Assembly: GCF_900450995.1 (NCBI RefSeq)
Contig: NZ_UGHY01000002.1
Coordinates: 2,103,001 to 2,167,000 of the forward strand
From: Haemophilus parainfluenzae
Lineage (GTDB): Bacteria > Pseudomonadota > Gammaproteobacteria > Enterobacterales > Pasteurellaceae
DNA: 64,000 nucleotides
Direction: 5' to 3'
Of this stretch, positions 1-64,000 are shown in pieces. How positions within the stretch are numbered: the first letter of the stretch is position 1; each line of letters begins with the position of its first letter. Below the pieces are notes generated by a model, which was given only the letters and a program-made list of their open reading frames with translations, was not told the origin of the DNA and made no database searches. The translations under genes were made by a program, and so were the position numbers.

Positions 1-7
1 TTTCGGA

Positions 8-84
8 CGCGGGGTGGAGCAGCTTGGTAGCTCGTCGGGCTCATAACCCGAAGGCCGTCGGTTCAAATCCGGCCCCCGCAACCA
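8..84 (+). tRNA. metY: Initiator tRNA-fMet (CAT anticodon)
   Basis: The 77-nt cloverleaf has a CAT anticodon at 42-44, the GTTCAAATCC T-arm at 61-70 and an encoded CCA end at 82-84. The acceptor stem opens with C facing A (C1/A72 mismatch) and the anticodon stem has three G:C pairs; both are hallmarks of bacterial initiator tRNA. It lies directly upstream of rimP-nusA-infB, the position of metY in enteric bacteria. Its promoter lies outside the window. Confidence 0.97.
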
Positions 85-104
85 ATAACAAGTTCAGTAA
101 AAAG

Positions 105-127
105 AACCCCAAATTTGGGGTTTTTTT
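105..127 (+). terminator. Rho-independent terminator after tRNA-fMet
   Basis: The hairpin AACCCCAAATTTGGGGTT is followed by a run of seven T. It would end or attenuate the tRNA transcript before rimP. A second perfect 8-bp hairpin (TTAGGTTC / GAACCTAA, 152-173) followed by a T-run lies between it and rimP and may act as a further attenuator. Confidence 0.8.
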
Positions 128-213
128 GTACGAGAAATTTAGAAACTGGGCTTAGGTTCATTGACGAACCTAACCCTTTTTTTATGTCTGAATTTTAAGA
201 TTAGGAGCAAAAA

Positions 214-668
214 TTGGCAACATTAGAACAAAAATTGCAAGAGATGCTTCAAGGTGCAGTAGAAGACTTAGGCTGCGAACTTTGGGGATTGAATGCCAAC
301 GTGCAGGTCGTTTTATGACCGTGCGTTTATTCATTGATAAAGAAGGTAGCGTAGGCGTTGATGATTGTGCTGATGTAAGTCGTCAAGTGAGCGCGATTTT
401 AGACGTGGAAGATCCAATTGCGGATAAATATAACCTCGAAGTGTCATCACCAGGTCTGGATCGTCCATTATTTACGCTTGAACAATTCCAACGTTATGTG
501 GGCGAGGATATCGCTGTGCATTTACGTATTCCAGTTTTAGATCGTCGTAAATGGCAAGGTAAGTTGGAAAAAATTGAAAATGACATGTTGACACTTATTG
601 TTGATGGTCAGGAACAAGTTCTTATTTTTGGCAACATTCAAAAAGCCAATGTAATCGCAAAATTTTAA
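214..668 (+). pseudogene. rimP: Ribosome maturation factor RimP, apparent frameshift
   Basis: RimP is needed for maturation of the 30S subunit. The gene starts at TTG 214 after an AGGAGC ribosome-binding site and reads in frame as [12 protein letters not shown]...GCELW, then hits a stop at 316-318. The rest of the family sequence ([16 protein letters not shown] ... VDDCADVS ... [14 protein letters not shown] ... RRKWQG ... NIQKANV) continues in the -1 frame from about 285 to 668. Adding one base to the GGGG run at 284-287 gives a single 151-residue protein, the usual RimP length. The gene is followed 15 bp later by nusA. A real mutation or a homopolymer undercall are both possible; the second is favoured because three other genes here show the same kind of lesion. 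Confidence 0.85.
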
Positions 669-683
669 AGGAGAAAAAGGAAA

Positions 684-2171
684 ATGAGTAAAGAGATTTT
701 GTTAGCTGCTGAAGCAGTATCTAACGAGAAGTTATTACCACGTGAAAAAATTTTTGAAGCTTTAGAGAGTGCGATTGCGCTTTCAACGAAGAAAAAATAT
801 GACTATGAAACCGATATTCGTGTGTCTATCAACACCAAAACAGGGGAGTTTGATACATTCCGTCGCTGGTTAGTTGTTGATGAAGTTAAAGTGCCAACAA
901 AAGAAATTACGTTAGAAGCGGCACAATTTGAAGATGCGAATATTCAACTTGGCGATTATGTCGAAGATCAAATTGAGTCTATCGCATTTGACCGTATTGC
1001 AATGCAAACTGCTCGCCAAGTGATCAGTACAAAAATTCGTGAAGCTGAGCGTGCAAAAGTAGTTGAGCAATTCCGTTCTGAAGAAGGCAAGATTGTTACG
1101 GGTACGGTGAAAAAAGTAAATCGTGAAAGCATTATTTTAGATTTAGGCAATAAAGCTGAAGCCGTAATTATGCGTGAAGATATGCTTCCACGTGAAAACT
1201 TCCGCCCTGGCGATCGTGTTCGTGGCGTGCTTTATAAAGTGAATCCAGAAAGCAAAACAGCACAACTATTCGTAACTCGTGCAAAACCTGAAATGTTAAT
1301 CGAGTTATTCCGTATTGAAGTACCTGAAATCGGTGAAGAAATGCTTGAAATCCGTGGTGCAGCTCGTGATCCTGGTTCTCGCGCGAAAATTGCGGTGAAA
1401 TCAAATGATAAACGTATCGACCCAGTTGGTGCATGTGTGGGTATGCGTGGTGCACGCGTTCAAGCGATTACCAATGAGTTAGGTGGTGAGCGTGTGGATA
1501 TCGTACTTTGGGATGATAATCCGGCACAATATGTGATCAATGCAATGGCACCGGCTGATGTGACGTCAATCATTGTGGATGAAGATAACCACTCAATGGA
1601 TATTGCGGTTAATGCTGACAACTTAGCACAAGCAATTGGTCGTAACGGTCAGAATGTACGTTTAGCGACACAATTAACCGGTTGGACATTAAATGTCATG
1701 ACTACCGAACAATTAAATGAAAAACATCAAGCAGAAGATACCAAAGTATTAAATTTATTCATGGATAAATTAGGTCTTGATGAAGAGTTTGCTCAAATCT
1801 TAGTAGATGAAGGCTTTACTTCTTTAGAAGAAGTGGCTTATGTTCCTGTGAGTGAACTGACTGCAATTGATGGTTTAGAAGATGAAGATCTTATCGAAGA
1901 GTTACAAGGTCGTGCAAAAGATGCGATTACCGCAGCTGCTGCAGCAGAAGAAGAAGCCTTGAAAAAAGCGAATATCGAAGATCGTTTATTAAATCTTGAA
2001 GGCATGAATCGTCATATTGCGTTTAAATTAGCTGAAAAACAAATTACTACACTTGAAGAACTTGCGGAGCAAGGTGTAGATGATTTAGCTGATATTGAAG
2101 AATTAATCGCAGAGCAAGCCGCTGACTTTATTATGGCTGCTCGTAATATTTGCTGGTTTAGCGAAGAGTAA
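684..2171 (+). CDS. nusA: Transcription termination/antitermination factor NusA
   Basis: NusA binds RNA polymerase and RNA to modulate pausing, termination and antitermination. The 495-residue product has the length of the E. coli protein and the same plan: an N-terminal RNAP-binding domain, an S1 domain near residues 135-200 ([21 protein letters not shown]), two KH domains ([17 protein letters not shown] and [14 protein letters not shown]), and two acidic C-terminal AR repeats. An AAAGGAGAAAAAGG ribosome-binding site precedes ATG 684. It lies between rimP and infB in the conserved operon. The AR repeats are those which, in enterics, contact RNAP alpha CTD or phage N. Confidence 0.98.
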
Positions 2172-2182
2172 GGAGTTTAATA

Positions 2183-4696
2183 ATGACTGAAGATGTAAAA
2201 AATGCGGATGCGAATGCACCGAAAAAACTAAGTATTCAACGCAGAACAAAAACAACCGTAAGCAGCACAACTGCTGGCGGCAAAGCAAAAGCGGTACAAG
2301 TTGAAGTTCGTAAAAAACGCACGGTGCCAACAGATGCCGCTCGAAAAGCAGCTGAGGCAGAAAAATTAAAAGCACAGCAAGAAGCAGAAAAGAAAGCAGC
2401 AGAAGAAAAAGCACGTTTAGCGGCAGAAAAAGCTGCAGCTGAAAAAGTGAAAGCCGAAAAAGCTAAGGTTGAAGCAGAAAAAGCAACGAAACCAACACAA
2501 AGTGCGGTTGAAAATAAACCTAAATCTGTAGATCCAGAAAAAGAAAAACGCAAAGCAGAAGAGGCAGAGCTTCGTCGCAAAGCGGAAGAACTGGCTCGTC
2601 AAAAAGCAGAAGAGCAAGCGCGTAAAGCGGCTGAAGATGCTAAACGTTATGCTGAAGCGGATACGTCAAGCAATGAAAGCGCATCAGAAGATTATACCGA
2701 TTACAATTTAAGCTCTCGTTATGCTTTAGAAGCGGAAGACGAAGAAGAACGTCGTAATGAAAATCGCGGTCGCGGCAAAAATAAAGTCGCTAAAGCGAAA
2801 AAAGAACGTGATGACGTGAAGAGCGGCAATAAAAATGAGCGCGAATCCAACCGTAAAAATCAAAAAGACGGTAAATTCGGTAAAGGTAAAAATGGTAAAA
2901 AAGGTGCAGCATTACAACAAGCCTTCACAAAACCTGTTCAGGTTGTAAAACAGGATGTTGTTATTGGTGAAACCATTACTGTTGCAGAATTAGCAAATAA
3001 AATGGCAACCAAAGCGACTGAAATCATCAAAGCAATGATGAAGATGGGCGAAATGGTAACCATTAACCAAGTGCTTGACCAAGAAACAGCGCAATTAGTG
3101 GCTGAAGAATTAGGTCACAAAGTGATTCTTCGCAATGAAAATGAACTTGAAGAAGAAGTATTAGGTGATCGCGATGTCAATGCTGAAAAAGTGACTCGAG
3201 CACCAGTTGTAACGATTATGGGTCACGTTGACCATGGTAAAACCTCATTACTTGACTATATTCGTAAAGCGAAAGTCGCAGCAGGTGAGGCGGGTGGTAT
3301 TACTCAGCACATCGGTGCATACCACGTAGAAATGGATGACGGAAAAATGATCACCTTCTTAGATACGCCGGGACATGCCGCATTTACCTCAATGCGTGCA
3401 CGTGGTGCGAAAGCAACAGATATCGTAGTTCTTGTGGTGGCGGCAGATGATGGTGTGATGCCTCAAACTATTGAAGCGATTCAACACGCGAAAGCAGCGG
3501 GTGCGCCTTTAGTGGTTGCGGTGAACAAAATTGATAAACCAGAAGCTAACCCAGATCGCGTAGAACAAGAATTACTTCAACACGAAGTGATTTCTGAGAA
3601 ATTCGGTGGTGATGTACAATTCGTGCCTGTTTCTGCGAAGAAAGGTACTGGTGTTGATGACTTATTAGATGCCATCTTGCTTCAATCAGAAGTACTTGAA
3701 TTAACGGCTGTAAAAGACGGTATGGCAAGTGGTGTGGTGATTGAATCTTACCTTGATAAAGGTCGTGGTCCGGTTGCGACGATTCTTGTTCAATCAGGTA
3801 CTTTACGTAAAGGCGATATCGTACTTTGTGGTTTTGAATACGGTCGTGTTCGTGCAATGCGTGATGAAAATGGTAAAGAAATCGATGAAGCTGGTCCATC
3901 TATTCCTGTTGAGGTGTTAGGTCTTTCTGGCGTACCTGCAGCGGGTGATGAAGCAACCGTAGTGCGTGATGAGAAAAAAGCACGTGAAGTAGCATTACAC
4001 CGTCAAGGTAAGTTCCGTGAAGTGAAACTTGCTCGTCAGCAAAAAGCGAAACTTGAAAATATGTTTAGCAATATGACAGAAGGTGATGTGGCTGAACTGA
4101 ATATTATTGTGAAAGCAGACGTACAGGGTTCTGTGGAAGCGATTATTCAATCATTACAAGATCTTTCTACTGATGAAGTGAAAGTTGTTGGTTCTGGTGT
4201 TGGTGGTATTTCTGAAACTGATGCAACCTTAGCTGCGGCTTCTAATGCGATTATGGTTGGCTTTAACGTACGTGCGGATGCTTCTGCTCGTCGTATTATC
4301 GAAGCAGAAAATATTGACCTTCGTTATTACTCTATCATTTATGAACTATTAAATGATGTGAAAGCTGCGATGAGTGGTATGCTACAACCTGAATTCAAAC
4401 AAGAAATCATCGGCTTGGCTGAAGTGCGTGATGTGTTCAAACATCCGAAATTCGGCGCCATCGCGGGTTGTATGGTGACTGAAGGTGTAGTAAAACGTAA
4501 TAATCCAATCCGTGTATTACGTGATAACGTGGTAATCTTTGAAGGGGAATTAGAATCTCTTCGTCGTTTCAAAGATGATGTATCTGAAGTTCGTAACGGT
4601 ATGGAATGTGGTATCGGCGTGAAAAACTACAACGATGTAAAAGTTGGCGACCAAATCGAGGTGTTTGAAGTCGTTGAAATCAAACGTTCAATCTAA
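2183..4696 (+). CDS. infB: Translation initiation factor IF-2
   Basis: IF-2 is the GTPase that places fMet-tRNA on the ribosome. The 837 residues comprise a long charged N-terminal region (about residues 1-290) rich in Ala/Lys/Glu, with coiled-coil-like [20 protein letters not shown] segments. Then follow the IF2-N motif and a G domain with P-loop [17 protein letters not shown] and NKID motifs, then domains II-IV. It begins 11 bp after nusA and ends just before a hairpin terminator. Having the initiator tRNA gene in the same cluster is a conserved arrangement. The Lys/Ala-rich N terminus is low-complexity and produces long antisense reading frames that are not genes. Confidence 0.98.
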
Positions 4697-4701
4697 TCGA
4701 T

Positions 4702-4743
4702 AAAAAGAGCGGTCAAAATTCAACGTATTTTTGACCGCTTTTT
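4702..4743 (+). terminator. Hairpin terminator built from inverted uptake-like sequence
   Basis: AGCGGTCAAAA (4708-4718) pairs with TTTTGACCGCT (4729-4739), followed by a T-run. The arms resemble, but do not exactly match, the uptake core AAGTGCGGT. The site separates infB from rbfA. Confidence 0.7.
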
Positions 4744-4758
4744 AATAAGAGAAATATT

Positions 4759-5145
4759 ATGGCAAGAGAATTTAAACGCAGCGATCGTGTTGCACAAGAA
4801 TTACAAAAAGAAATCGCCATCATTTTACAACGTGAAGTAAAAGATCCCCGTATTGGCATGGTAACCGTGTCAGATGTGGAAGTATCAAGCGATTTAGCTT
4901 ATGCAAAAGTGTTTGTCACATTTTTGTTTGATCATGATGAAGTGGCGATTGCGCAAGGCATGAAAGGGTTAGAAAAAGCGGCACCTTATATTCGTTCATT
5001 AGTGGGTAAAGCAATGCGTTTACGCATTGTGCCAGAAATTCGCTTCTTCTACGATCAATCCTTAGTTGAAGGGATGCGTATGTCTAATTTAGTGACAAAC
5101 GTGGTACGTGAAGACGAGAAAAAACACGTTGAGGAAAATGACTAA
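4759..5145 (+). CDS. rbfA: 30S ribosome-binding factor RbfA
   Basis: RbfA is a cold-shock-associated factor that binds immature 30S subunits near the 5' end of 16S rRNA. The 128-residue KH-like protein shows the family features [24 protein letters not shown] near the start, [19 protein letters not shown], and the C-terminal [20 protein letters not shown]. The start ATG follows AAGAGAAATATT. Its stop overlaps the truB start as TAATG, so the two are translationally coupled. The order infB-rbfA-truB is widely conserved. Confidence 0.97.
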
Positions 5146-6068
5146 TGTCGAGACCTCGCAAGCGTGGACGTGATATTGATGGTGTATTTTTATTAGATAA
5201 GCCACAAGGCATGTCGTCTAATGACATTATGCAAAAAGTTAAACGCGTATTCCAAGCGAATAAAGCAGGGCATACTGGTGCGCTCGATCCATTAGCAACC
5301 GGTATGCTGCCCATTTGTTTAGGTGAAGCCACAAAGTTTTCACAATTTTTGTTAGATGCGGATAAACGCTATGTGGTTACAGCAAAACTAGGTGAACGTA
5401 CGGATACCTCTGATGCTGAGGGGCAAGTGGTAGAAACTCGCTCAGTCAATGTGGAAACATCACAAATTTTGACCGCACTTGAACAATTTCGTGGTGATAT
5501 TTTGCAAGTGCCGACCATGTTTTCTGCATTAAAGCACAATGGGAAACCGTTGTATGAGTATGCTCGCGCAGGCATTACAGTAGAACGTGAAGCTCGTCCT
5601 ATCACGATTTTTGAGCTAAACTTTATCGAGTATCAAGCACCTTTTCTAACCTTAGAAGTGCATTGTTCTAAAGGAACCTATATCCGCACATTAGTGGATG
5701 ATTTAGGTGAAGTGTTAGGTTGTGGCGCTCATGTGACAGTGTTACGTCGAACTGCGGTTGCGGATTATCCAACAGAAAAGATGATGACATGGGATGCTTT
5801 GCAGGCGCTTGCAGAGCAAGGAGATCTTGCACAACTTGATCAACATCTTTTACCGACAGATACAGCAGTCAGTAAATTACCCGCATTACAGCTAAATGCC
5901 GAGCAAAGTAAAGGTATCGGCTTTGGACAACGAGTCAAATTTGCTAATGAAGCAAAATTACATGGTCAAGTGCGGTTGTTTTCTGACGAGAATATCTTTT
6001 TAGGCGTAGCACTTGTCGATGATAACAATGTGATTCGTCCACAACGCTTGATTACGCAATCTCTCTAA
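5145..6068 (+). CDS. truB: tRNA pseudouridine(55) synthase TruB
   Basis: TruB makes pseudouridine 55 in the T-loop of most tRNAs. The 307-residue protein carries the catalytic motif [15 protein letters not shown], with the nucleophilic Asp at residue 48 as in E. coli TruB, the KRYV motif and the [13 protein letters not shown] motif. A short C-terminal extension matches the TruB C domain. The ATG overlaps the rbfA stop. An uptake core in the reverse orientation lies inside the gene near 5472. No terminator is evident between it and tyrA, but tyrA has its own apparent operator. Confidence 0.97.
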
Positions 6069-6127
6069 CTGTTTGCCTTTCTTTTTTAATTCCAGTAATC
6101 TTACCTGTGACCTTTTAATTGCAATCA

Positions 6128-6145
6128 TGTAAATAAGATATTACA
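6128..6145 (+). promoter_or_regulatory. Candidate TyrR box before tyrA
   Basis: TGTAAA-N6-ATTACA matches the TyrR-box consensus TGTAAA-N6-TTTACA at 11 of 12 positions. It lies immediately upstream of the tyrA ribosome-binding site (AGGTGA) and ATG 6154. The function is inferred from motif and position. Confidence 0.55.
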
Positions 6146-6153
6146 GGTGAATT

Positions 6154-7278
6154 ATGGATGCACTTAACCATTTACGTCAGGAAATTGATGCGCTCGATCG
6201 TGAACTGATTCAACTTTTTGCTAAACGTCTCGAATTAGTAAGCCAAGTAGGCGAAGTAAAGCACGAAAAAGGCTTGCCAATTTATGCGCCAGAACGTGAG
6301 TTAGCCATGTTACAAGCACGCCGAGAAGAGGCGGCTAAAGCGGGGATTTCCCCTCAGCTTATTGAAGATGTGCTACGTCGTTTCATGCGTGAATCTTATT
6401 CCAATGAAAATCAATTTGGTTTTAAAACTCTGAATCCAGCCATTAACAAAATTGTTATCGTCGGTGGCTACGGAAAAATAGGGCAATTATTTGCACGTTA
6501 TTTACGTGCCTCTGGTTATCCTATTTCTATTTTAGACCGAGATGATTGGGATGTAGCAGAACACATTTTAACGAATGCGGATGTTGTTATAGTCTCAGTG
6601 CCGATTGATCACACGTTAGAAACAATTGAACGTCTAAAGCCACACTTAACCGAAAATATGCTACTGGCGGATCTTACCTCCGTGAAACGTATTCCATTAG
6701 CTAAAATGTTAGACGTGCATAAAGGGGCAGTGGTTGGGTTGCATCCAATGTTTGGTCCCGATATTGCTAGCATGGCAAAACAAGTGGTTGTGCGTTGTGA
6801 TGGGCGTTTTAGTGAGCGTTATGAATGGTTGCTAGAGCAAATTCAAATCTGGGGTGCAAAAATTTATCAAATTGATGCAGCGGAGCATGATCACAATATG
6901 ACGTACATTCAAGCATTACGTCACTTTTCCACCTTCGCGAATGGTCTGCATCTTTCCAAACAACCAGTCAATTTAAGTAATTTATTGGCATTATCTTCCC
7001 CGATTTATCGTTTGGAATTAGCCATGATTGGTCGTCTATTTGCCCAGGATGCGGCACTTTATGCCGATATTATTATGGATAAGCCAGAAAATTTAGACGT
7101 GATTGAAAGCTTGAAGCAAGCGTATGAAGAAGCGTTACAATTTTTTGAAAAAGGCGATCGCCAAGGGTTTATTGATGCTTTCCATCAGGTGAGGGAATGG
7201 TTTGGGGAGTATTCAGATCAATTCTTGCAGGAAAGTCGTCAGTTATTACAACAAGCGCATGATCTACGACATGTATAA
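6154..7278 (+). CDS. tyrA: Bifunctional chorismate mutase/prephenate dehydrogenase
   Basis: This is the T-protein of tyrosine synthesis: chorismate to prephenate, then NAD-dependent oxidative decarboxylation to 4-hydroxyphenylpyruvate. Residues 1-90 form an AroQ-type chorismate mutase ([25 protein letters not shown], later YAPERE). A Rossmann motif [10 protein letters not shown] starts near residue 104 and is followed by the dehydrogenase domain with GLHPMFGPD and the [10 protein letters not shown] region. The 374-residue length fits the family. A candidate TyrR box lies 8 bp upstream of the start, suggesting tyrosine repression. A hairpin with one uptake-core arm follows the gene. Confidence 0.97.
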
Positions 7279-7283
7279 AATAA

Positions 7284-7313
7284 AAGTGCGGTTGATTTTC
7301 ACCACACTTTTGT
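7284..7313 (+). terminator. Inverted uptake-sequence hairpin between convergent tyrA and queF
   Basis: AAGTGCGGTTGA faces TCACCACACTT with a short loop, and T/A-rich flanks lie on both sides, so it can act in both directions. One arm is an exact uptake core; the other has a single mismatch. Confidence 0.65.
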
Positions 7314-7321
7314 TTTGTGAT

Positions 7322-8161
7322 TTATTGTCTTGCCAAGCGTAAATTTTGTGGAATTGCCTCAAAGTTAGAACGGAATGGATTGATATCCAATCCACCACGG
7401 CGTGTATAACGCGCATAGACGGTGAGTTTTTCTGGTTTGGCGTAATGCATCAAGTCACAGAAAATACGCTCGACACATTGCTCGTGAAACTCATTATGTT
7501 GACGGAAAGACACAATGTAGCGGAGAAGTTTTTCGCGATCAATTTGTTTACCCACATAATGAATTTGCACGGTTCCCCAATCGGGCTGACTGGTGATAAG
7601 ACAGTTAGATTTCAATAAATGACTTACTAAGGTTTCTTCCGCCACATTATCGGACGTACAATTTTGCAAGATGTTTGCATTAAATTCGTAGCTGTGGATT
7701 TCGATATCCTGTTCGTCAATACAATCGCCCGTTAAAGTATCAATACTTTGTTCTTGATAGTGGGATAATGGATGTAAACGTACCTTGACCTCTCCTTGAG
7801 CACAAGCACTTAGATCTTCTCGCATAGTGCGCTCTACGCTAGCAAAATCAGCAAATTTACTTTGGTTAAAGCTGTTTAAATAGAGTTTAAAGCTTTTTGA
7901 TTCAATTAAATTTTCACTGCGATAATCAATTTCCACATCAGCAATGGCGACTTGCGGCAAACCTTTTGGATTTAACCAAGAAATTTCATAGGCTGTCCAA
8001 ATATCAGCGCCTTGGGTAAAAGGCTGTTGTTTGGTAATGCCTAAGCCATCACGATTGAGTTTACGAGGCACGGGTTGTAACAAAGTGCAGTCATAATTCG
8101 TAGCATATGTTGTTGCTTGACCGAGTTTTAAAGATTGAAGACTTTTATCTTGATAGTTCAT
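7322..8161 (-). CDS. queF: NADPH-dependent 7-cyano-7-deazaguanine reductase QueF
   Basis: QueF reduces preQ0 to preQ1 in queuosine tRNA-modification synthesis. At 279 residues it is the long, bimodular (YqcD-type) form. The family motif [12 protein letters not shown] is at about residues 87-98 and the thioimide-forming cysteine sits in [12 protein letters not shown] (Cys187). It is the last gene of a minus-strand run that begins with a nuclease gene at 11049. The gap to the preceding gene is only 24 bp, so no separate preQ1 riboswitch fits between them. Confidence 0.96.
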
Positions 8162-8185
8162 TTGTTTTCCTAAATGATGAAAGCG

Positions 8186-8971
8186 TTATAAAAAATTCCA
8201 CGACACATTCGAGACTAATCGACATTGGTCGCATTTAAAGTAAATCACATCAAATAGTGGTGTTTCTAATGCCCAATTACCACCACATTGCGGGCAACAG
8301 CGTTGCTGTTCCGATTTTAAAGAATGGCCACCGACACGGTATAAATAATAATAGGTCGGTATGCCGCTTTCTTTTTCAATTTCAGCAGCAAGGTAGCGTC
8401 CATGTTTGCTGAGCGTACTATTAACTTCAGAGATTTCGCTTAACGATTCTTTTTCTAAAGCCGAACCGTTCATTTGAATCTGATCGCAAGCCTGCCAATT
8501 TTCCTGCCATTTAATCAAATCTTGGCTTAAGTGCGGTTGTTTTTTTAGCTGTTTATAAAGTGGAATTGGAGAAAAATCTTCTCCGCTATGCAAGGGGGAG
8601 CAAGATTGCAAATGTGTAGTATAGAGAATCTGCCATGCTGGTTGGCTACATTCTGCAGTGCTGTCTGCATTTAAATCATCGGCAATAATTTGAAAACCTT
8701 GAAAATGTAGACCGCACTTTTCAGCATTTTCCATCGCCAGATTCACAGTTTGGTTATTATTCTCGGGTAAAAGGCTATCTTGCTCAGGGCAAATGACACG
8801 CATCGCAAAACCTTGTTCGCCATCTTCTTCCGTTAAATAAAGCGGGATTTCACGGCCGATAATTTGTCCGTTATAACGCCATTGGTCGATGACTGCATTG
8901 AGCAAACGGCTTTGTTGGCCGATATCATTTTCTAAGGTGCCTAATTTAAAAAAGGGTTCGATCAGATACAT
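8186..8971 (-). CDS. Zn-ribbon-containing DUF2310-type protein
   Basis: The 261-residue protein has a C-terminal zinc ribbon made of two CxxC knuckles: CPQCGG near residue 228 and CDQC near residue 248. The N-terminal 200 residues resemble the DUF2310 family seen in Pasteurellaceae and related bacteria, annotated elsewhere only as possibly nucleic-acid-binding. No enzyme motif is visible. Its start lies 2 bp from the csdE stop and it precedes queF, so it is probably cotranscribed with the sulfur-transfer genes. The link to sulfur or queuosine metabolism is inference from context only. Confidence 0.75.
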   Translation of the reverse strand: MYLIEPFFKLGTLENDIGQQSRLLNAVIDQWRYNGQIIGREIPLYLTEEDGEQGFAMRVICPEQDSLLPENNNQTVNLAMENAEKCGLHFQGFQIIADDLNADSTAECSQPAWQILYTTHLQSCSPLHSGEDFSPIPLYKQLKKQPHLSQDLIKWQENWQACDQIQMNGSALEKESLSEISEVNSTLSKHGRYLAAEIEKESGIPTYYYLYRVGGHSLKSEQQRCCPQCGGNWALETPLFDVIYFKCDQCRLVSNVSWNFL

Positions 8972-8973
8972 AG

Positions 8974-9348
8974 TTACAGATTGTGTAAGATTTCTTGAAT
9001 TTGCTTTAAACCGTTCAAGCGAGTTTCACTTAAGCGAGAGGCAATACCAAGTTCATCAAAAAATTGACGAATATTAAATTGTTGTAATTGGTTGCTGGTT
9101 TGGCCATTGATATTTTGCAACAACAACCATAACAAACCATTCATAATGCGCGCTTCGCTGTAAGCTTGAAATTGAAACGTGCCGTCATTTTGTGGAATGG
9201 TCTTAAACCAAAGCCCTGCTTCGCAGCCTTGAATCGATTGCATTTGAGCTAATTCATCTAGAGAGGGTTGAGGAAGATGCTTACTGGCTTGAATAATGAA
9301 ACGGTAACGATCTTCCCAATTTTTTGCCTGTTTAATGTTTTCTAGCAT
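8974..9348 (-). CDS. csdE: SufE-family sulfur acceptor (CsdE-like)
   Basis: Proteins of this family accept persulfide sulfur from a cysteine desulfurase. The 124 residues carry the active-site cysteine in SIQGCEAGLW (Cys42), in the place of the GCQSxVW motif of E. coli SufE/CsdE, and the later helical LLWLLLQNINGQT region. It overlaps csdA by 7 bp and follows it directly, the usual desulfurase-acceptor pairing. SufE and CsdE are hard to tell apart by eye; the CsdA-type partner favours CsdE. Confidence 0.88.
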   Translation of the reverse strand: MLENIKQAKNWEDRYRFIIQASKHLPQPSLDELAQMQSIQGCEAGLWFKTIPQNDGTFQFQAYSEARIMNGLLWLLLQNINGQTSNQLQQFNIRQFFDELGIASRLSETRLNGLKQIQEILHNL

Positions 9349-10544
9349 GCTAATAACTCTAAGGATTTATCTAATGCCGCAAAAAAAGCATCCACATCTT
9401 GTGGGCTATTGTAAGGCGCAAAAGAAAGTCTTAATGTAGTACGCTCACCAAGACGGGCTAAGTAAGGTTGGGCACAATGTTCGCCAACACGCAACGCAAT
9501 TTTTTGTTCGCTCAGGAGCGTAGCAAGATCGGATGCCGCAATACCATCAAAAACAAAACAAACCACTGAACTTGGCTGCGGTGAATTGAATAAGCGACAA
9601 TTTGGATAGTTTTTTAACCGCACTTTACTTTGCTCGGCAAGCTCAACGGCATGCGCCTCGGCAGCCTGAAAATCCCATTTTTTGAGCCAATCTAGCACTA
9701 CACCAAAGCTAATCACGCCCGCAATATTTGGTGTACCGGCTTCTAATCGATAAGGTAAATCGGCAAAGGTAATATATTCATGGGATACGCGCTCAATCAT
9801 TTTTCCACCGTAAAAAAGTGGTTGTAGCAGGGAAAGCGAGCTTAATTTTCCGCTTAATACACCAATGCCGTTTGGTCCATAAATTTTGTGTGCAGAAAAG
9901 GCGATAAAATCCGCATCTAATGCCTGTAAATCAATTTGTATATGGCTAATAGCTTGGGCGGCATCTACTAAAACGAGTGCATTGCTATGTTGACGGATTA
10001 CTCGAATTAAATACTGGATATGTTGTTCCGTTCCCGTTACGTTGGAGACAAAATTGAGTGCCACTAATTTGGTTTTCTCATTTAAGGCTTTAATTAAGGC
10101 ATTTTCATCAATTAACCAATTATCCAAAATTGGCAGTACTTGAATTTTCGCTCCGCATTTTTTCGCTGTTTCATGCCAAGTGACATAATTTGCATGATGG
10201 TCTGCTTGGCTAATTAAAAGCTCATCATCCGCATGAAAAGAGGGGAGTAAACCGTTGGCGACTAAATTAATACCATGTGTCGTTCCAGAAGTCCAAATGA
10301 CAGCTTTTTCGTCTTCCGCATTAATGAAAGTTTTTACCAAGTGACGAGCGTTTTCATATTGTGCTGTTTGTGCCGCTTCATACTGACTACGATGCACGGA
10401 GCCCGCTGATTGATAAAAAGTAGTCGTTGCATCAATGAGCGCTTGAGGTTTTAATGCCGTCGCTGCATTATCCAAATAAACCACAGCATTTGGCGATTTA
10501 AAATAAGGGAATTCATTTTGAAATGATTGGTAATCAAAAGCCAT
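9342..10544 (-). CDS. csdA: Class II cysteine desulfurase (CsdA/SufS-like)
   Basis: This PLP enzyme removes sulfur from cysteine and passes it to SufE-type acceptors. The 400-residue protein has SGTTHGINLVA, the DAAQAISHI aspartate motif, the PLP-binding lysine in AFSAHKIYGPNGIG and the catalytic cysteine in RVGEHCAQPYLARLG. The start MAFDYQSFQ at 10544 was chosen because it matches family N termini and has GGAGAT six bases upstream. The reading frame stays open for 45 more codons upstream but lies inside the nuclease gene. It overlaps both the nuclease gene and csdE. Confidence 0.94.
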   Translation of the reverse strand: MAFDYQSFQNEFPYFKSPNAVVYLDNAATALKPQALIDATTTFYQSAGSVHRSQYEAAQTAQYENARHLVKTFINAEDEKAVIWTSGTTHGINLVANGLLPSFHADDELLISQADHHANYVTWHETAKKCGAKIQVLPILDNWLIDENALIKALNEKTKLVALNFVSNVTGTEQHIQYLIRVIRQHSNALVLVDAAQAISHIQIDLQALDADFIAFSAHKIYGPNGIGVLSGKLSSLSLLQPLFYGGKMIERVSHEYITFADLPYRLEAGTPNIAGVISFGVVLDWLKKWDFQAAEAHAVELAEQSKVRLKNYPNCRLFNSPQPSSVVCFVFDGIAASDLATLLSEQKIALRVGEHCAQPYLARLGERTTLRLSFAPYNSPQDVDAFFAALDKSLELLAC

Positions 10545-11049
10545 GGTTATCTCCGTGTTTAAGTGTTTTTTTCTGTTTACGCCATTCATAAGGGGCAATA
10601 GGAGTGGGATCTCGCCATAATCCAATTTTTTGTTGTTGGGCAAAATCTTGTGCCTGGAAGTAGATTGGATTTTTAGCATATTGCGGATAAACCCACGCCA
10701 TGCCGTTTTTCACCATTTCTAAGTTGATATTTTGTTCTTGTAGATAAACCGTTGCCAAAATACGTTGGTAGCGATTATAACCAGAAACAGACAACGTCAC
10801 ATTTTGTTTGAAAACAAGCTGTGAAAGATATTGTTTGGCTTTCTTTCCAAACGGTTGGCCTTTTTCTGGAGCATCAATTTCTTGTAATCGTACTTTGAAT
10901 TGTTTTTTAGTGGGGAAGAGACAAGTCAGGGTGTCACCATCACTGACACCAACGATCCAACACGCCATTTTGCGTTCAGTAGCGACTGAAAATTGACACC
11001 AAAGTGCGGTCAATATTAAGGTTAAAAATAAAAAGAATTTCTTAATCAT
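10534..11049 (-). CDS. Secreted thermonuclease-family (SNase) protein
   Basis: The 171-residue protein begins with a signal peptide (MIKKFFLFLTLILTALWCQF, cleavage near residue 23) and is followed by a staphylococcal nuclease-like domain. VSDGDTLTC, VRLQEIDAPEKGQPFGKKAK and GYNRYQRILATVYL supply the expected Asp, Arg, Glu and second Arg positions. It probably degrades nucleic acid in the periplasm or outside the cell. It overlaps the csdA start by 11 bp and so is translationally linked to sulfur-transfer genes, an odd pairing. Start and signal peptide are consistent. Confidence 0.9.
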   Translation of the reverse strand: MIKKFFLFLTLILTALWCQFSVATERKMACWIVGVSDGDTLTCLFPTKKQFKVRLQEIDAPEKGQPFGKKAKQYLSQLVFKQNVTLSVSGYNRYQRILATVYLQEQNINLEMVKNGMAWVYPQYAKNPIYFQAQDFAQQQKIGLWRDPTPIAPYEWRKQKKTLKHGDNHGF

Positions 11050-11161
11050 TTTAAATTTCTTTGATCTATATCGGAAAAATCAACTAAAAAGAGTGAGTAA
11101 TTTGAGCAAAAAAAGCGTAAAATAAATTTGAATCATTATTAAAAAAGTTGATAGAGGAAAT

Positions 11162-11578
11162 ATGTTACTCCAAAAAGGCGTTCAACTTGTTCGCTCGCTC
11201 GTGATTTTATACATTATGTTGCTACTCGGCAATTTGATTTCGCAGTATGTACCCGTTGGAATTCCTGGAAGCATCTGGGGATTATTGATACTTTTTATCG
11301 GATTAACCACTCGTATTATTCGCTTGGAATGGATTTATTTTGGTTCTAGCTTGTTGATTCGCTACATGGCGGTACTTTTTGTACCAGTGAGCGTGGGCAT
11401 TATCAAATATTATGATTTACTTGTTGCTCAATGGAAAATTTTACTCATTCCAAATATTCTCAGTACATTCCTGACACTCTTTATTATCGCATTTCTTGGG
11501 AATTATTTATTTTACAAACAATCCTTTGCTCATAAACGTAAAAAAGTATTAGAAAAACGCAATCTTCAAGCTGACTAA
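11162..11578 (+). CDS. CidA/LrgA-family holin-like membrane protein
   Basis: The 138-residue protein has about four hydrophobic segments and the family motif [15 protein letters not shown]. LrgA/CidA proteins are small membrane proteins related to holins and linked to control of cell lysis or metabolite export. It pairs with an LrgB-type gene 9 bp downstream. It starts at ATG 11162 after AGAGGAAAT and is divergent from the nuclease operon, sharing a 112-bp intergenic region. Confidence 0.9.
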
Positions 11579-11587
11579 GGTTTTATT

Positions 11588-12280
11588 ATGCAGTATGCAA
11601 TTTATCTTTATACCATTTTAACGATTTTCGGATTTTGGCTTGCGTTGCAAATTAGTAAACGCTGGAAATCTATGATTTTCAATACTTTTGTGCTCACAGT
11701 ATCAATCCTTGTGCTGATTTTAGTGGTGGGCGATATTCCTTATGATGATTATATGGCGGGCAATGCGCCGATTAATAATTTATTAGGGGTGAGTATTGTT
11801 GCTCTGGCGTTACCGTTGTATGAACAACTTCGTCAAATTGCGAAACAGTGGAAAATTATTCTTTCTGTGGTGACATTAGCTTCTCTGTTTTCCATGTTTA
11901 CCGGTGCTATTTTTGCGATTATTTTAGGGGCGAGTCCTGAAATGGTAGCAACCGTATTACCGAAATCAATTACCACGCCAATTGCGATGGAAGTGTCTTC
12001 ACATTTAGGCGGTATTCCTGCAGTGACTGCGGTAGGCGTAGTCGTAGCGGGATTGCAAGGTTCAGTTTTTGGTTATCTCATCTTGAAAAAGATTGGTATT
12101 AAACAACAAGAAGCTGTAGGTTTATCTGTTGGTGCCGTTTCTCACGCATTAGGCACGGTAAGCTGTATGGAAGCCGATCCGAAAGCCGGTAGTTATAGTT
12201 CGATTTCTTTGGTACTTTGCGGTATTATGAGCTCAATTTTAGCGCCCTTAGTATTCCATATTATTCATCTATTTTTATGA
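11588..12280 (+). CDS. LrgB/CidB-family membrane protein
   Basis: The 230-residue polytopic protein shows family features [24 protein letters not shown] and [21 protein letters not shown]. It is the usual partner of LrgA-type proteins; homologues in bacteria and plants have been tied to lysis control, pyruvate or glycolate transport. The ATG follows AAGGTTTTATT and the stop overlaps the dgt start as ATGA, so the three genes form one coupled unit. Confidence 0.92.
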
Positions 12281-13629
12281 GAACCCAATTAGCTGATTTT
12301 TGGACTGAACGTTTCCTTCCTGATCCGCCTCGCGAAAAAGATCACCGACCGCCATTTCGTCGTGATCGCGGGCGGATTTTACATTCCGCCGCTTTCCGTT
12401 GTTTGCAAGCCAAAACACAGATTCATGCTGTGGGCGAAAATGATTTTTATCGCACTCGTTTAACTCATTCCCTTGAAGTAGCACAAATCGGTAGCAGCCT
12501 GGTTTCCCAATTAAAATTTGCGGAAAGTTATGTTGCTATTTCAGACATGCTTCATATCGAAAAAAGTGAATTACAGAAACAGCTCAAACTTTTATTACCA
12601 AGCAATGATTTAATTGAAAGTTTGTGCTTTGCGCATGATATTGGTCATCCACCGTTCGGTCATGGTGGGGAAGTGGCACTCAATTATATGATGCGGAATC
12701 ATGGTGGTTTTGAAGGCAATGCGCAGACATTTCGTATTATTACTAAACTCGAGCCTTATACTGAAACAGCAGGGATGAATTTAACGCGTCGTGCTATTTT
12801 AGGTGTGGTGAAATATCCGAATATTTTAGACTTATCTTCCCCGCAATATGCCCAGTTGCCGCATGCTGAAAACGCTGATCCGCGTTATGTTAAAATTAGC
12901 GACTGGAAGCCTGGAAAAGGGTTGTTCCGAGATGACGTCACAATGTTTACTTGGCTGCTGCAAAACCTTTCTGAAAATGACCGCACTTTGTTTGGTTCAT
13001 TTCAAAAAGCGCGGTCAAATCCTGCCGAGTTTTTAAAAACACAATTTAAATCTTTAGATTGCAGCATTATGGAGTTGGCGGATGATATTGCATATGGCGT
13101 GCATGATTTAGAAGATGCGATTGTGACTGGTGTAGTAAATCAACATCAATGGCAAGAAGCATTGGATGAACTTAAAACGATTCATTCAGATTGGTTGGCA
13201 AAAAATATAGAACAAGTCAGCCAACGATTATTCTCCAACCATCATTTTGAGCGTAAAAATGCCATTGGGGCATTAGTGAATTTCTTTATTACCCATGTGC
13301 GTTGGAAAGTCACTGGCAATTTTGATGAACCATTGTTACGTTATAACACGGAACTACCGCAAGATGTAATTGCGGCATTAAATGTATTTAAAAAGTTTGT
13401 GTGGAAATACGTGATTCGTCATGTCGAAACGCAACGTATTGAATATAAAGGCCAACGTATTCTCACGGAAATGTTCCAGATTTTTGAGTCTGACCCAGAA
13501 CGTTTATTGCCAACGAATACCGCTAATCGTTGGAGAAACGCACCGGAGCAGGGTAAAAAACGTATTATTTGTGACTATATCGCGGGCATGTCAGATGCCT
13601 ATGCCTTAAAGGTTTATCACCAGCTCTAA
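12277..13629 (+). CDS. dgt: Deoxyguanosinetriphosphate triphosphohydrolase
   Basis: Dgt hydrolyses dGTP to deoxyguanosine and triphosphate. The 450-residue protein has an HD-domain metal site: [30 protein letters not shown] and later [17 protein letters not shown]. The start MRTQLADFW at 12277 overlaps the lrgB stop (ATGA); the longer open frame beginning at 12217 lies within lrgB and has no family support. Two near-contiguous uptake cores occur inside the gene around 12979-13016. Confidence 0.95.
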
Positions 13630-13674
13630 AGTGCGGTTATTTTTATTGATATTTTGAATTTATAGGACAATTTT

Positions 13675-15618
13675 GTGGCATTAATTAGTTTAACTAACGC
13701 TTATCTTTCTTTTAGTGATCATCCCTTACTTGATCACGCTGAACTTCATATTGAACCCAATGAGCGCGTGTGTTTAGTGGGGCGTAACGGTGCAGGTAAA
13801 TCGACTTTATTAAAAATTATTGCACAGCAAGTTACCATGGATGACGGCAAGGTGCAGTATGAAAAAGATTTAGTGGTTTCACGTTTAGAGCAAGATCCGC
13901 CTCGCCACGCTGAAGGGAATGTATTTGATTATGTAGCGGAAGGCATTGAGCATTTAGCGGATTTGTTAAAGGAATATCACCATATTTCGCAAGAGTTGAC
14001 ACAAAATTACAGTGAGCAAATTCTTAACCAACTGGCGCAAGTGCAAGCAAAATTAGAGCATGCCAACGGCTGGCAGTTTGAAAATAAAATCAATGAAGTA
14101 TTGCAAAAACTCGAGTTAAATCCTGATACTAAATTAGCCGATTTATCGGGTGGTTGGTTGCGTAAAGCCGCTCTTGCTCGTGCGTTGGTGTGTAACCCCG
14201 ATGTCTTGTTATTAGATGAACCGACCAACCACTTGGATGTGGATGCAATCGAATGGTTAGAAAATTTCTTATTAGAATTTACCGGAAGTATTGTGTTTAT
14301 TTCCCACGATCGTTCTTTTATCCGCAAAATGGCGACCCGTATTGTTGATTTAGATCGCGGGAAATTAGTGTCTTATCCAGGTAACTATGATTTATACCTC
14401 ACCGCTAAAGAGGAAAGCTTACGTGTCGAAGCATTGCAAAATGACCTTTTTGATAAGCGTTTAGCGCAAGAAGAAGTTTGGATTCGTCAAGGGATTAAAG
14501 CGCGTCGTACGCGTAATGAAGGCCGTGTGCGCGCTTTAAAAGCCATGCGTGAAGAACGTCGCCAACGTCGCGAAGTGATGGGGATCGCGAAGTTACAATT
14601 AGATAACTCAAGTCGTTCAGGCAAAATCGTGTTTGAAATGGAAGATGTAAGCTATGAGATTGAAGGCAAACAGCTGCTCAAAGATTTCAGCACGACTATT
14701 TTACGTGGCGATAAAATTGCATTGGTTGGCCCAAATGGTTGCGGAAAAACCACGTTTATTAAACTTTTATTAGGTGAAATCAAGCCAACCAGCGGTCGCA
14801 TTCATTGCGGCACAAAATTAGATATTGCTTATTTTGATCAATATCGTGCCGATCTCGATCCTGAAAAAACTGTGATGGATAACGTTGCCGATGGCAAGCA
14901 GGATATAGATGTCAATGGCATAAAACGTCATGTCTTGGGCTATTTGCAGGATTTCTTATTTCCACCCAAACGCGCTATGACACCCGTAAAAGCACTTTCA
15001 GGTGGTGAACGTAACCGTTTGTTATTGGCTAAATTATTACTGAAACCTAATAATCTATTGATTCTCGATGAACCAACCAATGACTTGGATGTAGAAACCT
15101 TAGAATTATTGGAAGAAATCCTCACTGATTATCAAGGCACCTTATTGATTGTCAGCCATGATCGTCAGTTTATTGATAATGTCGCGACTGAGTGTTATTT
15201 CTTTGAAGGTGACGGCGTATTGAATAAATACGTGGGCGGTTTCTTTGATGCGAAAGGACAACAAGCCAATTACTTTGCGATGAAAGCAGAGCAAGAAGCT
15301 CAAAAAGTCAAAAAAGAAGCACCAAAAGCACAGGAAAGTGCGGTCAAAAATGACGTTGTTTCTCAAAAGCCAAAATCCGTTAAACTGTCTTACAAAGAAA
15401 AACGTGAGTTAGAACAACTTCCACAGTTATTGGAAGAATTAGAAGAGAAAATTACCGCACTTCAAGCTGAAATTGGTGATCCTCATTTTTTCCAACAATC
15501 CCATGATGTAACAGATGCTAAGCTTAAGGAATTATCAGACACCGAAGCTGAACTTGAAACGGCTTTCCTTCGTTGGGAAGAACTTGAAGAGAAAAAAATT
15601 CAAGCTGAAGCAAAATAG
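13675..15618 (+). CDS. uup: ABC-F ATPase Uup
   Basis: This is a soluble ABC-F protein of the Uup branch, which acts on DNA or ribosomes rather than in transport. The 647 residues contain two nucleotide-binding domains: Walker A GRNGAGKST with signature LSGGWLRKAALARAL, and Walker A GPNGCGKTT with LSGGERNRLLLAKLL. Between them lies an Arg-rich linker (GIKARRTRNEGRVRAL). A C-terminal coiled coil, typical of Uup, runs from about residue 560. The start is GTG 13675 after TATAGGACAA. A bidirectional terminator follows. Confidence 0.95.
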   Translation: MALISLTNAYLSFSDHPLLDHAELHIEPNERVCLVGRNGAGKSTLLKIIAQQVTMDDGKVQYEKDLVVSRLEQDPPRHAEGNVFDYVAEGIEHLADLLKEYHHISQELTQNYSEQILNQLAQVQAKLEHANGWQFENKINEVLQKLELNPDTKLADLSGGWLRKAALARALVCNPDVLLLDEPTNHLDVDAIEWLENFLLEFTGSIVFISHDRSFIRKMATRIVDLDRGKLVSYPGNYDLYLTAKEESLRVEALQNDLFDKRLAQEEVWIRQGIKARRTRNEGRVRALKAMREERRQRREVMGIAKLQLDNSSRSGKIVFEMEDVSYEIEGKQLLKDFSTTILRGDKIALVGPNGCGKTTFIKLLLGEIKPTSGRIHCGTKLDIAYFDQYRADLDPEKTVMDNVADGKQDIDVNGIKRHVLGYLQDFLFPPKRAMTPVKALSGGERNRLLLAKLLLKPNNLLILDEPTNDLDVETLELLEEILTDYQGTLLIVSHDRQFIDNVATECYFFEGDGVLNKYVGGFFDAKGQQANYFAMKAEQEAQKVKKEAPKAQESAVKNDVVSQKPKSVKLSYKEKRELEQLPQLLEELEEKITALQAEIGDPHFFQQSHDVTDAKLKELSDTEAELETAFLRWEELEEKKIQAEAK

Positions 15619-15633
15619 AGGATAGATAAAAAG

Positions 15634-15662
15634 AAACCGAGCTAAATAGCTCGGTTTTTTTA
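15634..15662. terminator. Bidirectional terminator between uup and the NSS transporter
   Basis: AAACCGAGCT and AGCTCGGTTT form a 10-bp stem around an AAAT loop, followed by seven T on the plus strand and preceded by an A-run, so it works for both convergent genes. Confidence 0.88.
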
Positions 15663-17033
15663 TTAAATATTACTAATAAAAATCACCAAAATAATCACAG
15701 GAACCACAAACTTGACATAGTTAAACCAAATTGTGGTGAAGCGTGAATTTGGTGTTGGAGAGAGCTCTTTTTTTGCATCGTCTTTTAACACGAAACCAAC
15801 GAAAATGGCACAGCCAAGTGCGGTCAGCATAAAGAGAATATTTCCGCTGACGAAATCGAAGGCATCGAAAATGCTTTTACCGAATATGGTGAAATCTTTC
15901 CAAAGGTTATCACCTAGAATAGATGGCACGTTACCTAATAAGAAAATCCCCATTAAGGTAACAAAAATCGCTTTTCCTCGGCGCATTCTGAGTTTTTCTT
16001 GTAATGCGGTGATGATGACTTCGTAAATCGTAATTGACGTGGTTAATGCTGCAATAAGCAATAAACCGAAGAACACGATAGCAAAGAATTTACCCGCCCA
16101 TAAATGTGAGAATACAATTGGTAAACTTTGGAAAACCAAGGTTGGCCCTGCGTTAGGTTCAATGCCGAATGTGAATAATGATGGGAAGATCATAAAACCA
16201 CATAACACAGCAATGATGGTGTTAGTAAAACCCGTAATAACGGCTGTTTGAATAAGGTTTTCTTCCTTGTTCAAATAGCTGGAGAGGGTAATCAATACAC
16301 CGAAACCAAGGCTTAAAGCGAAGAATACTTGCCCTAATACGAAGATGAATAATTTAGGTGTGATTTTGCTGAAATCAGGCTTTAAGTAGAAAGTTACACC
16401 TTCCATAGCACCAGGTAAGGTAAGATTACGAATTACCATACCAATTAGGAAGATAAAGAGTAATGGCATTAAGTATTTCACTGAACGTTCAATCCCACCA
16501 ATGATACCTTTCGCTAAAATGATGTAATTCACCACCACGAACAGGAATGTGTAAAGCATGATTTCCCATGGGCTGTTGCTGATATGTAAATCGTAGAAAT
16601 CTTTAGCCACTTCTTTTGTAATTGGTGCGGAAATATCAAGGGTGTTATTAATTAGGTTGATGATATAAGACATCACCCAACCACCAAGCACCATATAATA
16701 GGCCATGATACCAAATGCGCCGAGAAGCCCCATGTAGCCGAGAATCTTCCAATATTTGGAGATGTTTTTACCTTTATCTTGGATTTTATCGCCAAAAGCA
16801 TCAATGGAATTCACACGCAAACGGCGTCCGATAACGTTTTCCACTAAAATCATCGGGATACCAATCACAATCATCGCAATACAAAAGAGGAGTACATAGG
16901 CACCACCGCCATTTTCACCCACTAAATAAGGAAAGCGCCATGTTGCCCCAAAGCCAACTGTCGCACCCGCTACGGTGAGCACATAAGTTAGTCGACTAGA
17001 CCACGTTTGGCGAGATTGATTGTTTGTTGTCAT
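15663..17033 (-). CDS. Sodium-dependent NSS/SNF-family transporter
   Basis: The 456-residue protein has about eleven to twelve transmembrane helices. The signature WSSRLTYVLTVAGATVGFGATWRFPYLVGENGGGAYVLLF in TM1 is typical of bacterial Na+-coupled amino-acid or small-molecule symporters (TnaT, MhsT, LeuT group). The substrate cannot be told from sequence. It is alone between nth and uup and starts at ATG 17033 with GGAATAT upstream. The product acts in the inner membrane. Confidence 0.9.
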   Translation of the reverse strand: MTTNNQSRQTWSSRLTYVLTVAGATVGFGATWRFPYLVGENGGGAYVLLFCIAMIVIGIPMILVENVIGRRLRVNSIDAFGDKIQDKGKNISKYWKILGYMGLLGAFGIMAYYMVLGGWVMSYIINLINNTLDISAPITKEVAKDFYDLHISNSPWEIMLYTFLFVVVNYIILAKGIIGGIERSVKYLMPLLFIFLIGMVIRNLTLPGAMEGVTFYLKPDFSKITPKLFIFVLGQVFFALSLGFGVLITLSSYLNKEENLIQTAVITGFTNTIIAVLCGFMIFPSLFTFGIEPNAGPTLVFQSLPIVFSHLWAGKFFAIVFFGLLLIAALTTSITIYEVIITALQEKLRMRRGKAIFVTLMGIFLLGNVPSILGDNLWKDFTIFGKSIFDAFDFVSGNILFMLTALGCAIFVGFVLKDDAKKELSPTPNSRFTTIWFNYVKFVVPVIILVIFISNI

Positions 17034-17059
17034 AATATATTCCGTTTGATTTTATTCGT

Positions 17060-17695
17060 TTAATATTCTGTTTTTTCTTTGTATTCGCAGAGATCTTCAA
17101 TAATGCAAGCACCGCAGCGAGGTTTTCGTGCGGTACAAGTATAGCGCCCGTGTAAAATAAGCCAGTGGTGTACATCCACTTTAAATTCTTTAGGCACAAC
17201 TTTGAGCAGTTTTTCTTCTACTTTTACCACATCTTTACCAGGGGCAAAATTCGTGCGGTTGCATACGCGAAAAATATGGGTATCCACTGCAATAGTCGGG
17301 TGGCCGAAAGCGGTATTTAATACCACATTCGCTGTTTTTCTACCAACACCCGCAAGGGCTTCTAAGGCTTCACGACTTTCAGGTACTTCGCCGTTGTGTT
17401 TCTCAACTAAATCACGGCAGGTTTTAATAATATTTTCTGCTTTGCTGTTATAAAGCCCGATGGTTTTAATGTATTCTTTTAACCCCTCTAAGCCAAGATC
17501 TAAAATGGCTTGTGGAGTATTTGCTACAGGGAATAATTTTGCCGTCGCTTTATTGACACCTTTATCGGTGGCTTGGGCCGATAAGATCACAGCGATGAGT
17601 AATTCGAAAGGCGAATTATACTCTAATTCCGTGGTGGGATGCGGGTTTTGCTCCCTAAGTCGAGTGAGAATTTCAATTCGTTTAGCTTGGTTCAT
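17060..17695 (-). CDS. nth: Endonuclease III
   Basis: Nth is the base-excision-repair glycosylase/AP lyase for oxidised pyrimidines. The 211-residue protein has the helix-hairpin-helix [12 protein letters not shown] with the catalytic lysine, the catalytic aspartate in AVDTHIFRV, and a C-terminal [4Fe-4S] cluster of spacing C-x6-C-x2-C-x5-C. It overlaps rsxE by 4 bp and is the last gene of rsxABCDGE-nth, the same order as in E. coli. Confidence 0.97.
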
Positions 17696-18402
17696 TTTTT
17701 CATATCAATTCGGTTTTTAATTGCTAATAGAATGCCTAATCCAATAAATGCACCTGGCGGAAGAATAAAGAGTAAAAAGCTACTGTCAGCGTGATAAATA
17801 TGTAATGTAAGGAATTTCGCACCTTGACCAAATAAGTTTTCAATCCCTTCGAAAAGGGTACCTTGGCCTAAGATTTCACGTAATGCACCTAATACGGTGA
17901 TACTTAATGCCATGCCTAATCCCATTGAAAAACCATCCCAGGCAGCATGTGCTACACTATTTTTAGAGGCATAGGCTTCTGCACGACCGATGACGATACA
18001 GTTAGTTACGATTAAAGGAATAAAAATCCCGAGTGCTTGATAGAGTGTATAGGTATAAGCATTCATTAATAATTGCACCACCGTTACGGTAGTCGCAATA
18101 ATCATCACATAAATCGGAATACGGATTTCATGAGGAATTTGCTTACGAAAGAGCGAAACAACTGTATTGGTGCAAGTTAAAACCAACATCGTCGCAAGCC
18201 CTAAACCTAAGGCATTTGTTGCCGTACTCGAAACAGCTAAGAGCGGACAGAGTCCTAATAATTGCACGAGAGTTGAGTTGTTTTTCCACACGCCCTGAAT
18301 AAAGATTTCTTTCCAAACAGAAGGCGTTTGAGTTATTTCTTCTGAATTTTTAAGCGCACTTTGCTTATCAAGTGCGGTCGTTTTTTCGGTTAAATCAGTC
18401 AT
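17692..18402 (-). CDS. rsxE: Electron transport complex subunit RsxE/RnfE
   Basis: This inner-membrane subunit of the Rnf/Rsx complex couples ferredoxin/NADH redox to ion movement and, in E. coli, keeps SoxR reduced. The 236-residue protein has about six membrane helices and family motifs [30 protein letters not shown] and [13 protein letters not shown]. The start MTDLTEKTT at 18402 follows AGGATATTTATT. It is homologous to RsxA. An uptake core lies in its N-terminal codons. Confidence 0.95.
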
Positions 18403-18412
18403 AATAAATATC

Positions 18413-19039
18413 CTATTGCGCGTATTTTTTTGCCATCTCGTTGAGTAATGCTTCATTTTCAAGCATCACGAGAGCAGAGCGTTTTACTTGATTCACAATC
18501 GCGCGCGGCGTAATGGTTGCTCCGGAAAATTGATCAAATTTACCGCCATCTTTTTTGACCGCCCAATCTTTTAGGCTTTCCGGTACGATAACTTGGTTTG
18601 TAAAACTTAAAATCCAATCAGAAATACGAAGTTCGATTTTATCGCCTAATCCAGGGGTTTCATGATGCTCAATGACACGCACACCTAAAACTTCACCTTT
18701 TGGTGTAATTCCCACTAATAAACGGATATTTCCCGAATAGCCATCAGGTGCTGTCGTTTCATAAGCATAGGCTGTTGGCTTATGATCTTTGATCGCAAAA
18801 TAGACTTTTTGAACACCTTTGAGTTTATCTTGCTCAGGTATTTCAACGCTTTCAAGCAAGTTATTATTGAAATACGCTTGAGGGATGACTTGAAGCAATA
18901 ATGCTTTTTGTTGTTCAGCCATGGCTTTATCAATTTTATCTTTTGTTAGCATATAAATGCCCGCAGAAACTGCTGTACAAAGCAATGCGATGAAACCTAA
19001 TAAAAGACCAAAACGGGAGGTGACTTTTAAAATACCCAT
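18413..19039 (-). CDS. rsxG: Electron transport complex subunit RsxG/RnfG
   Basis: The 208-residue flavoprotein has one N-terminal membrane anchor ([19 protein letters not shown]) and a periplasmic FMN domain. The covalent-FMN motif [10 protein letters not shown], with the threonine that accepts FMN from ApbE, lies near residue 175. The start [10 protein letters not shown] at 19039 overlaps the rsxD stop as TAATG. The longer upstream open frame lies inside rsxD. Confidence 0.95.
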
Positions 19040-20121
19040 TATTTTCTCCCTTTTGCAAAGTGCCCAGCTACGCGAGGACGGGTGTAGTAGTCGATAAGTG
19101 GCACACAAATATTACTTAATAAAATCGCAAATGCCACGCCGTCAGGGTAGTTTCCAAAGTAACGAATGAGATAAACCAATAGTCCAACCAAAGTACCAAA
19201 TACAAGCTTACCACGAGGTGTAATAGAAGCTGTGACAGGGTCAGTCGCAATAAAGAACGCGCCAAACATCATGGCGCCGCTAAAGAGTTGGCTAATCATA
19301 CTTAAATGATGATGGCCTGACATCGCAGTGATTGTTGCTAAGGTCACAAAGGTCACGAGCATTGAAACGGGAATTTGCCAGTGAATCTTTTTCTTTAAGA
19401 TTAATACAATTCCACCAAGCATAAAGGCAAGATTAACCTGCCACCAACCTTCAGCAAAGTCAGTCCCGTTTTGTAATAAAATCGGTAATTTTACAAAATC
19501 ATGGAATACGCTTTCATCGCCTTGATGTAAGTTATAGAAGATTTTAGCACTGTCTAATGGTGTCGCTTGTGTAATTCCATCAATAGAATGGACGAGTTGG
19601 CTTAAGCTAAAACCGTCAGTGGTTAAGCCTGTGAAAATTAAAGAAAGCGAATCCGAAAATGTTGGGGGTTCATTTAATAATGAAATAGGCGGCATCCAAC
19701 TTGTCATTTGTAGAGGGAAAGAAATCAATAGCACCACATAACCCACCATAGCCGGATTAAACGGGTTTTGTCCTAAACCACCATAAACATGTTTACCTAG
19801 AATAACAGCAGAAAGCGTACCAATTAAAATTACCCAATAAGGTGCATAAGGCGGAGTCGCCATCGCTAAAATTAAGGCAGTAAGCACCACACTAAAATCT
19901 GAAATATAGATCAGGTTTGGCTTATTACGCAATTTGGTCACAATAAACTCAAGCAATAATGCGAAAGAAATAGCCAAGGCGGATTGCACCAAAACACCCA
20001 TTCCAAAATAATAAATTTGTGTGAGCAGAGCAGGCAACATGGCTGCAATCACCCATAACATAATACGGGCGGTTAATTTGCCTGAATGGGTATGAGGCGA
20101 ACTCACCATTTTCTTAAACAT
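19039..20121 (-). CDS. rsxD: Electron transport complex subunit RsxD/RnfD
   Basis: The 360-residue polytopic subunit is related to NqrB. It has about nine to ten membrane helices, [14 protein letters not shown] and the C-terminal [27 protein letters not shown]. The segment that carries the covalently bound FMN threonine in E. coli and Vibrio (SGAT) reads [19 protein letters not shown] here, so the acceptor threonine appears replaced by methionine. The start [12 protein letters not shown] fits the family. It lies 14 bp after rsxC and overlaps rsxG. Confidence 0.95.
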
Positions 20122-20135
20122 AATCTTTTCCTGCG

Positions 20136-22331
20136 TTATTTTGTTTCTTTGGCAGCTTCAGCCGCCGCTTTTTTTGCTTTAGCTCTTGCTATGGCTGCTG
20201 CGATAGCGGCTTTTTTCGGATCAAGTGCGGTTGGCTTTTCATCTGTTTTTTCTACCGTACTTTCAGTTGCATTTATCACAACAGTTTCACCTTGAACGGC
20301 AGCTTTCTTAGCTTTAGCTCTCGCAATAGCTGCAGCTACAGCGGCTTTTTTCGGATCAAGTGCGGTTGAATTTTCATCTGTTTTTTTGACCGCACTTTCA
20401 ATTTCATTTGTTGTAACTGCTTCATTTTGAGGGGCAGCTTTCTTAGCTTTGGCTCTCGCAATGGCCGCGGCTACTGCAGCTTTTTTCGGATCAAGTGCGG
20501 TTGGATTTTCATCTGTTTTTTCTACCGCGCTTTCAGTTGCATTTGTCGCAACTGTTTCACCTTGAGCGGCTGTTTTTTTCGCTTTTGCTCTTGCTAGAGC
20601 TGCAGCAACCGCTGCTTTCTTCGCCTCTTTTTCGTTAGTTTGTGACGTTGTTGCATTTGTAACAGTATTTGTATCTGCTTGTGCTTGTTGTTTAGCAAGA
20701 CGCCGGGCTTTACGTTGCTCCATGAGCTCATGGTTATCCGGTAAGATTTCACCTTTCTCAGATACAATAGTTTTTGTTTCTTTATTTGCTGCTGAACCCG
20801 CTTGTTTTGCTTTTAAGCGTTCTAATGCCGCTTTAACCGGGTCTTCACCTTTTTGTTTTGCAAGCTCTTCACGGCGAACTTCTGCCGCACGTTGTGAACG
20901 CGCTTTACGTTCTTGCTCTTCGCGTTCCATACGAGCTTGTTTGGCTTCAAAACGGATTTTAGCTTCTTCAGCTTTTTTCGCTTTTTCTTTAATTTCCCAA
21001 ATTTTAGCTTTTTCTTGTCGGAAATATTGAATAAGCGGAATATGGCTTGGGCAAACATAAGCACACACACCACATTCAATACAATCTTTTAAGCTGTATT
21101 CTTCAGATTTTTGATGATCTTCACTGCGAGCATACCAATAAAGTTGCTGTGGCATTAAATTAACAGGGCAAGCATCAGAACAAGCAGAGCAGCGGATACA
21201 AGATTGCTCTGGTTCTGGTTCACCATATTCAAAATGATCCGGCGCCAACAAGCAGTTAATCAATTTTGTGACAGGAGCGTTAAGATTGGAAAGTTGCAAT
21301 CCCATCATTGGTCCGCCTGCGAAAACAGGGAAGCGTTCATCATATTGATAGCCAACTTGTGCCAATAAGTGGTCAACTGGTGTACCTAAGCGAACCCAGT
21401 AGTTGCCTTTCTCGGAAATTTTATCACCAGTCAGCGTGACGACACGCTCAATTAACGGTTCATCATTAATGACCGCTCTTTTTATCGCAAAAGCCGTGCC
21501 GACATTATGCATTAATACGCCAATATCGTAAGAGCGTCCACCGCTTGGCACTTCCATACCTGTAAGTAAATAAATCAGTTGTTTGGCTGCGCCTGATGGA
21601 TATTTAGTCGGAATAACGCGCAATTCAATGTCATTTGCACCATGTAGTGATTGTTGAATAGCCTGAATCGCTTCAGGTTTATTGTCTTCAACTGCAATCA
21701 CCACTTTTTCAGGGCGTAAGATATAACGTAAGATGCGAATCCCTTCGATCATTTCATCGGTGTAATCACGCATTAAGCGGTCATCACAGGTAATATAGGG
21801 TTCACATTCTGCGCCGTTAATAATTAAGAGTTTAACTTTCTTTTCTGCCGATTGGATTTTAGCAGCAGTTGGGAATACCGCACCACCTAAGCCGGCAATG
21901 CCAGCTTGGTAAATACGATCAATAAGTTGCTCTACCGGTTGTGTAAAAAATTCTTCAAGTGGAAATTGCTCACGCCATTTATCTAAACCATCTGCTTGAA
22001 TATGAATCATATCTTCGGTTAAACCAGAAGGATGAGGCGCAACATGTTTTCCGATAAATTTTACAGTACCAGAAGTCGGCGCATGAACAGGCAAGGTTCT
22101 TAAGCCATCGCCTTGCGTTAAAGGTTGGCCTTTTAGGACATAATCGCCTTCTTTAACTAATACATCTCCTGCGGTGCCGGCATGTTGTTTAACCAGCACA
22201 TAAAAATCATGAGCAAGTTCTGATTGCTGAATAGGGGATTGGTTTGACTGAGATTTCATTTCCGGAGGATGAATCCCACCTTTAAAATCCCAAATTTTGC
22301 CGGAGTTAAATCTTGTTAATATATCAGCCAT
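20136..22331 (-). CDS. rsxC: Electron transport complex subunit RsxC/RnfC with repeated C-terminal tail
   Basis: RsxC is the peripheral NADH/FMN and Fe-S subunit. In the 731 residues, the N-terminal NuoF-like part ([13 protein letters not shown]) binds NADH/FMN. Two 4Fe-4S motifs follow: [15 protein letters not shown] and [17 protein letters not shown]. After about residue 450 comes a charged, Ala/Lys-rich coiled tail with three full and one partial 45-residue repeats. The start [16 protein letters not shown] at 22331 overlaps rsxB by 8 bp. The tail varies in length among RsxC homologues and its role is unclear. Confidence 0.95.
20139..20621 (-). repeat. 135-bp in-frame tandem repeats in the rsxC tail, each bearing an uptake sequence
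   Basis: Three complete 135-bp units and a final partial unit encode variations of [16 protein letters not shown] ... [11 protein letters not shown]. Each complete unit carries an exact uptake core AAGTGCGGT (plus strand at 20223, 20358 and 20493, exactly 135 bp apart) encoding Thr-Ala-Leu. A second core in the opposite orientation is intact in the middle unit (near 20388) and decayed by one base in the other two. Confidence 0.92.
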
Positions 22332-22916
22332 GTGATTCCGACTCCCCAACCACTAATTTTTTCTCTATTTCTGTGGTATTTACAACCGGAATGACTAATT
22401 TAGGATCAAACTTCCAGTTCCAATTATCAATATCTTTTTTCACTTTAATCATGGATATGCAATCTGTTGGGCAAGGTGCAACACAAAGTTCACAGCCAGT
22501 ACAGAGATCAGGAATAATAGTATGCATGGCTTTGTTTGTGCCGATAATGGCATCAACAGGGCAAGCTTGAATACATTTGGTACAGCCAATACACATATTT
22601 TCATCAATAAAGGCAACCATTTCTTCTGGTTCAGCGACATCATCCATTGCAGGTACATCAACGCCCATGATTTCGGCAATTTTTACTACCGTAGGACGAC
22701 CGCCTGGCACACATTTTGTGATAACGTCACCATTGGCAATTGCTTCTGCATAAGGTTTGCAGCCAGGATAGCCGCATTGCCCACATTGGCTTTGCGGTAA
22801 GATAGCATCAATTTTTTCGACGATAGGATCGGCTTCAACTTTTAATTTAATCGAAGCAAAGCCTAAAATCGCACCAAAAATTAAAGCGAGAACGGTTACT
22901 GAAATTAAGATAAACA

Positions 22917-22917
<1 letters not shown>
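22324..22917 (-). CDS. rsxB: Electron transport complex subunit RsxB/RnfB
   Basis: The 197-residue ferredoxin-like subunit has an N-terminal membrane anchor ([22 protein letters not shown]). [10 protein letters not shown] 4Fe-4S domain follows near residue 46, then two ferredoxin motifs, [15 protein letters not shown] and [15 protein letters not shown]. Its ATG overlaps the stop of a 24-codon ORF (TAATG), and its end overlaps rsxC by 8 bp. The product delivers electrons within the Rnf complex. Confidence 0.96.
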
Positions 22918-23608
<691 letters not shown>

Positions 23609-23667
23609 TTATCGTCTGGAGAACAATAAAAAATTCGGGGTAGTGCGGTCAGTTTTTCCTTTGTTTT

Positions 23668-25821
23668 TTATTTGTTCATTGGTTCTACCTGGCTATGTTG
23701 GAAATAGCGATATAGCAGAGGTAGCAATTGAGAAATCAAATTAAGTTGCTGGTATGGCAATGCAAAGACCGCATTGTTTTTGGCTTGGGTTTCATCCCAC
23801 TGAATTTTTTTAAGGCTTTGTTCAATACTATTTTTGAGCTTTTCAAAAATTTCAGGACGAAGTTTTTCGATATTTTCCAGTGTATATAAAACCTTTTTCG
23901 CAACAGGATAAAAGTTTGACAAAAACTCGGTAGTTTGTTGTAATTGCCCCATTTTATTGCGATATGCCCCTAAAGCAGAAATATAGCTTAATAGGGAATA
24001 ATTCATTTTTAACAAGTCAAAACCTTCCTGCAAATAGGCCTGATATTTCTTCGGCTCATTATTCATATTGGAAAGCGTTGTGCTTAATGCTGCCGCATAT
24101 TGATGAGCGTTACGGCGTGCAATACGGTATTTTAAATTATCGCTTTTACCAAATTGCAGTTGGCTAATAATGTGTAAGAAATATTGCGCATCACTTTGAA
24201 TGGCTTGACGGCTCACTTTATCGAGTTGGAGATATTTCCAATCCGGCCATAGATAAGAAACCGCAAACCATGCAATGGCTGAACCTAAGACTGTATCAAT
24301 GAGGCGAGGGAAGAGCGCCGATTGTGTGTCAAATCCCATCACATCGAAACTGATCAATACCTGTAAGGTAATAAAGAACGTTGAGAAACTGTAATTATTA
24401 CTGCGGAAGAAGAAAAACAGCGTACTGGTCACCACCATTAAGCCAAGTTTCATCTCTAATGTTGGGTTGAGATATGGCAATAAGGAGCCAATAATTACCC
24501 CTAAAATCGTCCCAATAATACGCTGACGTAACCGCACTTTGGTTGCGGAATAGTTTGGTTGACAAACAAAGACCGCTGTAAGCAAAATCCAGTAACCCAA
24601 ATTAAATTGGAAAAATTCAACAATAGCACAACACAAGAATACCACGATAGACAAACGTACAGCATGGCGGAAAAGTGGTGACTCAAAAGTGAAATTACTT
24701 CCAATAACAGACAGAATATTTTTTAATCCCGTAATTTGTTCGGTATGAATTTGTGCAGTTTGCTCATTTTCAGTGGTTTCTTGCTCAAGCTGACGTAACT
24801 GCCAGTTAATGCTTTGTAGGTTATCGATAAGTGTTTGAAGGGCAAGTAAAACATTGTTTTGATTGGTATGTTCTTTGCTATAAAGCTCAAGGGATTGAAT
24901 CGTGCCCATCAAGGCTTTTTCTACACGAATATTATAGTGATAAGGCGTATTTTGACGCAGACAAGCCGTAATATCATGGCAGGCTTGCGCTTGTAATTCG
25001 AGCAAGCGCTGAATGCGAAAAATTAAATCTGTATTTTTGAGTTGTTCCGCAATTTGTTGATAATCAAAATGTGTGGAATTCGCACGTTCATGAATGTCTT
25101 GCGCCGCAAAATAATAGCGAATCATACGTTGTGTTCGAGCATGTCGATGTTGCCCTCGAATGCGATAGAAAAGTGCTGTTCTTGCTTGATTAAAGGCATC
25201 CACCACATTGGTATTTTTCATCGCGAAATTGAGGTGTTTTTTCTCGATTTCATCAATTTCATCAGGATCAAAAAATTCTGATTTGGCATCTAAATAATTA
25301 CCTAATGCACAAAAAGCTTTCGCGACACTTTCTTGTACAGGACGGTTAGGGAAAAAAAGGTAAACGATGATGGTCACAATACTGTAGAGCAAAGTGCCTA
25401 ATAAAATCATTACCGGATTAATAAACCAACTTGCAGAATTATCCGGTGTATAAGTGAGAGTGGTATAAATGGCTACCACCAGCGTACCAAATGCAATAGT
25501 GCGATAACGTTCACCTACAGCGCCAACCATCGTAAATAAAAAGGTGATGATGGTCATCAACAATACATATTGGATAGGTTGACCAATATTAAGCTGAACG
25601 ATGAAAGTTGAAATAGAAAAGGCAATTAATGTGTAAAAGATATTTTTTAATCGTCCAGTCAGACGATTATCTAGATCCACTAAACCGCCTGCAATAATAC
25701 CCAAAATTAGAGGCATGGATTGCGTGGAAATATCAAAAAACCAGACGCCAAACGCTGCAATATTCACTGCAATAAAAATAGGTATTGAAGCGATTACTTT
25801 TGCATTAAGCCATTGGTTCAT
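23668..25821 (-). CDS. yccS: YccS-type FUSC-family inner-membrane protein
   Basis: The 717-residue protein has two clusters of about five to six membrane helices, one at the N terminus and one near residues 385-520, separated and followed by long soluble helical regions. This is the YccS/YhfK arrangement of the fusaric-acid-resistance-like (FUSC) superfamily. Substrate and function are unknown; export of small aromatic or organic compounds is a guess from distant relatives. It lies alone between rsxA and a UPF0319 gene. Confidence 0.85.
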   Translation of the reverse strand: MNQWLNAKVIASIPIFIAVNIAAFGVWFFDISTQSMPLILGIIAGGLVDLDNRLTGRLKNIFYTLIAFSISTFIVQLNIGQPIQYVLLMTIITFLFTMVGAVGERYRTIAFGTLVVAIYTTLTYTPDNSASWFINPVMILLGTLLYSIVTIIVYLFFPNRPVQESVAKAFCALGNYLDAKSEFFDPDEIDEIEKKHLNFAMKNTNVVDAFNQARTALFYRIRGQHRHARTQRMIRYYFAAQDIHERANSTHFDYQQIAEQLKNTDLIFRIQRLLELQAQACHDITACLRQNTPYHYNIRVEKALMGTIQSLELYSKEHTNQNNVLLALQTLIDNLQSINWQLRQLEQETTENEQTAQIHTEQITGLKNILSVIGSNFTFESPLFRHAVRLSIVVFLCCAIVEFFQFNLGYWILLTAVFVCQPNYSATKVRLRQRIIGTILGVIIGSLLPYLNPTLEMKLGLMVVTSTLFFFFRSNNYSFSTFFITLQVLISFDVMGFDTQSALFPRLIDTVLGSAIAWFAVSYLWPDWKYLQLDKVSRQAIQSDAQYFLHIISQLQFGKSDNLKYRIARRNAHQYAAALSTTLSNMNNEPKKYQAYLQEGFDLLKMNYSLLSYISALGAYRNKMGQLQQTTEFLSNFYPVAKKVLYTLENIEKLRPEIFEKLKNSIEQSLKKIQWDETQAKNNAVFALPYQQLNLISQLLPLLYRYFQHSQVEPMNK

Positions 25822-25861
25822 GTTGATATCCTTGCTTATTGTGTGACTAAAAATTGGATGA

Positions 25862-25888
25862 TAAAAAAGTGAGCGGGAAGGCTCACTT
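25862..25888 (-). terminator. Terminator after the UPF0319 gene
   Basis: On the minus strand AAGTGAGC pairs with GCTCACTT around a CTTCCC loop, followed by T-rich sequence. Confidence 0.8.
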
Positions 25889-25916
25889 CTTTATCAAAGT
25901 GCGGCTAAAAAAACGA

Positions 25917-26573
25917 TTATTTTTGTTTTTTCGCCCAGTTTAAGAAACGAGTTTGGGTTTCTTTATCGGCTTGTTGGAACCAGTATTGTAATTGTTGTTC
26001 AGCAACATTTTCACCTTGTACAACCACTTTGCCTTTCGCTGCTTTTCCTGACGCAGCAGGCATCATACCAACTGCAGGTGCTGCTAGAGCAGAAACCGCC
26101 GCAGGCGCATTTGATGCATTATACTCAGCAAGATCATTAACAATATTTGCTGATGGGAATAAACCTTCTTGTTTTAAGGTATCCACTTTAGCATCAATCA
26201 CATTACCTGATTTTGTTTTAACAGTAATTTGTGGTTGAGCATTAAATTTTTCACCATCTTCTTGAGAGCGAATTTTTTCTGCAGATACGACAACATCATC
26301 AGCTGTACCTTTGAAGGTCACAATAACTGGATTTGACTCAAACAGTGCTTGGCTAGAACCTGTACCTAAGATCTCACCTAAACGTACTACGACTTGTTGT
26401 GTTTGTTCTGCTTCCGCATTGAATGATTTTTTTTCTTTTAGAAGGGATTTGCTGGCTTTTTGGCCGTTAATAGCAAGAAACTCAAGATTTGATGAGACGG
26501 TGACCATGCCAGCTAAGCTACTTGTACTGATAGCAAGCACGACAACACCTAAAGCAAACTTACATAATTTCAT
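25917..26573 (-). CDS. UPF0319 (YccT/DUF2057-family) exported protein
   Basis: The 218-residue protein begins with a clear signal peptide (MKLCKFALGVVVLAISTSSLA, cleavage near residue 21), followed by the DUF2057 start VTVSSNLEFLAINGQK. An Ala-rich linker near residues 155-180 precedes a C-terminal helix ending in FLNWAKKQK. The periplasmic YccT family has no firmly known function in Pasteurellaceae; E. coli YccT has been implicated in curli biogenesis, which would not apply directly here. It is divergent from the acylphosphatase gene. Confidence 0.88.
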   Translation of the reverse strand: MKLCKFALGVVVLAISTSSLAGMVTVSSNLEFLAINGQKASKSLLKEKKSFNAEAEQTQQVVVRLGEILGTGSSQALFESNPVIVTFKGTADDVVVSAEKIRSQEDGEKFNAQPQITVKTKSGNVIDAKVDTLKQEGLFPSANIVNDLAEYNASNAPAAVSALAAPAVGMMPAASGKAAKGKVVVQGENVAEQQLQYWFQQADKETQTRFLNWAKKQK

Positions 26574-26693
26574 AATTACTCCTTTTATTTTTGAATGAAA
26601 TTAGATGGTTGTAATGCTATGATAAATTTTAAAAAATGGGAATAGGAAAGTGCGGTTAATTTTTAAAAAGTTTTTGTAATAAAGGAGCAAATC

Positions 26694-26963
26694 ATGGCAA
26701 AACGATTTGTCGTCTATGGTCGAGTTCAAGGTGTCGGGTTTCGCTATTTTACTTGGAAAGAAGCGGAGAGAATAGGTATTAAAGGCACCGTAAGAAATTG
26801 TGTGGATGGGAGCGTGGAAATCGTTGCCGAAGGCAATGACGACCAACTACAGGATTTTTATAATTGGTTAAAATTCGGTCCAAGAACCGCTAGTGTTGAA
26901 CAAGTCTTAGAGGATAATATTGAAAATAAACGCTATCCTGACTTTTCTATTATTCACCGTTAA
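26694..26963 (+). CDS. acyP: Acylphosphatase
   Basis: This 89-residue enzyme hydrolyses carboxyl-phosphate bonds. It has the phosphate-binding loop GRVQGVGFRYF with the catalytic arginine, and the catalytic asparagine in TVRNCVDGSVEIVAEG. The start ATG 26694 follows AAGGAGCAAATC. An uptake core lies just upstream and another just after the stop. The gene is monocistronic. Confidence 0.95.
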   Translation: MAKRFVVYGRVQGVGFRYFTWKEAERIGIKGTVRNCVDGSVEIVAEGNDDQLQDFYNWLKFGPRTASVEQVLEDNIENKRYPDFSIIHR

Positions 26964-27033
26964 AACTGACCGCACTTTACAGCGTTACTTGATGTTCGTA
27001 GAATACGCCGCTTATTTATAAATAGGAAAAATT

Positions 27034-27354
27034 ATGCGTAATCAAACAAAACTTCATCTTCAACAATTACAGCTTGCTATGCAAAAGCTTGATTTATGGC
27101 AAGTCACGCCTCCTGCACAAGAAGCTTTTTTAAGCCAAGAGCCTTTTGCTATTGATACCATGTCGCCAGAAGAGTGGTTGCAATGGATTTTCATCCCAAG
27201 AATGTTCGCCTTACTTGAAAGCGGGGCTGATTTGCCATCACAAATTGCAGTGTCGCCTTATTTAGAGGAGGCATTTAAAGAAACGGAAGAAGATTTTTTA
27301 GTGGAATTATTAACACCATTACGTGAATTAGAAGCCTTATTACAAAATCAATAA
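27034..27354 (+). CDS. yqcC: YqcC-family (DUF446) protein
   Basis: The 106-residue helical protein has the DUF446 features WQVTPPAQEAFLSQEPFAIDTMSPEEWLQWIFIPRMFALLE. Its function is unknown. Its stop abuts the truC start with no gap, as the yqcC-truC pair does in E. coli, which points to a role tied to tRNA pseudouridylation or simply shared transcription. Confidence 0.92.
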   Translation: MRNQTKLHLQQLQLAMQKLDLWQVTPPAQEAFLSQEPFAIDTMSPEEWLQWIFIPRMFALLESGADLPSQIAVSPYLEEAFKETEEDFLVELLTPLRELEALLQNQ

Positions 27355-28071
27355 ATGTTAGAAATTTTATATCAAGATGAATATCTTGTAGCCGTCAATA
27401 AGCCAGCAGGCATGTTGGTGCATCGTAGTTGGCTTGATACTCATGAAACGCAATTTGTGATGCAAACCTTGCGAGATCAAATCGGGCAGCATGTTTTTCC
27501 TATTCATCGATTAGATCGCCCTACATCAGGTGTATTACTATTTGCCTTAAATAGTGAAATAGCAAATTTAATGTGTCAGCAATTTGAACAGAAAACGGTG
27601 CAAAAATCTTATTTAGCGATTGTGCGAGGGTATTTGCAAGGCGAAGGACGGATTGATTATCCCCTTAAAATCCAATTAGATAAGATCGCGGATAAATTTG
27701 CGCAAGAAGATAAAGCGCCTCAAGAGGCGGTGACGGATTATGAAGGCTTAAAAATTGTGGAAATGTCTTATGCGGTAGGGCGTTATCAAACCGCGAGATA
27801 TTCATTGGTGAGGTTAGTTCCTCAAACGGGCAGAAAACACCAGTTACGACGTCACATGAAGCATATCTTTCATCCTATTTTAGGTGATACACAATATGGT
27901 GATTTGCATCAAAATCGTGCTTTAACAGAATATTCTGGCTGTCAGCGTTTATTTTTACACTCAGATACACTTATTTTTGAACATCCTATTCATTTTACCA
28001 AAATAGAAATTAAGGCTGGTTTAGATGAACAATGGAAGCGTGTGATGGAATTATTTAATTGGTCAATTTAA
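27355..28071 (+). CDS. truC: tRNA pseudouridine(65) synthase TruC
   Basis: This RluA-family synthase makes pseudouridine 65 in certain tRNAs. The 238-residue protein contains the catalytic motif HRLDRPTSGVLLFA with its aspartate near residue 54, and the RluA-type VPQTGRKHQLRRHMKHI motif. ATG follows the yqcC stop directly. A YoaH-type gene follows 12 bp later. Confidence 0.95.
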   Translation: MLEILYQDEYLVAVNKPAGMLVHRSWLDTHETQFVMQTLRDQIGQHVFPIHRLDRPTSGVLLFALNSEIANLMCQQFEQKTVQKSYLAIVRGYLQGEGRIDYPLKIQLDKIADKFAQEDKAPQEAVTDYEGLKIVEMSYAVGRYQTARYSLVRLVPQTGRKHQLRRHMKHIFHPILGDTQYGDLHQNRALTEYSGCQRLFLHSDTLIFEHPIHFTKIEIKAGLDEQWKRVMELFNWSI

Positions 28072-28083
28072 CGAGAAGAAATA

Positions 28084-28248
28084 ATGTTAGATATTAATTT
28101 AACCCATGAACAACAACAAAAAGCAGTAGAACAAATTCAGGAATTAATGGCGCAAGGAATTAGTAGCGGTGAAGCCATTCAAATTGTGGCAAAAGCATTA
28201 CGTGAAATTCATCAAAAAGATGATAAAGAGACTTCCGATAATAAATAA
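28084..28248 (+). CDS. yoaH: UPF0181 (YoaH-family) small protein
   Basis: The 54-residue ORF reads [20 protein letters not shown] and then [16 protein letters not shown], close to E. coli YoaH. Its function is unknown. ATG 28084 has AGAAGAAATA upstream and lies 12 bp after truC, so it is likely the third gene of the yqcC-truC transcript. Confidence 0.9.
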
Positions 28249-28394
28249 GTAAAAATTTTGTGATCAATGTATCATTTTTAAAGTTTCGTTGTTGCATAAA
28301 AAAATAAAATGTTTGAATATATTTCCAATTGAGGTGATAAGGCATGAGTCTTATTGTTTTTAAGTATTAAGGGCGAAGCCTATAGAGGTCTACT

Positions 28395-28604
28395 ATGGAA
28401 ATTGGTGTAGTAAAATGGTTTAACAACGCAAAAGGATTTGGGTTTATTTCTGCAGAAGGCGTGGATACAGACATTTTTGCACATTATTCAGCGATTGAAA
28501 TGGATGGTTACCGTTCATTGAAAGCTGGGCAGCGTGTACAGTTTGAAGTGATTCACGGCGACAAAGGATCTCACGCCACAAAAATTATTCCGATTGCGGA
28601 ATAG
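28395..28604 (+). CDS. cspD: Cold-shock-domain protein CspD-like
   Basis: This 69-residue single-stranded nucleic-acid-binding protein has RNP1-like KGFGFIS and RNP2-like DIFAHYSAI. E. coli CspD is a stationary-phase inhibitor of replication; the second half here (VQFEVIHGDKGSHATKIIPI) is closer to CspD than to CspA. A 146-bp leader precedes the gene and a strong bidirectional terminator follows it. Confidence 0.9.
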   Translation: MEIGVVKWFNNAKGFGFISAEGVDTDIFAHYSAIEMDGYRSLKAGQRVQFEVIHGDKGSHATKIIPIAE

Positions 28605-28650
28605 GCGAAACGCTAAAACGTTTCAAAATCTTCTCTATTTAGCATAATCA

Positions 28651-28680
28651 AAAGCCAAGGTTTCGACCTTGGCTTTTTTT
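28651..28680. terminator. Bidirectional terminator between cspD and matP
   Basis: AAAGCCAAGG pairs with CCTTGGCTTT around TTTCGA, followed by a T-run and preceded by A residues. Confidence 0.9.
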
Positions 28681-28684
28681 CATC

Positions 28685-29134
28685 TTATTTATTGAGCAAA
28701 TTTTTCAAACCAGCTTTCATTGCCGTCATTTGGCTTTCATATAATGCTTTGCTTTCACGTTCATCAATCATATAAGTGATAGTTTCAGAAAGTGTCATTT
28801 TCATTTTTCGCGAATATTTAGATAAACGAAGCCAAACACCATATTCTAAATCAATAGATTTTTTCTTCGTTGATTGTTTTTCTGCATTAAAAAAGCGTTT
28901 ACGTCTTGCTCGGATAGCCTGATCAAGCTTAATGGGTAAATCAAGAGAGAGGTGATTTTTAATCCACTCTTCGATTTTTTCAGGATAATTCTGATATGCT
29001 ATTAATTCTTGAACTTTACTTTCTTCTAAGCTTTTTTCTTCATAACGGGTAATTTTTTCTCCTTCGCGATGTTTGCGAATGAGATAAATCCATTTCCAGT
29101 TTGCTTCTTGGTTTTCTAATTTTTGGTATTTCAT
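28685..29134 (-). CDS. matP: Macrodomain Ter protein MatP
   Basis: MatP binds matS sites and organises the chromosomal Ter region in gammaproteobacteria. The 149-residue protein starts MKYQKLENQEANWKWIYL and has the RHH-containing region IRARRKRFFNAEKQSTKKKS, then IDLEYGVWLRLSKYSRKM and LSETITYMIDE, all typical of the family. It is divergent from lonH and near fabA, the same neighbourhood as in E. coli. This may place the window in the terminus half, though MatP can bind at a distance from its own gene. Confidence 0.95.
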   Translation of the reverse strand: MKYQKLENQEANWKWIYLIRKHREGEKITRYEEKSLEESKVQELIAYQNYPEKIEEWIKNHLSLDLPIKLDQAIRARRKRFFNAEKQSTKKKSIDLEYGVWLRLSKYSRKMKMTLSETITYMIDERESKALYESQMTAMKAGLKNLLNK

Positions 29135-29278
29135 CGTTTTATTATACTTTTTAGTGACGTGGTAACCTCATAAATATACGCTCTTTAAACAAAATTTTCC
29201 AGTAGATTTTTATAACGGATTTTCACTCAGTGTGAAGTGTGCGATAATACCGCCAATTTAATTAAAGCGAGATATGTC

Positions 29279-31038
29279 GTGACTTCAATATCTTTGGAAC
29301 AAGCCTTAAATTGGCAAGCCTTACAACCAGAATTATCGATTACTGAACTTTCAGCTGAAAAGGCTGATTTTTGGTCATTACAAAAACATGCCACAAAAGC
29401 AATTTCTTTATTTTTAAAACATCCGCGTCGCTCCCTATTGGTTTTAAAAGCCGATGATCAAGCAGAATATGCAGATTTATTAGCAGAATTTATTCGCCAA
29501 GAACAACCAAAAGAGCGGTCAATTTTTGGGGTAAATTATGTGGTTGAGCAGGGGATTCTTTTTCTTTCCCTCGTATTTATACTGAGCCAGCCCAATCTCT
29601 CGCTGATAATTTTGCTGCACAAGGTGATGTGCTGAAGGCATTACATGCCGATCAATTTAGCCTTTTTGGTAGTGTGCGTGTTCATCCAAGTTCGCAAGAT
29701 ATTTTACTTACACCTGGTTTAGTGCATCAAGTCAATGGGGGTGTTTTGATTTTAAGCGCAGCAACGATGCTAAGCCAATTTGATTTATGGCAACGCTTAA
29801 AACATATTTTACAAACGCAAACTTTTGATTGGTATTCAGCCCATCCATTTAAAACCTTGCCCTGTGATATTCCAAGTTATCCACTTAATTTAAAAGTGGT
29901 GATTTTAGGCAATCACACTGAAATTGCGACCTTAGGTGAGTTAGAAGAAGATCTTTACAGCTTGGCTGATTACGCAGAAATTGAAAGCTATTATTCTGTT
30001 GCACAACCTAAAGCACAAGAAAATTGGGCTAATTATGTGTTGGCATTAGCCTCAAAATATGAGCTCGATTTAGATTTAACCGCATTAAATAAACTCTATC
30101 AGTTATTGGTGCGTGAGAGTGAAGATCGCTTTTTAATTAACATTTCACCGTTAAAAATAACAGAAATGTTGCTTAATGCCGCGACGTTGTCACAAAAACA
30201 AACCTTAAGTGCGGTTGATTTTGAACAAGCTTTTAAACAAAAGAACGAACAGCACGGTTTTTTACGTGAACGTACTTATGCAGATATTCTCAATGAACAA
30301 ATTTATGTGGAAACCAACGGTGAAATTGTTGGGCAAATAAATGGCTTGTCTGTGATTGAATATCCAGGCACCCCCGTTTGTTTCGGCGAACCTTCTCGTA
30401 TCAGTTGTTTAGTGCAGTTTGGTGATGGTGAAGTCGTGGATGTGGAGCGTAAAAACGAATTAGCGGGCAACCTTCACGGAAAAGGCATGATGATTTCTGA
30501 AGCGTGCTTGGCTAGTATCTTAGAGTTGCCATCACAGTTACCATTTTCTGCTTCTTTAGTATTTGAACAGTCCTATGGAGAAATTGATGGTGACAGTGCG
30601 TCTCTAGCTATTTTCTCTGTATTAGTCAGCGCGTTATCCGATTTGCCATTGCCACAAAATATTGCGATTACCGGTACCATTGACCAATTTGGTTTGGTGC
30701 ACGCAGTAGGTGGTGTGAATGATAAAATTGAAGGCTTTTTCACTATTTGCCAACGTCGTGGTTTGACGGGTAAACAAGGGGTGATTATTCCTGCCACAAC
30801 AATTCAGCAATTAAGTTTATCTGATGAAGTGGTTGAGGCGGTGAAAAATGAGCAGTTCTTTATCTATCAAGTCGAAGATATTTATCAAACAGCTAAAATC
30901 CTATTTGACCGCGATTTATTAGAAGAGAAAGAAGAATATGCGAAGGGCAAAGAGCCTATTGCGCGTCTAATTCAAAATCGAATTGCTTTCCGTTCGGAAA
31001 CGCCGAAAAAAAGCTGGTTAGATTTCTTTAAATCTTAA
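29279..31038 (+). pseudogene. lonH: Lon-like protease LonH (YcbZ), apparent frameshift
   Basis: The N-terminal part starts at GTG 29279 (TSISLEQALNWQAL, aligning with E. coli MTITKLAWRDL) and runs to IFGVNYVVEQG. The frame is then lost at the GGGG run at 29551-29554. Adding one base restores DSFSFPRIYTEPAQSLADNF and the long downstream frame, giving 586 residues, exactly the E. coli YcbZ length. The C-terminal Lon (S16) peptidase domain is intact, with Ser in EIDGDSASLA and Lys in GGVNDKIEGFF. The AAA part is degenerate, as in the family. The adjacent fabA and matP match the enteric order. A sequencing undercall is likelier than true inactivation. Confidence 0.85.
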
Positions 31039-31044
31039 TTTCTT

Positions 31045-31073
31045 AAAAGCGAACCTTATGTTCGCTTTTCTTT
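31045..31073 (+). terminator. Terminator after lonH
   Basis: AAAAGCGAAC pairs with GTTCGCTTTT around a 5-nt loop, followed by a T-rich tract. Confidence 0.82.
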
Positions 31074-31089
31074 TATCTTAATTTCACTG

Positions 31090-31154
31090 ACTGATCCGAC
31101 AAGTTGAGCTAACAAGTGTTCGCAGTTTACATTTCTTATAAATCCCCATAGAAT
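31090..31154 (+). promoter_or_regulatory. fabA promoter with FadR/FabR-like operator region
   Basis: ACTGATCCGACAAGTT (31090-31105) and AGCTAACAAGTGTT (31107-31120) resemble the adjoining FadR and FabR sites of E. coli fabA. Downstream, TTTACA (31126-31131), a 17-bp spacer and TAGAAT (31149-31154) form a sigma-70 promoter. Regulation is inferred by analogy. Confidence 0.6.
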
Positions 31155-31206
31155 CCTTGCTTATTGGTTGTAACCAAGCAAAACTATATATACAAGGAAA
31201 TAAAAA

Positions 31207-31740
31207 ATGGAAAACACCTGTACACCAAACATTAAAAGCAGCTATACCTATGAAGATTTATTAGCTTCTGGTCGTGGTGAATTATTTGGTAAAGAAGGCC
31301 CGCAACTTCCAGCACCAACGATGTTGATGATGGATCGTATTGTAAAAATGACCGAAGACGGCGGTGTGTTTGGTAAAGGGTATATTGAAGCGGAATTAGA
31401 TATTCATCCAGATTTACCGTTTTTCGGTTGCCACTTTATTGGTGACCCAGTTATGCCAGGCTGCTTAGGTTTAGATGCGATGTGGCAATTAGTCGGTTTC
31501 TTCCTTGGCTGGGTAGGCGGTAAAGGTAAAGGCCGTGCATTAGGCGTAGGTGAAGTGAAATTTACCGGACAAATCTTACCAACCGCGAAAAAAGTGGTTT
31601 ACCGCATCAATATGAAACGCGTAATTAATCGCAAATTAGTGATGGGAATGGCTGATGGTGAAGTAGAAGTTGATGGTCGCGTTATCTACACCGCAACTGA
31701 TTTAAAAGTTGGCTTATTCCAAGATACATCAAGTTTCTAA
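31207..31740 (+). CDS. fabA: 3-hydroxydecanoyl-ACP dehydratase/isomerase FabA
   Basis: FabA introduces the cis double bond in unsaturated fatty-acid synthesis. The 177-residue protein has the active-site histidine in [14 protein letters not shown] and the aspartate in [16 protein letters not shown], matching E. coli FabA in length and sequence. The start ATG follows AAGGAAATAAAA. FadR/FabR-like sequences precede the promoter, and a hairpin terminator follows. Confidence 0.98.
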
Positions 31741-31770
31741 TTTAAATAAACACAACATCATAAAAAAGAT

Positions 31771-31800
31771 AGCCCGATTTATTCGGGCTTTTCTTTTTCT
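31771..31800. terminator. Terminator between convergent fabA and ybaK
   Basis: AGCCCGA and TCGGGCT enclose a TTTAT loop, with T-rich sequence on the right and an A-run on the left. Confidence 0.85.
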
Positions 31801-32278
31801 ATTCTTCGTCAATAATATCGACAAATTCGGCATTCAGTAATTTAGCCAAATCTTGTGGGGCCAATTCGACGCTTAATCCGCGTTTACCACCGGAAACAAA
31901 AATCGTATCAAACTCAAGTGCGGTCGAATTTATCACTGTTTTTACACGTTTCTTTTGACCTAATGGACTAATGCCACCGACTAAATATCCCGTGCTTTTT
32001 TGTGCCGCATCTTTATCGGCCATTTCCACTTTTTTTACACCAATGGATTTTGCCGCTTTCTTTAAACTCAACATATTTGCTGTGGAAAGCACAAAACACG
32101 CTAATTTTTTCTGATCACCATTTTCAGTGACTAAAAGTGTTTTAAAGGATTGGTGCGGATCAAGCCCAAGTTTTTCAGCGGCTTCATCGCCAAAATGCGT
32201 ATTGTTAGGGTCATGATCATAAGTATGGAGAGTAAAAGGAATTTTATTTTTCTTTAGTAAATCAATTGCTGGTGTCAT
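31799..32278 (-). CDS. ybaK: Cys-tRNA(Pro)/Cys-tRNA(Cys) deacylase YbaK
   Basis: This free-standing editing domain hydrolyses Cys-tRNA(Pro) made by mischarging. The 159-residue protein starts [24 protein letters not shown] and contains the conserved lysine segment HQSFKTLLV, and [17 protein letters not shown]. An uptake core lies within the gene. It is convergent with fabA. Confidence 0.93.
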
Positions 32279-32354
32279 CTGATTTCCTTATGTATTTATC
32301 AGTATTTTTTCTGTAGAATGAATCGGTTCAGAATATTTTACAGCGGAGAGAAAA

Positions 32355-33308
32355 ATGGACGCAAGCCTAAATATTGCTATTGCAGCAGAATTTGATCTAT
32401 GTGAAAAAATTGCCGAAGCCCTTGAACGAAGTGAGCTAGATGTAGGCAAGGTTTCAATTGTTGAAATTTATCCTTTTGAAGAAGAGCAAGCGGTACGTTT
32501 TCGCAATAAAGCGGTTGCTCAATTAGCCACTGATGAAATTGAGTGGAATAGCGTTAATTATCTTTTCTTCGCAGGCCAAATTGACCAAGCCTCCTTATTA
32601 GCTCAAGCCGCAGAAAGCGGCTGTGTGGTGATTGATTTAAAAGGGATTTGCTCTGCATTATCTGATGTCCCTGTTGTTGTCCCAACAATCAATGAAGAAA
32701 ATCTGACTGAGTTAAGACAACGTAACATTGTGAGTTTGCCCGATCCGCAAGTGAGCCAATTAGCTTTATCTCTATTACCAATCGTTCAACAAATAAATTT
32801 AACTCAAGTTTTTGCAACGTCACTTTTACCGGCTTCTTATACGGATGGTGAAACCGTGAATAAACTTGCTGGACAAACTGCTCGTTTACTGAATGGTATG
32901 CCATTAGAAGAAGGTGAAACTCGTTTTGCCTTTGATGTGTTTCCACAACAAGCGGCTAATTTAAATCTACAATTACAAAAAATCTTCCCACAGTTAGACA
33001 ATGTAATTTTCCACCAAATTCAAGTGCCTGTCTTCTACGGAATGGCACAAAAAGTGACCGCACTTTCAGATTATGAATTTGATTACCAGCCACAACAAAG
33101 CGAATTGGTTGAATTACACGATAGCCTTATTACACCTGTGATTAACGGTGAAAACGAAAATGGTGAAGAAAGCGTGAAATTACATATCAGCCAACAAAGT
33201 GCGGTTGAAAATGGTATCGAATTTTGGACGGTAGCTGATGAGCAACGTTTCAATATTGCCTTGTTAGGTGTGAAATTACTTGAGTCGATTTATCACCAAG
33301 GTTATTAA
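32355..33308 (+). CDS. usg: USG-1/aspartate-semialdehyde-dehydrogenase-like protein
   Basis: The 317-residue protein resembles E. coli Usg, a paralogue of aspartate-semialdehyde dehydrogenase. Shared segments are GCVVIDLKG, DVPVVVPTIN, VSLPDPQVSQL, KLAGQTARLLNG, QVPVFYGMAQ and FWTVADEQRFNIALLGVK. The catalytic cysteine motif of true ASD is absent (PDPQVSQL replaces the CxxC-type site), and the N-terminal nucleotide-binding glycine motif is eroded, so it is probably not an active ASD. Its function is unknown. It is followed 20 bp later by a purine permease. Confidence 0.85.
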   Translation: MDASLNIAIAAEFDLCEKIAEALERSELDVGKVSIVEIYPFEEEQAVRFRNKAVAQLATDEIEWNSVNYLFFAGQIDQASLLAQAAESGCVVIDLKGICSALSDVPVVVPTINEENLTELRQRNIVSLPDPQVSQLALSLLPIVQQINLTQVFATSLLPASYTDGETVNKLAGQTARLLNGMPLEEGETRFAFDVFPQQAANLNLQLQKIFPQLDNVIFHQIQVPVFYGMAQKVTALSDYEFDYQPQQSELVELHDSLITPVINGENENGEESVKLHISQQSAVENGIEFWTVADEQRFNIALLGVKLLESIYHQGY

Positions 33309-33328
33309 TTTAAGTTAAGGGGAAGACA

Positions 33329-34636
33329 ATGCAACAATCTTTACTTGAACGCCTTTTTTCCATTAAAGAAAAGGGCAGTACGACCAAAACCGAAATTATT
33401 GCCGGTATTACCACCTTCTTTACCATGGTGTACATCGTGTTTGTGAACCCATCCGTATTAGGTGATGCAGGAATGGATAAGCAAGTTGTTTTCGTGACCA
33501 CTTGTTTAATTGCTGCACTTGGCACTATTGCGATGGGATTATTCAGTAATTTACCTATCGCCCTTGCACCTGCTATGGGGCTTAATGCGTTTTTCGCCTA
33601 TGTAGTCGTTGGCAAGCTTGGTTATTCTTGGGAAGTGGGCATGGGCACCATTTTCTGGGGATCGATTGGTTTATTTGTTCTCACCTTATTTCAAATCCGT
33701 TATTGGTTAATGGCTTCGATTCCGCTTTCACTACGCGTGGGAATTGGTGCAGGCATCGGTTTTTTTATTGCCTTAATTGGCTTTAAAAATATGGGATTGG
33801 TTGTAGCGAATCCTGCAACCTTAGTGGCATTAGGCAATTTACATGATCCGAAAATTTTACTTGGTGTATTAGGCTTTTTCATTATTGTAGTTTTAGCTGC
33901 ACGTAATATTTTCTCTGGTGTCTTAATTTCTATTGCAGTAGTCACTGGTTTAGCCCTTTTTATTGATGATCAAGTGACTTTCCACGGCATTGTTTCTATG
34001 CCTCCAAGCTTAGGTGCGGTTGTGGGGAAAGTGGATATTGTGGGTGCTTTAGATACGGCTTTGCTCGGCATTATTTTCTCCTTCCTTTTAGTTAACTTAT
34101 TTGACTCATCAGGCACCTTATTGGGCGTGACCGATAAAGCAGGTTTTAGCGATGAAAAAGGTCGTTTCCCGAAAATGAAACAAGCTCTTTATGTAGATAG
34201 TGTGAGTGCGGTAGTAGGTTCTTATATCGGAACCTCAGCTATCAGTACTTATATTGAAAGTGGCGCTGGGGTTTCAGTTGGTGGTAGAACAGGTTTAACG
34301 GCGGTGACAGTCGGTGTTTTATTCTTACTTACCATTTTCTTCTCGCCACTGGCTAGTGTCGTGCCAGCTTATGCAACCGCAGGGGCGTTAGTCTATGTAG
34401 GGATTTTAATGGCATCCAGTCTTATCCGTGTACACTGGGAGGATTTAACCGAAGCTACACCTGCTTTTATCACTGCAGCGATGATGCCATTTACTTATTC
34501 AATTACTGAAGGTATTGCATTTGGCTTTATTAGTTATTGCGTTATGAAAGTTGGAACAGGTAGAATTAAAGAAGTAAATGCGCCTGTTTGGGTTGTATCT
34601 TTATTATTTATCGCTAAATTCATTTGGGTTGGCTAA
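33329..34636 (+). CDS. NCS2/AzgA-type purine (guanine/hypoxanthine/adenine) permease
   Basis: The 435-residue inner-membrane protein has about 12-14 helices and AzgA-subfamily signatures: TEIIAGITTFFTMVYIVFVNPSVL, LAPAMGLNAFFAY, RVGIGAGIGFFIALIGF, VNLFDSSGTLLGV and the serine-rich TSAISTYIESGAGVSVGGRTGLTA. Proton-coupled purine uptake is expected; which base is preferred cannot be read from the sequence. It has a GGGGAAGACA ribosome-binding site. Confidence 0.92.
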   Translation: MQQSLLERLFSIKEKGSTTKTEIIAGITTFFTMVYIVFVNPSVLGDAGMDKQVVFVTTCLIAALGTIAMGLFSNLPIALAPAMGLNAFFAYVVVGKLGYSWEVGMGTIFWGSIGLFVLTLFQIRYWLMASIPLSLRVGIGAGIGFFIALIGFKNMGLVVANPATLVALGNLHDPKILLGVLGFFIIVVLAARNIFSGVLISIAVVTGLALFIDDQVTFHGIVSMPPSLGAVVGKVDIVGALDTALLGIIFSFLLVNLFDSSGTLLGVTDKAGFSDEKGRFPKMKQALYVDSVSAVVGSYIGTSAISTYIESGAGVSVGGRTGLTAVTVGVLFLLTIFFSPLASVVPAYATAGALVYVGILMASSLIRVHWEDLTEATPAFITAAMMPFTYSITEGIAFGFISYCVMKVGTGRIKEVNAPVWVVSLLFIAKFIWVG

Positions 34637-34699
34637 ATAAAGGGGAAGCAATATTTCTTCTCCTATTTTAATCACAGTTTTTACAACAAGGAGTACGTT

Positions 34700-35056
34700 A
34701 TGCAAAATATTCTTTTTATCGTCAATGATTCCCCATATAGCGGAGAAAAAACGTTCAATGCTGTTCGTTTCGCCATCAATATGAAAGAAGAGCACAGCAA
34801 GGATGTGAATATTAAATTATTCTGCTTTTCTGATGCGATTTTATGCGGTATTGCTGGGCAAAACCCAAACGAAGGTTTCAATATCCAACAACTTATCGAC
34901 ATTTTAGCGGCACAAGGTGCTGAAATTAAATTATGCACCAGCTGCGTAAAAGCACGTGGTTTATTAGACGCTAAATTAATTGACGGCGTGACCCTTGGTA
35001 CTTTAGATGATGTATCCGAGTGGACATTATGGGCGGATAAAGTTTTAACGTTCTAA
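34700..35056 (+). CDS. DsrE-family protein, YchN-like
   Basis: The 118-residue protein closely resembles E. coli YchN over its whole length: NIKLFCFSDAILCGIAGQNP, GFNIQQLIDIL, KLCTSCVKARGLLDAKLIDGV and WTLWADKVLTF. DsrE-fold proteins often carry sulfur on a conserved cysteine; the CTSC pair is the likely site. The exact role of YchN is unknown. It is the last gene before the restriction island and ends at a strong terminator. Confidence 0.9.
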   Translation: MQNILFIVNDSPYSGEKTFNAVRFAINMKEEHSKDVNIKLFCFSDAILCGIAGQNPNEGFNIQQLIDILAAQGAEIKLCTSCVKARGLLDAKLIDGVTLGTLDDVSEWTLWADKVLTF

Positions 35057-35078
35057 TTTCTGATAAAATTGACAAAAT

Positions 35079-35110
35079 AAAAAGGTGCAATCAATAGATT
35101 GCACCTTTTT
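35079..35110. terminator. Bidirectional terminator at the left edge of the R-M island
   Basis: AAAGGTGCAATC pairs with GATTGCACCTTT around AATA; a T-run on the right and an A-run on the left serve both convergent genes. Confidence 0.9.
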
Positions 35111-35135
35111 AATTCTATATAGTTGGTTTAAGTTT

Positions 35136-38100
35136 TTAAACCTCGCCACCAATCCCAACAAACTTCTCAACAAAGGCAACAATCTTTTGGAAAATGCTTT
35201 GTTTTTTAGTGAGATATTGCGGATTAAGCGGACTCATTTTCGGTAGGGCATCATTTAAATCCGTACCTTGTTCACTAGCATATCCGCGTTTTAAGGATAC
35301 GTTAATATAACGCTTCGCGGCATCAATATTCAGGCCTTCACTGCTAATTAATTCGTCAGCCTCTTTCTGTTGCTCTTTTTGGGCAAATTGGAAGAAGGAC
35401 TCAATAATACCGGCTTTATCAACTATGCTATCTAAGTCCGTTTGATTGATAAAATCTACGATCAAACTTTCTTTGGCTCGATTACCTAGACTGGCTCGGA
35501 TTGTGGTTCGAATTTCATCAATCAGCTCAGCTTTATTTTTCATTTTCTTGTTGTGTTCAAAAATCAATTCTAAGATGTAATCTAGATTGATTTCTTGGGA
35601 TTTTAATAAATCCACTTCAAATACTACATCGTCCCAATCAATGGTCGATTTTGCTTTTTCCTCGCCATCTTTTTGACGACGAAGCCAATCCCGAATATCG
35701 TTGTAAGTCGAACGGTAATTCTGAATGTGGCGTTCACTTGGCATATCAATAGGTTGCATTTCAGCAAAAGCTTCGTCCGTTAAATAATATTTTTCTTTAA
35801 AGGCTTCAACGGCTTTTGCATCGCTGGTATCGAGTGATTGAAATGCTTGTAAAGCAGCGAACTCATCATAGTTTTGCAGAATGTTTTCAACCCGCAAATA
35901 TTCACCAAATAATTTTACAAAGTCTTTCTTGTCTTTTTCTGTTTGAATTTCATCTGGATCAGAGAAGCGTTCTTGCAATTCAGCAATAACCTCTAAATAC
36001 CCGCGACGGGCGACACCTGCATCAGTAAAGCCTTCCATATATTCTTGGTAACTTTTTTCTAATACAATATTGCGTGTATTGGATTTACCGAAAAGCGTAA
36101 TAGCATCAATGGTATCTTGTTCCAAATCACGGAAAGTGACGATATTGCCAAAACTTTTGGTGCTGTTGTAAATACGATTTGTACGAGAATAAGCTTGAAT
36201 TAAACCATGATAACGTAAGTTTTTATCTACAAATAACGTGTTTAAGGTTGGGGCATCAAAACCAGTTAAAAACATTCCAACGACAATCAGTAAATCCACT
36301 TCTTTGTTTTTGACGCGTTTGGCGAGATCACGATAGTAGTTTTGGAACGATTTCGCATCCACATCGTAATTGGTGGCAAAATAGCCGTTGTAATCATCAA
36401 TAGCAGATTTTAAAAATTCCTTAGCAGAAGAGTTCATTGCCTCTACTTCAAAACTTTCATCAACAATATCACCAATCGCATCTTGCTCTTCATTCGCGGC
36501 AAACGAAAAGATTGTTGCAATTTTAAGTGGATTTTTGACCGCACTTTGTAACTGTTTAAACGTTTGATAATAAGCTTTGGCCGCATCCACACTACTTACC
36601 GCAAACATGGCATTAAATCCATTATTACCCGCATTAAAGCGATGTGTCTTTTGTTTGAAATTATCTAGGACATATTGGGCAATTTGCTCAATACGTTTAG
36701 GTTGTAAAAAGGCTTGTTTTTTCTCGAGTTTTGTTAGCTCTTCAAGATTCTTTTCAGTTTCAATGCTCTTGAATTGTGGCCGTACATCATTGTAATCCAC
36801 TTTAAATTTCAACACTTTTTCATCACGAATCGCATCGGTGATAATGTAAGAGTGGAGTTCAATGCCAAAAACACTGGCTGTAGTTTCAGCACCTAATGCG
36901 TTAGTTGGAAAAATAGGCGTGCCGGTAAAACCAAATTGATAGTATTTTTTAAATTCTCTCGTTAGATTTTTTTGCGCTTCACCAAATTGAGAACGATGGC
37001 ATTCATCAAAGATAAAAACGACCTGTTTATCGTAAATCGGTAATTTATCTTCCGATTTCATTAGGTTATTGAGTTTTTGAATGGTGGTGACAATGATCTT
37101 ATTGTCGTCTTTGTCGATATTGCGTTTTAGACCAACCGTACTTTCCGAACCATTCACGCTATCCGGTGAAAAGCGTTGGTATTCCTTCATGGTTTGATAG
37201 TCCAAATCTTTTCTATCTACCACGAAAAATACTTTTTCAATAAAGTCTAATTCTGTTGCAAGGCGTGCGGCTTTAAAGCTGGTGAGCGTTTTGCCTGAGC
37301 CTGTCGTGTGCCAAATGTAGCCGCCACTTTCTTGATTACTCCAATTTTTCGCCTGATATGAACTTTTAATTTTCCATAAAATCCGCTCGGTGGCGGCAAT
37401 TTGATACGGGCGCATAATCAATAGGGTGTCGGAAACATCAAACACGCAGTAATTCACCAATACATTGAGCAGGGTATGTTTTTGTAGGAATGTCGCCGTA
37501 AAATCCTTTAAATCTTTAATCAGAGTATTTTTTGCCGTTGCCCAATTCATTGTGAAGTCGTAGCTGTTCTTATCGCGTTTGGTGGTATTGGCAAAATAGC
37601 GGGTATCCGTGCCATTAGAAATGACAAAAATCTGAATATATTTAAAGAGAGAATTTTCTTTATTGAAACTTTCTTTGCTATAGCGGTGAATTTGATTAAA
37701 GGCTTCACGAATGGCCACGCCGCGTTTTTTCAGTTCGATATGCACAAGCGGTAAACCATTCACCAAAATCGTCACATCATAACGATTGTCATAGCTGCCG
37801 GTTTGTTCAAATTGATTGATAACTTGCACGGCATTATTGGCAAGATTTTTCTTATCTAGCAAATAGATGTTCTGAATGTGTCCATCATCAAACACAAAAT
37901 CATAAATATAGTCATCATGAACTTTCCGGGTTTTCTCAATCAGACTATCACTGGGTTTATCCAAATATTCCTCTAAAAAACGTCGCCATTCCGCATCGGA
38001 GAAAACTACATTATTCAATCGTTGTAATTGTGTCCGTAAGTTTTTAACCAACGCATCATGACCATTGATTTCTTGTAAATACTCATAGCCTTGCGCCCGT

Positions 38101-38231
38101 AAATCATTAATAAACTCACGCTCAAGACTCCCTTCCGTTTGGTAACCAGCATTAGGCTCTTCCACAAATTTATTATATTGATCTAAAACGATAAAATTAT
38201 TGGATTCAGCGATAGTTTTGTATTGGGTCAT
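35136..38231 (-). CDS. hsdR: Type I restriction enzyme, R subunit
   Basis: HsdR is the DNA translocase/endonuclease of a type I R-M system. The 1031-residue protein has an N-terminal nuclease domain with [20 protein letters not shown] (the D...ExK core), then helicase motifs: Walker [12 protein letters not shown] near residue 310, VVDRKDL, the DECHRSQFG box, [19 protein letters not shown] and QAYSRTNR. The C-terminal helical region would bind the methylase. It is the distal gene of hsdM-hsdS-RAYT-rhuM-hsdR, only 10 bp from rhuM. Confidence 0.96.
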
Positions 38232-38241
38232 AAGTAGTTCC

Positions 38242-39240
38242 TTAATGCTTTTGCTTTTTCAGATCTTTTTGCCATTTTTCTAAAATTTCTAAATCTTCAT
38301 TATCAGCTTGTATGCGTTTTTGTTGTTTTCTGACCTGATCAAATAAGGCATATTGTTCTTTAGTAAAGGTTTCCATTTGTTTCACGGTTCGGGTTCCATT
38401 GCCGATAAGCAACGGAAAACCGTTAAATTCAATTAAATTATCGACATTATTACGCCAGAAATTCAATGTCAGATCTTGACGGTTTTTAACACGTAATTCG
38501 GCACTTTCTAAAAAGATCATCACTAGACGATTCAAGGAATCTAATTCATCATGCGTTAAATAGTTTTTAGCGACAATAATATCGCCTTTACGTACAACAG
38601 CACCTTTCCAAGAGGTGAGGCCCATATTAGGCAATTCAGCATTTGCACGCGTACAAATGAGTTCTGCTGCAGTTTGTTGTGTAATAGCATAGAGCAACTT
38701 ATTTTGTGTCTCGGTAAAAAACATTTGAGTGACTTTATCTGTTTTATCGTAGTCACTGGATAATTTAAATAGCTCTCGTACTTTTTGATAAAACCGCAAT
38801 TCACTGGCTCTAATTTCACGAATTTGTTCTAGTAATTCATCAAAATGATCAAATCGACCTTGCGGATTTTTCAACCGCTCTTTATCTAATAGAAAACCTT
38901 TATCTAAATAAGTACGTAATTGCGTATTCGCCCAACGGCGAAACTGTACACCACGAGGGCTACGCACACGAAAGCCGATGGCGAGAATCATATCAAGAGA
39001 ATAATGTTTTACTTGATATTGCTTGCCATCTTGGGCAGTTATTAAGTAATCTTTAATAACTGAAAACTCATCTAACTCTTTGTCTTGTAATATGTTTTTT
39101 ATATGAGTGGTTATATTTGGTACAGAGGTGTCGAAAAGTTCCGCAAGCTGATTTTGAGTCAACCAAGCCTCATTTTCGACAACCAATAAAGCAACGTGAG
39201 ATTTGCCGTCGTCGGTGTTGTAGATGATTAAGTCGTTCAT
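38242..39240 (-). CDS. rhuM: RhuM-family protein inside the type I R-M operon
   Basis: The 332-residue protein starts [50 protein letters not shown]. This is an N-terminal HTH-like region followed by [35 protein letters not shown], the RhuM signature. The C-terminal half is helical and charged. The family was named after a Salmonella pathogenicity-island gene, but it is common in R-M and defence loci and its activity is unproven. Here it sits between hsdS and hsdR on the same strand and 10 bp from hsdR, so it is probably cotranscribed and may modulate restriction. Confidence 0.88.
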
Positions 39241-39256
39241 TATTTCTTCTCAAATT

Positions 39257-39319
39257 TGTAGGGTGGGCTTCAGCCCACCAATTAACCATAATAAACTGTA
39301 GGCTAAAGCCCACCCTACA
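39257..39319. repeat. REP pair (inverted) downstream of the RAYT gene
   Basis: TGTAGGGTGGGCTT at 39257-39270 (continuing into the hairpin GGTGGGCTTCAGCCCACC) and AAGCCCACCCTACA at 39306-39319 form an inverted pair of REP-like palindromes about 25 bp apart. Confidence 0.9.
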
Positions 39320-39325
39320 GTATTG

Positions 39326-39856
39326 TTATATATCACCTTTAATTTTCAAATCTGGGTTGCCTCCCCAATCTTCAGGATAAATCTCTGCTTTCACATCACG
39401 ATGGAAGGAAGAATACGGCCAATTTTTTACTACCTCAACATAGCCGTGTTTCACAGGATTGTAATAAATATAATCTAAATGATTCGTTAAATCTTTATCA
39501 TCACGAATTAAATGCTCCCAAAATCGGCGTTGCCAAATACCTGATTCTCGATATTTTTGTCTATTTTTATTAAATTGTCGGCATTCTTTTGGAAGTTGTC
39601 GTGTAAATTGTGTTTTTAAATATGCGATGCGTATTGCGTAATTATCATCATTTTCAGGTAATTGCATCAGTAAATGAATATGATCGGGCAAGATACAAAT
39701 TGCTACTGTTTCGAATGGATAATGTTCACAAGTTTGTTTATATGCAGATCTAAATTCATTGATATAGTCAGTTAGATAAGATTTTGTTCTATCTTGTAAA
39801 ACAATTGTGAAAAAATATAATCCACCTTTAGTAAAATCGCGACGATAATTAGACAT
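39326..39856 (-). mobile_element. REP-associated tyrosine transposase (RAYT)
   Basis: The 176-residue IS200/IS605-like Y1 transposase has the HUH pair in CILPDHIHLLMQLP, the AYLKTQFTRQL helix where the Y1 family carries its catalytic tyrosine, and the RAYT-typical GIWQRRFWEHLIRDDKDLTNHLDYIYYNPVKHGYV. It is flanked on both sides by inverted REP palindromes sharing GTAGGGTGGGCTT, the arrangement of a REPtron. Such enzymes are usually domesticated single-copy genes that process REP elements. It lies between hsdS and rhuM on the operon strand, and probably interrupts an ancestral hsdS-rhuM junction. Confidence 0.92.
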
Positions 39857-39877
39857 ATATTATTCTAAATTGTAGTT

Positions 39878-39940
39878 CGTAGGGTGGGCTTTAGCCCACC
39901 GTTTGTTGTGATTAATTGGTGGGCTGAAGCCCACCCTACG
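39878..39940. repeat. REP pair (inverted) upstream of the RAYT gene
   Basis: CGTAGGGTGGGCTTTAGCCCACC (39878-39900, written here only as two REP arms) and its inverted partner ending CCACCCTACG (39918-39940) form a second REP pair. Each unit is itself a near-perfect hairpin GGTGGGCT-GCCCACC with a GTAGG head. Confidence 0.9.
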
Positions 39941-39942
39941 GG

Positions 39943-40518
39943 TTACGAAAAATTTAATAACAATTCTCTATAATATTCATACCGCTTTTGGCTTTCTTCA
40001 ATCGCTAAAGGCAAGCCTTCGGTGATGGAATTAGTTAAGGTTTCAAATTTATCGAGGATTGAGACGATGCGGTGTTGTTCTTCGAGTGTAGGAAGAGGAA
40101 TTTCATAATTCAAAAAAATATCAGCCTTAACTCTAATTACTTTTGTACCTTGAGCATATTTTTCTTTAAATTTATAAAATCTTTCTGTTTGCAAAATATA
40201 TGTTAAGAATTTTGTATTTACTCTTTTATTAGGTCTAAATGCAAACATATCGCCTGAAAAAGCAATTTCACTACCAAGCCATCCAAGAGGTTTCATTACA
40301 TCTTTTAAATTTTCACTAGTCCCAGCAATTAATACATCACCATATTTAGCTTTTTTTAATTTTTTAGCCAATTCAGGCGAAACAAAAGATTTGGTTTTCG
40401 TGGCAAATGTACCATAGTAGGTATAAATTTGGCCATAATGAATGGCTGGAACGCCCGTTTCGGTAAAATCTTTCTTCTGTAATCCATTGCCACGAATTAA
40501 CTCGCCCAAATCAATCAA
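39943..40518 (-). CDS. hsdS: Type I specificity subunit, C-terminal half (out of frame)
   Basis: This 191-residue segment carries the second target-recognition domain (VPAIHYGQIYTYYGTFATKTKSF ... GLQKKDFTETG) and the distal conserved region (PLPTLEEQHRIVSILDKFETLTNSI, then ESQKRYEYYRELLLNF). It has only a TTG start possibility and no clear ribosome-binding site. It is one base out of frame with the N-terminal half because of the G7 tract at 40536-40542; one extra G would fuse the two into a 391-residue HsdS of normal length. Alone it may be poorly translated. Confidence 0.85.
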   Translation of the reverse strand: MIDLGELIRGNGLQKKDFTETGVPAIHYGQIYTYYGTFATKTKSFVSPELAKKLKKAKYGDVLIAGTSENLKDVMKPLGWLGSEIAFSGDMFAFRPNKRVNTKFLTYILQTERFYKFKEKYAQGTKVIRVKADIFLNYEIPLPTLEEQHRIVSILDKFETLTNSITEGLPLAIEESQKRYEYYRELLLNFS

Positions 40519-40532
40519 TTTTATCCATTGGA

Positions 40533-41117
40533 CTACCCCCCCGATAGCTCTAAACTATCAAAAGATAATAATTTTTCTCGATAGTATTCATATTGTTTCT
40601 GGCGTAGTATAAGCTCGCTGGTAAGCTCGCTGGTAAGCGCTGTCAATGCATCCAAAATTTTTACGATTTCGGTTTGGACGGGGAGTGGGGGGATGGGGAT
40701 TTCAAATTTCTCAAGCATTGGTTTTCTTATTGAAATAGCTGTTGCACCAACACTTTTAGAAAGAATATATTTCTTAAAGCTATTATGCATTATGTAATAT
40801 AAGAATTTTGTATTTACTTCATCTGAGGTAATGTGGATTCTGTATGCTCGTTGATGTAAAGCATATTTCCCTTCTACATAATGAAAAATATCTCCAATGC
40901 CTCCTTCGCCAGGGATGATAATTGCAGTTTCATCAAATTGAAAAGAATTAGATCTAAGAATATTTTTTGAACGAACATAAAATGGATACTGGCCATTTTC
41001 TTCTTCATCTTGTCGATTTGAATTTCCTGTTCCAATTTCTGCTAAATCCATCAAAGATTTCCACTCAACCTCAGCCCCATCCAATAATTTCTCTAAAAAA
41101 GTGCGGTTGTTTTTCAT
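40533..41117 (-). CDS. hsdS: Type I specificity subunit, N-terminal half (truncated at poly-G)
   Basis: This 194-residue product holds the first target-recognition domain (EVEWKSLMDLAEIGTGNSNRQ ... GEGGIGDIFHYVEGKYALHQRAYRI). The central conserved region follows, with TSEL-TSEL repeats and KQYEYYREKLLSF. It ends with ELSGG and a TAG stop created at the G7 tract. It is 6 bp from hsdM. In other systems such half-subunits can dimerise and recognise a palindromic site, so the truncated form may still direct modification. HsdM, HsdR and the full HsdS would form a type IC-like enzyme. Confidence 0.88.
   Translation of the reverse strand: MKNNRTFLEKLLDGAEVEWKSLMDLAEIGTGNSNRQDEEENGQYPFYVRSKNILRSNSFQFDETAIIIPGEGGIGDIFHYVEGKYALHQRAYRIHITSDEVNTKFLYYIMHNSFKKYILSKSVGATAISIRKPMLEKFEIPIPPLPVQTEIVKILDALTALTSELTSELILRQKQYEYYREKLLSFDSLELSGG
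40536..40542 (-). repeat. Homopolymer tract (seven G on the coding strand) within hsdS
   Basis: Seven C on the plus strand, read as seven G in hsdS. With seven, the frame ends at TAG immediately after. With eight (or five), it continues in frame into VVQWIKLIDLGELIRGNG of the second half. Confidence 0.9.
40611..40634 (-). repeat. 12-bp tandem repeat encoding TSEL in hsdS
   Basis: Two perfect copies of AAGCTCGCTGGT (plus strand) encode TSEL-TSEL in the central spacer of HsdS, followed by a degenerate third copy. It is the counterpart of the TAEL repeats of EcoR124-type subunits. Confidence 0.9.
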
Positions 41118-41123
41118 GGTGTT

Positions 41124-42671
41124 TTACCCCTCAATCTCCGCCACAATTTTGTCAATCTCCACACGCAAGCGGTCGATATTGGCAACAGTTTCACGAATTT
41201 GCGCATTGAGCTCATCTATATCAATGACTTCTCGGGTGTCTTTTTGCTCCACATAAGAACTCACCGCAAGGTTGTAGTCATTTTTAACGATGTCGTCAAA
41301 GGACACGGATTTGGCTAAATGCGGTACATCTTCTTTATCGGCAAACAGTTTGAGAATTTGCTCAATATGTTCCTCTTCCAAAATATTATTATTGGTGGCG
41401 GATTTAAATAAACCGCTGGCATCAATAAATTGGGTTTGGGTATTGGGTTTGTGTTTGGAAAGCACCAAAATATTCACCGCAATACTGGTGCCAAAAAAGA
41501 GATTGGGCGCTAAGGCGATCACCGTTTCCACATAGTTATTATCCACCAAATATTGACGAATTTTTTGCTCCGCACCGCCGCGGTAAAAAATGCCGGGGAA
41601 GGAGACAATCGCCGCGCGGCCTTTTGCTGAAAGATAACTTAACGCATGTAAAATAAAGGCAAAGTCCGCTTTAGATTTTGGTGCAAGCACACCGGCAGGG
41701 GCAAAGCGTTCATCGTTAATTAGCGTTGGATCGTCTGAGCCAATCCATTTCACGGAGTAAGGCGGGTTAGAAACGATAGCATCGAAAGCTTTATCCTCAC
41801 CAAATTGCGGATTCATTAAGGTGTTGCCAAGAGCGATATTAAACTTGTCGTAGTTGATGTTATGCAAAAACATATTCATTCGGGCGAGGTTGTAAGTGGT
41901 GTGATTAATTTCCTGCCCGAAGAACCCTTCTTCGATGATGTGTTCATCAAATGGTTTTTTCGCTTGCAACAATAAAGAACCTGAACCGGCCGCAGGGTCG
42001 TAAATTTTATTGACCTTATCTTGTCCATATAAAGCCAGTCGAGCAATCAGCTTGGAAACGCATTGTGGCGTAAAGAACTCGCCACCCGATTTACCGGCAT
42101 TAGCAGCATAATTGGAAATTAAAAATTCGTAAGCATCACCGAATAAATCAATATGATTATCTTCAAAGTCACCAAAATCTAACTCGGCAACGCCTTTTAA
42201 TACGGCAGCGAGACGACTGTTTTTATCGGCAACGGTATTGCCCAAGCGGTTGCTGGTGGTATCAAAATCAGCAAATAAGCCTTTGATATCCTGTTCGGAA
42301 GGGTAGCCAGTAGCAGAATTTTCGATATCAGTAAAAATGCTTTTCAGATCTGTATTTAAATTCGGATTAGTATTGGCTGTCGCCACGACATTTTTAAATA
42401 ATTGGCTTGGGTAAATAAAATAGCCTTTTGCTTTGATGGTGTCTTCTTTGATTGCCGCAATAATAGGATCATCGTCATTAAATGCAGAATAATCAACGCT
42501 ATCATCGCCACCTTTAATATAGTTGGCAAAATTTTCACTGATAAAACGATAGAAAAGCGTACCTAAAACATATTGTTTAAAATCCCAACCATCGACGGAA
42601 CCGCGTACATCATTAGCGATTTGCCAAATACGGCGTTGAAGTTCTGCGCGTTGTTGAATTGCTGCTGCCAT
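41124..42671 (-). CDS. hsdM: Type I modification methylase, M subunit
   Basis: This N6-adenine methyltransferase subunit has 515 residues. It has an N-terminal helical domain ([33 protein letters not shown]), the AdoMet motif [12 protein letters not shown] near residue 223, and the catalytic NPPY in [25 protein letters not shown] is also typical. It is the first gene of the minus-strand R-M operon; the start ATG 42671 faces the divergent recB across 137 bp, where the operon promoter should lie. Confidence 0.97.
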
Positions 42672-42808
42672 AAAATCCTCAGAATATTTTGTGTCATTAT
42701 TAATGATATAAATGCTCCAAATTATACAAGAAATAAATAATAACTAAATGAATTTCTATGGAAATTCCTCTACAATAAGAACACACAATGTTTCTAAAAA
42801 AATAAAAA

Positions 42809-45800
42809 ATGAGTCAAAAATCAACCGCACTTAATGCCATTTCGTTACCCTTAAATCAAGTCAATTTAATTGAAGCCTCTGCAGGTACAGGGAAAACCTA
42901 TACCATTGGTTCTGTCTATCTTCGTTTACTTTTACAGGCTGGTGAGAATTGTTTTTCTCGTCCGTTGAATGTGGAAGAAATTTTGGTCGTAACTTTTACT
43001 GAAATGGCGACGGAAGATTTAAAACGCAAAATTAGGGAACGTTTAACGGCGGCAATTTCGGTTTTTTCTGAATATTATGAAAAGCAAAACAAGGAGATTT
43101 TTACTGGGGAACATCAATTTTTAGCGGAATTGTTGCCTTATTTAGAGGATATTCCGACCGCACTTCGCCGCTTAAAGCTAGCGGAGCAAAATTTAGATTT
43201 AGCCTCCATTTATACCATTCACGGTTTTTGTCGACGAATGCTGATGCAACATGCTTTCAATTCAGGAGTACATTTCAATTTAAAACTTCTCAAAGATCAG
43301 TCTGATTTACTCAAACAATTTGCAAATGAATTTTGGCGGGAGCATTTTTATTCCCAACCTTTCGAGATTGCTAATTTTATCTCGAAAGAGTTAGGTTCGC
43401 CTGATGATGTGTTAAGCATTTTAGAATCTGATTTAAACAAAGATGTATCGGTAGCGACAGACAACCAACAAAGCTTGTCGTTGTCAATTGATGAATTTTT
43501 ACAGAAAAGTGTGGGAGAGCGATTAAAAGCTGTTGAAGCTCTAAAAGTTTTTTGGTTAAAAAATGTAGATGAAATTTCCTCCATTATCATGGAGGAAATA
43601 ACAAAAGATTATCCAAAGATCAGCTCAAATCTCTCGATCGTAAAATCTACCAAAAAGAACGTCTTAAAACATGGATTAAACAGATTAATGAATGGGCAAA
43701 TAATCCACTAGATTATGAAATAAATAAAACATTAAGGGACTATTTTTTACAATCTTCGATTGAGCAAAAATACGAAAAGCCGACAAAAAACACGAAAAAT
43801 AAAAAAGCGGCTATACCGTTCTATGCACCGATTTTTGCAGAACTTGAAGAACTGGTTGAACAACATCAACCAAGTGATTTATTTAAAAAAATCATTCTCT
43901 ATCACTATCGTCAAGGTATCCAAAAGAAACTTCTTGAATACAAAGCGAATCATCCTGAAAAATCCTTTGATGATTTATTACGCTTATTGAAAGAAGCATT
44001 ACATGGTGAGGAAGGAGAACAGTTAGCGGAATTAATTCGTTTTCAATATCCTTTTGCCATGATTGACGAATTCCAAGATACGGATGCGTTGCAGTATCAA
44101 ATTTTCTCGAAAATTTATCACAATGAAACCGCGTCTGGTAATGTTGGCTTTATGATGATCGGGGACCCAAAACAGGCGATTTATCGTTTCCGTGGTGCTG
44201 ATATTTTCACTTATCTAAAAGCAGCAGACGAAGCGAGCGAGCGTTTTAATTTAGGCACAAACTACCGTTCATCCCAACCTTTAGTGGAAGGGGTAAATCG
44301 ATTATTTGATTTTAAAAATTCACCTTTTATTTATGAAAACATCGAATTTTTAAACGTCGGCGCAGCCAAGAAAAATCTTGTGTTTCAGTTGAATAATCAA
44401 CCTGAACCCGCCTTCCGTTTTTACATTAACGATAAAGACAAGTCCACCCAGCAAGATTATGCGAAAGCTTGCGCGACATCGATTCAGCAATGGTTAAAAA
44501 GTGCGGCTGAAAATCCAGTTGTTTTTCCGAATGAAAGCAAAGCAGAAAATCAAACATTGCGAGCAGAAAATATTGCCGTTTTGGTGCGTGGTTATACCGA
44601 AGCGGATCTCGTGAAGAAAGAATTGCAAGCACTCGGTATTGCTTCGGTTTACCTTTCGGATAGAGGAAATGTCTTTGAGAGTAACACCGCAAAAGAACTG
44701 GCCTTGATTTTGCAAGCTTGTTTGAGTGTGACGGAACGCCCAATTTTGAATGCCATTGCGACCGCACTTTTCGGCTTAAATGCAGCTGAAATTCACCAAA
44801 TTCACCAGGATGAAATTCAGTGGCAACGTTGGGCTGAAAAATTCGCAGAGTATCAACAAATTTGGCAACGCCAAGGCGTCTTGCCGATGTTGCACCATTT
44901 ACTTTTAGCTGAAAATATCACAGAAAAGCTCTTATCTCGGCCTGATGGCGAACGAAAACTGACGGATTTATTACATTTAGCTGAAATTTTACAGCAAGCA
45001 GCCGCATTAAATGAAAGTGAAGCGGCATTATTGCGTTGGTTTGAAAAGCAAATTCAAGATAATGGTCGTCAAGAAGCACAAATTCGTTTAGAAAGCGAAC
45101 GGCAATTAGTGAAGATTGTGACTATCCATAAATCCAAAGGATTGGAATATGATTTGGTTTGGTTGCCATTTTTAGGTAATGAAGCAAAAGACCCAACAAA
45201 AGCAGGTAAGCAGAAGAAACTGTTTAATTTATATTACGACAGTGATGAAGAGAAAACCTTGTGGGATATGCAAGATCAACACTTGAATGAATTAACAGAA
45301 GAAGTGTTTGCGGAAGAATTGCGTTTGCTTTATGTAGCATTGACTCGAGCAAAATACCAAATGGCCTTTGTGTTACCGAAAGCCTTTGATAAAAAATGGA
45401 ATGCTTTATTGTATGTTTTAACGCAAGGTGAAATTGGTCGAAAACTTGATTTGCCAGCTAATTGGGATACCCAACCGTTATTGGAAAAATTTAAGCAGCT
45501 TTTACCAAATGATGTAGCGATTGAATTAACCGATGTGTTACAAGCCAGTGAACCACTTACTTTAAATGTTTCTCAAGAAAATTTAAGCGCAGAAATTTTC
45601 CAAGGTGAAATTGAACAAGATTGGCGAGTGACGAGCTTTAGTGGCATAGAACAAACACATCAACGCAAAGCTTATTTGAATGAAAGTGCGGTGAAAAAAT
45701 CGCTCATTTTTGATGATGCGAAAGATTATGATGCGTTGATTTCAACAGAAAATATCACTGAAAATCTGACCGCACTTGCTCATGATAACGATGAAATGGT

Positions 45801-46488
45801 TCTAGATTTCCCTCGGGGAACACAAATCGGTACTTTATTGCATCGTTATTTTGAAAAGGTGCCTTTTGCTCAACTGGCAGAGAAAGAAAATATTGAAAAA
45901 TTATGTCAGGATTTGAATCTTGCGGAAGAGCAGTTTGCAGCAGTTCAACAATGGTTTGCACAAATACTCAGCACACCAATTTTGCCAAATAATGATCTTA
46001 CCCTTGCTCAAATTAACGAAAAACAATGTTTAAAAGAGTTGGCGTTTTATCTCAATATTTCAAGCCATTTTGATGTGGCTGGTTTTAACCGAGCGTTAGC
46101 AACTTTACATCATTTGCCATCAGAACCGTTACAGTTTGATGATATTCAAGGCATGGTGCGAGGCACAATGGACTTAGTTTTCTGTCATCAAGGTAAATAT
46201 TATTTGCTTGATTACAAATCGAATTTCTTAGGTGAGACATTAAAGGATTACGATCAAGCTGCACTGAAAAAAGCCATGTTAGAGCATCATTATGATTGGC
46301 AATATTTGTTGTATGTGGTGGCATTACACCGTTATTTAAAAACACGTTTGCCTGACTACGATTACAAGCGAGATTTCGGTGGTGTGGTCTATGCATTTTT
46401 ACGAGGAATGAATGGTTCGCCACAATCAGGCATCTTTTTTGATAAACCAGATTGGCAATTAATCCAACAATTAGAGGAATTATTTTAA
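42809..46488 (+). pseudogene. recB: RecBCD subunit RecB, apparent frameshift
   Basis: RecB is the 3'-5' helicase and nuclease of RecBCD. The first part (Walker A EASAGTGKTYTIGSVYLRL, TFTEMATEDLKRKIRERL) runs from ATG 42809 to VDEISSIIMEEIT. The frame is then lost at the AAAA run at 43603-43606; adding one A restores KRLSKDQLKSLDRKIYQKERL and the rest. The downstream frame contains FAMIDEFQDTDALQ, GDPKQAIYRFRGAD, VTIHKSKGLEYDLVW and the nuclease motif LLDYKSNFLG. The restored product would be about 1226 residues, normal for RecB. The stop overlaps recD (TAATG). An undercall in sequencing is the favoured explanation. Confidence 0.87.
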
Positions 46489-48422
46489 TGTTAAGCCTAT
46501 TAAAATCCTTGCAAGAACAAGGTGTGATTACTCAAGGCGATTATTATTTTGCTCAATTAATTGCTGATAAACAAAAAGATAAAGGCTATGCCGAGCCCGT
46601 ACAAAATTTAGCAATTTTATTAGCCGCACTTTGCAACTGGAGCTATACACAAGGCAATACTTGTTGTGTGTTAGATCGTTTCTTAGAACGTAATTTATTC
46701 GGCTTGGCTTATCGTCATACTGAAACGGATTTTTTAGCGCTTATCGATGAAAAGATCGGTTCGCTTCCTGTATCAAAATGGCAATCAGCCTTAGCGGGGC
46801 ATATTGCTTTTACACAAGATCCTAAAAATCATATTGCGCCTCTTGCGTTTCAATTTGGGGCGATTTATTTCTATCGAGCTTGGCAAGATGAATTCCGCGT
46901 TGCGCAATATATTAAAAATGCATTGAAAAATGACCGCACTTTATCGGTGGAACCGCAACAAATTCGAACCTTATTAGATCGTTATTTCCCTCAACAACAA
47001 GCGCAAGTTGATTGGCAAAAAGTAGCAGTCGCAACGGCAGTGAAAAGCCCATTTTCTGTGATTACAGGTGGCCCTGGAACAGGGAAAACCACAACGGTTA
47101 CTCGCTTGTTATGTGTATTACAGGAATTATTTGGCGGCAAGCTTCACATTAAATTGGTTGCACCAACAGGAAAAGCGGCGGCTCGTTTAACGGAATCTAT
47201 CGAAAACGCTTTAGCTCAAATGCCGATTTCAGATGAGTTACGTGCATCCATTCCTAAAACCGCAGAAACTTTACATCGCTTACTAGGCGTTCGACCTTTT
47301 ACCGATAGTGTGAAATATCATGCACATAATCCACTGCAAATTGATGTATTAGTGGTGGATGAAACCTCGATGATTGATTTACCTATGATGGCGAAACTGG
47401 TGCAAGCGTTGAAATCCGAAACACGTTTAATTTTATTGGGTGATCAAGCTCAATTAGCTTCAGTAGAAGCGGGGGCTGTATTAGGGGAAATTGCACAATT
47501 TTTAACGCTAGATTATAGCCCTGCTCAAGCCGATTATATTCATGCAACAACAGGCTATACTGTGCCAACTGAAGGCGAACATAGTCCGTTGCGTGATGCC
47601 ATTTGCCATTTAACCTTTAGTCGTCGTTTCCGAGATGATTCGGGCATTAAACAACTTGCTGAGCAAATTCAACAAGGAAAAGGTGAGGGCAGTGTGGCGA
47701 CTTTTGCGGAATATCCACAAGAGTTGCATTTCCATCATTTTGATGAAGAGCAAGACGTTAAAGAATCGGTTCGACAAGTGGTGAAAAGTGCGGTTGAAAA
47801 TTACCGTGTTTATTTAACCCAACTTCAAACTTATTTTGCACAGAAGAAAGATCTCAATGCAAAATTTACAGATGAAAAAGGCAACGAGAAAACTTATGCG
47901 GAAGCGATTTTAGATCGCTTTAATTCGGTGAGATTTTTGACCGCACTTCGAGCTTCGGCATTAGGTGTGGAAGAATTAAATCGTGAAATCGCTTTAGCAT
48001 TACGAGCTGAGAAATTACTTTGGTTCCGTCAAGAAGACGATTGGTATATTGGTAAGCCAATTATGATTACCGAAAATGATCATAATGTGAAACTGTATAA
48101 CGGTGATATTGGCTTATGTTTAGCCAAAGGCAAAGTGTGGTTTGGCAATCGAGAAGTTTCTACCAGTCGTATTCCCGCCCACGAGCCTGCGTTTATGATG
48201 ACGATTCATAAATCCCAAGGTTCAGAATTTGATCATACGGTTATGGTGTTACCAACAGAACCTAATCCAGTGCTTTCACGAGAGCTGGTATTTACCGGTG
48301 TTACCCGTGCAAAAAATCAGCTTTCTGTATTTGCTAATGAAAAAATCTGGCAAAGTGCGGTCAGAAATACCGTGAAACGACAAAGTGGTTTAGGCAAGTT
48401 ATTACAGGAAAAAGAGGAGTAA
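46488..48422 (+). CDS. recD: RecBCD subunit RecD
   Basis: RecD is the 5'-3' helicase of exonuclease V. The 644-residue protein has an N-terminal RecB-interacting region, Walker A VITGGPGTGKTTTVTRLL, LVAPTGKAAARL, the DETSMIDLPMM Walker B, GDQAQLASVEAGAV and the C-terminal MTIHKSQGSEFDHTV ... TGVTRAKNQL motifs. The start MLSLLKSLQ at 46488 overlaps the recB stop; the longer open frame upstream lies within recB. Several uptake cores occur inside. Confidence 0.95.
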   Translation: MLSLLKSLQEQGVITQGDYYFAQLIADKQKDKGYAEPVQNLAILLAALCNWSYTQGNTCCVLDRFLERNLFGLAYRHTETDFLALIDEKIGSLPVSKWQSALAGHIAFTQDPKNHIAPLAFQFGAIYFYRAWQDEFRVAQYIKNALKNDRTLSVEPQQIRTLLDRYFPQQQAQVDWQKVAVATAVKSPFSVITGGPGTGKTTTVTRLLCVLQELFGGKLHIKLVAPTGKAAARLTESIENALAQMPISDELRASIPKTAETLHRLLGVRPFTDSVKYHAHNPLQIDVLVVDETSMIDLPMMAKLVQALKSETRLILLGDQAQLASVEAGAVLGEIAQFLTLDYSPAQADYIHATTGYTVPTEGEHSPLRDAICHLTFSRRFRDDSGIKQLAEQIQQGKGEGSVATFAEYPQELHFHHFDEEQDVKESVRQVVKSAVENYRVYLTQLQTYFAQKKDLNAKFTDEKGNEKTYAEAILDRFNSVRFLTALRASALGVEELNREIALALRAEKLLWFRQEDDWYIGKPIMITENDHNVKLYNGDIGLCLAKGKVWFGNREVSTSRIPAHEPAFMMTIHKSQGSEFDHTVMVLPTEPNPVLSRELVFTGVTRAKNQLSVFANEKIWQSAVRNTVKRQSGLGKLLQEKEE

Positions 48423-48425
48423 AAA

Positions 48426-49073
48426 ATGAAATTATATGTTTACGATCATTGCCCGTTTTGTGTGCGAGCTCGCATGATTTTCGGTTTGAAAAATCTGCCG
48501 GTAGAACTTGTAGTGCTTGCAAATGATGATGAAGAAACGCCAATCGGTTTAGTAGGGAAAAAGGTTGTACCAATTCTTGTCAAAGAAGATGGTACAGCGA
48601 TGCCAGAAAGTTTGGATATCGTGCATTATGTGGCTCAGCATTTTGGTGAAAAAATCTTATCTGAACACGTTCGTCCTGAAATTGATGCGTGGTTAAAAGA
48701 AGTCGGCAGTTATTATGGTCATCTTACGACTGCACGCTTCACGCAAATTGGCTTAGCAGAATTTGAAACCCAAAGTGCAGTTGATTATTTCACTAAAAAG
48801 AAAACGGAATTTATTGGGGATTTTGCTGAAAATATTGCGAAGACGGAAACCTATCTTGCTCGTTTAAAAGGCGATTTAGAGAAATTAGCTGTATTAATTC
48901 AATCTGAAAATACCTTAAACGGCCAATTTTCTCTTGAAGATATTATCGTTTTCCCTGTATTACGAAATCTTACTTGTGTGAAAGGTATCGAATTTCCACC
49001 AGCAGTTTTAGCTTATATCACGAATATGGCTAAGTTAAGCAATGTGCCACTATATTTTGATAAAGCCATTTAA
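48426..49073 (+). CDS. grxB: Glutaredoxin 2
   Basis: The 215-residue GST-like glutaredoxin has the active site YDHCPFCVRARM near residues 6-14. The C-terminal all-helical GST domain contains LEDIIVFPVLRNLTCVKGIEFP. E. coli Grx2 reduces protein mixed disulfides using glutathione. It lies 3 bp after recD and probably belongs to the same transcript. Confidence 0.95.
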   Translation: MKLYVYDHCPFCVRARMIFGLKNLPVELVVLANDDEETPIGLVGKKVVPILVKEDGTAMPESLDIVHYVAQHFGEKILSEHVRPEIDAWLKEVGSYYGHLTTARFTQIGLAEFETQSAVDYFTKKKTEFIGDFAENIAKTETYLARLKGDLEKLAVLIQSENTLNGQFSLEDIIVFPVLRNLTCVKGIEFPPAVLAYITNMAKLSNVPLYFDKAI

Positions 49074-49202
49074 TCACTGCTGATTCATAGGCATTGGAAA
49101 TACTAAAGTTTTGACTTGGATCATAGGTGCGGTCATTTTTTCAGTATTTTTTATTCATCGATCTATAATCTCTAACGTTTACTTTAATAAGAGCGTAGAG
49201 AT

Positions 49203-49973
49203 ATGGATCAGGAATACCAACGAGCGGTTACCCGCATTTGTGTGGAAACCGCTTTGTTATTGTTACAGCATGGAGCAGAAAGTGCTGTTGTCGTACAAAT
49301 GGCACAGCGATTAGGTGTAGCTTTAGGCATTGAAAGCGTGGAGTGTGCTTTAACGGCAAATGCCGTCTTATTGACCACACTTTCTAAACAACATTGCATT
49401 ACCACAGTGCGTAAGAATGTCGATAAAGGCATTAATATGCAAATCGTTACGGATGTTCAGCACATTGTGGTTGCCGTAGAGCATCATTTGTATAATTTGT
49501 CTATGGCACAAAAGAAATTGGATAAGTTAAAACCACTAAAATATAACCGTTATTTGGTGGTGTTTATGATTGGTTTATCTTGTGCCTCTTTTGCTCACCT
49601 TTCTGGCGGAGATATGACAATTTGTGCGATCACCTTTATTGCTTCTGCCATTGCCATGTTTGTTCGACAAGAAATTTCTAAACGTCATTACAATCCACTC
49701 ATCGTTTTTACCATTACCGCTTTTGTCGCCTCACTGATTTCCAGTGTCAGTTTGAAATATAGTTTAGGAAATGATCCTCATATCGCATTAGCTTCTAGCG
49801 TTTTATTACTCGTTCCAGGATTCCCATTAATTAATTCACTTGCGGATATTTTAAAAGGGTATGTCAATATGGGAATAGGACGCTGGACCATCGCTACGGT
49901 TCTCACTTTTGGTGCTTGTTTAGGTATTGTCTTTGCGTTAAATCTTTTAAATATTGTTTCTTGGGTGGGGTAA
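49203..49973 (+). CDS. yjjP: YjjP-like (ThrE-type) inner-membrane exporter subunit
   Basis: The 256-residue protein has an N-terminal soluble part (RICVETALLLLQHGAESAVVVQMAQRLG), then about five membrane helices. Its length equals E. coli YjjP. The DUF1212/ThrE-type domain pairs with the ThrE_2-type protein encoded next. In E. coli YjjP and YjjB have been linked to succinate export; this gives the likely function. A 129-bp gap with an own promoter probably separates it from grxB. Confidence 0.9.
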   Translation: MDQEYQRAVTRICVETALLLLQHGAESAVVVQMAQRLGVALGIESVECALTANAVLLTTLSKQHCITTVRKNVDKGINMQIVTDVQHIVVAVEHHLYNLSMAQKKLDKLKPLKYNRYLVVFMIGLSCASFAHLSGGDMTICAITFIASAIAMFVRQEISKRHYNPLIVFTITAFVASLISSVSLKYSLGNDPHIALASSVLLLVPGFPLINSLADILKGYVNMGIGRWTIATVLTFGACLGIVFALNLLNIVSWVG

Positions 49974-49977
49974 TAAG

Positions 49978-50439
49978 ATGTTTTTACTGAATTTACTCGA
50001 TGATATGCTTTTTGCTGCCATCCCCGCTGTAGGATTTGCTTTAGTATTTAATGTTCCGCCTAAAGCCTTAAAGTATTGTGCGATTTTAGGTGCACTTGGA
50101 CATGTCACACGAACTTTATTACTACACTTTGGTGTCCCAATTGTTTTTGCCACTTTTTTCGCCACTTGTGTGATTGGTTTTATTGGGGTGCATTTATCTC
50201 ATCGTTATTTAGCCCATCCGAAAGTCTTTACTGTTGCGGCAATTATTCCAATGATTCCAGGTGTTCACGCTTATAAAGCGATGATTGCTATCGTACAAAT
50301 TCACCATTATGGCTTTTCCGATAAATTATTTGAGCAAATGATCAGCTCTTTTATCAATACCAGCTTTATTTTGGGCGCTCTTGTTTTGGGCTTAGCCTTA
50401 CCAGGACTATTGTTCTATCGACAAAAACCGGTCGTGTAG
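49978..50439 (+). CDS. yjjB: YjjB-like inner-membrane exporter subunit
   Basis: The 153-residue protein has about five membrane helices and the family motifs AVGFALVFNVPPKALKYCAILGALGHVTR and AAIIPMIPGVHAYKAM. Its start MFLLNLLDDM at ATG 49978 lies 4 bp after yjjP; the longer frame begins inside yjjP. Together the two form one split ThrE-type exporter. Confidence 0.9.
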   Translation: MFLLNLLDDMLFAAIPAVGFALVFNVPPKALKYCAILGALGHVTRTLLLHFGVPIVFATFFATCVIGFIGVHLSHRYLAHPKVFTVAAIIPMIPGVHAYKAMIAIVQIHHYGFSDKLFEQMISSFINTSFILGALVLGLALPGLLFYRQKPVV

Positions 50440-50447
50440 AAAATAAA

Positions 50448-50469
50448 AAAGCCGACATTAGTCGGCTTT
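50448..50469. terminator. Bidirectional terminator between yjjB and dps
   Basis: AAAGCCGAC pairs with GTCGGCTTT around ATTA, with A-rich sequence before and T-rich after. Confidence 0.85.
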
Positions 50470-50489
50470 CGTATTTAATCAATATTTAA

Positions 50490-50972
50490 TTAGGAATGAC
50501 AAGTTTGACAAGCAGCTTGGAACATCCAAACAAGTTTTTCTTGTTCTTTGATGTAGTCGCTCATTTGAGAAGCGGTACCTTCATCATCAGACTCACCCGC
50601 TAATTCAAGGATTTCACGTTGTTGTTCAAGTAATACTTTTAATCCTTCTAATGTGCCTTTTAAGCAAGATTGTGCATCACTTACCCCTAACTCTTCTTTA
50701 ATACGTGAGTGTTGGAAGTATTGTGAATAACCGTTATGCGGTGTGTAACCTAAAGTTAGGATACGTTCTGCCACTTCATCGACTTTTTCCACTAAATCGG
50801 TGTAGATTTCTTCAAATTTGGCGTGTAATTCAAAGAAGTTTACCCCTTTAATGTTCCAGTGGTAACCACGCACATTGGTATAGAATACTTGATAGGTTGC
50901 TAATAATTCGTTTAATTTTGCAGCTAATTTTTCAGATGCTTTTTTATCTAAGCCGATTGATGTTTTTGACAT
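50490..50972 (-). CDS. dps: Dps-family DNA-binding/ferritin-like protein
   Basis: The 160-residue ferritin-like protein forms dodecamers that oxidise and store iron with H2O2 and protect DNA. The ferroxidase ligands lie in NVRGYHWNIKGVNFFELHAKFEEIYTDLVEKVDEVAERI. The start MSKTSIGLDKKA at 50972 follows AAAGAGGAAAATACT; the longer open frame upstream has no support. The C terminus ends CQTCHS. An OxyR-like operator lies 88 bp upstream of the start codon, consistent with peroxide induction. Confidence 0.95.
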   Translation of the reverse strand: MSKTSIGLDKKASEKLAAKLNELLATYQVFYTNVRGYHWNIKGVNFFELHAKFEEIYTDLVEKVDEVAERILTLGYTPHNGYSQYFQHSRIKEELGVSDAQSCLKGTLEGLKVLLEQQREILELAGESDDEGTASQMSDYIKEQEKLVWMFQAACQTCHS

Positions 50973-51030
50973 AGTATTTTCCTCTTTATTGTTGATTAAA
51001 ATATTGTCCCCTTGCTTGGGAAGTGCGGTT

Positions 51031-51096
51031 ATTATAAGCATCGTTTTTTCTGATAGCTATTTCATATTATCTAGTGATTTAATAGCTAAAATCTAT
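51031..51096 (-). promoter_or_regulatory. dps promoter with OxyR-like operator
   Basis: The half-site ATAGCTAAAATCTAT (51082-51096) matches the OxyR motif ATAGntnnnanCTAT at every fixed position. A weaker half-site lies exactly 22 bp away (51060-51074). On the minus strand a TATAAT lies at 51031-51036 with a poor -35, so the operator sits at about -36 to -72, the usual place for OxyR activation. Confidence 0.6.
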
Positions 51097-51151
51097 CTAT
51101 AATAAATTATACATAGCTAAAAGCTTTTGTTGTAAGTTGCAAAAAAAACTC

Positions 51152-51227
51152 TGTGAAGTAGATCACACATTCAATATTTCCCCTTTGACAGAATGAAGCG
51201 AAGATGATTATGATTGATGTAAATCAT
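51152..51227 (+). promoter_or_regulatory. CRP-dependent promoter of the peptide-binding protein gene
   Basis: A perfect CRP site TGTGA-AGTAGA-TCACA (51152-51167) is followed by TTGACA (51185-51190), an 18-bp spacer and TATGAT (51209-51214). The CRP centre is about 61 bp upstream of the expected start, a classic class I position. TTGAT-GTAA-ATCAT (51214-51227) resembles an FNR site and overlaps the start region. The 355-bp gap from dps holds this promoter and the dps operator. Confidence 0.75.
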
Positions 51228-51327
51228 TTTATTCTAAGATTTGATTGCTTTACTTCATTTTCGAATGAAATGTTTGGCTAGGTTTAAAAACCAAAAATAT
51301 GATTTTATTACTCATCAGGAGTTTAGT

Positions 51328-52926
51328 ATGACAAAGCATTTTTCCTTTGAAACTAATGAATCTCGTCGTCATTTTATGAAACTTATGGCTGGCGTGGGGG
51401 CAGGTCTTGCATTTAGTGGCACATTAGGCACATTTGCACCAAAAGCCTTTGCTGCTGATATTAAAGGTAAAACTATTGAAGCAGGGATTGCTTATCCGCT
51501 TTCTACCGGTTTTGACCCAATGACATCAAGTGGTGCTTCACCTTATGCAGCAAACTTGCACATTTTTGAAGGTTTGGTGGATTTGCATCCTGCAACTCGT
51601 GAACCTTATCTTGCTTTAGCAGGAAAAGAGCCAGAACAAGTTGATGAAACAACATGGCGTATTACTTTACGTGAAGACGCAACCTTCCATGATGGCGCAC
51701 CAGTCACTACTGAAGACGTTGTGTATTCTTTCAATCGTATTATGGATCCAGCCAATAAATCTTTATTCGTTATGTTTATTGATTTCATTGAAAGTGTGAA
51801 AGCTTTAGACGATAAAGTGGTGGAATTTAAATTGAAATATCCATTTGCTTTATTTGCTAACCGTTTAACTTGCGTGAAAATTGTACCGAAACACGTGATC
51901 GACAAAGTAGGGCAATCTGCATTTGATGCGCACCCAGTTGGTTCTGGTCCATTCAAATTTGTTTCAGCTGTGAAAGATGACAAAATCGTCTTTGAAGCGT
52001 ATGAACCTTACAATGGTAAATATCCAGCGCAAGTTGAAAAAATGTCTTGGTTATTACTTTCTGATGCCGCAGCTCGCGTGACTGCACAAGAGTCTAAACG
52101 TACTCAAGCAATGGAAAGCGTGCCTTATTTAGACATTAGTCGCTTGAAAAACAAAAAACAACAAGTGCAATCCGTTCAATCTTTCGGCTTGTTATTCTTA
52201 ATGTTTAACTGTGAGAAAGCTCCGTTTAACAATCCAAAAGTACGCCAAGCGTTACACTATGGTTTAAACACTGATAAACTTGTTGATATTGTATTTGATG
52301 GTAATGCAGAAGCTGCAACATCCTACTTACAAACCACTCACCCAGATTATATTAAGGCATCAACTCAATATCCTTATGATCCAGAAAAAGCAGCGGCATT
52401 ATTAAAAGAAGCAGGTGTAACTGAGCTTAAATTTGAATTGCTCGCAACCGACCATGACTGGGTGAAAGAATCTGCACCGTTAATTTTAGAGTCTTGGAAC
52501 AAGATTCCAGGTGTGAAAGTAACTTTGCAACACTTACAATCTGGTGCGTTATACAGTAACAACGTGGATCCAGGTGTGTATGAAGTGGCAATCGCACCGG
52601 GTGACCCATCCGTGTTCGGTGACGACTTAGACTTGCTTTTAAGCTGGTGGTATCGTGGTGATGTATGGCCAAAACGTCGTTTCCGCTGGAGTAACACCCC
52701 TGAATTTGCGAAAGTGACTGAATTACTCAATGCAGCAGTGAGAGCAAAAGATCACGCTGAAGCGAAAAAATCATGGGAAGAAGCGATTAACATTATTGCG
52801 GCTGAAGTACCACTTTATCCGATTGTTCATCGTAAACTTCCTTCTGCATGGGATGATAGTAGCCTTGAAGGCTATCAACCATTGGCAACAACCGGTTTAT
52901 CTTTCCTCGGTGTGGGCCGTAAATAA
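51328..52926 (+). CDS. Peptide-type ABC transporter substrate-binding protein (family 5), Tat-exported
   Basis: The 532-residue protein is of the DppA/OppA class. Its leader contains a twin-arginine motif ([20 protein letters not shown], cleavage near AFAA), so it is likely exported folded by Tat rather than as a lipoprotein. Family features include [29 protein letters not shown] and [18 protein letters not shown]. The start at 51328 has TCAGGAG upstream. It is separated from the permease genes by a terminator and a second CRP-type promoter. The ligand (peptide, glutathione, nickel or other) cannot be told from sequence. Confidence 0.9.
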
Positions 52927-52950
52927 AAGCACTTTTTAATTTAATGTTTT

Positions 52951-52980
52951 GGCTGTTGAGAAATCAACAGCCTTTTTTCT
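52951..52980 (+). terminator. GNRA-loop terminator after the binding-protein gene
   Basis: GGCTGTTGA and TCAACAGCC form a 9-bp stem capped by GAAA, followed by a T-run. It should reduce read-through from the binding-protein gene into the permease genes. Confidence 0.9.
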
Positions 52981-53061
52981 TTTTTTTCACACCAAAGTGC
53001 GGTCATTTTTCTCTCTATTTTTCAATCATTTTTTCTCTCAATTTCATTTCCAAAAAATCTT

Positions 53062-53134
53062 TGTGAAGCCGATCACAGATTTGAATTTTGCTCTATGTAC
53101 TTGGATTGACAGGGCTTAGACTGAACATTATGAT
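53062..53134 (+). promoter_or_regulatory. CRP-dependent promoter of the permease/ATPase genes
   Basis: A perfect CRP site TGTGA-AGCCGA-TCACA (53062-53077) lies upstream of TTGACA (53106-53111), a 17-bp spacer and TATGAT (53129-53134). The CRP centre is about 71 bp upstream of the expected start, again a class I position. Downstream leader sequence resembles that of the binding-protein gene. Confidence 0.78.
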
Positions 53135-53223
53135 TACTGTAATTCATTTTGTTTTTTGAATTTGATTGTTTTGCTTCATTTTTGAAGCGAACGAATTTCT
53201 CAAGCTAGAATAGGAGAAGTCAG

Positions 53224-54177
53224 ATGGAAATGATACTTCGGTTATTGTTACGCCGATTGATGGCTTTGCCAGTCATGATTCTAGGTGTAACAGCACTCGT
53301 TTTTGTGGTGCTTCAATTTACACCAGGTGATCCTGCTACGGTGGCATTGGGCGAAAGCGCTAGTGAAGCGGCAAAACAACTTTACCGCGAATCACATGGC
53401 TTAAATGATCCACTCTTTGTTCAATATTTTCGTTTCTTAGGTAATTTACTTGTATTGGATTTTGGTGTGACTATGCCACCAGAATTACCAATCAGTAGTA
53501 TGTTAGCGAAATCTTTCCCAATCACTTTACAACTTACCTTAATTGGTGTGGTGTTTGCGGCAGTAGTCTCTTTTTCATTAGGTGTACTTGCTGCGCTTTA
53601 TCGTGATAGCTGGGTAGACCAAGTGATTCGTTTAATCTCTGTTGCAGCGGTTGCGACACCATCATTCTGGTTAGGTATCTTACTTATTCAATGGTTCTCT
53701 TTGGAATTAGATTGGTTACCTTCAGGTGGTTTTGTGCCATTTAGCGAAAGCCCAATGGGGTATATCAATTCCATGATTTTGCCATCTCTTGCACTTGCGG
53801 TACCTGTATGTGCGTCATTAATTCGTGTTGTGCGTACAACCATGGTAGAAGAAATGGATAAAGATTATGTGAGAACGGCGATTGGTAACGGTGTGCCTTA
53901 TGCAACCGTTATTCGTCATAATGTATTACGCAATGCCTTAATTACACCCGTGACTGTATTAGGCTTACGTGTAGGTTACTTACTTGGTGGTGCGGTAGTT
54001 ATCGAACAAATCTTTGACTTACCGGGCATGGGTAAATTGATTTTTAACGGTATCGTCAATCACGACTTACACTTAGTACAAGGTGTGGTTTTGACTATCG
54101 CCTTCACCTTCGTTTTAGTGAATATTATCGTTGATATTCTCTATGTGTTGATTAACCCTAAAATTCGGAGTCTATAA
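53224..54177 (+). CDS. DppB/OppB-type ABC transporter permease
   Basis: The 317-residue inner-membrane permease has about six helices. The N terminus LLLRRLMALPVMILGVTALVFVVLQFTPGDPA is typical of DppB-like proteins, and the EAA loop follows (DYVRTAIGNGVPYATVIRHNVLRNALI). Its ATG follows GGAGAAGTCAG, and its stop overlaps the next start as TAATG. Confidence 0.94.
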   Translation: MEMILRLLLRRLMALPVMILGVTALVFVVLQFTPGDPATVALGESASEAAKQLYRESHGLNDPLFVQYFRFLGNLLVLDFGVTMPPELPISSMLAKSFPITLQLTLIGVVFAAVVSFSLGVLAALYRDSWVDQVIRLISVAAVATPSFWLGILLIQWFSLELDWLPSGGFVPFSESPMGYINSMILPSLALAVPVCASLIRVVRTTMVEEMDKDYVRTAIGNGVPYATVIRHNVLRNALITPVTVLGLRVGYLLGGAVVIEQIFDLPGMGKLIFNGIVNHDLHLVQGVVLTIAFTFVLVNIIVDILYVLINPKIRSL

Positions 54178-56153
54178 TGTTTCGTCAAGGTTTAGCAGAT
54201 CGATTAGCTGCAAGCGGTGCGAGATTCCGAGCACTTTCCACCGCATCAAAAATTTCATTATTATTCTTAGTTTTCGTTGCCTTAGTGGCGGTGTTTGCCC
54301 CTTGGGTAGCAACACATGATCCATTAGAAGTGATCGCACGTATGCGTGCTCCAAGTGCAGAATATTGGTTTGGGACCGATCGACTTGGTCGTGATATTTT
54401 CTCTCGTATTGTTTACGGTGCCCAAACGTCCTTATTTATCGGTTTAGGTGCGGTAGCTTGTGCCATTATTTTCGGTAGTGTTTTAGGTGCAACTGCAGCC
54501 ACATCCGAAAAATGGGGCAATGAAATTATTATGCGCTTAATGGATATTTTAATGGCCTTCCCTGGTATTGCATTAGCGGCAGTGTTATTAGCAACCTTTG
54601 GTAACTCAGTGCCGGTTATTATTATCACCATTGCTGTGGTTTATACACCGCAACTTGCTCGTGTGGTTCGTGCGAATGTGGTATCACAATGGGATGAAGA
54701 CTATGTGCGTGCTGAACGCGTTATTGGTGGTAGCCGTACTTATATTCTTCTCAAACACGTTGTGCGCAATACCGCAGCACCGGTTTTAGTATTTGCAACC
54801 GTAATGGTGGCAGATGCTATTGTGTTTGAAGCCTCGCTTTCTTTCTTAGGCGCAGGTGTACAACCACCGCATCCTTCATGGGGTAACATCCTTTCTGAAG
54901 GTCGTAACATCGTATTAAACGGTGCATGGTGGGCGACAACCTTTGCGGGTGTCATGATTCTTTTAACTGTATTAGCCTTAAATATTTTGGCAGAAGGACT
55001 TACCGATGCATTGGTTAACCCACGCTTGAAAGGCGGTAAAAAACCAGAAGGCAAATCAGATGAACGTCTCTCTACCGACGTACAAGAAGCACTTGCTGAA
55101 GGTCTTGCATTAAAACGTTACTTACTCAAATTACATGAAAAAGAAATCACCCGTACGAATCGTATGCAATTAAATCCAAATGCAAAACCGATTTTACAAG
55201 TGAAAAACTTATCAATCCGTTTCCCGAATCGTTATGGTGAAATTCCATTGGTTGATAACATCAGCTTCACCGTAAATGAAGGAGAAACCATGGGGTTAGT
55301 AGGTGAGTCTGGTTGTGGTAAATCTATTACTGCGTTCTCTATCATGGGCTTGTTACCAAAAACAGCAAAAATCACTGGGGAAGTACTTTTCACCGACCGC
55401 AGTGGCAAACAACATAGCTTGCTTAACTCTAACAATCTAAGTGAATTACGTGGTTCTGAAATTGCGATGATTTACCAAGACTCTTTAAGTGCATTAAACC
55501 CATCAATGCGTATTAAAGATCAAATGGCACAGCTTATTAAACGTGGCAGCCACCATACCGCAGAAAAATTGTTGGAATGGGTACACCTTGATCCTGAAAA
55601 AGTATTGAACCGTTATCCACATGAACTTTCTGGTGGTCAACGTCAACGTGTGGTGATTGCAATGGCATTAACTCGTGAACCGAAATTATTAATTGCCGAT
55701 GAACCAACAACCGCATTAGACGTAACCGTTCAAGCTGAAGTGGTGAAATTATTGAATGAATTACGTGAAAAACTGGGTTTCGCGATGGTGTTCGTAAGCC
55801 ACGATTTAGCATTGGTTGCACAGTTAGCTCACCACATTACGGTAATGTATGCGGGTCAAGTGGTTGAAATGGCGCCAACATCCTTATTGCTTGCTAATCC
55901 AACACACGAATATACACGTGGCTTATTGGGCTCTGTCCTTTCAACTGAAGTCCGTGCAACACGTTTATATCAAATTCCGGGCAGCGTACCATCACCTTAC
56001 GATTTTGCTGTGGGAGACCGTTTTGCAAGTCGTTCATTACGACCAGATGCAAATCCGGATCAAAAATTGATATTAACCTCTGTGGAAGGCGAGCCGTCTC
56101 ACTTATGGGCTTCTCATTTAGCTGAGCCTACAACGGAAGCGAAAGGAGCATAA
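54177..56153 (+). CDS. Fused DppC-type permease and DppD-type ATPase
   Basis: The 658-residue protein joins two subunits that are usually separate. Residues 1-290 are a DppC-like permease with HDPLEVIARMRAPSAEYWFGTDRLGRDIFSR and an EAA loop (AERVIGGSRTYILLKHVVRNTAAPV). After a charged linker of about 50 residues comes a DppD-like ATPase: Walker A GESGCGKSITAFS, signature LSGGQRQRVVIAMAL, Walker B LLIADEPTTALD and the C-terminal oligopeptide-transporter extension. No stop or weak start is seen in the linker, so it is a true fusion. The partner ATPase follows immediately. Confidence 0.93.
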   Translation: MFRQGLADRLAASGARFRALSTASKISLLFLVFVALVAVFAPWVATHDPLEVIARMRAPSAEYWFGTDRLGRDIFSRIVYGAQTSLFIGLGAVACAIIFGSVLGATAATSEKWGNEIIMRLMDILMAFPGIALAAVLLATFGNSVPVIIITIAVVYTPQLARVVRANVVSQWDEDYVRAERVIGGSRTYILLKHVVRNTAAPVLVFATVMVADAIVFEASLSFLGAGVQPPHPSWGNILSEGRNIVLNGAWWATTFAGVMILLTVLALNILAEGLTDALVNPRLKGGKKPEGKSDERLSTDVQEALAEGLALKRYLLKLHEKEITRTNRMQLNPNAKPILQVKNLSIRFPNRYGEIPLVDNISFTVNEGETMGLVGESGCGKSITAFSIMGLLPKTAKITGEVLFTDRSGKQHSLLNSNNLSELRGSEIAMIYQDSLSALNPSMRIKDQMAQLIKRGSHHTAEKLLEWVHLDPEKVLNRYPHELSGGQRQRVVIAMALTREPKLLIADEPTTALDVTVQAEVVKLLNELREKLGFAMVFVSHDLALVAQLAHHITVMYAGQVVEMAPTSLLLANPTHEYTRGLLGSVLSTEVRATRLYQIPGSVPSPYDFAVGDRFASRSLRPDANPDQKLILTSVEGEPSHLWASHLAEPTTEAKGA

Positions 56154-56154
56154 C

Positions 56155-56967
56155 ATGAGCAGTAGTATTAAAGTCATTAAAGAACAAAACATCATCGATT
56201 TAGAAAATATCGTGGTGCAATTTCCTTCTCGCGATGGTTCATTGTTTGGACGTAAAAAATTCACTGCTGTGAATAATGTGAGTCTTGGCATTAAAGCGGG
56301 GGAAACCATCGGTTTAGTTGGGGAGTCTGGCTGCGGAAAATCTACCTTAGCCAACGTAATCATTGGACTTCTTAAACCGACATCAGGTTTAGTGAAATTC
56401 AATGGTTTACAAATGCAATATGGCAGCTCAGAAGCGAGAAAACAATTCGGTCGCCAAGTATCGGTCATTTTCCAAGACCCGGCAACCGCACTGAATCCTC
56501 GTATGAAAGTGTTAGATATTTTGCGTGATCCAATGGATATTCACAATGTTTTACACCCCCATGAACGGGAAAAACGTGTGTATGACTTGCTTTCTCGCGT
56601 CGGTTTGCCTCGTTCAGCTGCACAAGTTGAGCCAACCCGTTTATCTGGCGGGCAAAAACAACGTGTGGCGATTGCACGTGCCTTAGCGCTGAATCCAAAA
56701 CTGATTGTTGCGGATGAACCGACTTCTGCGCTAGACGTATCCGTTCGTGCTCAGGTGCTAAACTTATTGGCGGACTTGAAAAAAGAACTCAATCTTGCCA
56801 TGGTGTTTATCTCCCACGATATCCAAACCGTACGCCAAGTATCTGACCGTATTGTCGTGATGTACGGTGGTCAAATTTTGGAAACCGGTAGCACTGAAGA
56901 TATTTTCAATCACCCAACCGTGGACTACACCCGAAAACTACTTGGTGTTGCCCCATCGTTGTTATAA
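56155..56967 (+). CDS. DppF/OppF-type ABC transporter ATPase
   Basis: The 270-residue ATPase has Walker A GESGCGKSTLANV, signature LSGGQKQRVAIARAL, Walker B LIVADEPTSALD and the H-loop FISHD. It starts 1 bp after the fusion gene. Together with the fused ATPase it supplies the two nucleotide-binding sites of the importer. Confidence 0.94.
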   Translation: MSSSIKVIKEQNIIDLENIVVQFPSRDGSLFGRKKFTAVNNVSLGIKAGETIGLVGESGCGKSTLANVIIGLLKPTSGLVKFNGLQMQYGSSEARKQFGRQVSVIFQDPATALNPRMKVLDILRDPMDIHNVLHPHEREKRVYDLLSRVGLPRSAAQVEPTRLSGGQKQRVAIARALALNPKLIVADEPTSALDVSVRAQVLNLLADLKKELNLAMVFISHDIQTVRQVSDRIVVMYGGQILETGSTEDIFNHPTVDYTRKLLGVAPSLL

Positions 56968-56993
56968 AACGAGTGAATAAAACATCTTAATTT

Positions 56994-57027
56994 ATAACCG
57001 CACTTTTAAAGTGCGGTTATTTTTTTA
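56994..57027 (+). terminator. Inverted uptake-sequence terminator after the ABC operon
   Basis: ATAACCGCACTTT and AAAGTGCGGTTAT face each other with almost no loop and are followed by seven T. Both arms contain exact uptake cores. Confidence 0.85.
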
Positions 57028-57106
57028 TGATTTTTCTTGCATAGACTTGAAAACTTAGATAAAAGATTACTTATCTTTACAGATGAATCGTAATTGTGGA
57101 GTAATT

Positions 57107-57472
57107 ATGCAAACTAAATTTAATTTATATCCTAAAGAACAATTACCTGAAAACTTTAAGTTTCCTCAGTCTTATATTGATTTATCCAGTAATATGGAAA
57201 AGATAAATGAATTGGAATATTTTCCTTGGTGGTTTGAGAATCATAGAGACAGTATTATTCAACATTCAGCTATTTTAGAAGAAATAACTGGTGTTCCGAA
57301 TTTAATTTCTTTTGCTAGAAATGGTGATTTAGCAGCTTGCTTTGACCTAACTGACTATTCAGGAAATCCTTGGGTATACGTATATGATTTAGGAACTAAT
57401 GATCCACCTTATGAAAAAGACTCTTTTGATGAATGGTTGTCAGAAGAAATAAAAGCTGTTAAAGATGGTTAA
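57107..57472 (+). CDS. SUKH/SMI1-KNR4-like protein
   Basis: The 121-residue acidic protein reads LEEITGVPNLISFARNGDLAACFDLTDYSGNPWVYVYDLG ... YEKDSFDEWLSEEI, resembling the SMI1/KNR4 (SUKH) fold, whose bacterial members often serve as immunity proteins against polymorphic or contact-dependent toxins. ATG 57107 has GGAG six bases upstream; an in-frame start 24 bp earlier is less likely. No toxin gene is adjacent, so it could be an orphan immunity gene. The family assignment is by general resemblance only. It stands alone between an ABC operon and cdd. Confidence 0.65.
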   Translation: MQTKFNLYPKEQLPENFKFPQSYIDLSSNMEKINELEYFPWWFENHRDSIIQHSAILEEITGVPNLISFARNGDLAACFDLTDYSGNPWVYVYDLGTNDPPYEKDSFDEWLSEEIKAVKDG

Positions 57473-57531
57473 AATGGACTATTTAAATTTAAGTATCGTA
57501 GAATAGGCATATAAATATAAGGAAATTTAAC

Positions 57532-58407
57532 ATGCAACAAAAAATTCAACAAGCATTAGCCGATTCGCCACTTTCAAATGCAATTTTTTCTGCATTAGAA
57601 GAACAAGAATGGAAAGGTTTTTTACCGGCTGAAAAAGTGCGGTCAATTTGTGATGAATTTAAGCTTACGCCTGTTCAATTAGGTTTGGCGCTTTTGCCCG
57701 TAGCGGCTTGTTATAGTCACACACCCATTTCAGAATTTCATGTCGGAGCGATTGCGATTGGTGAAAGTGGTGATTTTTACTTTGGTGCGAATCAAGAGTT
57801 TCAGGGTGGCAGCATGGCTCAAACCATCCATGCTGAACAAAGTGCGATTAGCCATGCATGGTTACGCAATGAACCTCGCATCACGGATATCGTGGTGAAT
57901 TACACGCCTTGTGGTCACTGCCGTCAATTTATGAATGAGCTTTATCAAGCGGAAGATTTAAAGATCCATTTGCCACACAGCCAAAATAATCCACTTCCTC
58001 AATATTTACCCGATAGCTTTGGCCCGAAAGATTTAGGCGTTGATTTGCTTCTATTAAACAAAGAAGAACAAGGTTTCACTTTGACGACGGAAGATGAAGT
58101 GGCAAATAAAGCGATTTTAGGGGCAAACCGAGCACATTCACCTTATTCTAAAAGCCCGCATGGTGTAGGCATTTTATTTAAAAATGGTGAAATGATTTGT
58201 GGTCGATATGCAGAAAATGCAGCATTTAATCCAAGCTTACCGGCTATGCAAACCGCCATTAATTTTGCTTATTTAAATCAATTGGATGTATCAAAAATTG
58301 AGCGAGTGGTATTTGCAGAGAAACCGTTGCGTTTAAGTCACCGCAAGATGGCAGAGCAGTTATTGAAGAGCCTCTGCAAGGTGAAAATGGAATATATTAG
58401 CCTGTAA
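57532..58407 (+). CDS. cdd: Cytidine deaminase
   Basis: This 291-residue, two-domain dimeric type resembles the E. coli enzyme. The zinc site is formed by [11 protein letters not shown] and [13 protein letters not shown] (one His, two Cys, catalytic Glu); the second, inactive domain follows. It converts cytidine and deoxycytidine to uridines. ATG follows AAGGAAATTTAAC. Uptake cores lie inside and just after the gene. Confidence 0.96.
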
Positions 58408-58444
58408 AGTGCGGTCAAAAATTAATGAGTTTTTAATTAAAAGA

Positions 58445-58480
58445 AAAGGCGAACAGAGATAATCTCTCATGTTCGCCTTT
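58445..58480. terminator. Bidirectional terminator between cdd and metE
   Basis: AAAGGCGAACA pairs with TGTTCGCCTTT; the loop contains a nested GAGA/TCTC pair. Confidence 0.85.
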
Positions 58481-58484
58481 ATTT

Positions 58485-60767
58485 TTACTGATTTAATGCT
58501 AATTCAGCACGTAATTTTTTCGTGACATCAACCATCACTTTTAATGCCGCAATTGTTTCTGGCCAACCGCGAGTTTTTAATCCACAGTCTGGGTTCACCC
58601 ATAAACGTTCTTTCGGCACAACTTGTAATGCTTTGCGAAGAAGATGTTCAATTTCTTCTGCTGCAGGTACGCGTGGACTATGAATATCATATACACCTGG
58701 GCCAATATCATTCGGGTATTTGAAATCACCAAATGCGGTGAGTAATTCCATGTCAGAACGCGAGGTTTCGATAGTAATGACATCGGCATCTAAAGCTGCA
58801 ATAGCCGGTAGAATATCGTTAAATTCGGAATAACACATGTGCGTATGAATTTGGGTATCATCTTGGCAACCCATTGAGCTTAAACGGAAGGCTTCGCCCG
58901 CCCATTTCAAATACGCATCCCAATCTGCACGTTTTAACGGTAAACCTTCGCGAATAGCCGGCTCATCAATTTGAATCACTTTGATGCCTGCCTTTTCTAA
59001 ATCTAATACTTCATCAGAAAGTGCTACCGCAATTTGTTTACAAACTGTTTCACGGGAAATATCGTTACGCACGAAAGACCATTGTAAGATCGTGACTGGG
59101 CCAGTCAGCATGCCTTTCATCACCTTATTGGTCAGGCTTTGGGCATATTGCGACCAACGCACTGTCATTGGTTCTGGGCGAGTAACATCACCGTAAATCA
59201 CTGGTGGTTTCACGCAACGTGAACCATAACTTTGTACCCAACCAAATTTGGTGAAAGCAAAACCATCGAGTAGTTCGCCGAAATATTCCACCATGTCGTT
59301 ACGTTCTGCTTCGCCATGCACCAATACATCTAAGTCTAGTTTTTCTTGCTCTCGTACAACAAATTCAATTTCTTTTTTCATTGCTGCTTCGTAATCAACT
59401 AAGCTGAGTTCGCCTTTTTTGAAGGCGGCACGTGCATGACGAATTGCTGTCGTTTGTGGGAAAGAACCAATATTTGTGGTGGGCAGAAGTGGTAAATTTA
59501 ACCACGCATTTTGTAATTTAATGCGTTCCGCAAATGGCGATTTACGTTGGTCAGCATTTTTCGGTAAGTTTGCTAAACGTTCTGCCACACAAGTGCGGTG
59601 GATTTCACGCGAGTTTTTTCGTGCATCTGCAGCTGCTTGAGAAGCAGCTAATTCAGCTTGAACGGCTTCACGACCTTGCTCAAGTGCGGTCTTAATAACA
59701 CGTAATTCTTGAATTTTTTGTAATGTGAAAGCCAACCATTGATATAGTTCAGGTTTATTTGCTTGAAGTTGCGTTTCAACTTCTAAATCATAAGGCGAGT
59801 GGAGAAGTGAGCAGCTTGGCGCAATCCACAAACGATCGCCTAATTTCGCTTTTAATGGCTCAACCACATCTAACACTTGATTCAAGTTTGCACGCCAAAT
59901 ATTACGACCATCAATGATACCCACAGATAAGATTTTGTCATAATCCGCAAAGGCAGCGAGTTGTTCTGGTGCGCGTACTAAGTCGATGTGCAAACCTGCT
60001 ACAGGTAAGGCTTTTAACAAATCAGCGTGTTCTGCCACAGAACCGAAATAAGTCGCAAGCAATAATTTTGCTTTCACTTGTTCAGCAAAAGTAGCGTAAA
60101 CCGCTTTATAAGCCGCAATCCATTCTATCGGTAAATCTAAGGTGAGAGCGGGTTCATCAATTTGAATGTATTCCACACCTTCTGCAGCTAACGTATTTAA
60201 GATTTCAACATAAACCGGCACGAGTTGTGCTAATAAATCAAAGCGATTAAATGTCGCACCTTTTTCTTTACCTAACCAAAGAAAGGTGAGTGGACCAACG
60301 ATTGTTGGTTTAACTTGATATCCAAGCGCTTTAGCTTCACGAATTTGTGTTACATAATGTGTTGGATTTGCTTTAAATTGTGTTTCTTTATGGAATTCTG
60401 GCACGAGATAGTGATAGTTGGTATCGAACCATTTTGTCATTTCAATCGCAAATTGGGTTTTATTACCACGCGCTAATTGGAAATATTGATCGAGTGTTAA
60501 GTTTTGGCTATCGAAACCAAAGCGAGCAGGAATCGCACCTGTTGCCACTTGTAAATCTAAAATGTGATCGTAAAGTGTGAAATCAGCCACCGCGACAAAA
60601 TCAGCATTTGCCTTGGCTTGGTGTTGCCAGTTTAGTTCACGTAATCTTTTTGCAATATCTAATAAATCCGCTTCCGCAATTTCGCCACGCCAGTAACGCT
60701 CTTGAGCAAATTTAAGTTCACGCTTTGCACCAACACGCGGAAATCCTGCTAAATGAAATGTTGTCAT
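58485..60767 (-). CDS. metE: Cobalamin-independent methionine synthase
   Basis: MetE transfers the methyl group of 5-methyltetrahydrofolate-triglutamate to homocysteine. The 760-residue protein has duplicated TIM-barrel halves. N-terminal [20 protein letters not shown] is family-typical, and the zinc ligands lie in [11 protein letters not shown] and [12 protein letters not shown] tandem MetJ-like operator lies 31 bp upstream of the start. It is monocistronic. Confidence 0.97.
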
Positions 60768-60797
60768 ATTTAATCCTTCTATTGTTTTGTTTAGTTT

Positions 60798-60813
60798 AGA
60801 CGTCTAAACGTCT
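60798..60813 (-). promoter_or_regulatory. Tandem MetJ-like met boxes upstream of metE
   Basis: AGACGTCT (perfect met box) is directly followed by AAACGTCT (one mismatch). MetJ binds tandem 8-bp boxes, so this is a likely methionine-responsive operator. Confidence 0.75.
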
Positions 60814-60894
60814 GTTCATTAATAGAATGCAATAGAATAAAAGATTATACAAGTTCATAATTTTCAGGTTTTAAATGAATTAAATTAATAAACA

Positions 60895-60938
60895 AAAAAA
60901 GACCGCACTTTAAGCTTTCTAAAAGTGCGGTCTTTTTT
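60895..60938. terminator. Inverted uptake-sequence terminator beside the SemiSWEET gene
   Basis: A 17-bp stem (AAAAAAGACCGCACTTT with AAAGTGCGGTCTTTTTT) surrounds a 10-nt loop. The A/T ends make it usable on both strands; it follows the SemiSWEET gene on the minus strand. Confidence 0.85.
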
Positions 60939-60956
60939 GTATGAGGTTTTATAGTG

Positions 60957-61216
60957 TTATAAGGCAGTGACGAAAGTAATCAAGCCTAGAATCACACTTG
61001 GTGTATTAGCTAATGAAATAGGCAAATACGTTTTTCTTTTAACAAACCATAAGCCACCCATAAACTACAGTTGATCATCGTGGCAAAAGGTTGTAACCAA
61101 CCACCTTTTTGACCCGATAAATTTAGACCAATTTGTTGTAAGTAAGACACATACATACAAACAGAAATAAATGTTGCGGCATAGCCTAAAATGGTAATAA
61201 AACGTTGGTTTGTCAT
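60957..61216 (-). pseudogene. SemiSWEET-family sugar transporter, apparent frameshift
   Basis: The N-terminal 62 residues (FITILGYAATFISVCMYVSYLQQI ... WLQPFATMINCSLWVAYGLLKEKR) match SemiSWEET/MtN3 proteins, small three-helix sugar transporters that work as dimers. The frame then ends early. In the -1 frame the sequence continues LPISLANTPSVILGLITFVT to a stop at 60957. Adding one T to the short run at 61024-61026 gives 86 residues, the usual length. The third helix is therefore present but out of frame. An undercall or a recent mutation are both possible. Confidence 0.82.
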
Positions 61217-61403
61217 TTGCTCTCCTAAGTTTAACAGAATAATCCGAAACCAGATTATTAACTAAAAATTGATAATATGTATAAATTACACATAATAATC
61301 AAATAAAACTCAGTAAACGGCAAGATAAAGCAAAGATTGTTTCATTTTAGTTAAGGATAAAATGCATTTTATTAAGAAGGGAATAAAGAGATTAGAGAAA
61401 AAA

Positions 61404-61441
61404 AGACAAAAAAATAACCGCACTTTATCCAGTGCGGTTAT
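61404..61441 (-). terminator. Inverted uptake-sequence terminator after mop
   Basis: ATAACCGCACT pairs with AGTGCGGTTAT around TTATCC; the A-run to the left is the T-run on the minus strand, ending mop. The rest of the 251 bp between the SemiSWEET gene and mop shows nothing recognisable. Confidence 0.82.
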
Positions 61442-61467
61442 ATAGATTCTGAACAGTTTAGTTGAGA

Positions 61468-61677
61468 TTATTCAACACCAACCATTACAGAGGTCGCTTT
61501 GATAATCGCATATGCTTCTTTACCAACTGCTAAACCTAATTCTTTTACTGCATCGATAGAGATGGTAGAAGAAATGATGTTACCGTTACCGATATCAATG
61601 TGTACGATTGCGTTCACAGAACCAGTTTCGATTGATTTTACAGTACCTTTAAGTTGGTTTCTTGCACTAATTTTCAT
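61468..61677 (-). CDS. mop: Molybdopterin/molybdate-binding protein Mop (molbindin)
   Basis: The 69-residue TOBE-domain protein starts MKISARNQLKGTVKSIETGSVNAIVHIDIG and continues with ISIDAVKELGLAVGKEAYAIIKATSVMVG, the molbindin pattern. These proteins form hexamers that store molybdate or tungstate. It is monocistronic with a leader of about 60 bp. Confidence 0.94.
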   Translation of the reverse strand: MKISARNQLKGTVKSIETGSVNAIVHIDIGNGNIISSTISIDAVKELGLAVGKEAYAIIKATSVMVGVE

Positions 61678-61745
61678 TTAGCATTTCCTTATGTTTAAGT
61701 TAAAAAGAGTGGGTATTATATAGATAAATATATAAGTTAAAAATA

Positions 61746-61817
61746 CTACTTAATTGGTAATAAACCTTTCAAGATTTGCTCGGCATTTTCTTTGCTTAAC
61801 GTATAACCGTAATTAAT
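61746..61817 (-). pseudogene. Possible gene remnant (C-terminal 23 codons)
   Basis: A short open stretch between two in-frame stops reads NYGYTLSKENAEQILKGLLP. It looks like a protein C terminus rather than random sequence, but it has no start codon and no partner fragment nearby. It is not recognised. The rest of the 198 bp between mop and tusE holds only the terminator. Confidence 0.3.
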
Positions 61818-61837
61818 CTATTTGACTAGAATTTAAG

Positions 61838-61868
61838 TAAAAAATAACCGCACTTTTTCATGCGGTTA
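61838..61868 (-). terminator. Terminator after tusE
   Basis: TAACCGCA pairs with TGCGGTTA; the A-run to the left becomes the T-run on the minus strand. One arm is an exact uptake core, the other a partial copy. Confidence 0.75.
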
Positions 61869-61875
61869 CGTTATT

Positions 61876-62205
61876 CTATAAGCATTTAGCTGGTTTTGGC
61901 AGACCTGCCAGTTTCGTTGCTTGCTTAGCAGGTCCGTCAGGGAAGAGTCGTTGCAAATAGCGGCTATTACCTTTATCGGCACCTAATTTTTCTGACATTG
62001 CTTTTACCAGCATTCGAATCGCAGGAGAGGTGTTATATTCTTGGTAAAAATCACGCACAAAATAAATCACTTCCCAGTGAGCATCGGTCAGTTCTACACC
62101 TTCTAGCTGAGCGATGCGTTTTGCTACATCCTCATTCCAATCAGCAATATTAAGTAAATAGCCAAAGGCGTCTGTTTCGATTTGTTTTTCTTGCACGGTA
62201 ATCAT
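61876..62205 (-). CDS. tusE: TusE/DsrC-family sulfur-relay protein
   Basis: The 109-residue protein acts at the end of the Tus sulfur relay to MnmA for 2-thiouridine in tRNA. The penultimate cysteine (KPAKCL) is the persulfide carrier; [10 protein letters not shown] and [25 protein letters not shown] are family-typical. It lies 1 bp after ttcA, so two tRNA-thiolation genes form one operon. Confidence 0.93.
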
Positions 62206-62206
62206 A

Positions 62207-63136
62207 TTAATTCACTTCTTTAAAGCTGATCATTTCGTTATCGGAGTAGTCAGACGTATCTTCATCATCAAATTTCATTGGCTCGATGCGTTCTTCATCA
62301 AATGCGGTATCCCCTTCAATGCCATCAAGTGATTGACCATGTTTAATACCTTTGAAATCGAAGAGTTTTGGGTCACATAAGTGTGACAACGTAATATTTT
62401 GCATGGCGCTAAACATGGTTTCTAAGCGACCTGGATATTGACGGTCCCAAGTATTTAACATTTCTTTCACCACTTGACGTTGTAAATTTGGTTGAGAACC
62501 ACACAAATTACAAGGGATAATTGGGAATTCTTTCGCTACGGCATATTTTTCAATATCTTTTTCTTTACAATAAGCCAATGGACGAATCACGATTTGCTTG
62601 CCGTCATCAGAAATTAATTTCGGAGGCATCGATTTTAGTTTCCCACCGTAGAACATATTCAGGAACAGGGTAGCCAGCATATCATCACGATGGTGTCCAA
62701 GTGCAATTTTTGTTGCGCCAAGTTCAGTTGCCGTACGGTATAAAATACCACGGCGTAGACGAGAACAGAGAGAGCAAGTTGTTTTGCCTTCTGGGATTTT
62801 CTCTTTCACGATGCCATAAGTATTTTCTTCAACGATTTTATAATCCACACCAATACTTTGCAGATATTCAGGTAAAACATGCTCCGGAAAACCGGGCTGT
62901 TTTTGGTCTAAATTGACTGCAACGATATCAAATTTAATCGGAGCGCTTTGTTGTAAATTCAACAAAATATCAAGAAGTGTATAGCTGTCTTTACCCCCAG
63001 AAAGACAAACCATTACTTTATCGCCATCTTCAATCATACCGAAATCAGCAATTGCATTGCCAACATTGCGGCGAAGACGTTTTTGCAGTTTATTGAAATT
63101 ATAAGTCTGTTTTTTATCTTGGTTTTGTTCTGTCAT
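62207..63136 (-). CDS. ttcA: tRNA 2-thiocytidine(32) synthetase TtcA
   Basis: This 309-residue Fe-S ATP-pyrophosphatase puts sulfur on cytidine 32 of some tRNAs. It has the PP-loop [13 protein letters not shown] and the Fe-S cysteines in [12 protein letters not shown], with a third in the NLCGSQ segment. ATG 63136 lies just after a terminator-like hairpin. In E. coli the Rac prophage is integrated at ttcA; here phage-like genes also adjoin the 5' side. The C terminus is acidic. Confidence 0.96.
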
Positions 63137-63155
63137 ATTGATTTACTTTAGCTAA

Positions 63156-63303
63156 TAAAAAAGCCCTGAATAACTTCAGAGCTTATAAATTCTGTGGTGC
63201 CTAGGGTCAGTTTCTTTCTATATTGATTTCGAAAGAGATTTTTAACTTTTGGCGTAATTTTGGCGTAGTTGCTCTAAAACGGATTGAATAAAATATCCTT
63301 ATT
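63156..63303 (-). ncRNA. Candidate structured leader or small RNA upstream of ttcA
   Basis: A transcript from the strong promoter at 63310-63337 would begin near 63303. It would reach a hairpin (GCTCTAAA/TTTAGAGC at 63271-63309 with a nested GGAT/ATCC; its first bases lie at the promoter edge), then a second small stem (TCTTTC/GAAAGA), and end at a terminator AGCTCTGAA-GTTA-TTCAGGGCT followed by five T (63156-63183). It could be a small RNA of about 150 nt or an attenuated ttcA leader. Direct repeats TTTTGGCGTA lie 11 bp apart within it. The reading VLEQLRQNYAKS before a stop suggests part of it is the remains of an integrase 3' end. Confidence 0.35.
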
Positions 63304-63309
63304 TAGAGC

Positions 63310-63337
63310 ATTATATCATAGAAGTGGATTGTGCCAA
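63310..63337 (-). promoter_or_regulatory. Strong sigma-70 promoter with extended -10
   Basis: On the minus strand TTGGCA (63332-63337), a 16-bp spacer and TATAAT (63310-63315), preceded by TGA as an extended -10, point toward ttcA. Confidence 0.7.
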
Positions 63338-63356
63338 TGGTGGGAAATTTGAAAGG

Positions 63357-63623
63357 TTATTTGATGCGCTTGGCGTTAATTCTACACCAGCGAATAACTT
63401 CGCCAGCTATCCATCTCGGGTGTGATTTCTCTTTTAATCTCACACCTTTTGGGAAGCTCGGTTGCTTAACGATAACGTTCGCAGTGTGCTGATATGGGCA
63501 GCCAACGAGAGCTGCTACATAATCAAGAGAGATTAAGTTCTGACTTTTCTCTGTGAAAGCTGATGCCGCCATAATCTTAATTGCCTCTGACATTTCTTTT
63601 TGTGTTTTATCAGGTAATTCCAT
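63357..63623 (-). CDS. AlpA/excisionase-like small HTH protein
   Basis: The 88-residue protein contains LISLDYVAALVGCPYQHTANVIVKQPSFPKGVRL followed by PRWIAGEVIRWC. This is the winged-helix layout of AlpA/MerR-type phage excisionases and regulators. The start MELPDKTQKEMSEAIK at 63623 has GGAG upstream. An integrase would be expected just downstream, but only an 18-codon possible C-terminal remnant is seen. It marks the edge of a prophage or integrative element continuing beyond the window. Confidence 0.65.
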   Translation of the reverse strand: MELPDKTQKEMSEAIKIMAASAFTEKSQNLISLDYVAALVGCPYQHTANVIVKQPSFPKGVRLKEKSHPRWIAGEVIRWCRINAKRIK

Positions 63624-63645
63624 TATTAAGCTCCAATAAAAACCG

Positions 63646-63924
63646 CTATTTGGTTGATTTGAATCTAGCTGCCTGTATCTCATTTACAGCTTTGTAAATT
63701 CTGTATCTTTGAGAAACTGGAATTTTTAATTCGGCAGGATACATTTCGAAAAATGCGTATCCATTGCCAGTCCAAAAACTTGCCATATTTCTTTTGTGAA
63801 CCACGGTGAAGTGGTTTAGAAACCAATCCTGTGGATTGTTCTCTAGACTATCTATCAACTCTTTCCATGGGGAGACAGGTTTTCGTTTTAGTAATCTACA
63901 AATAAATAATGGTGTAGCGTTCAT
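63646..63924 (-). CDS. Phage-like small protein of unknown function
   Basis: The 92-residue protein starts MNATPLFICRLLKRKPVSPWKELIDSL and contains WFLNHFTVVHKRNMASFWTGNGYAFFEMYP. It is not recognised. It lies 22 bp upstream of the excisionase-like gene on the same strand, and has short spacing and similar small size, typical of prophage early regions. The longer open frame beginning near 63951 lacks a better ribosome-binding site. Confidence 0.6.
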   Translation of the reverse strand: MNATPLFICRLLKRKPVSPWKELIDSLENNPQDWFLNHFTVVHKRNMASFWTGNGYAFFEMYPAELKIPVSQRYRIYKAVNEIQAARFKSTK

Positions 63925-64000
63925 TTTTTTACTCCAATAAAAAACCGCCATAAGAGCGGTTATAACGAATTATTTTAGTTGTAGGCTATTACAAGTTCTT

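Follow-up and report, generated by a model that had tools for sequence, protein, structure and literature searches.

A type IC hsdS split at a poly-G tract next to a TSEL spacer repeat in Haemophilus parainfluenzae: a candidate two-specificity switch of the NgoAV kind

A type IC operon with hsdS in two frames

The DNA analysed here (the window) is a stretch of 64,000 nucleotides from Haemophilus parainfluenzae. On its minus strand, HsdM, HsdS and HsdR of the EcoR124 kind are encoded together in one gene cluster and, on gene content and profile matches, the operon is assigned to type IC (EcoR124-family) restriction-modification in a Pasteurellaceae host. The cluster comprises hsdM (41124..42671), encoding a DNA adenine methyltransferase subunit of 515 aa (TIGR00497, 5.6e-195), hsdS in two frames (41117-39943) with PF01420 in both halves, and hsdR (35136..38231), encoding an EcoR124-type restriction/motor subunit of 1031 aa (EcoR124_C, 5.5e-73; HSDR_N, 2.5e-49). 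Two further minus-strand genes lie within it. A RhuM-family gene (38242..39240; PF13310, 7.8e-101) is found between hsdS and hsdR, and a REP-associated tyrosine transposase (39326..39856; NF047646, 2.6e-52) between hsdS and rhuM. REP-like palindromes, seen by eye in the window sequence, flank the transposase at 39250-39330 and 39880-39945. In two related loci (L089 and L103) the 3′ end of hsdS is present a second time, behind a palindrome pair of the REP-like kind. In PADLOC, the RhuM-family gene of the restriction operon is a match to PDC-S05, a candidate defence family (7.5e-142).

Among the best 80 of at least 559 confirmed HsdM matches, the closest by best segment were those of Actinobacillus ureae (93%), H. 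influenzae HI-5290 (92%) and H. haemolyticus (90%). A plasmid search gave 251 matching records, none of which covered 80% of the query. The genome's other contig, of 4176 bases, is possibly a small plasmid.

The 5′ half of hsdS (40533..41117, minus strand; PF01420, 5.4e-25) encodes 194 aa that carry TRD1 and the first conserved (dimerisation) helix; the frame, read from 41117 to 40533, terminates in SGG*, 20 codons past the start of the helix motif. The junction between this helix and TRD2 is occupied by a tract of seven G on the coding strand (40536..40542, C7 on the plus strand), and the TAG stop at 40535-40533 follows the tract directly. TRD2 and the second conserved helix are encoded by the 3′ half (39943..~40554, minus strand; PF01420, 1.6e-16), which lies in the neighbouring frame and has a TTG at 40518 as its listed start. 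Both halves score above the Methylase_S cut-off, and EcoR124II HsdS (7bst) is the best solved relative of each, the N-terminal half matching it at 4.8e-29. Neither half contains any further stop, and hsdM and hsdR are full-length. Of 564 glycine codons counted over 16 genes of the window, 9% are GGG. The original prediction, that hsdS is split by a G7 tract which closes the N-terminal half at TAG, that one more G would join the halves and that two recognition domains are distributed over them, was thus upheld on each point, the two frames being one step apart at the tract.

A 12-bp direct repeat (40610..40638, minus strand; coding strand CTTACCAGCGAG), present in 2.4 copies over 29 bases a short way upstream of the tract, encodes TSEL. 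It aligns with the TAEL of EcoR124II, a four-residue repeat in the first conserved helix, and is the counterpart of the repeat (TAEL or LEAT) that sets the spacer in type IC HsdS. In EcoR124, one additional TAEL repeat shifts the spacer of the recognised site from N6 to N7 (PMC3874165).

The number of G7 runs in the window (1 observed, 1.07 expected; at least one in 58 of 100 shuffles) is unremarkable by chance in 64 kb, and the run itself was therefore not taken as evidence. Its weight comes only from its position and its behaviour in relatives. Over the whole genome, runs of 7 or 8 G number 16 once the 20 overlapping matches are merged. In a screen of the window for split frames, hsdS was the sole junction with a G run longer than 4; two other frame overlaps contain an A7, and at these the neighbours are different genes (RnfG/RnfE; nuclease/desulfurase). 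The second type I system of the genome (L115 5200-5260; G000:C2 ~1343700) has a G8 at the hsdM/hsdS junction. Nine of ten loci were compared at this junction (L127 was left out); in the nearest relative (L121) the length is equal and the difference is a substitution, while in the others the G run is shorter or broken up. Nothing in these loci thus points to switching by slippage. The remaining three G8 runs of the genome lie within open frames of 301-859 aa.

Tract length, frame state and repeat number in relatives

To score the junction in relatives, 140 Pasteurellaceae genomes were searched at the DNA level. Matches were found in 34 genomes; of the 38 matches, 30 were made into loci and scored, the other 8 having no locus and standing outside the scoring. 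A second search of the same 140 genomes, with the Histophilus junction as query, gave matches in 16, some of them weak, and 19 loci. These hsdS genes are treated as a second lineage because their repeats encode LEAT, not TSEL, and their linker differs in sequence. The 49 loci were pooled. Three without a helix motif (L152-L154) were dropped, as were L156, which is the L149 gene, and L157, which represents the second motif of the L155 gene, leaving 44 alleles. A tract was defined as a single run of at least 6 G; by this rule L102, in which a G7 is interrupted before three more G, has a tract and L101, with a longest run of 4, has none. The G7 of L104 lies beyond the linker and was caught by the wider span only. 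For many alleles the frame state was called from a frame open for at least 180 codons beyond the helix motif.

By their linker, two classes of allele can be told apart, one with a G run and one lacking it. Runs of 6-20 G are present at the junction in 19 of the 44 alleles, the window included, of which 11 have a full-length frame and 8 are broken; of the 25 alleles without a tract, 23 are full-length and 2 (L110 and L147) are broken. The association of the tract with a broken frame is moderate by this count (Fisher p=0.011, with related alleles treated as independent). The p value becomes 0.032 when L156 and L157 are kept, and neither lineage reaches significance by itself (0.07 for TSEL, 0.09 for LEAT). 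As the alleles are related, it serves as a guide only. Traced backwards, the second-half frame stays open as far as the tract in 7 of the 8 alleles that have a tract and are broken. The eighth, L141, has no second motif under the strict definition, and a looser motif puts the opening before the tract. L036, of H. influenzae HI-5290, and L110 have a stretch of hsdS in common and are broken within TRD2, at a distance from any long G run of the junction region. The genome with L110 is assigned to a different genus (g19) from that of the window (g1).

In the TSEL lineage, runs of 7, 8, 9, 10, 13 and 20 G are located 53-60 bases beyond the helix motif, the G7 of the window being at the short end of the range. 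Histophilus and other Pasteurellaceae with LEAT-type hsdS (L043, L139-L151, L155) have 6, 8 and 9 G at the matching junction, 48-52 bases beyond the motif. Of the 14 alleles scored in this group, 5 have a tract; full-length and broken frames both occur, as in the lineage of the window. Each species is represented by one allele, so these differences in tract and frame are between species, not within a clone. Variation of tract length and frame state between related species is what a phase-variable hsdS predicts, and the proposal that the gene is of this type is supported to that extent. Beyond the junction searches, at least one helix motif was found in 73 of 80 EcoR124-type loci (the best 80 of at least 559 HsdM matches; where only one motif was found, it may be the second helix). 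In this set, only three loci (L005, L006 and L043), all from Pasteurellaceae, have at least 7 G within 140 bases of a motif. A class-wide DNA search of 369 genomes for the LEAT-type junction returned one weak match of 32 bases.

Repeat number varies as well. TSEL is present in 1, 2, 3, 4 or 10 copies among relatives, the count for L110 being uncertain by one as one of its units reads NSEL. The ten copies, all perfect, are in the hsdS of H. haemolyticus M19501 (L005 7112-7235). In a wider sample of 62 full-length HsdS, scored with a strict motif that overlooks variants such as TTEL, 46 have two or three copies and 15 have none or one; L005 is the only one with ten, the other 61 having 0-3. Two H. 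haemolyticus loci, L005 with ten copies and an intact frame and L006 with four copies and a broken one, are 97.8% identical over 632 bases of DNA; the aligned stretch runs from within the repeat to near the gene end, and most of TRD1 is unaligned.

The literature offers a case from within a host. In an isogenic pair of nontypeable H. influenzae from nasopharynx and lung, one 12-base unit was lost from hsdS2 (NTHI0315, Thr173_Leu176del), a change classed by the authors as an in-frame deletion (PMC6646836). The lost unit is identical to the 12-bp unit of the window; its link to the spacer repeat is our own reading. The pair is a hint that the spacer repeat, too, is altered in the course of carriage. 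The difference between Histophilus somni strains, with one hsdS in 2336 and two truncated hsdS orthologues in 129Pt (PMC3339403), would fit the same behaviour. The 12-bp repeat, of which the original prediction makes no mention, probably makes the locus a two-part switch.

A putative two-specificity switch and its alternatives

Three known systems bear on the interpretation. NgoAV of Neisseria gonorrhoeae, which had been proposed as the comparison, proved apt: it belongs to the same enzyme class, its poly-G tract is likewise at the end of the N-terminal half, and tract length determines whether a truncated N-terminal half or a full HsdS is made. The truncated product is of the same kind (208 aa in NgoAV, PMC9577141; 194 aa here). 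A four-residue spacer repeat adjoins the tract in each, LEAT in NgoAV and TSEL here, and in NgoAV repeat changes also alter the site. Across 92 gonococcal strains the NgoAV tract has 6-9 G and fusion of the halves alters the site recognised, while 47% of the NgoAV-like loci in gonococci are predicted to be inactive through further mutations (PMC9577141). In 25 strains, LEAT number and frame state jointly track the methylated motif; the LEAT number there is 0-3, against up to 10 repeats in a relative of the window (PMC6789123). The two systems differ in that NgoAV belongs to another bacterial family and its specificity, switching and phenotype have been shown, whereas the present locus is a candidate described from sequence.

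EcoR124I, EcoR124II and EcoDXXI have the same HsdM, HsdR and HsdS families and a 12-bp repeat that sets the spacer. Truncated type IC HsdS are active as homodimers in EcoR124I (delta50, GAA N7 TTC) and EcoDXXI (deltaC, TCA N8 TGA), and NgoAV is cited as a natural case of an HsdS homodimer of N-terminal halves (PMC3874165). The covalent link between TRDs is dispensable for assembly or activity (PMC3320862). Unlike the split seen here, the truncations of EcoR124I and EcoDXXI are laboratory constructs or the work of a transposon, and the account of these enzymes in PMC3874165, as available to us, describes no slippage tract. The third system, the pentanucleotide switch of H. influenzae hsdM, is slippage-based type I phase variation in the same bacterial family (PMC6646836, PMC7394358); it differs from the present locus in that the repeat is in hsdM and the outcome is ON/OFF.

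The reading we lean towards, with modest assurance, is an NgoAV-like two-specificity slippage switch, with the poly-G between the first conserved helix and TRD2 and the truncated state recorded in this assembly. Two specificities are proposed because the window locus has the parts of the NgoAV system. Slippage of the poly-G would shift the hsdS reading frame. One frame would yield the full HsdS, whose TRD1 and TRD2 would direct the enzyme to a bipartite, asymmetric site. The remaining frames would yield the N-terminal half and no more; since TRD1 and the first dimerisation helix are retained, this half would most likely pair with itself and direct HsdM (and HsdR) to a palindrome of two TRD1 half-sites. 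The number of TSEL repeats would set the gap between the half-sites and, varying separately, would give further specificities. On this scheme the tract probably changes the DNA sites methylated by the cell. Both frame states occur in nature and relatives differ in tract and repeat; that this strain switches reversibly, that its homodimer would be active and methylate a palindrome, and that gene expression would be affected in any way, we infer.

Simple ON/OFF phase variation, in which the tract slips, the truncated HsdS is inactive and the whole system is switched off, is unlikely but carries some weight. In its favour, the out-of-frame allele L103 has a long unrelated tail that reaches a stop 69 codons past the helix motif, and ON/OFF is the outcome of the simple-sequence-repeat switches in H. 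influenzae hsdM and type III mod genes (PMC7394358). The N-terminal half in the window is, however, built like the active truncations of EcoR124I, EcoDXXI and NgoAV (PMC3874165, PMC3320862).

Long G runs are error-prone, and the recorded split could be a homopolymer error in a strain whose true tract is in frame. The state of recB, about 3 kb away, lends this some substance. In the window recB (42809-46488, plus strand) consists of two overlapping frames near 43670, whereas it is open in 10 of 10 congeners at 1214-1244 aa and split in none of them. This genome therefore has at least one other frameshift, be it a real lesion or a sequencing error, and as that frameshift is unique to this genome an assembly error in the recorded tract length is possible. 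The recB shift, however, falls where its two frames overlap, a stretch with no run longer than A5, and out-of-frame alleles are present in other assemblies, e.g. L086 (~20 contigs) and L103 (~30 contigs). An undercall of the tract is quite unlikely on this evidence, and were it true the locus would be of the same nature as before: the tract would remain a variable one, with only its recorded state changed.

Decay of hsdS as a pseudogene with a fixed, dead frameshift is a poorer prospect still. The tract-less alleles L110 and L147 are broken too, so ordinary decay of hsdS does occur, but the intact subunit genes and the lack of further stops described above are at odds with it here, and so is the constraint on the second half. 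That half is 96% identical to L086, 97% to L087 and 91% to L091, whereas the first half is only 38-40% identical to the same three. It is out of frame in L086 and in frame in L087 (G20) and L091 (G8), so intact natural copies of it exist. Its dN/dS is below 0.1 in all three comparisons (0.096 and 0.085, about 0.09, against L086 and L087; 0.074 against L091), values that indicate purifying selection. Private codons in the second half (synonymous/nonsynonymous) number 7/4 for the window, 7/1 for L086 and 9/1 for L087. The nonsynonymous share of the window is thus somewhat above that of its two nearest relatives, and the raw codon counts lean slightly to relaxed constraint, although constraint is visible on all three second halves. 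As part of the window branch may predate the current frame state, this constraint speaks for recent, not present, use. Between TRD1 of the window and that of a Gilliamella allele, identity is 76% (dN 0.142, dS 1.045); against L034, dS is saturated. From these substitution patterns, both halves look maintained.

Least probable is a two-piece HsdS, in which both halves are translated, e.g. by re-initiation just past the stop, and come together to restore the full specificity. EcoDXXI HsdS does regain wild-type activity when its N- and C-terminal halves are co-expressed (PMC3874165) and an ATG follows the TAG at once with the G run upstream, but the frame from that ATG is very short, the second-half frame has a listed TTG start with no ATG seen in frame near the junction, and hsdS2 of NgoAV yields no active protein (PMC9577141).

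Significance for Haemophilus and the type IC family

The NgoAV-like two-specificity reading can be extended to a combinatorial switch, which we put forward as doubtful but worth stating. The poly-G would pick TRD1+TRD2 or TRD1+TRD1, and the TSEL array would be a second site of slippage. Very long arrays may be tolerable mainly in the symmetric truncated form, in which both helices of a homodimer would lengthen equally. The ten-copy allele of H. haemolyticus M19501 is in the full-length frame, which argues against this last element. If the extension is true, repeat number and tract state together would give many specificities and some silent states.

NgoAV was, as of 2020, the only repeat-switched hsdS demonstrated according to PMC7394358, which cites a survey in which hsdS genes with repeats make up 7.9%. 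Our literature search found no report of a phase-variable hsdS in H. parainfluenzae; the survey just cited, which covers repeats in type I genes across REBASE, may list the locus. With the alleles described here, the NgoAV type of switch would now be represented in a second bacterial family, by many natural alleles and in both frame states. The natural series, with 1, 2, 3, 4 and 10 repeats and 6-20 G, offers a test bed for the way in which spacer helices and half-subunits set DNA specificity. These loci are candidates for epigenetic switching in Haemophilus, commensal and opportunistic alike.
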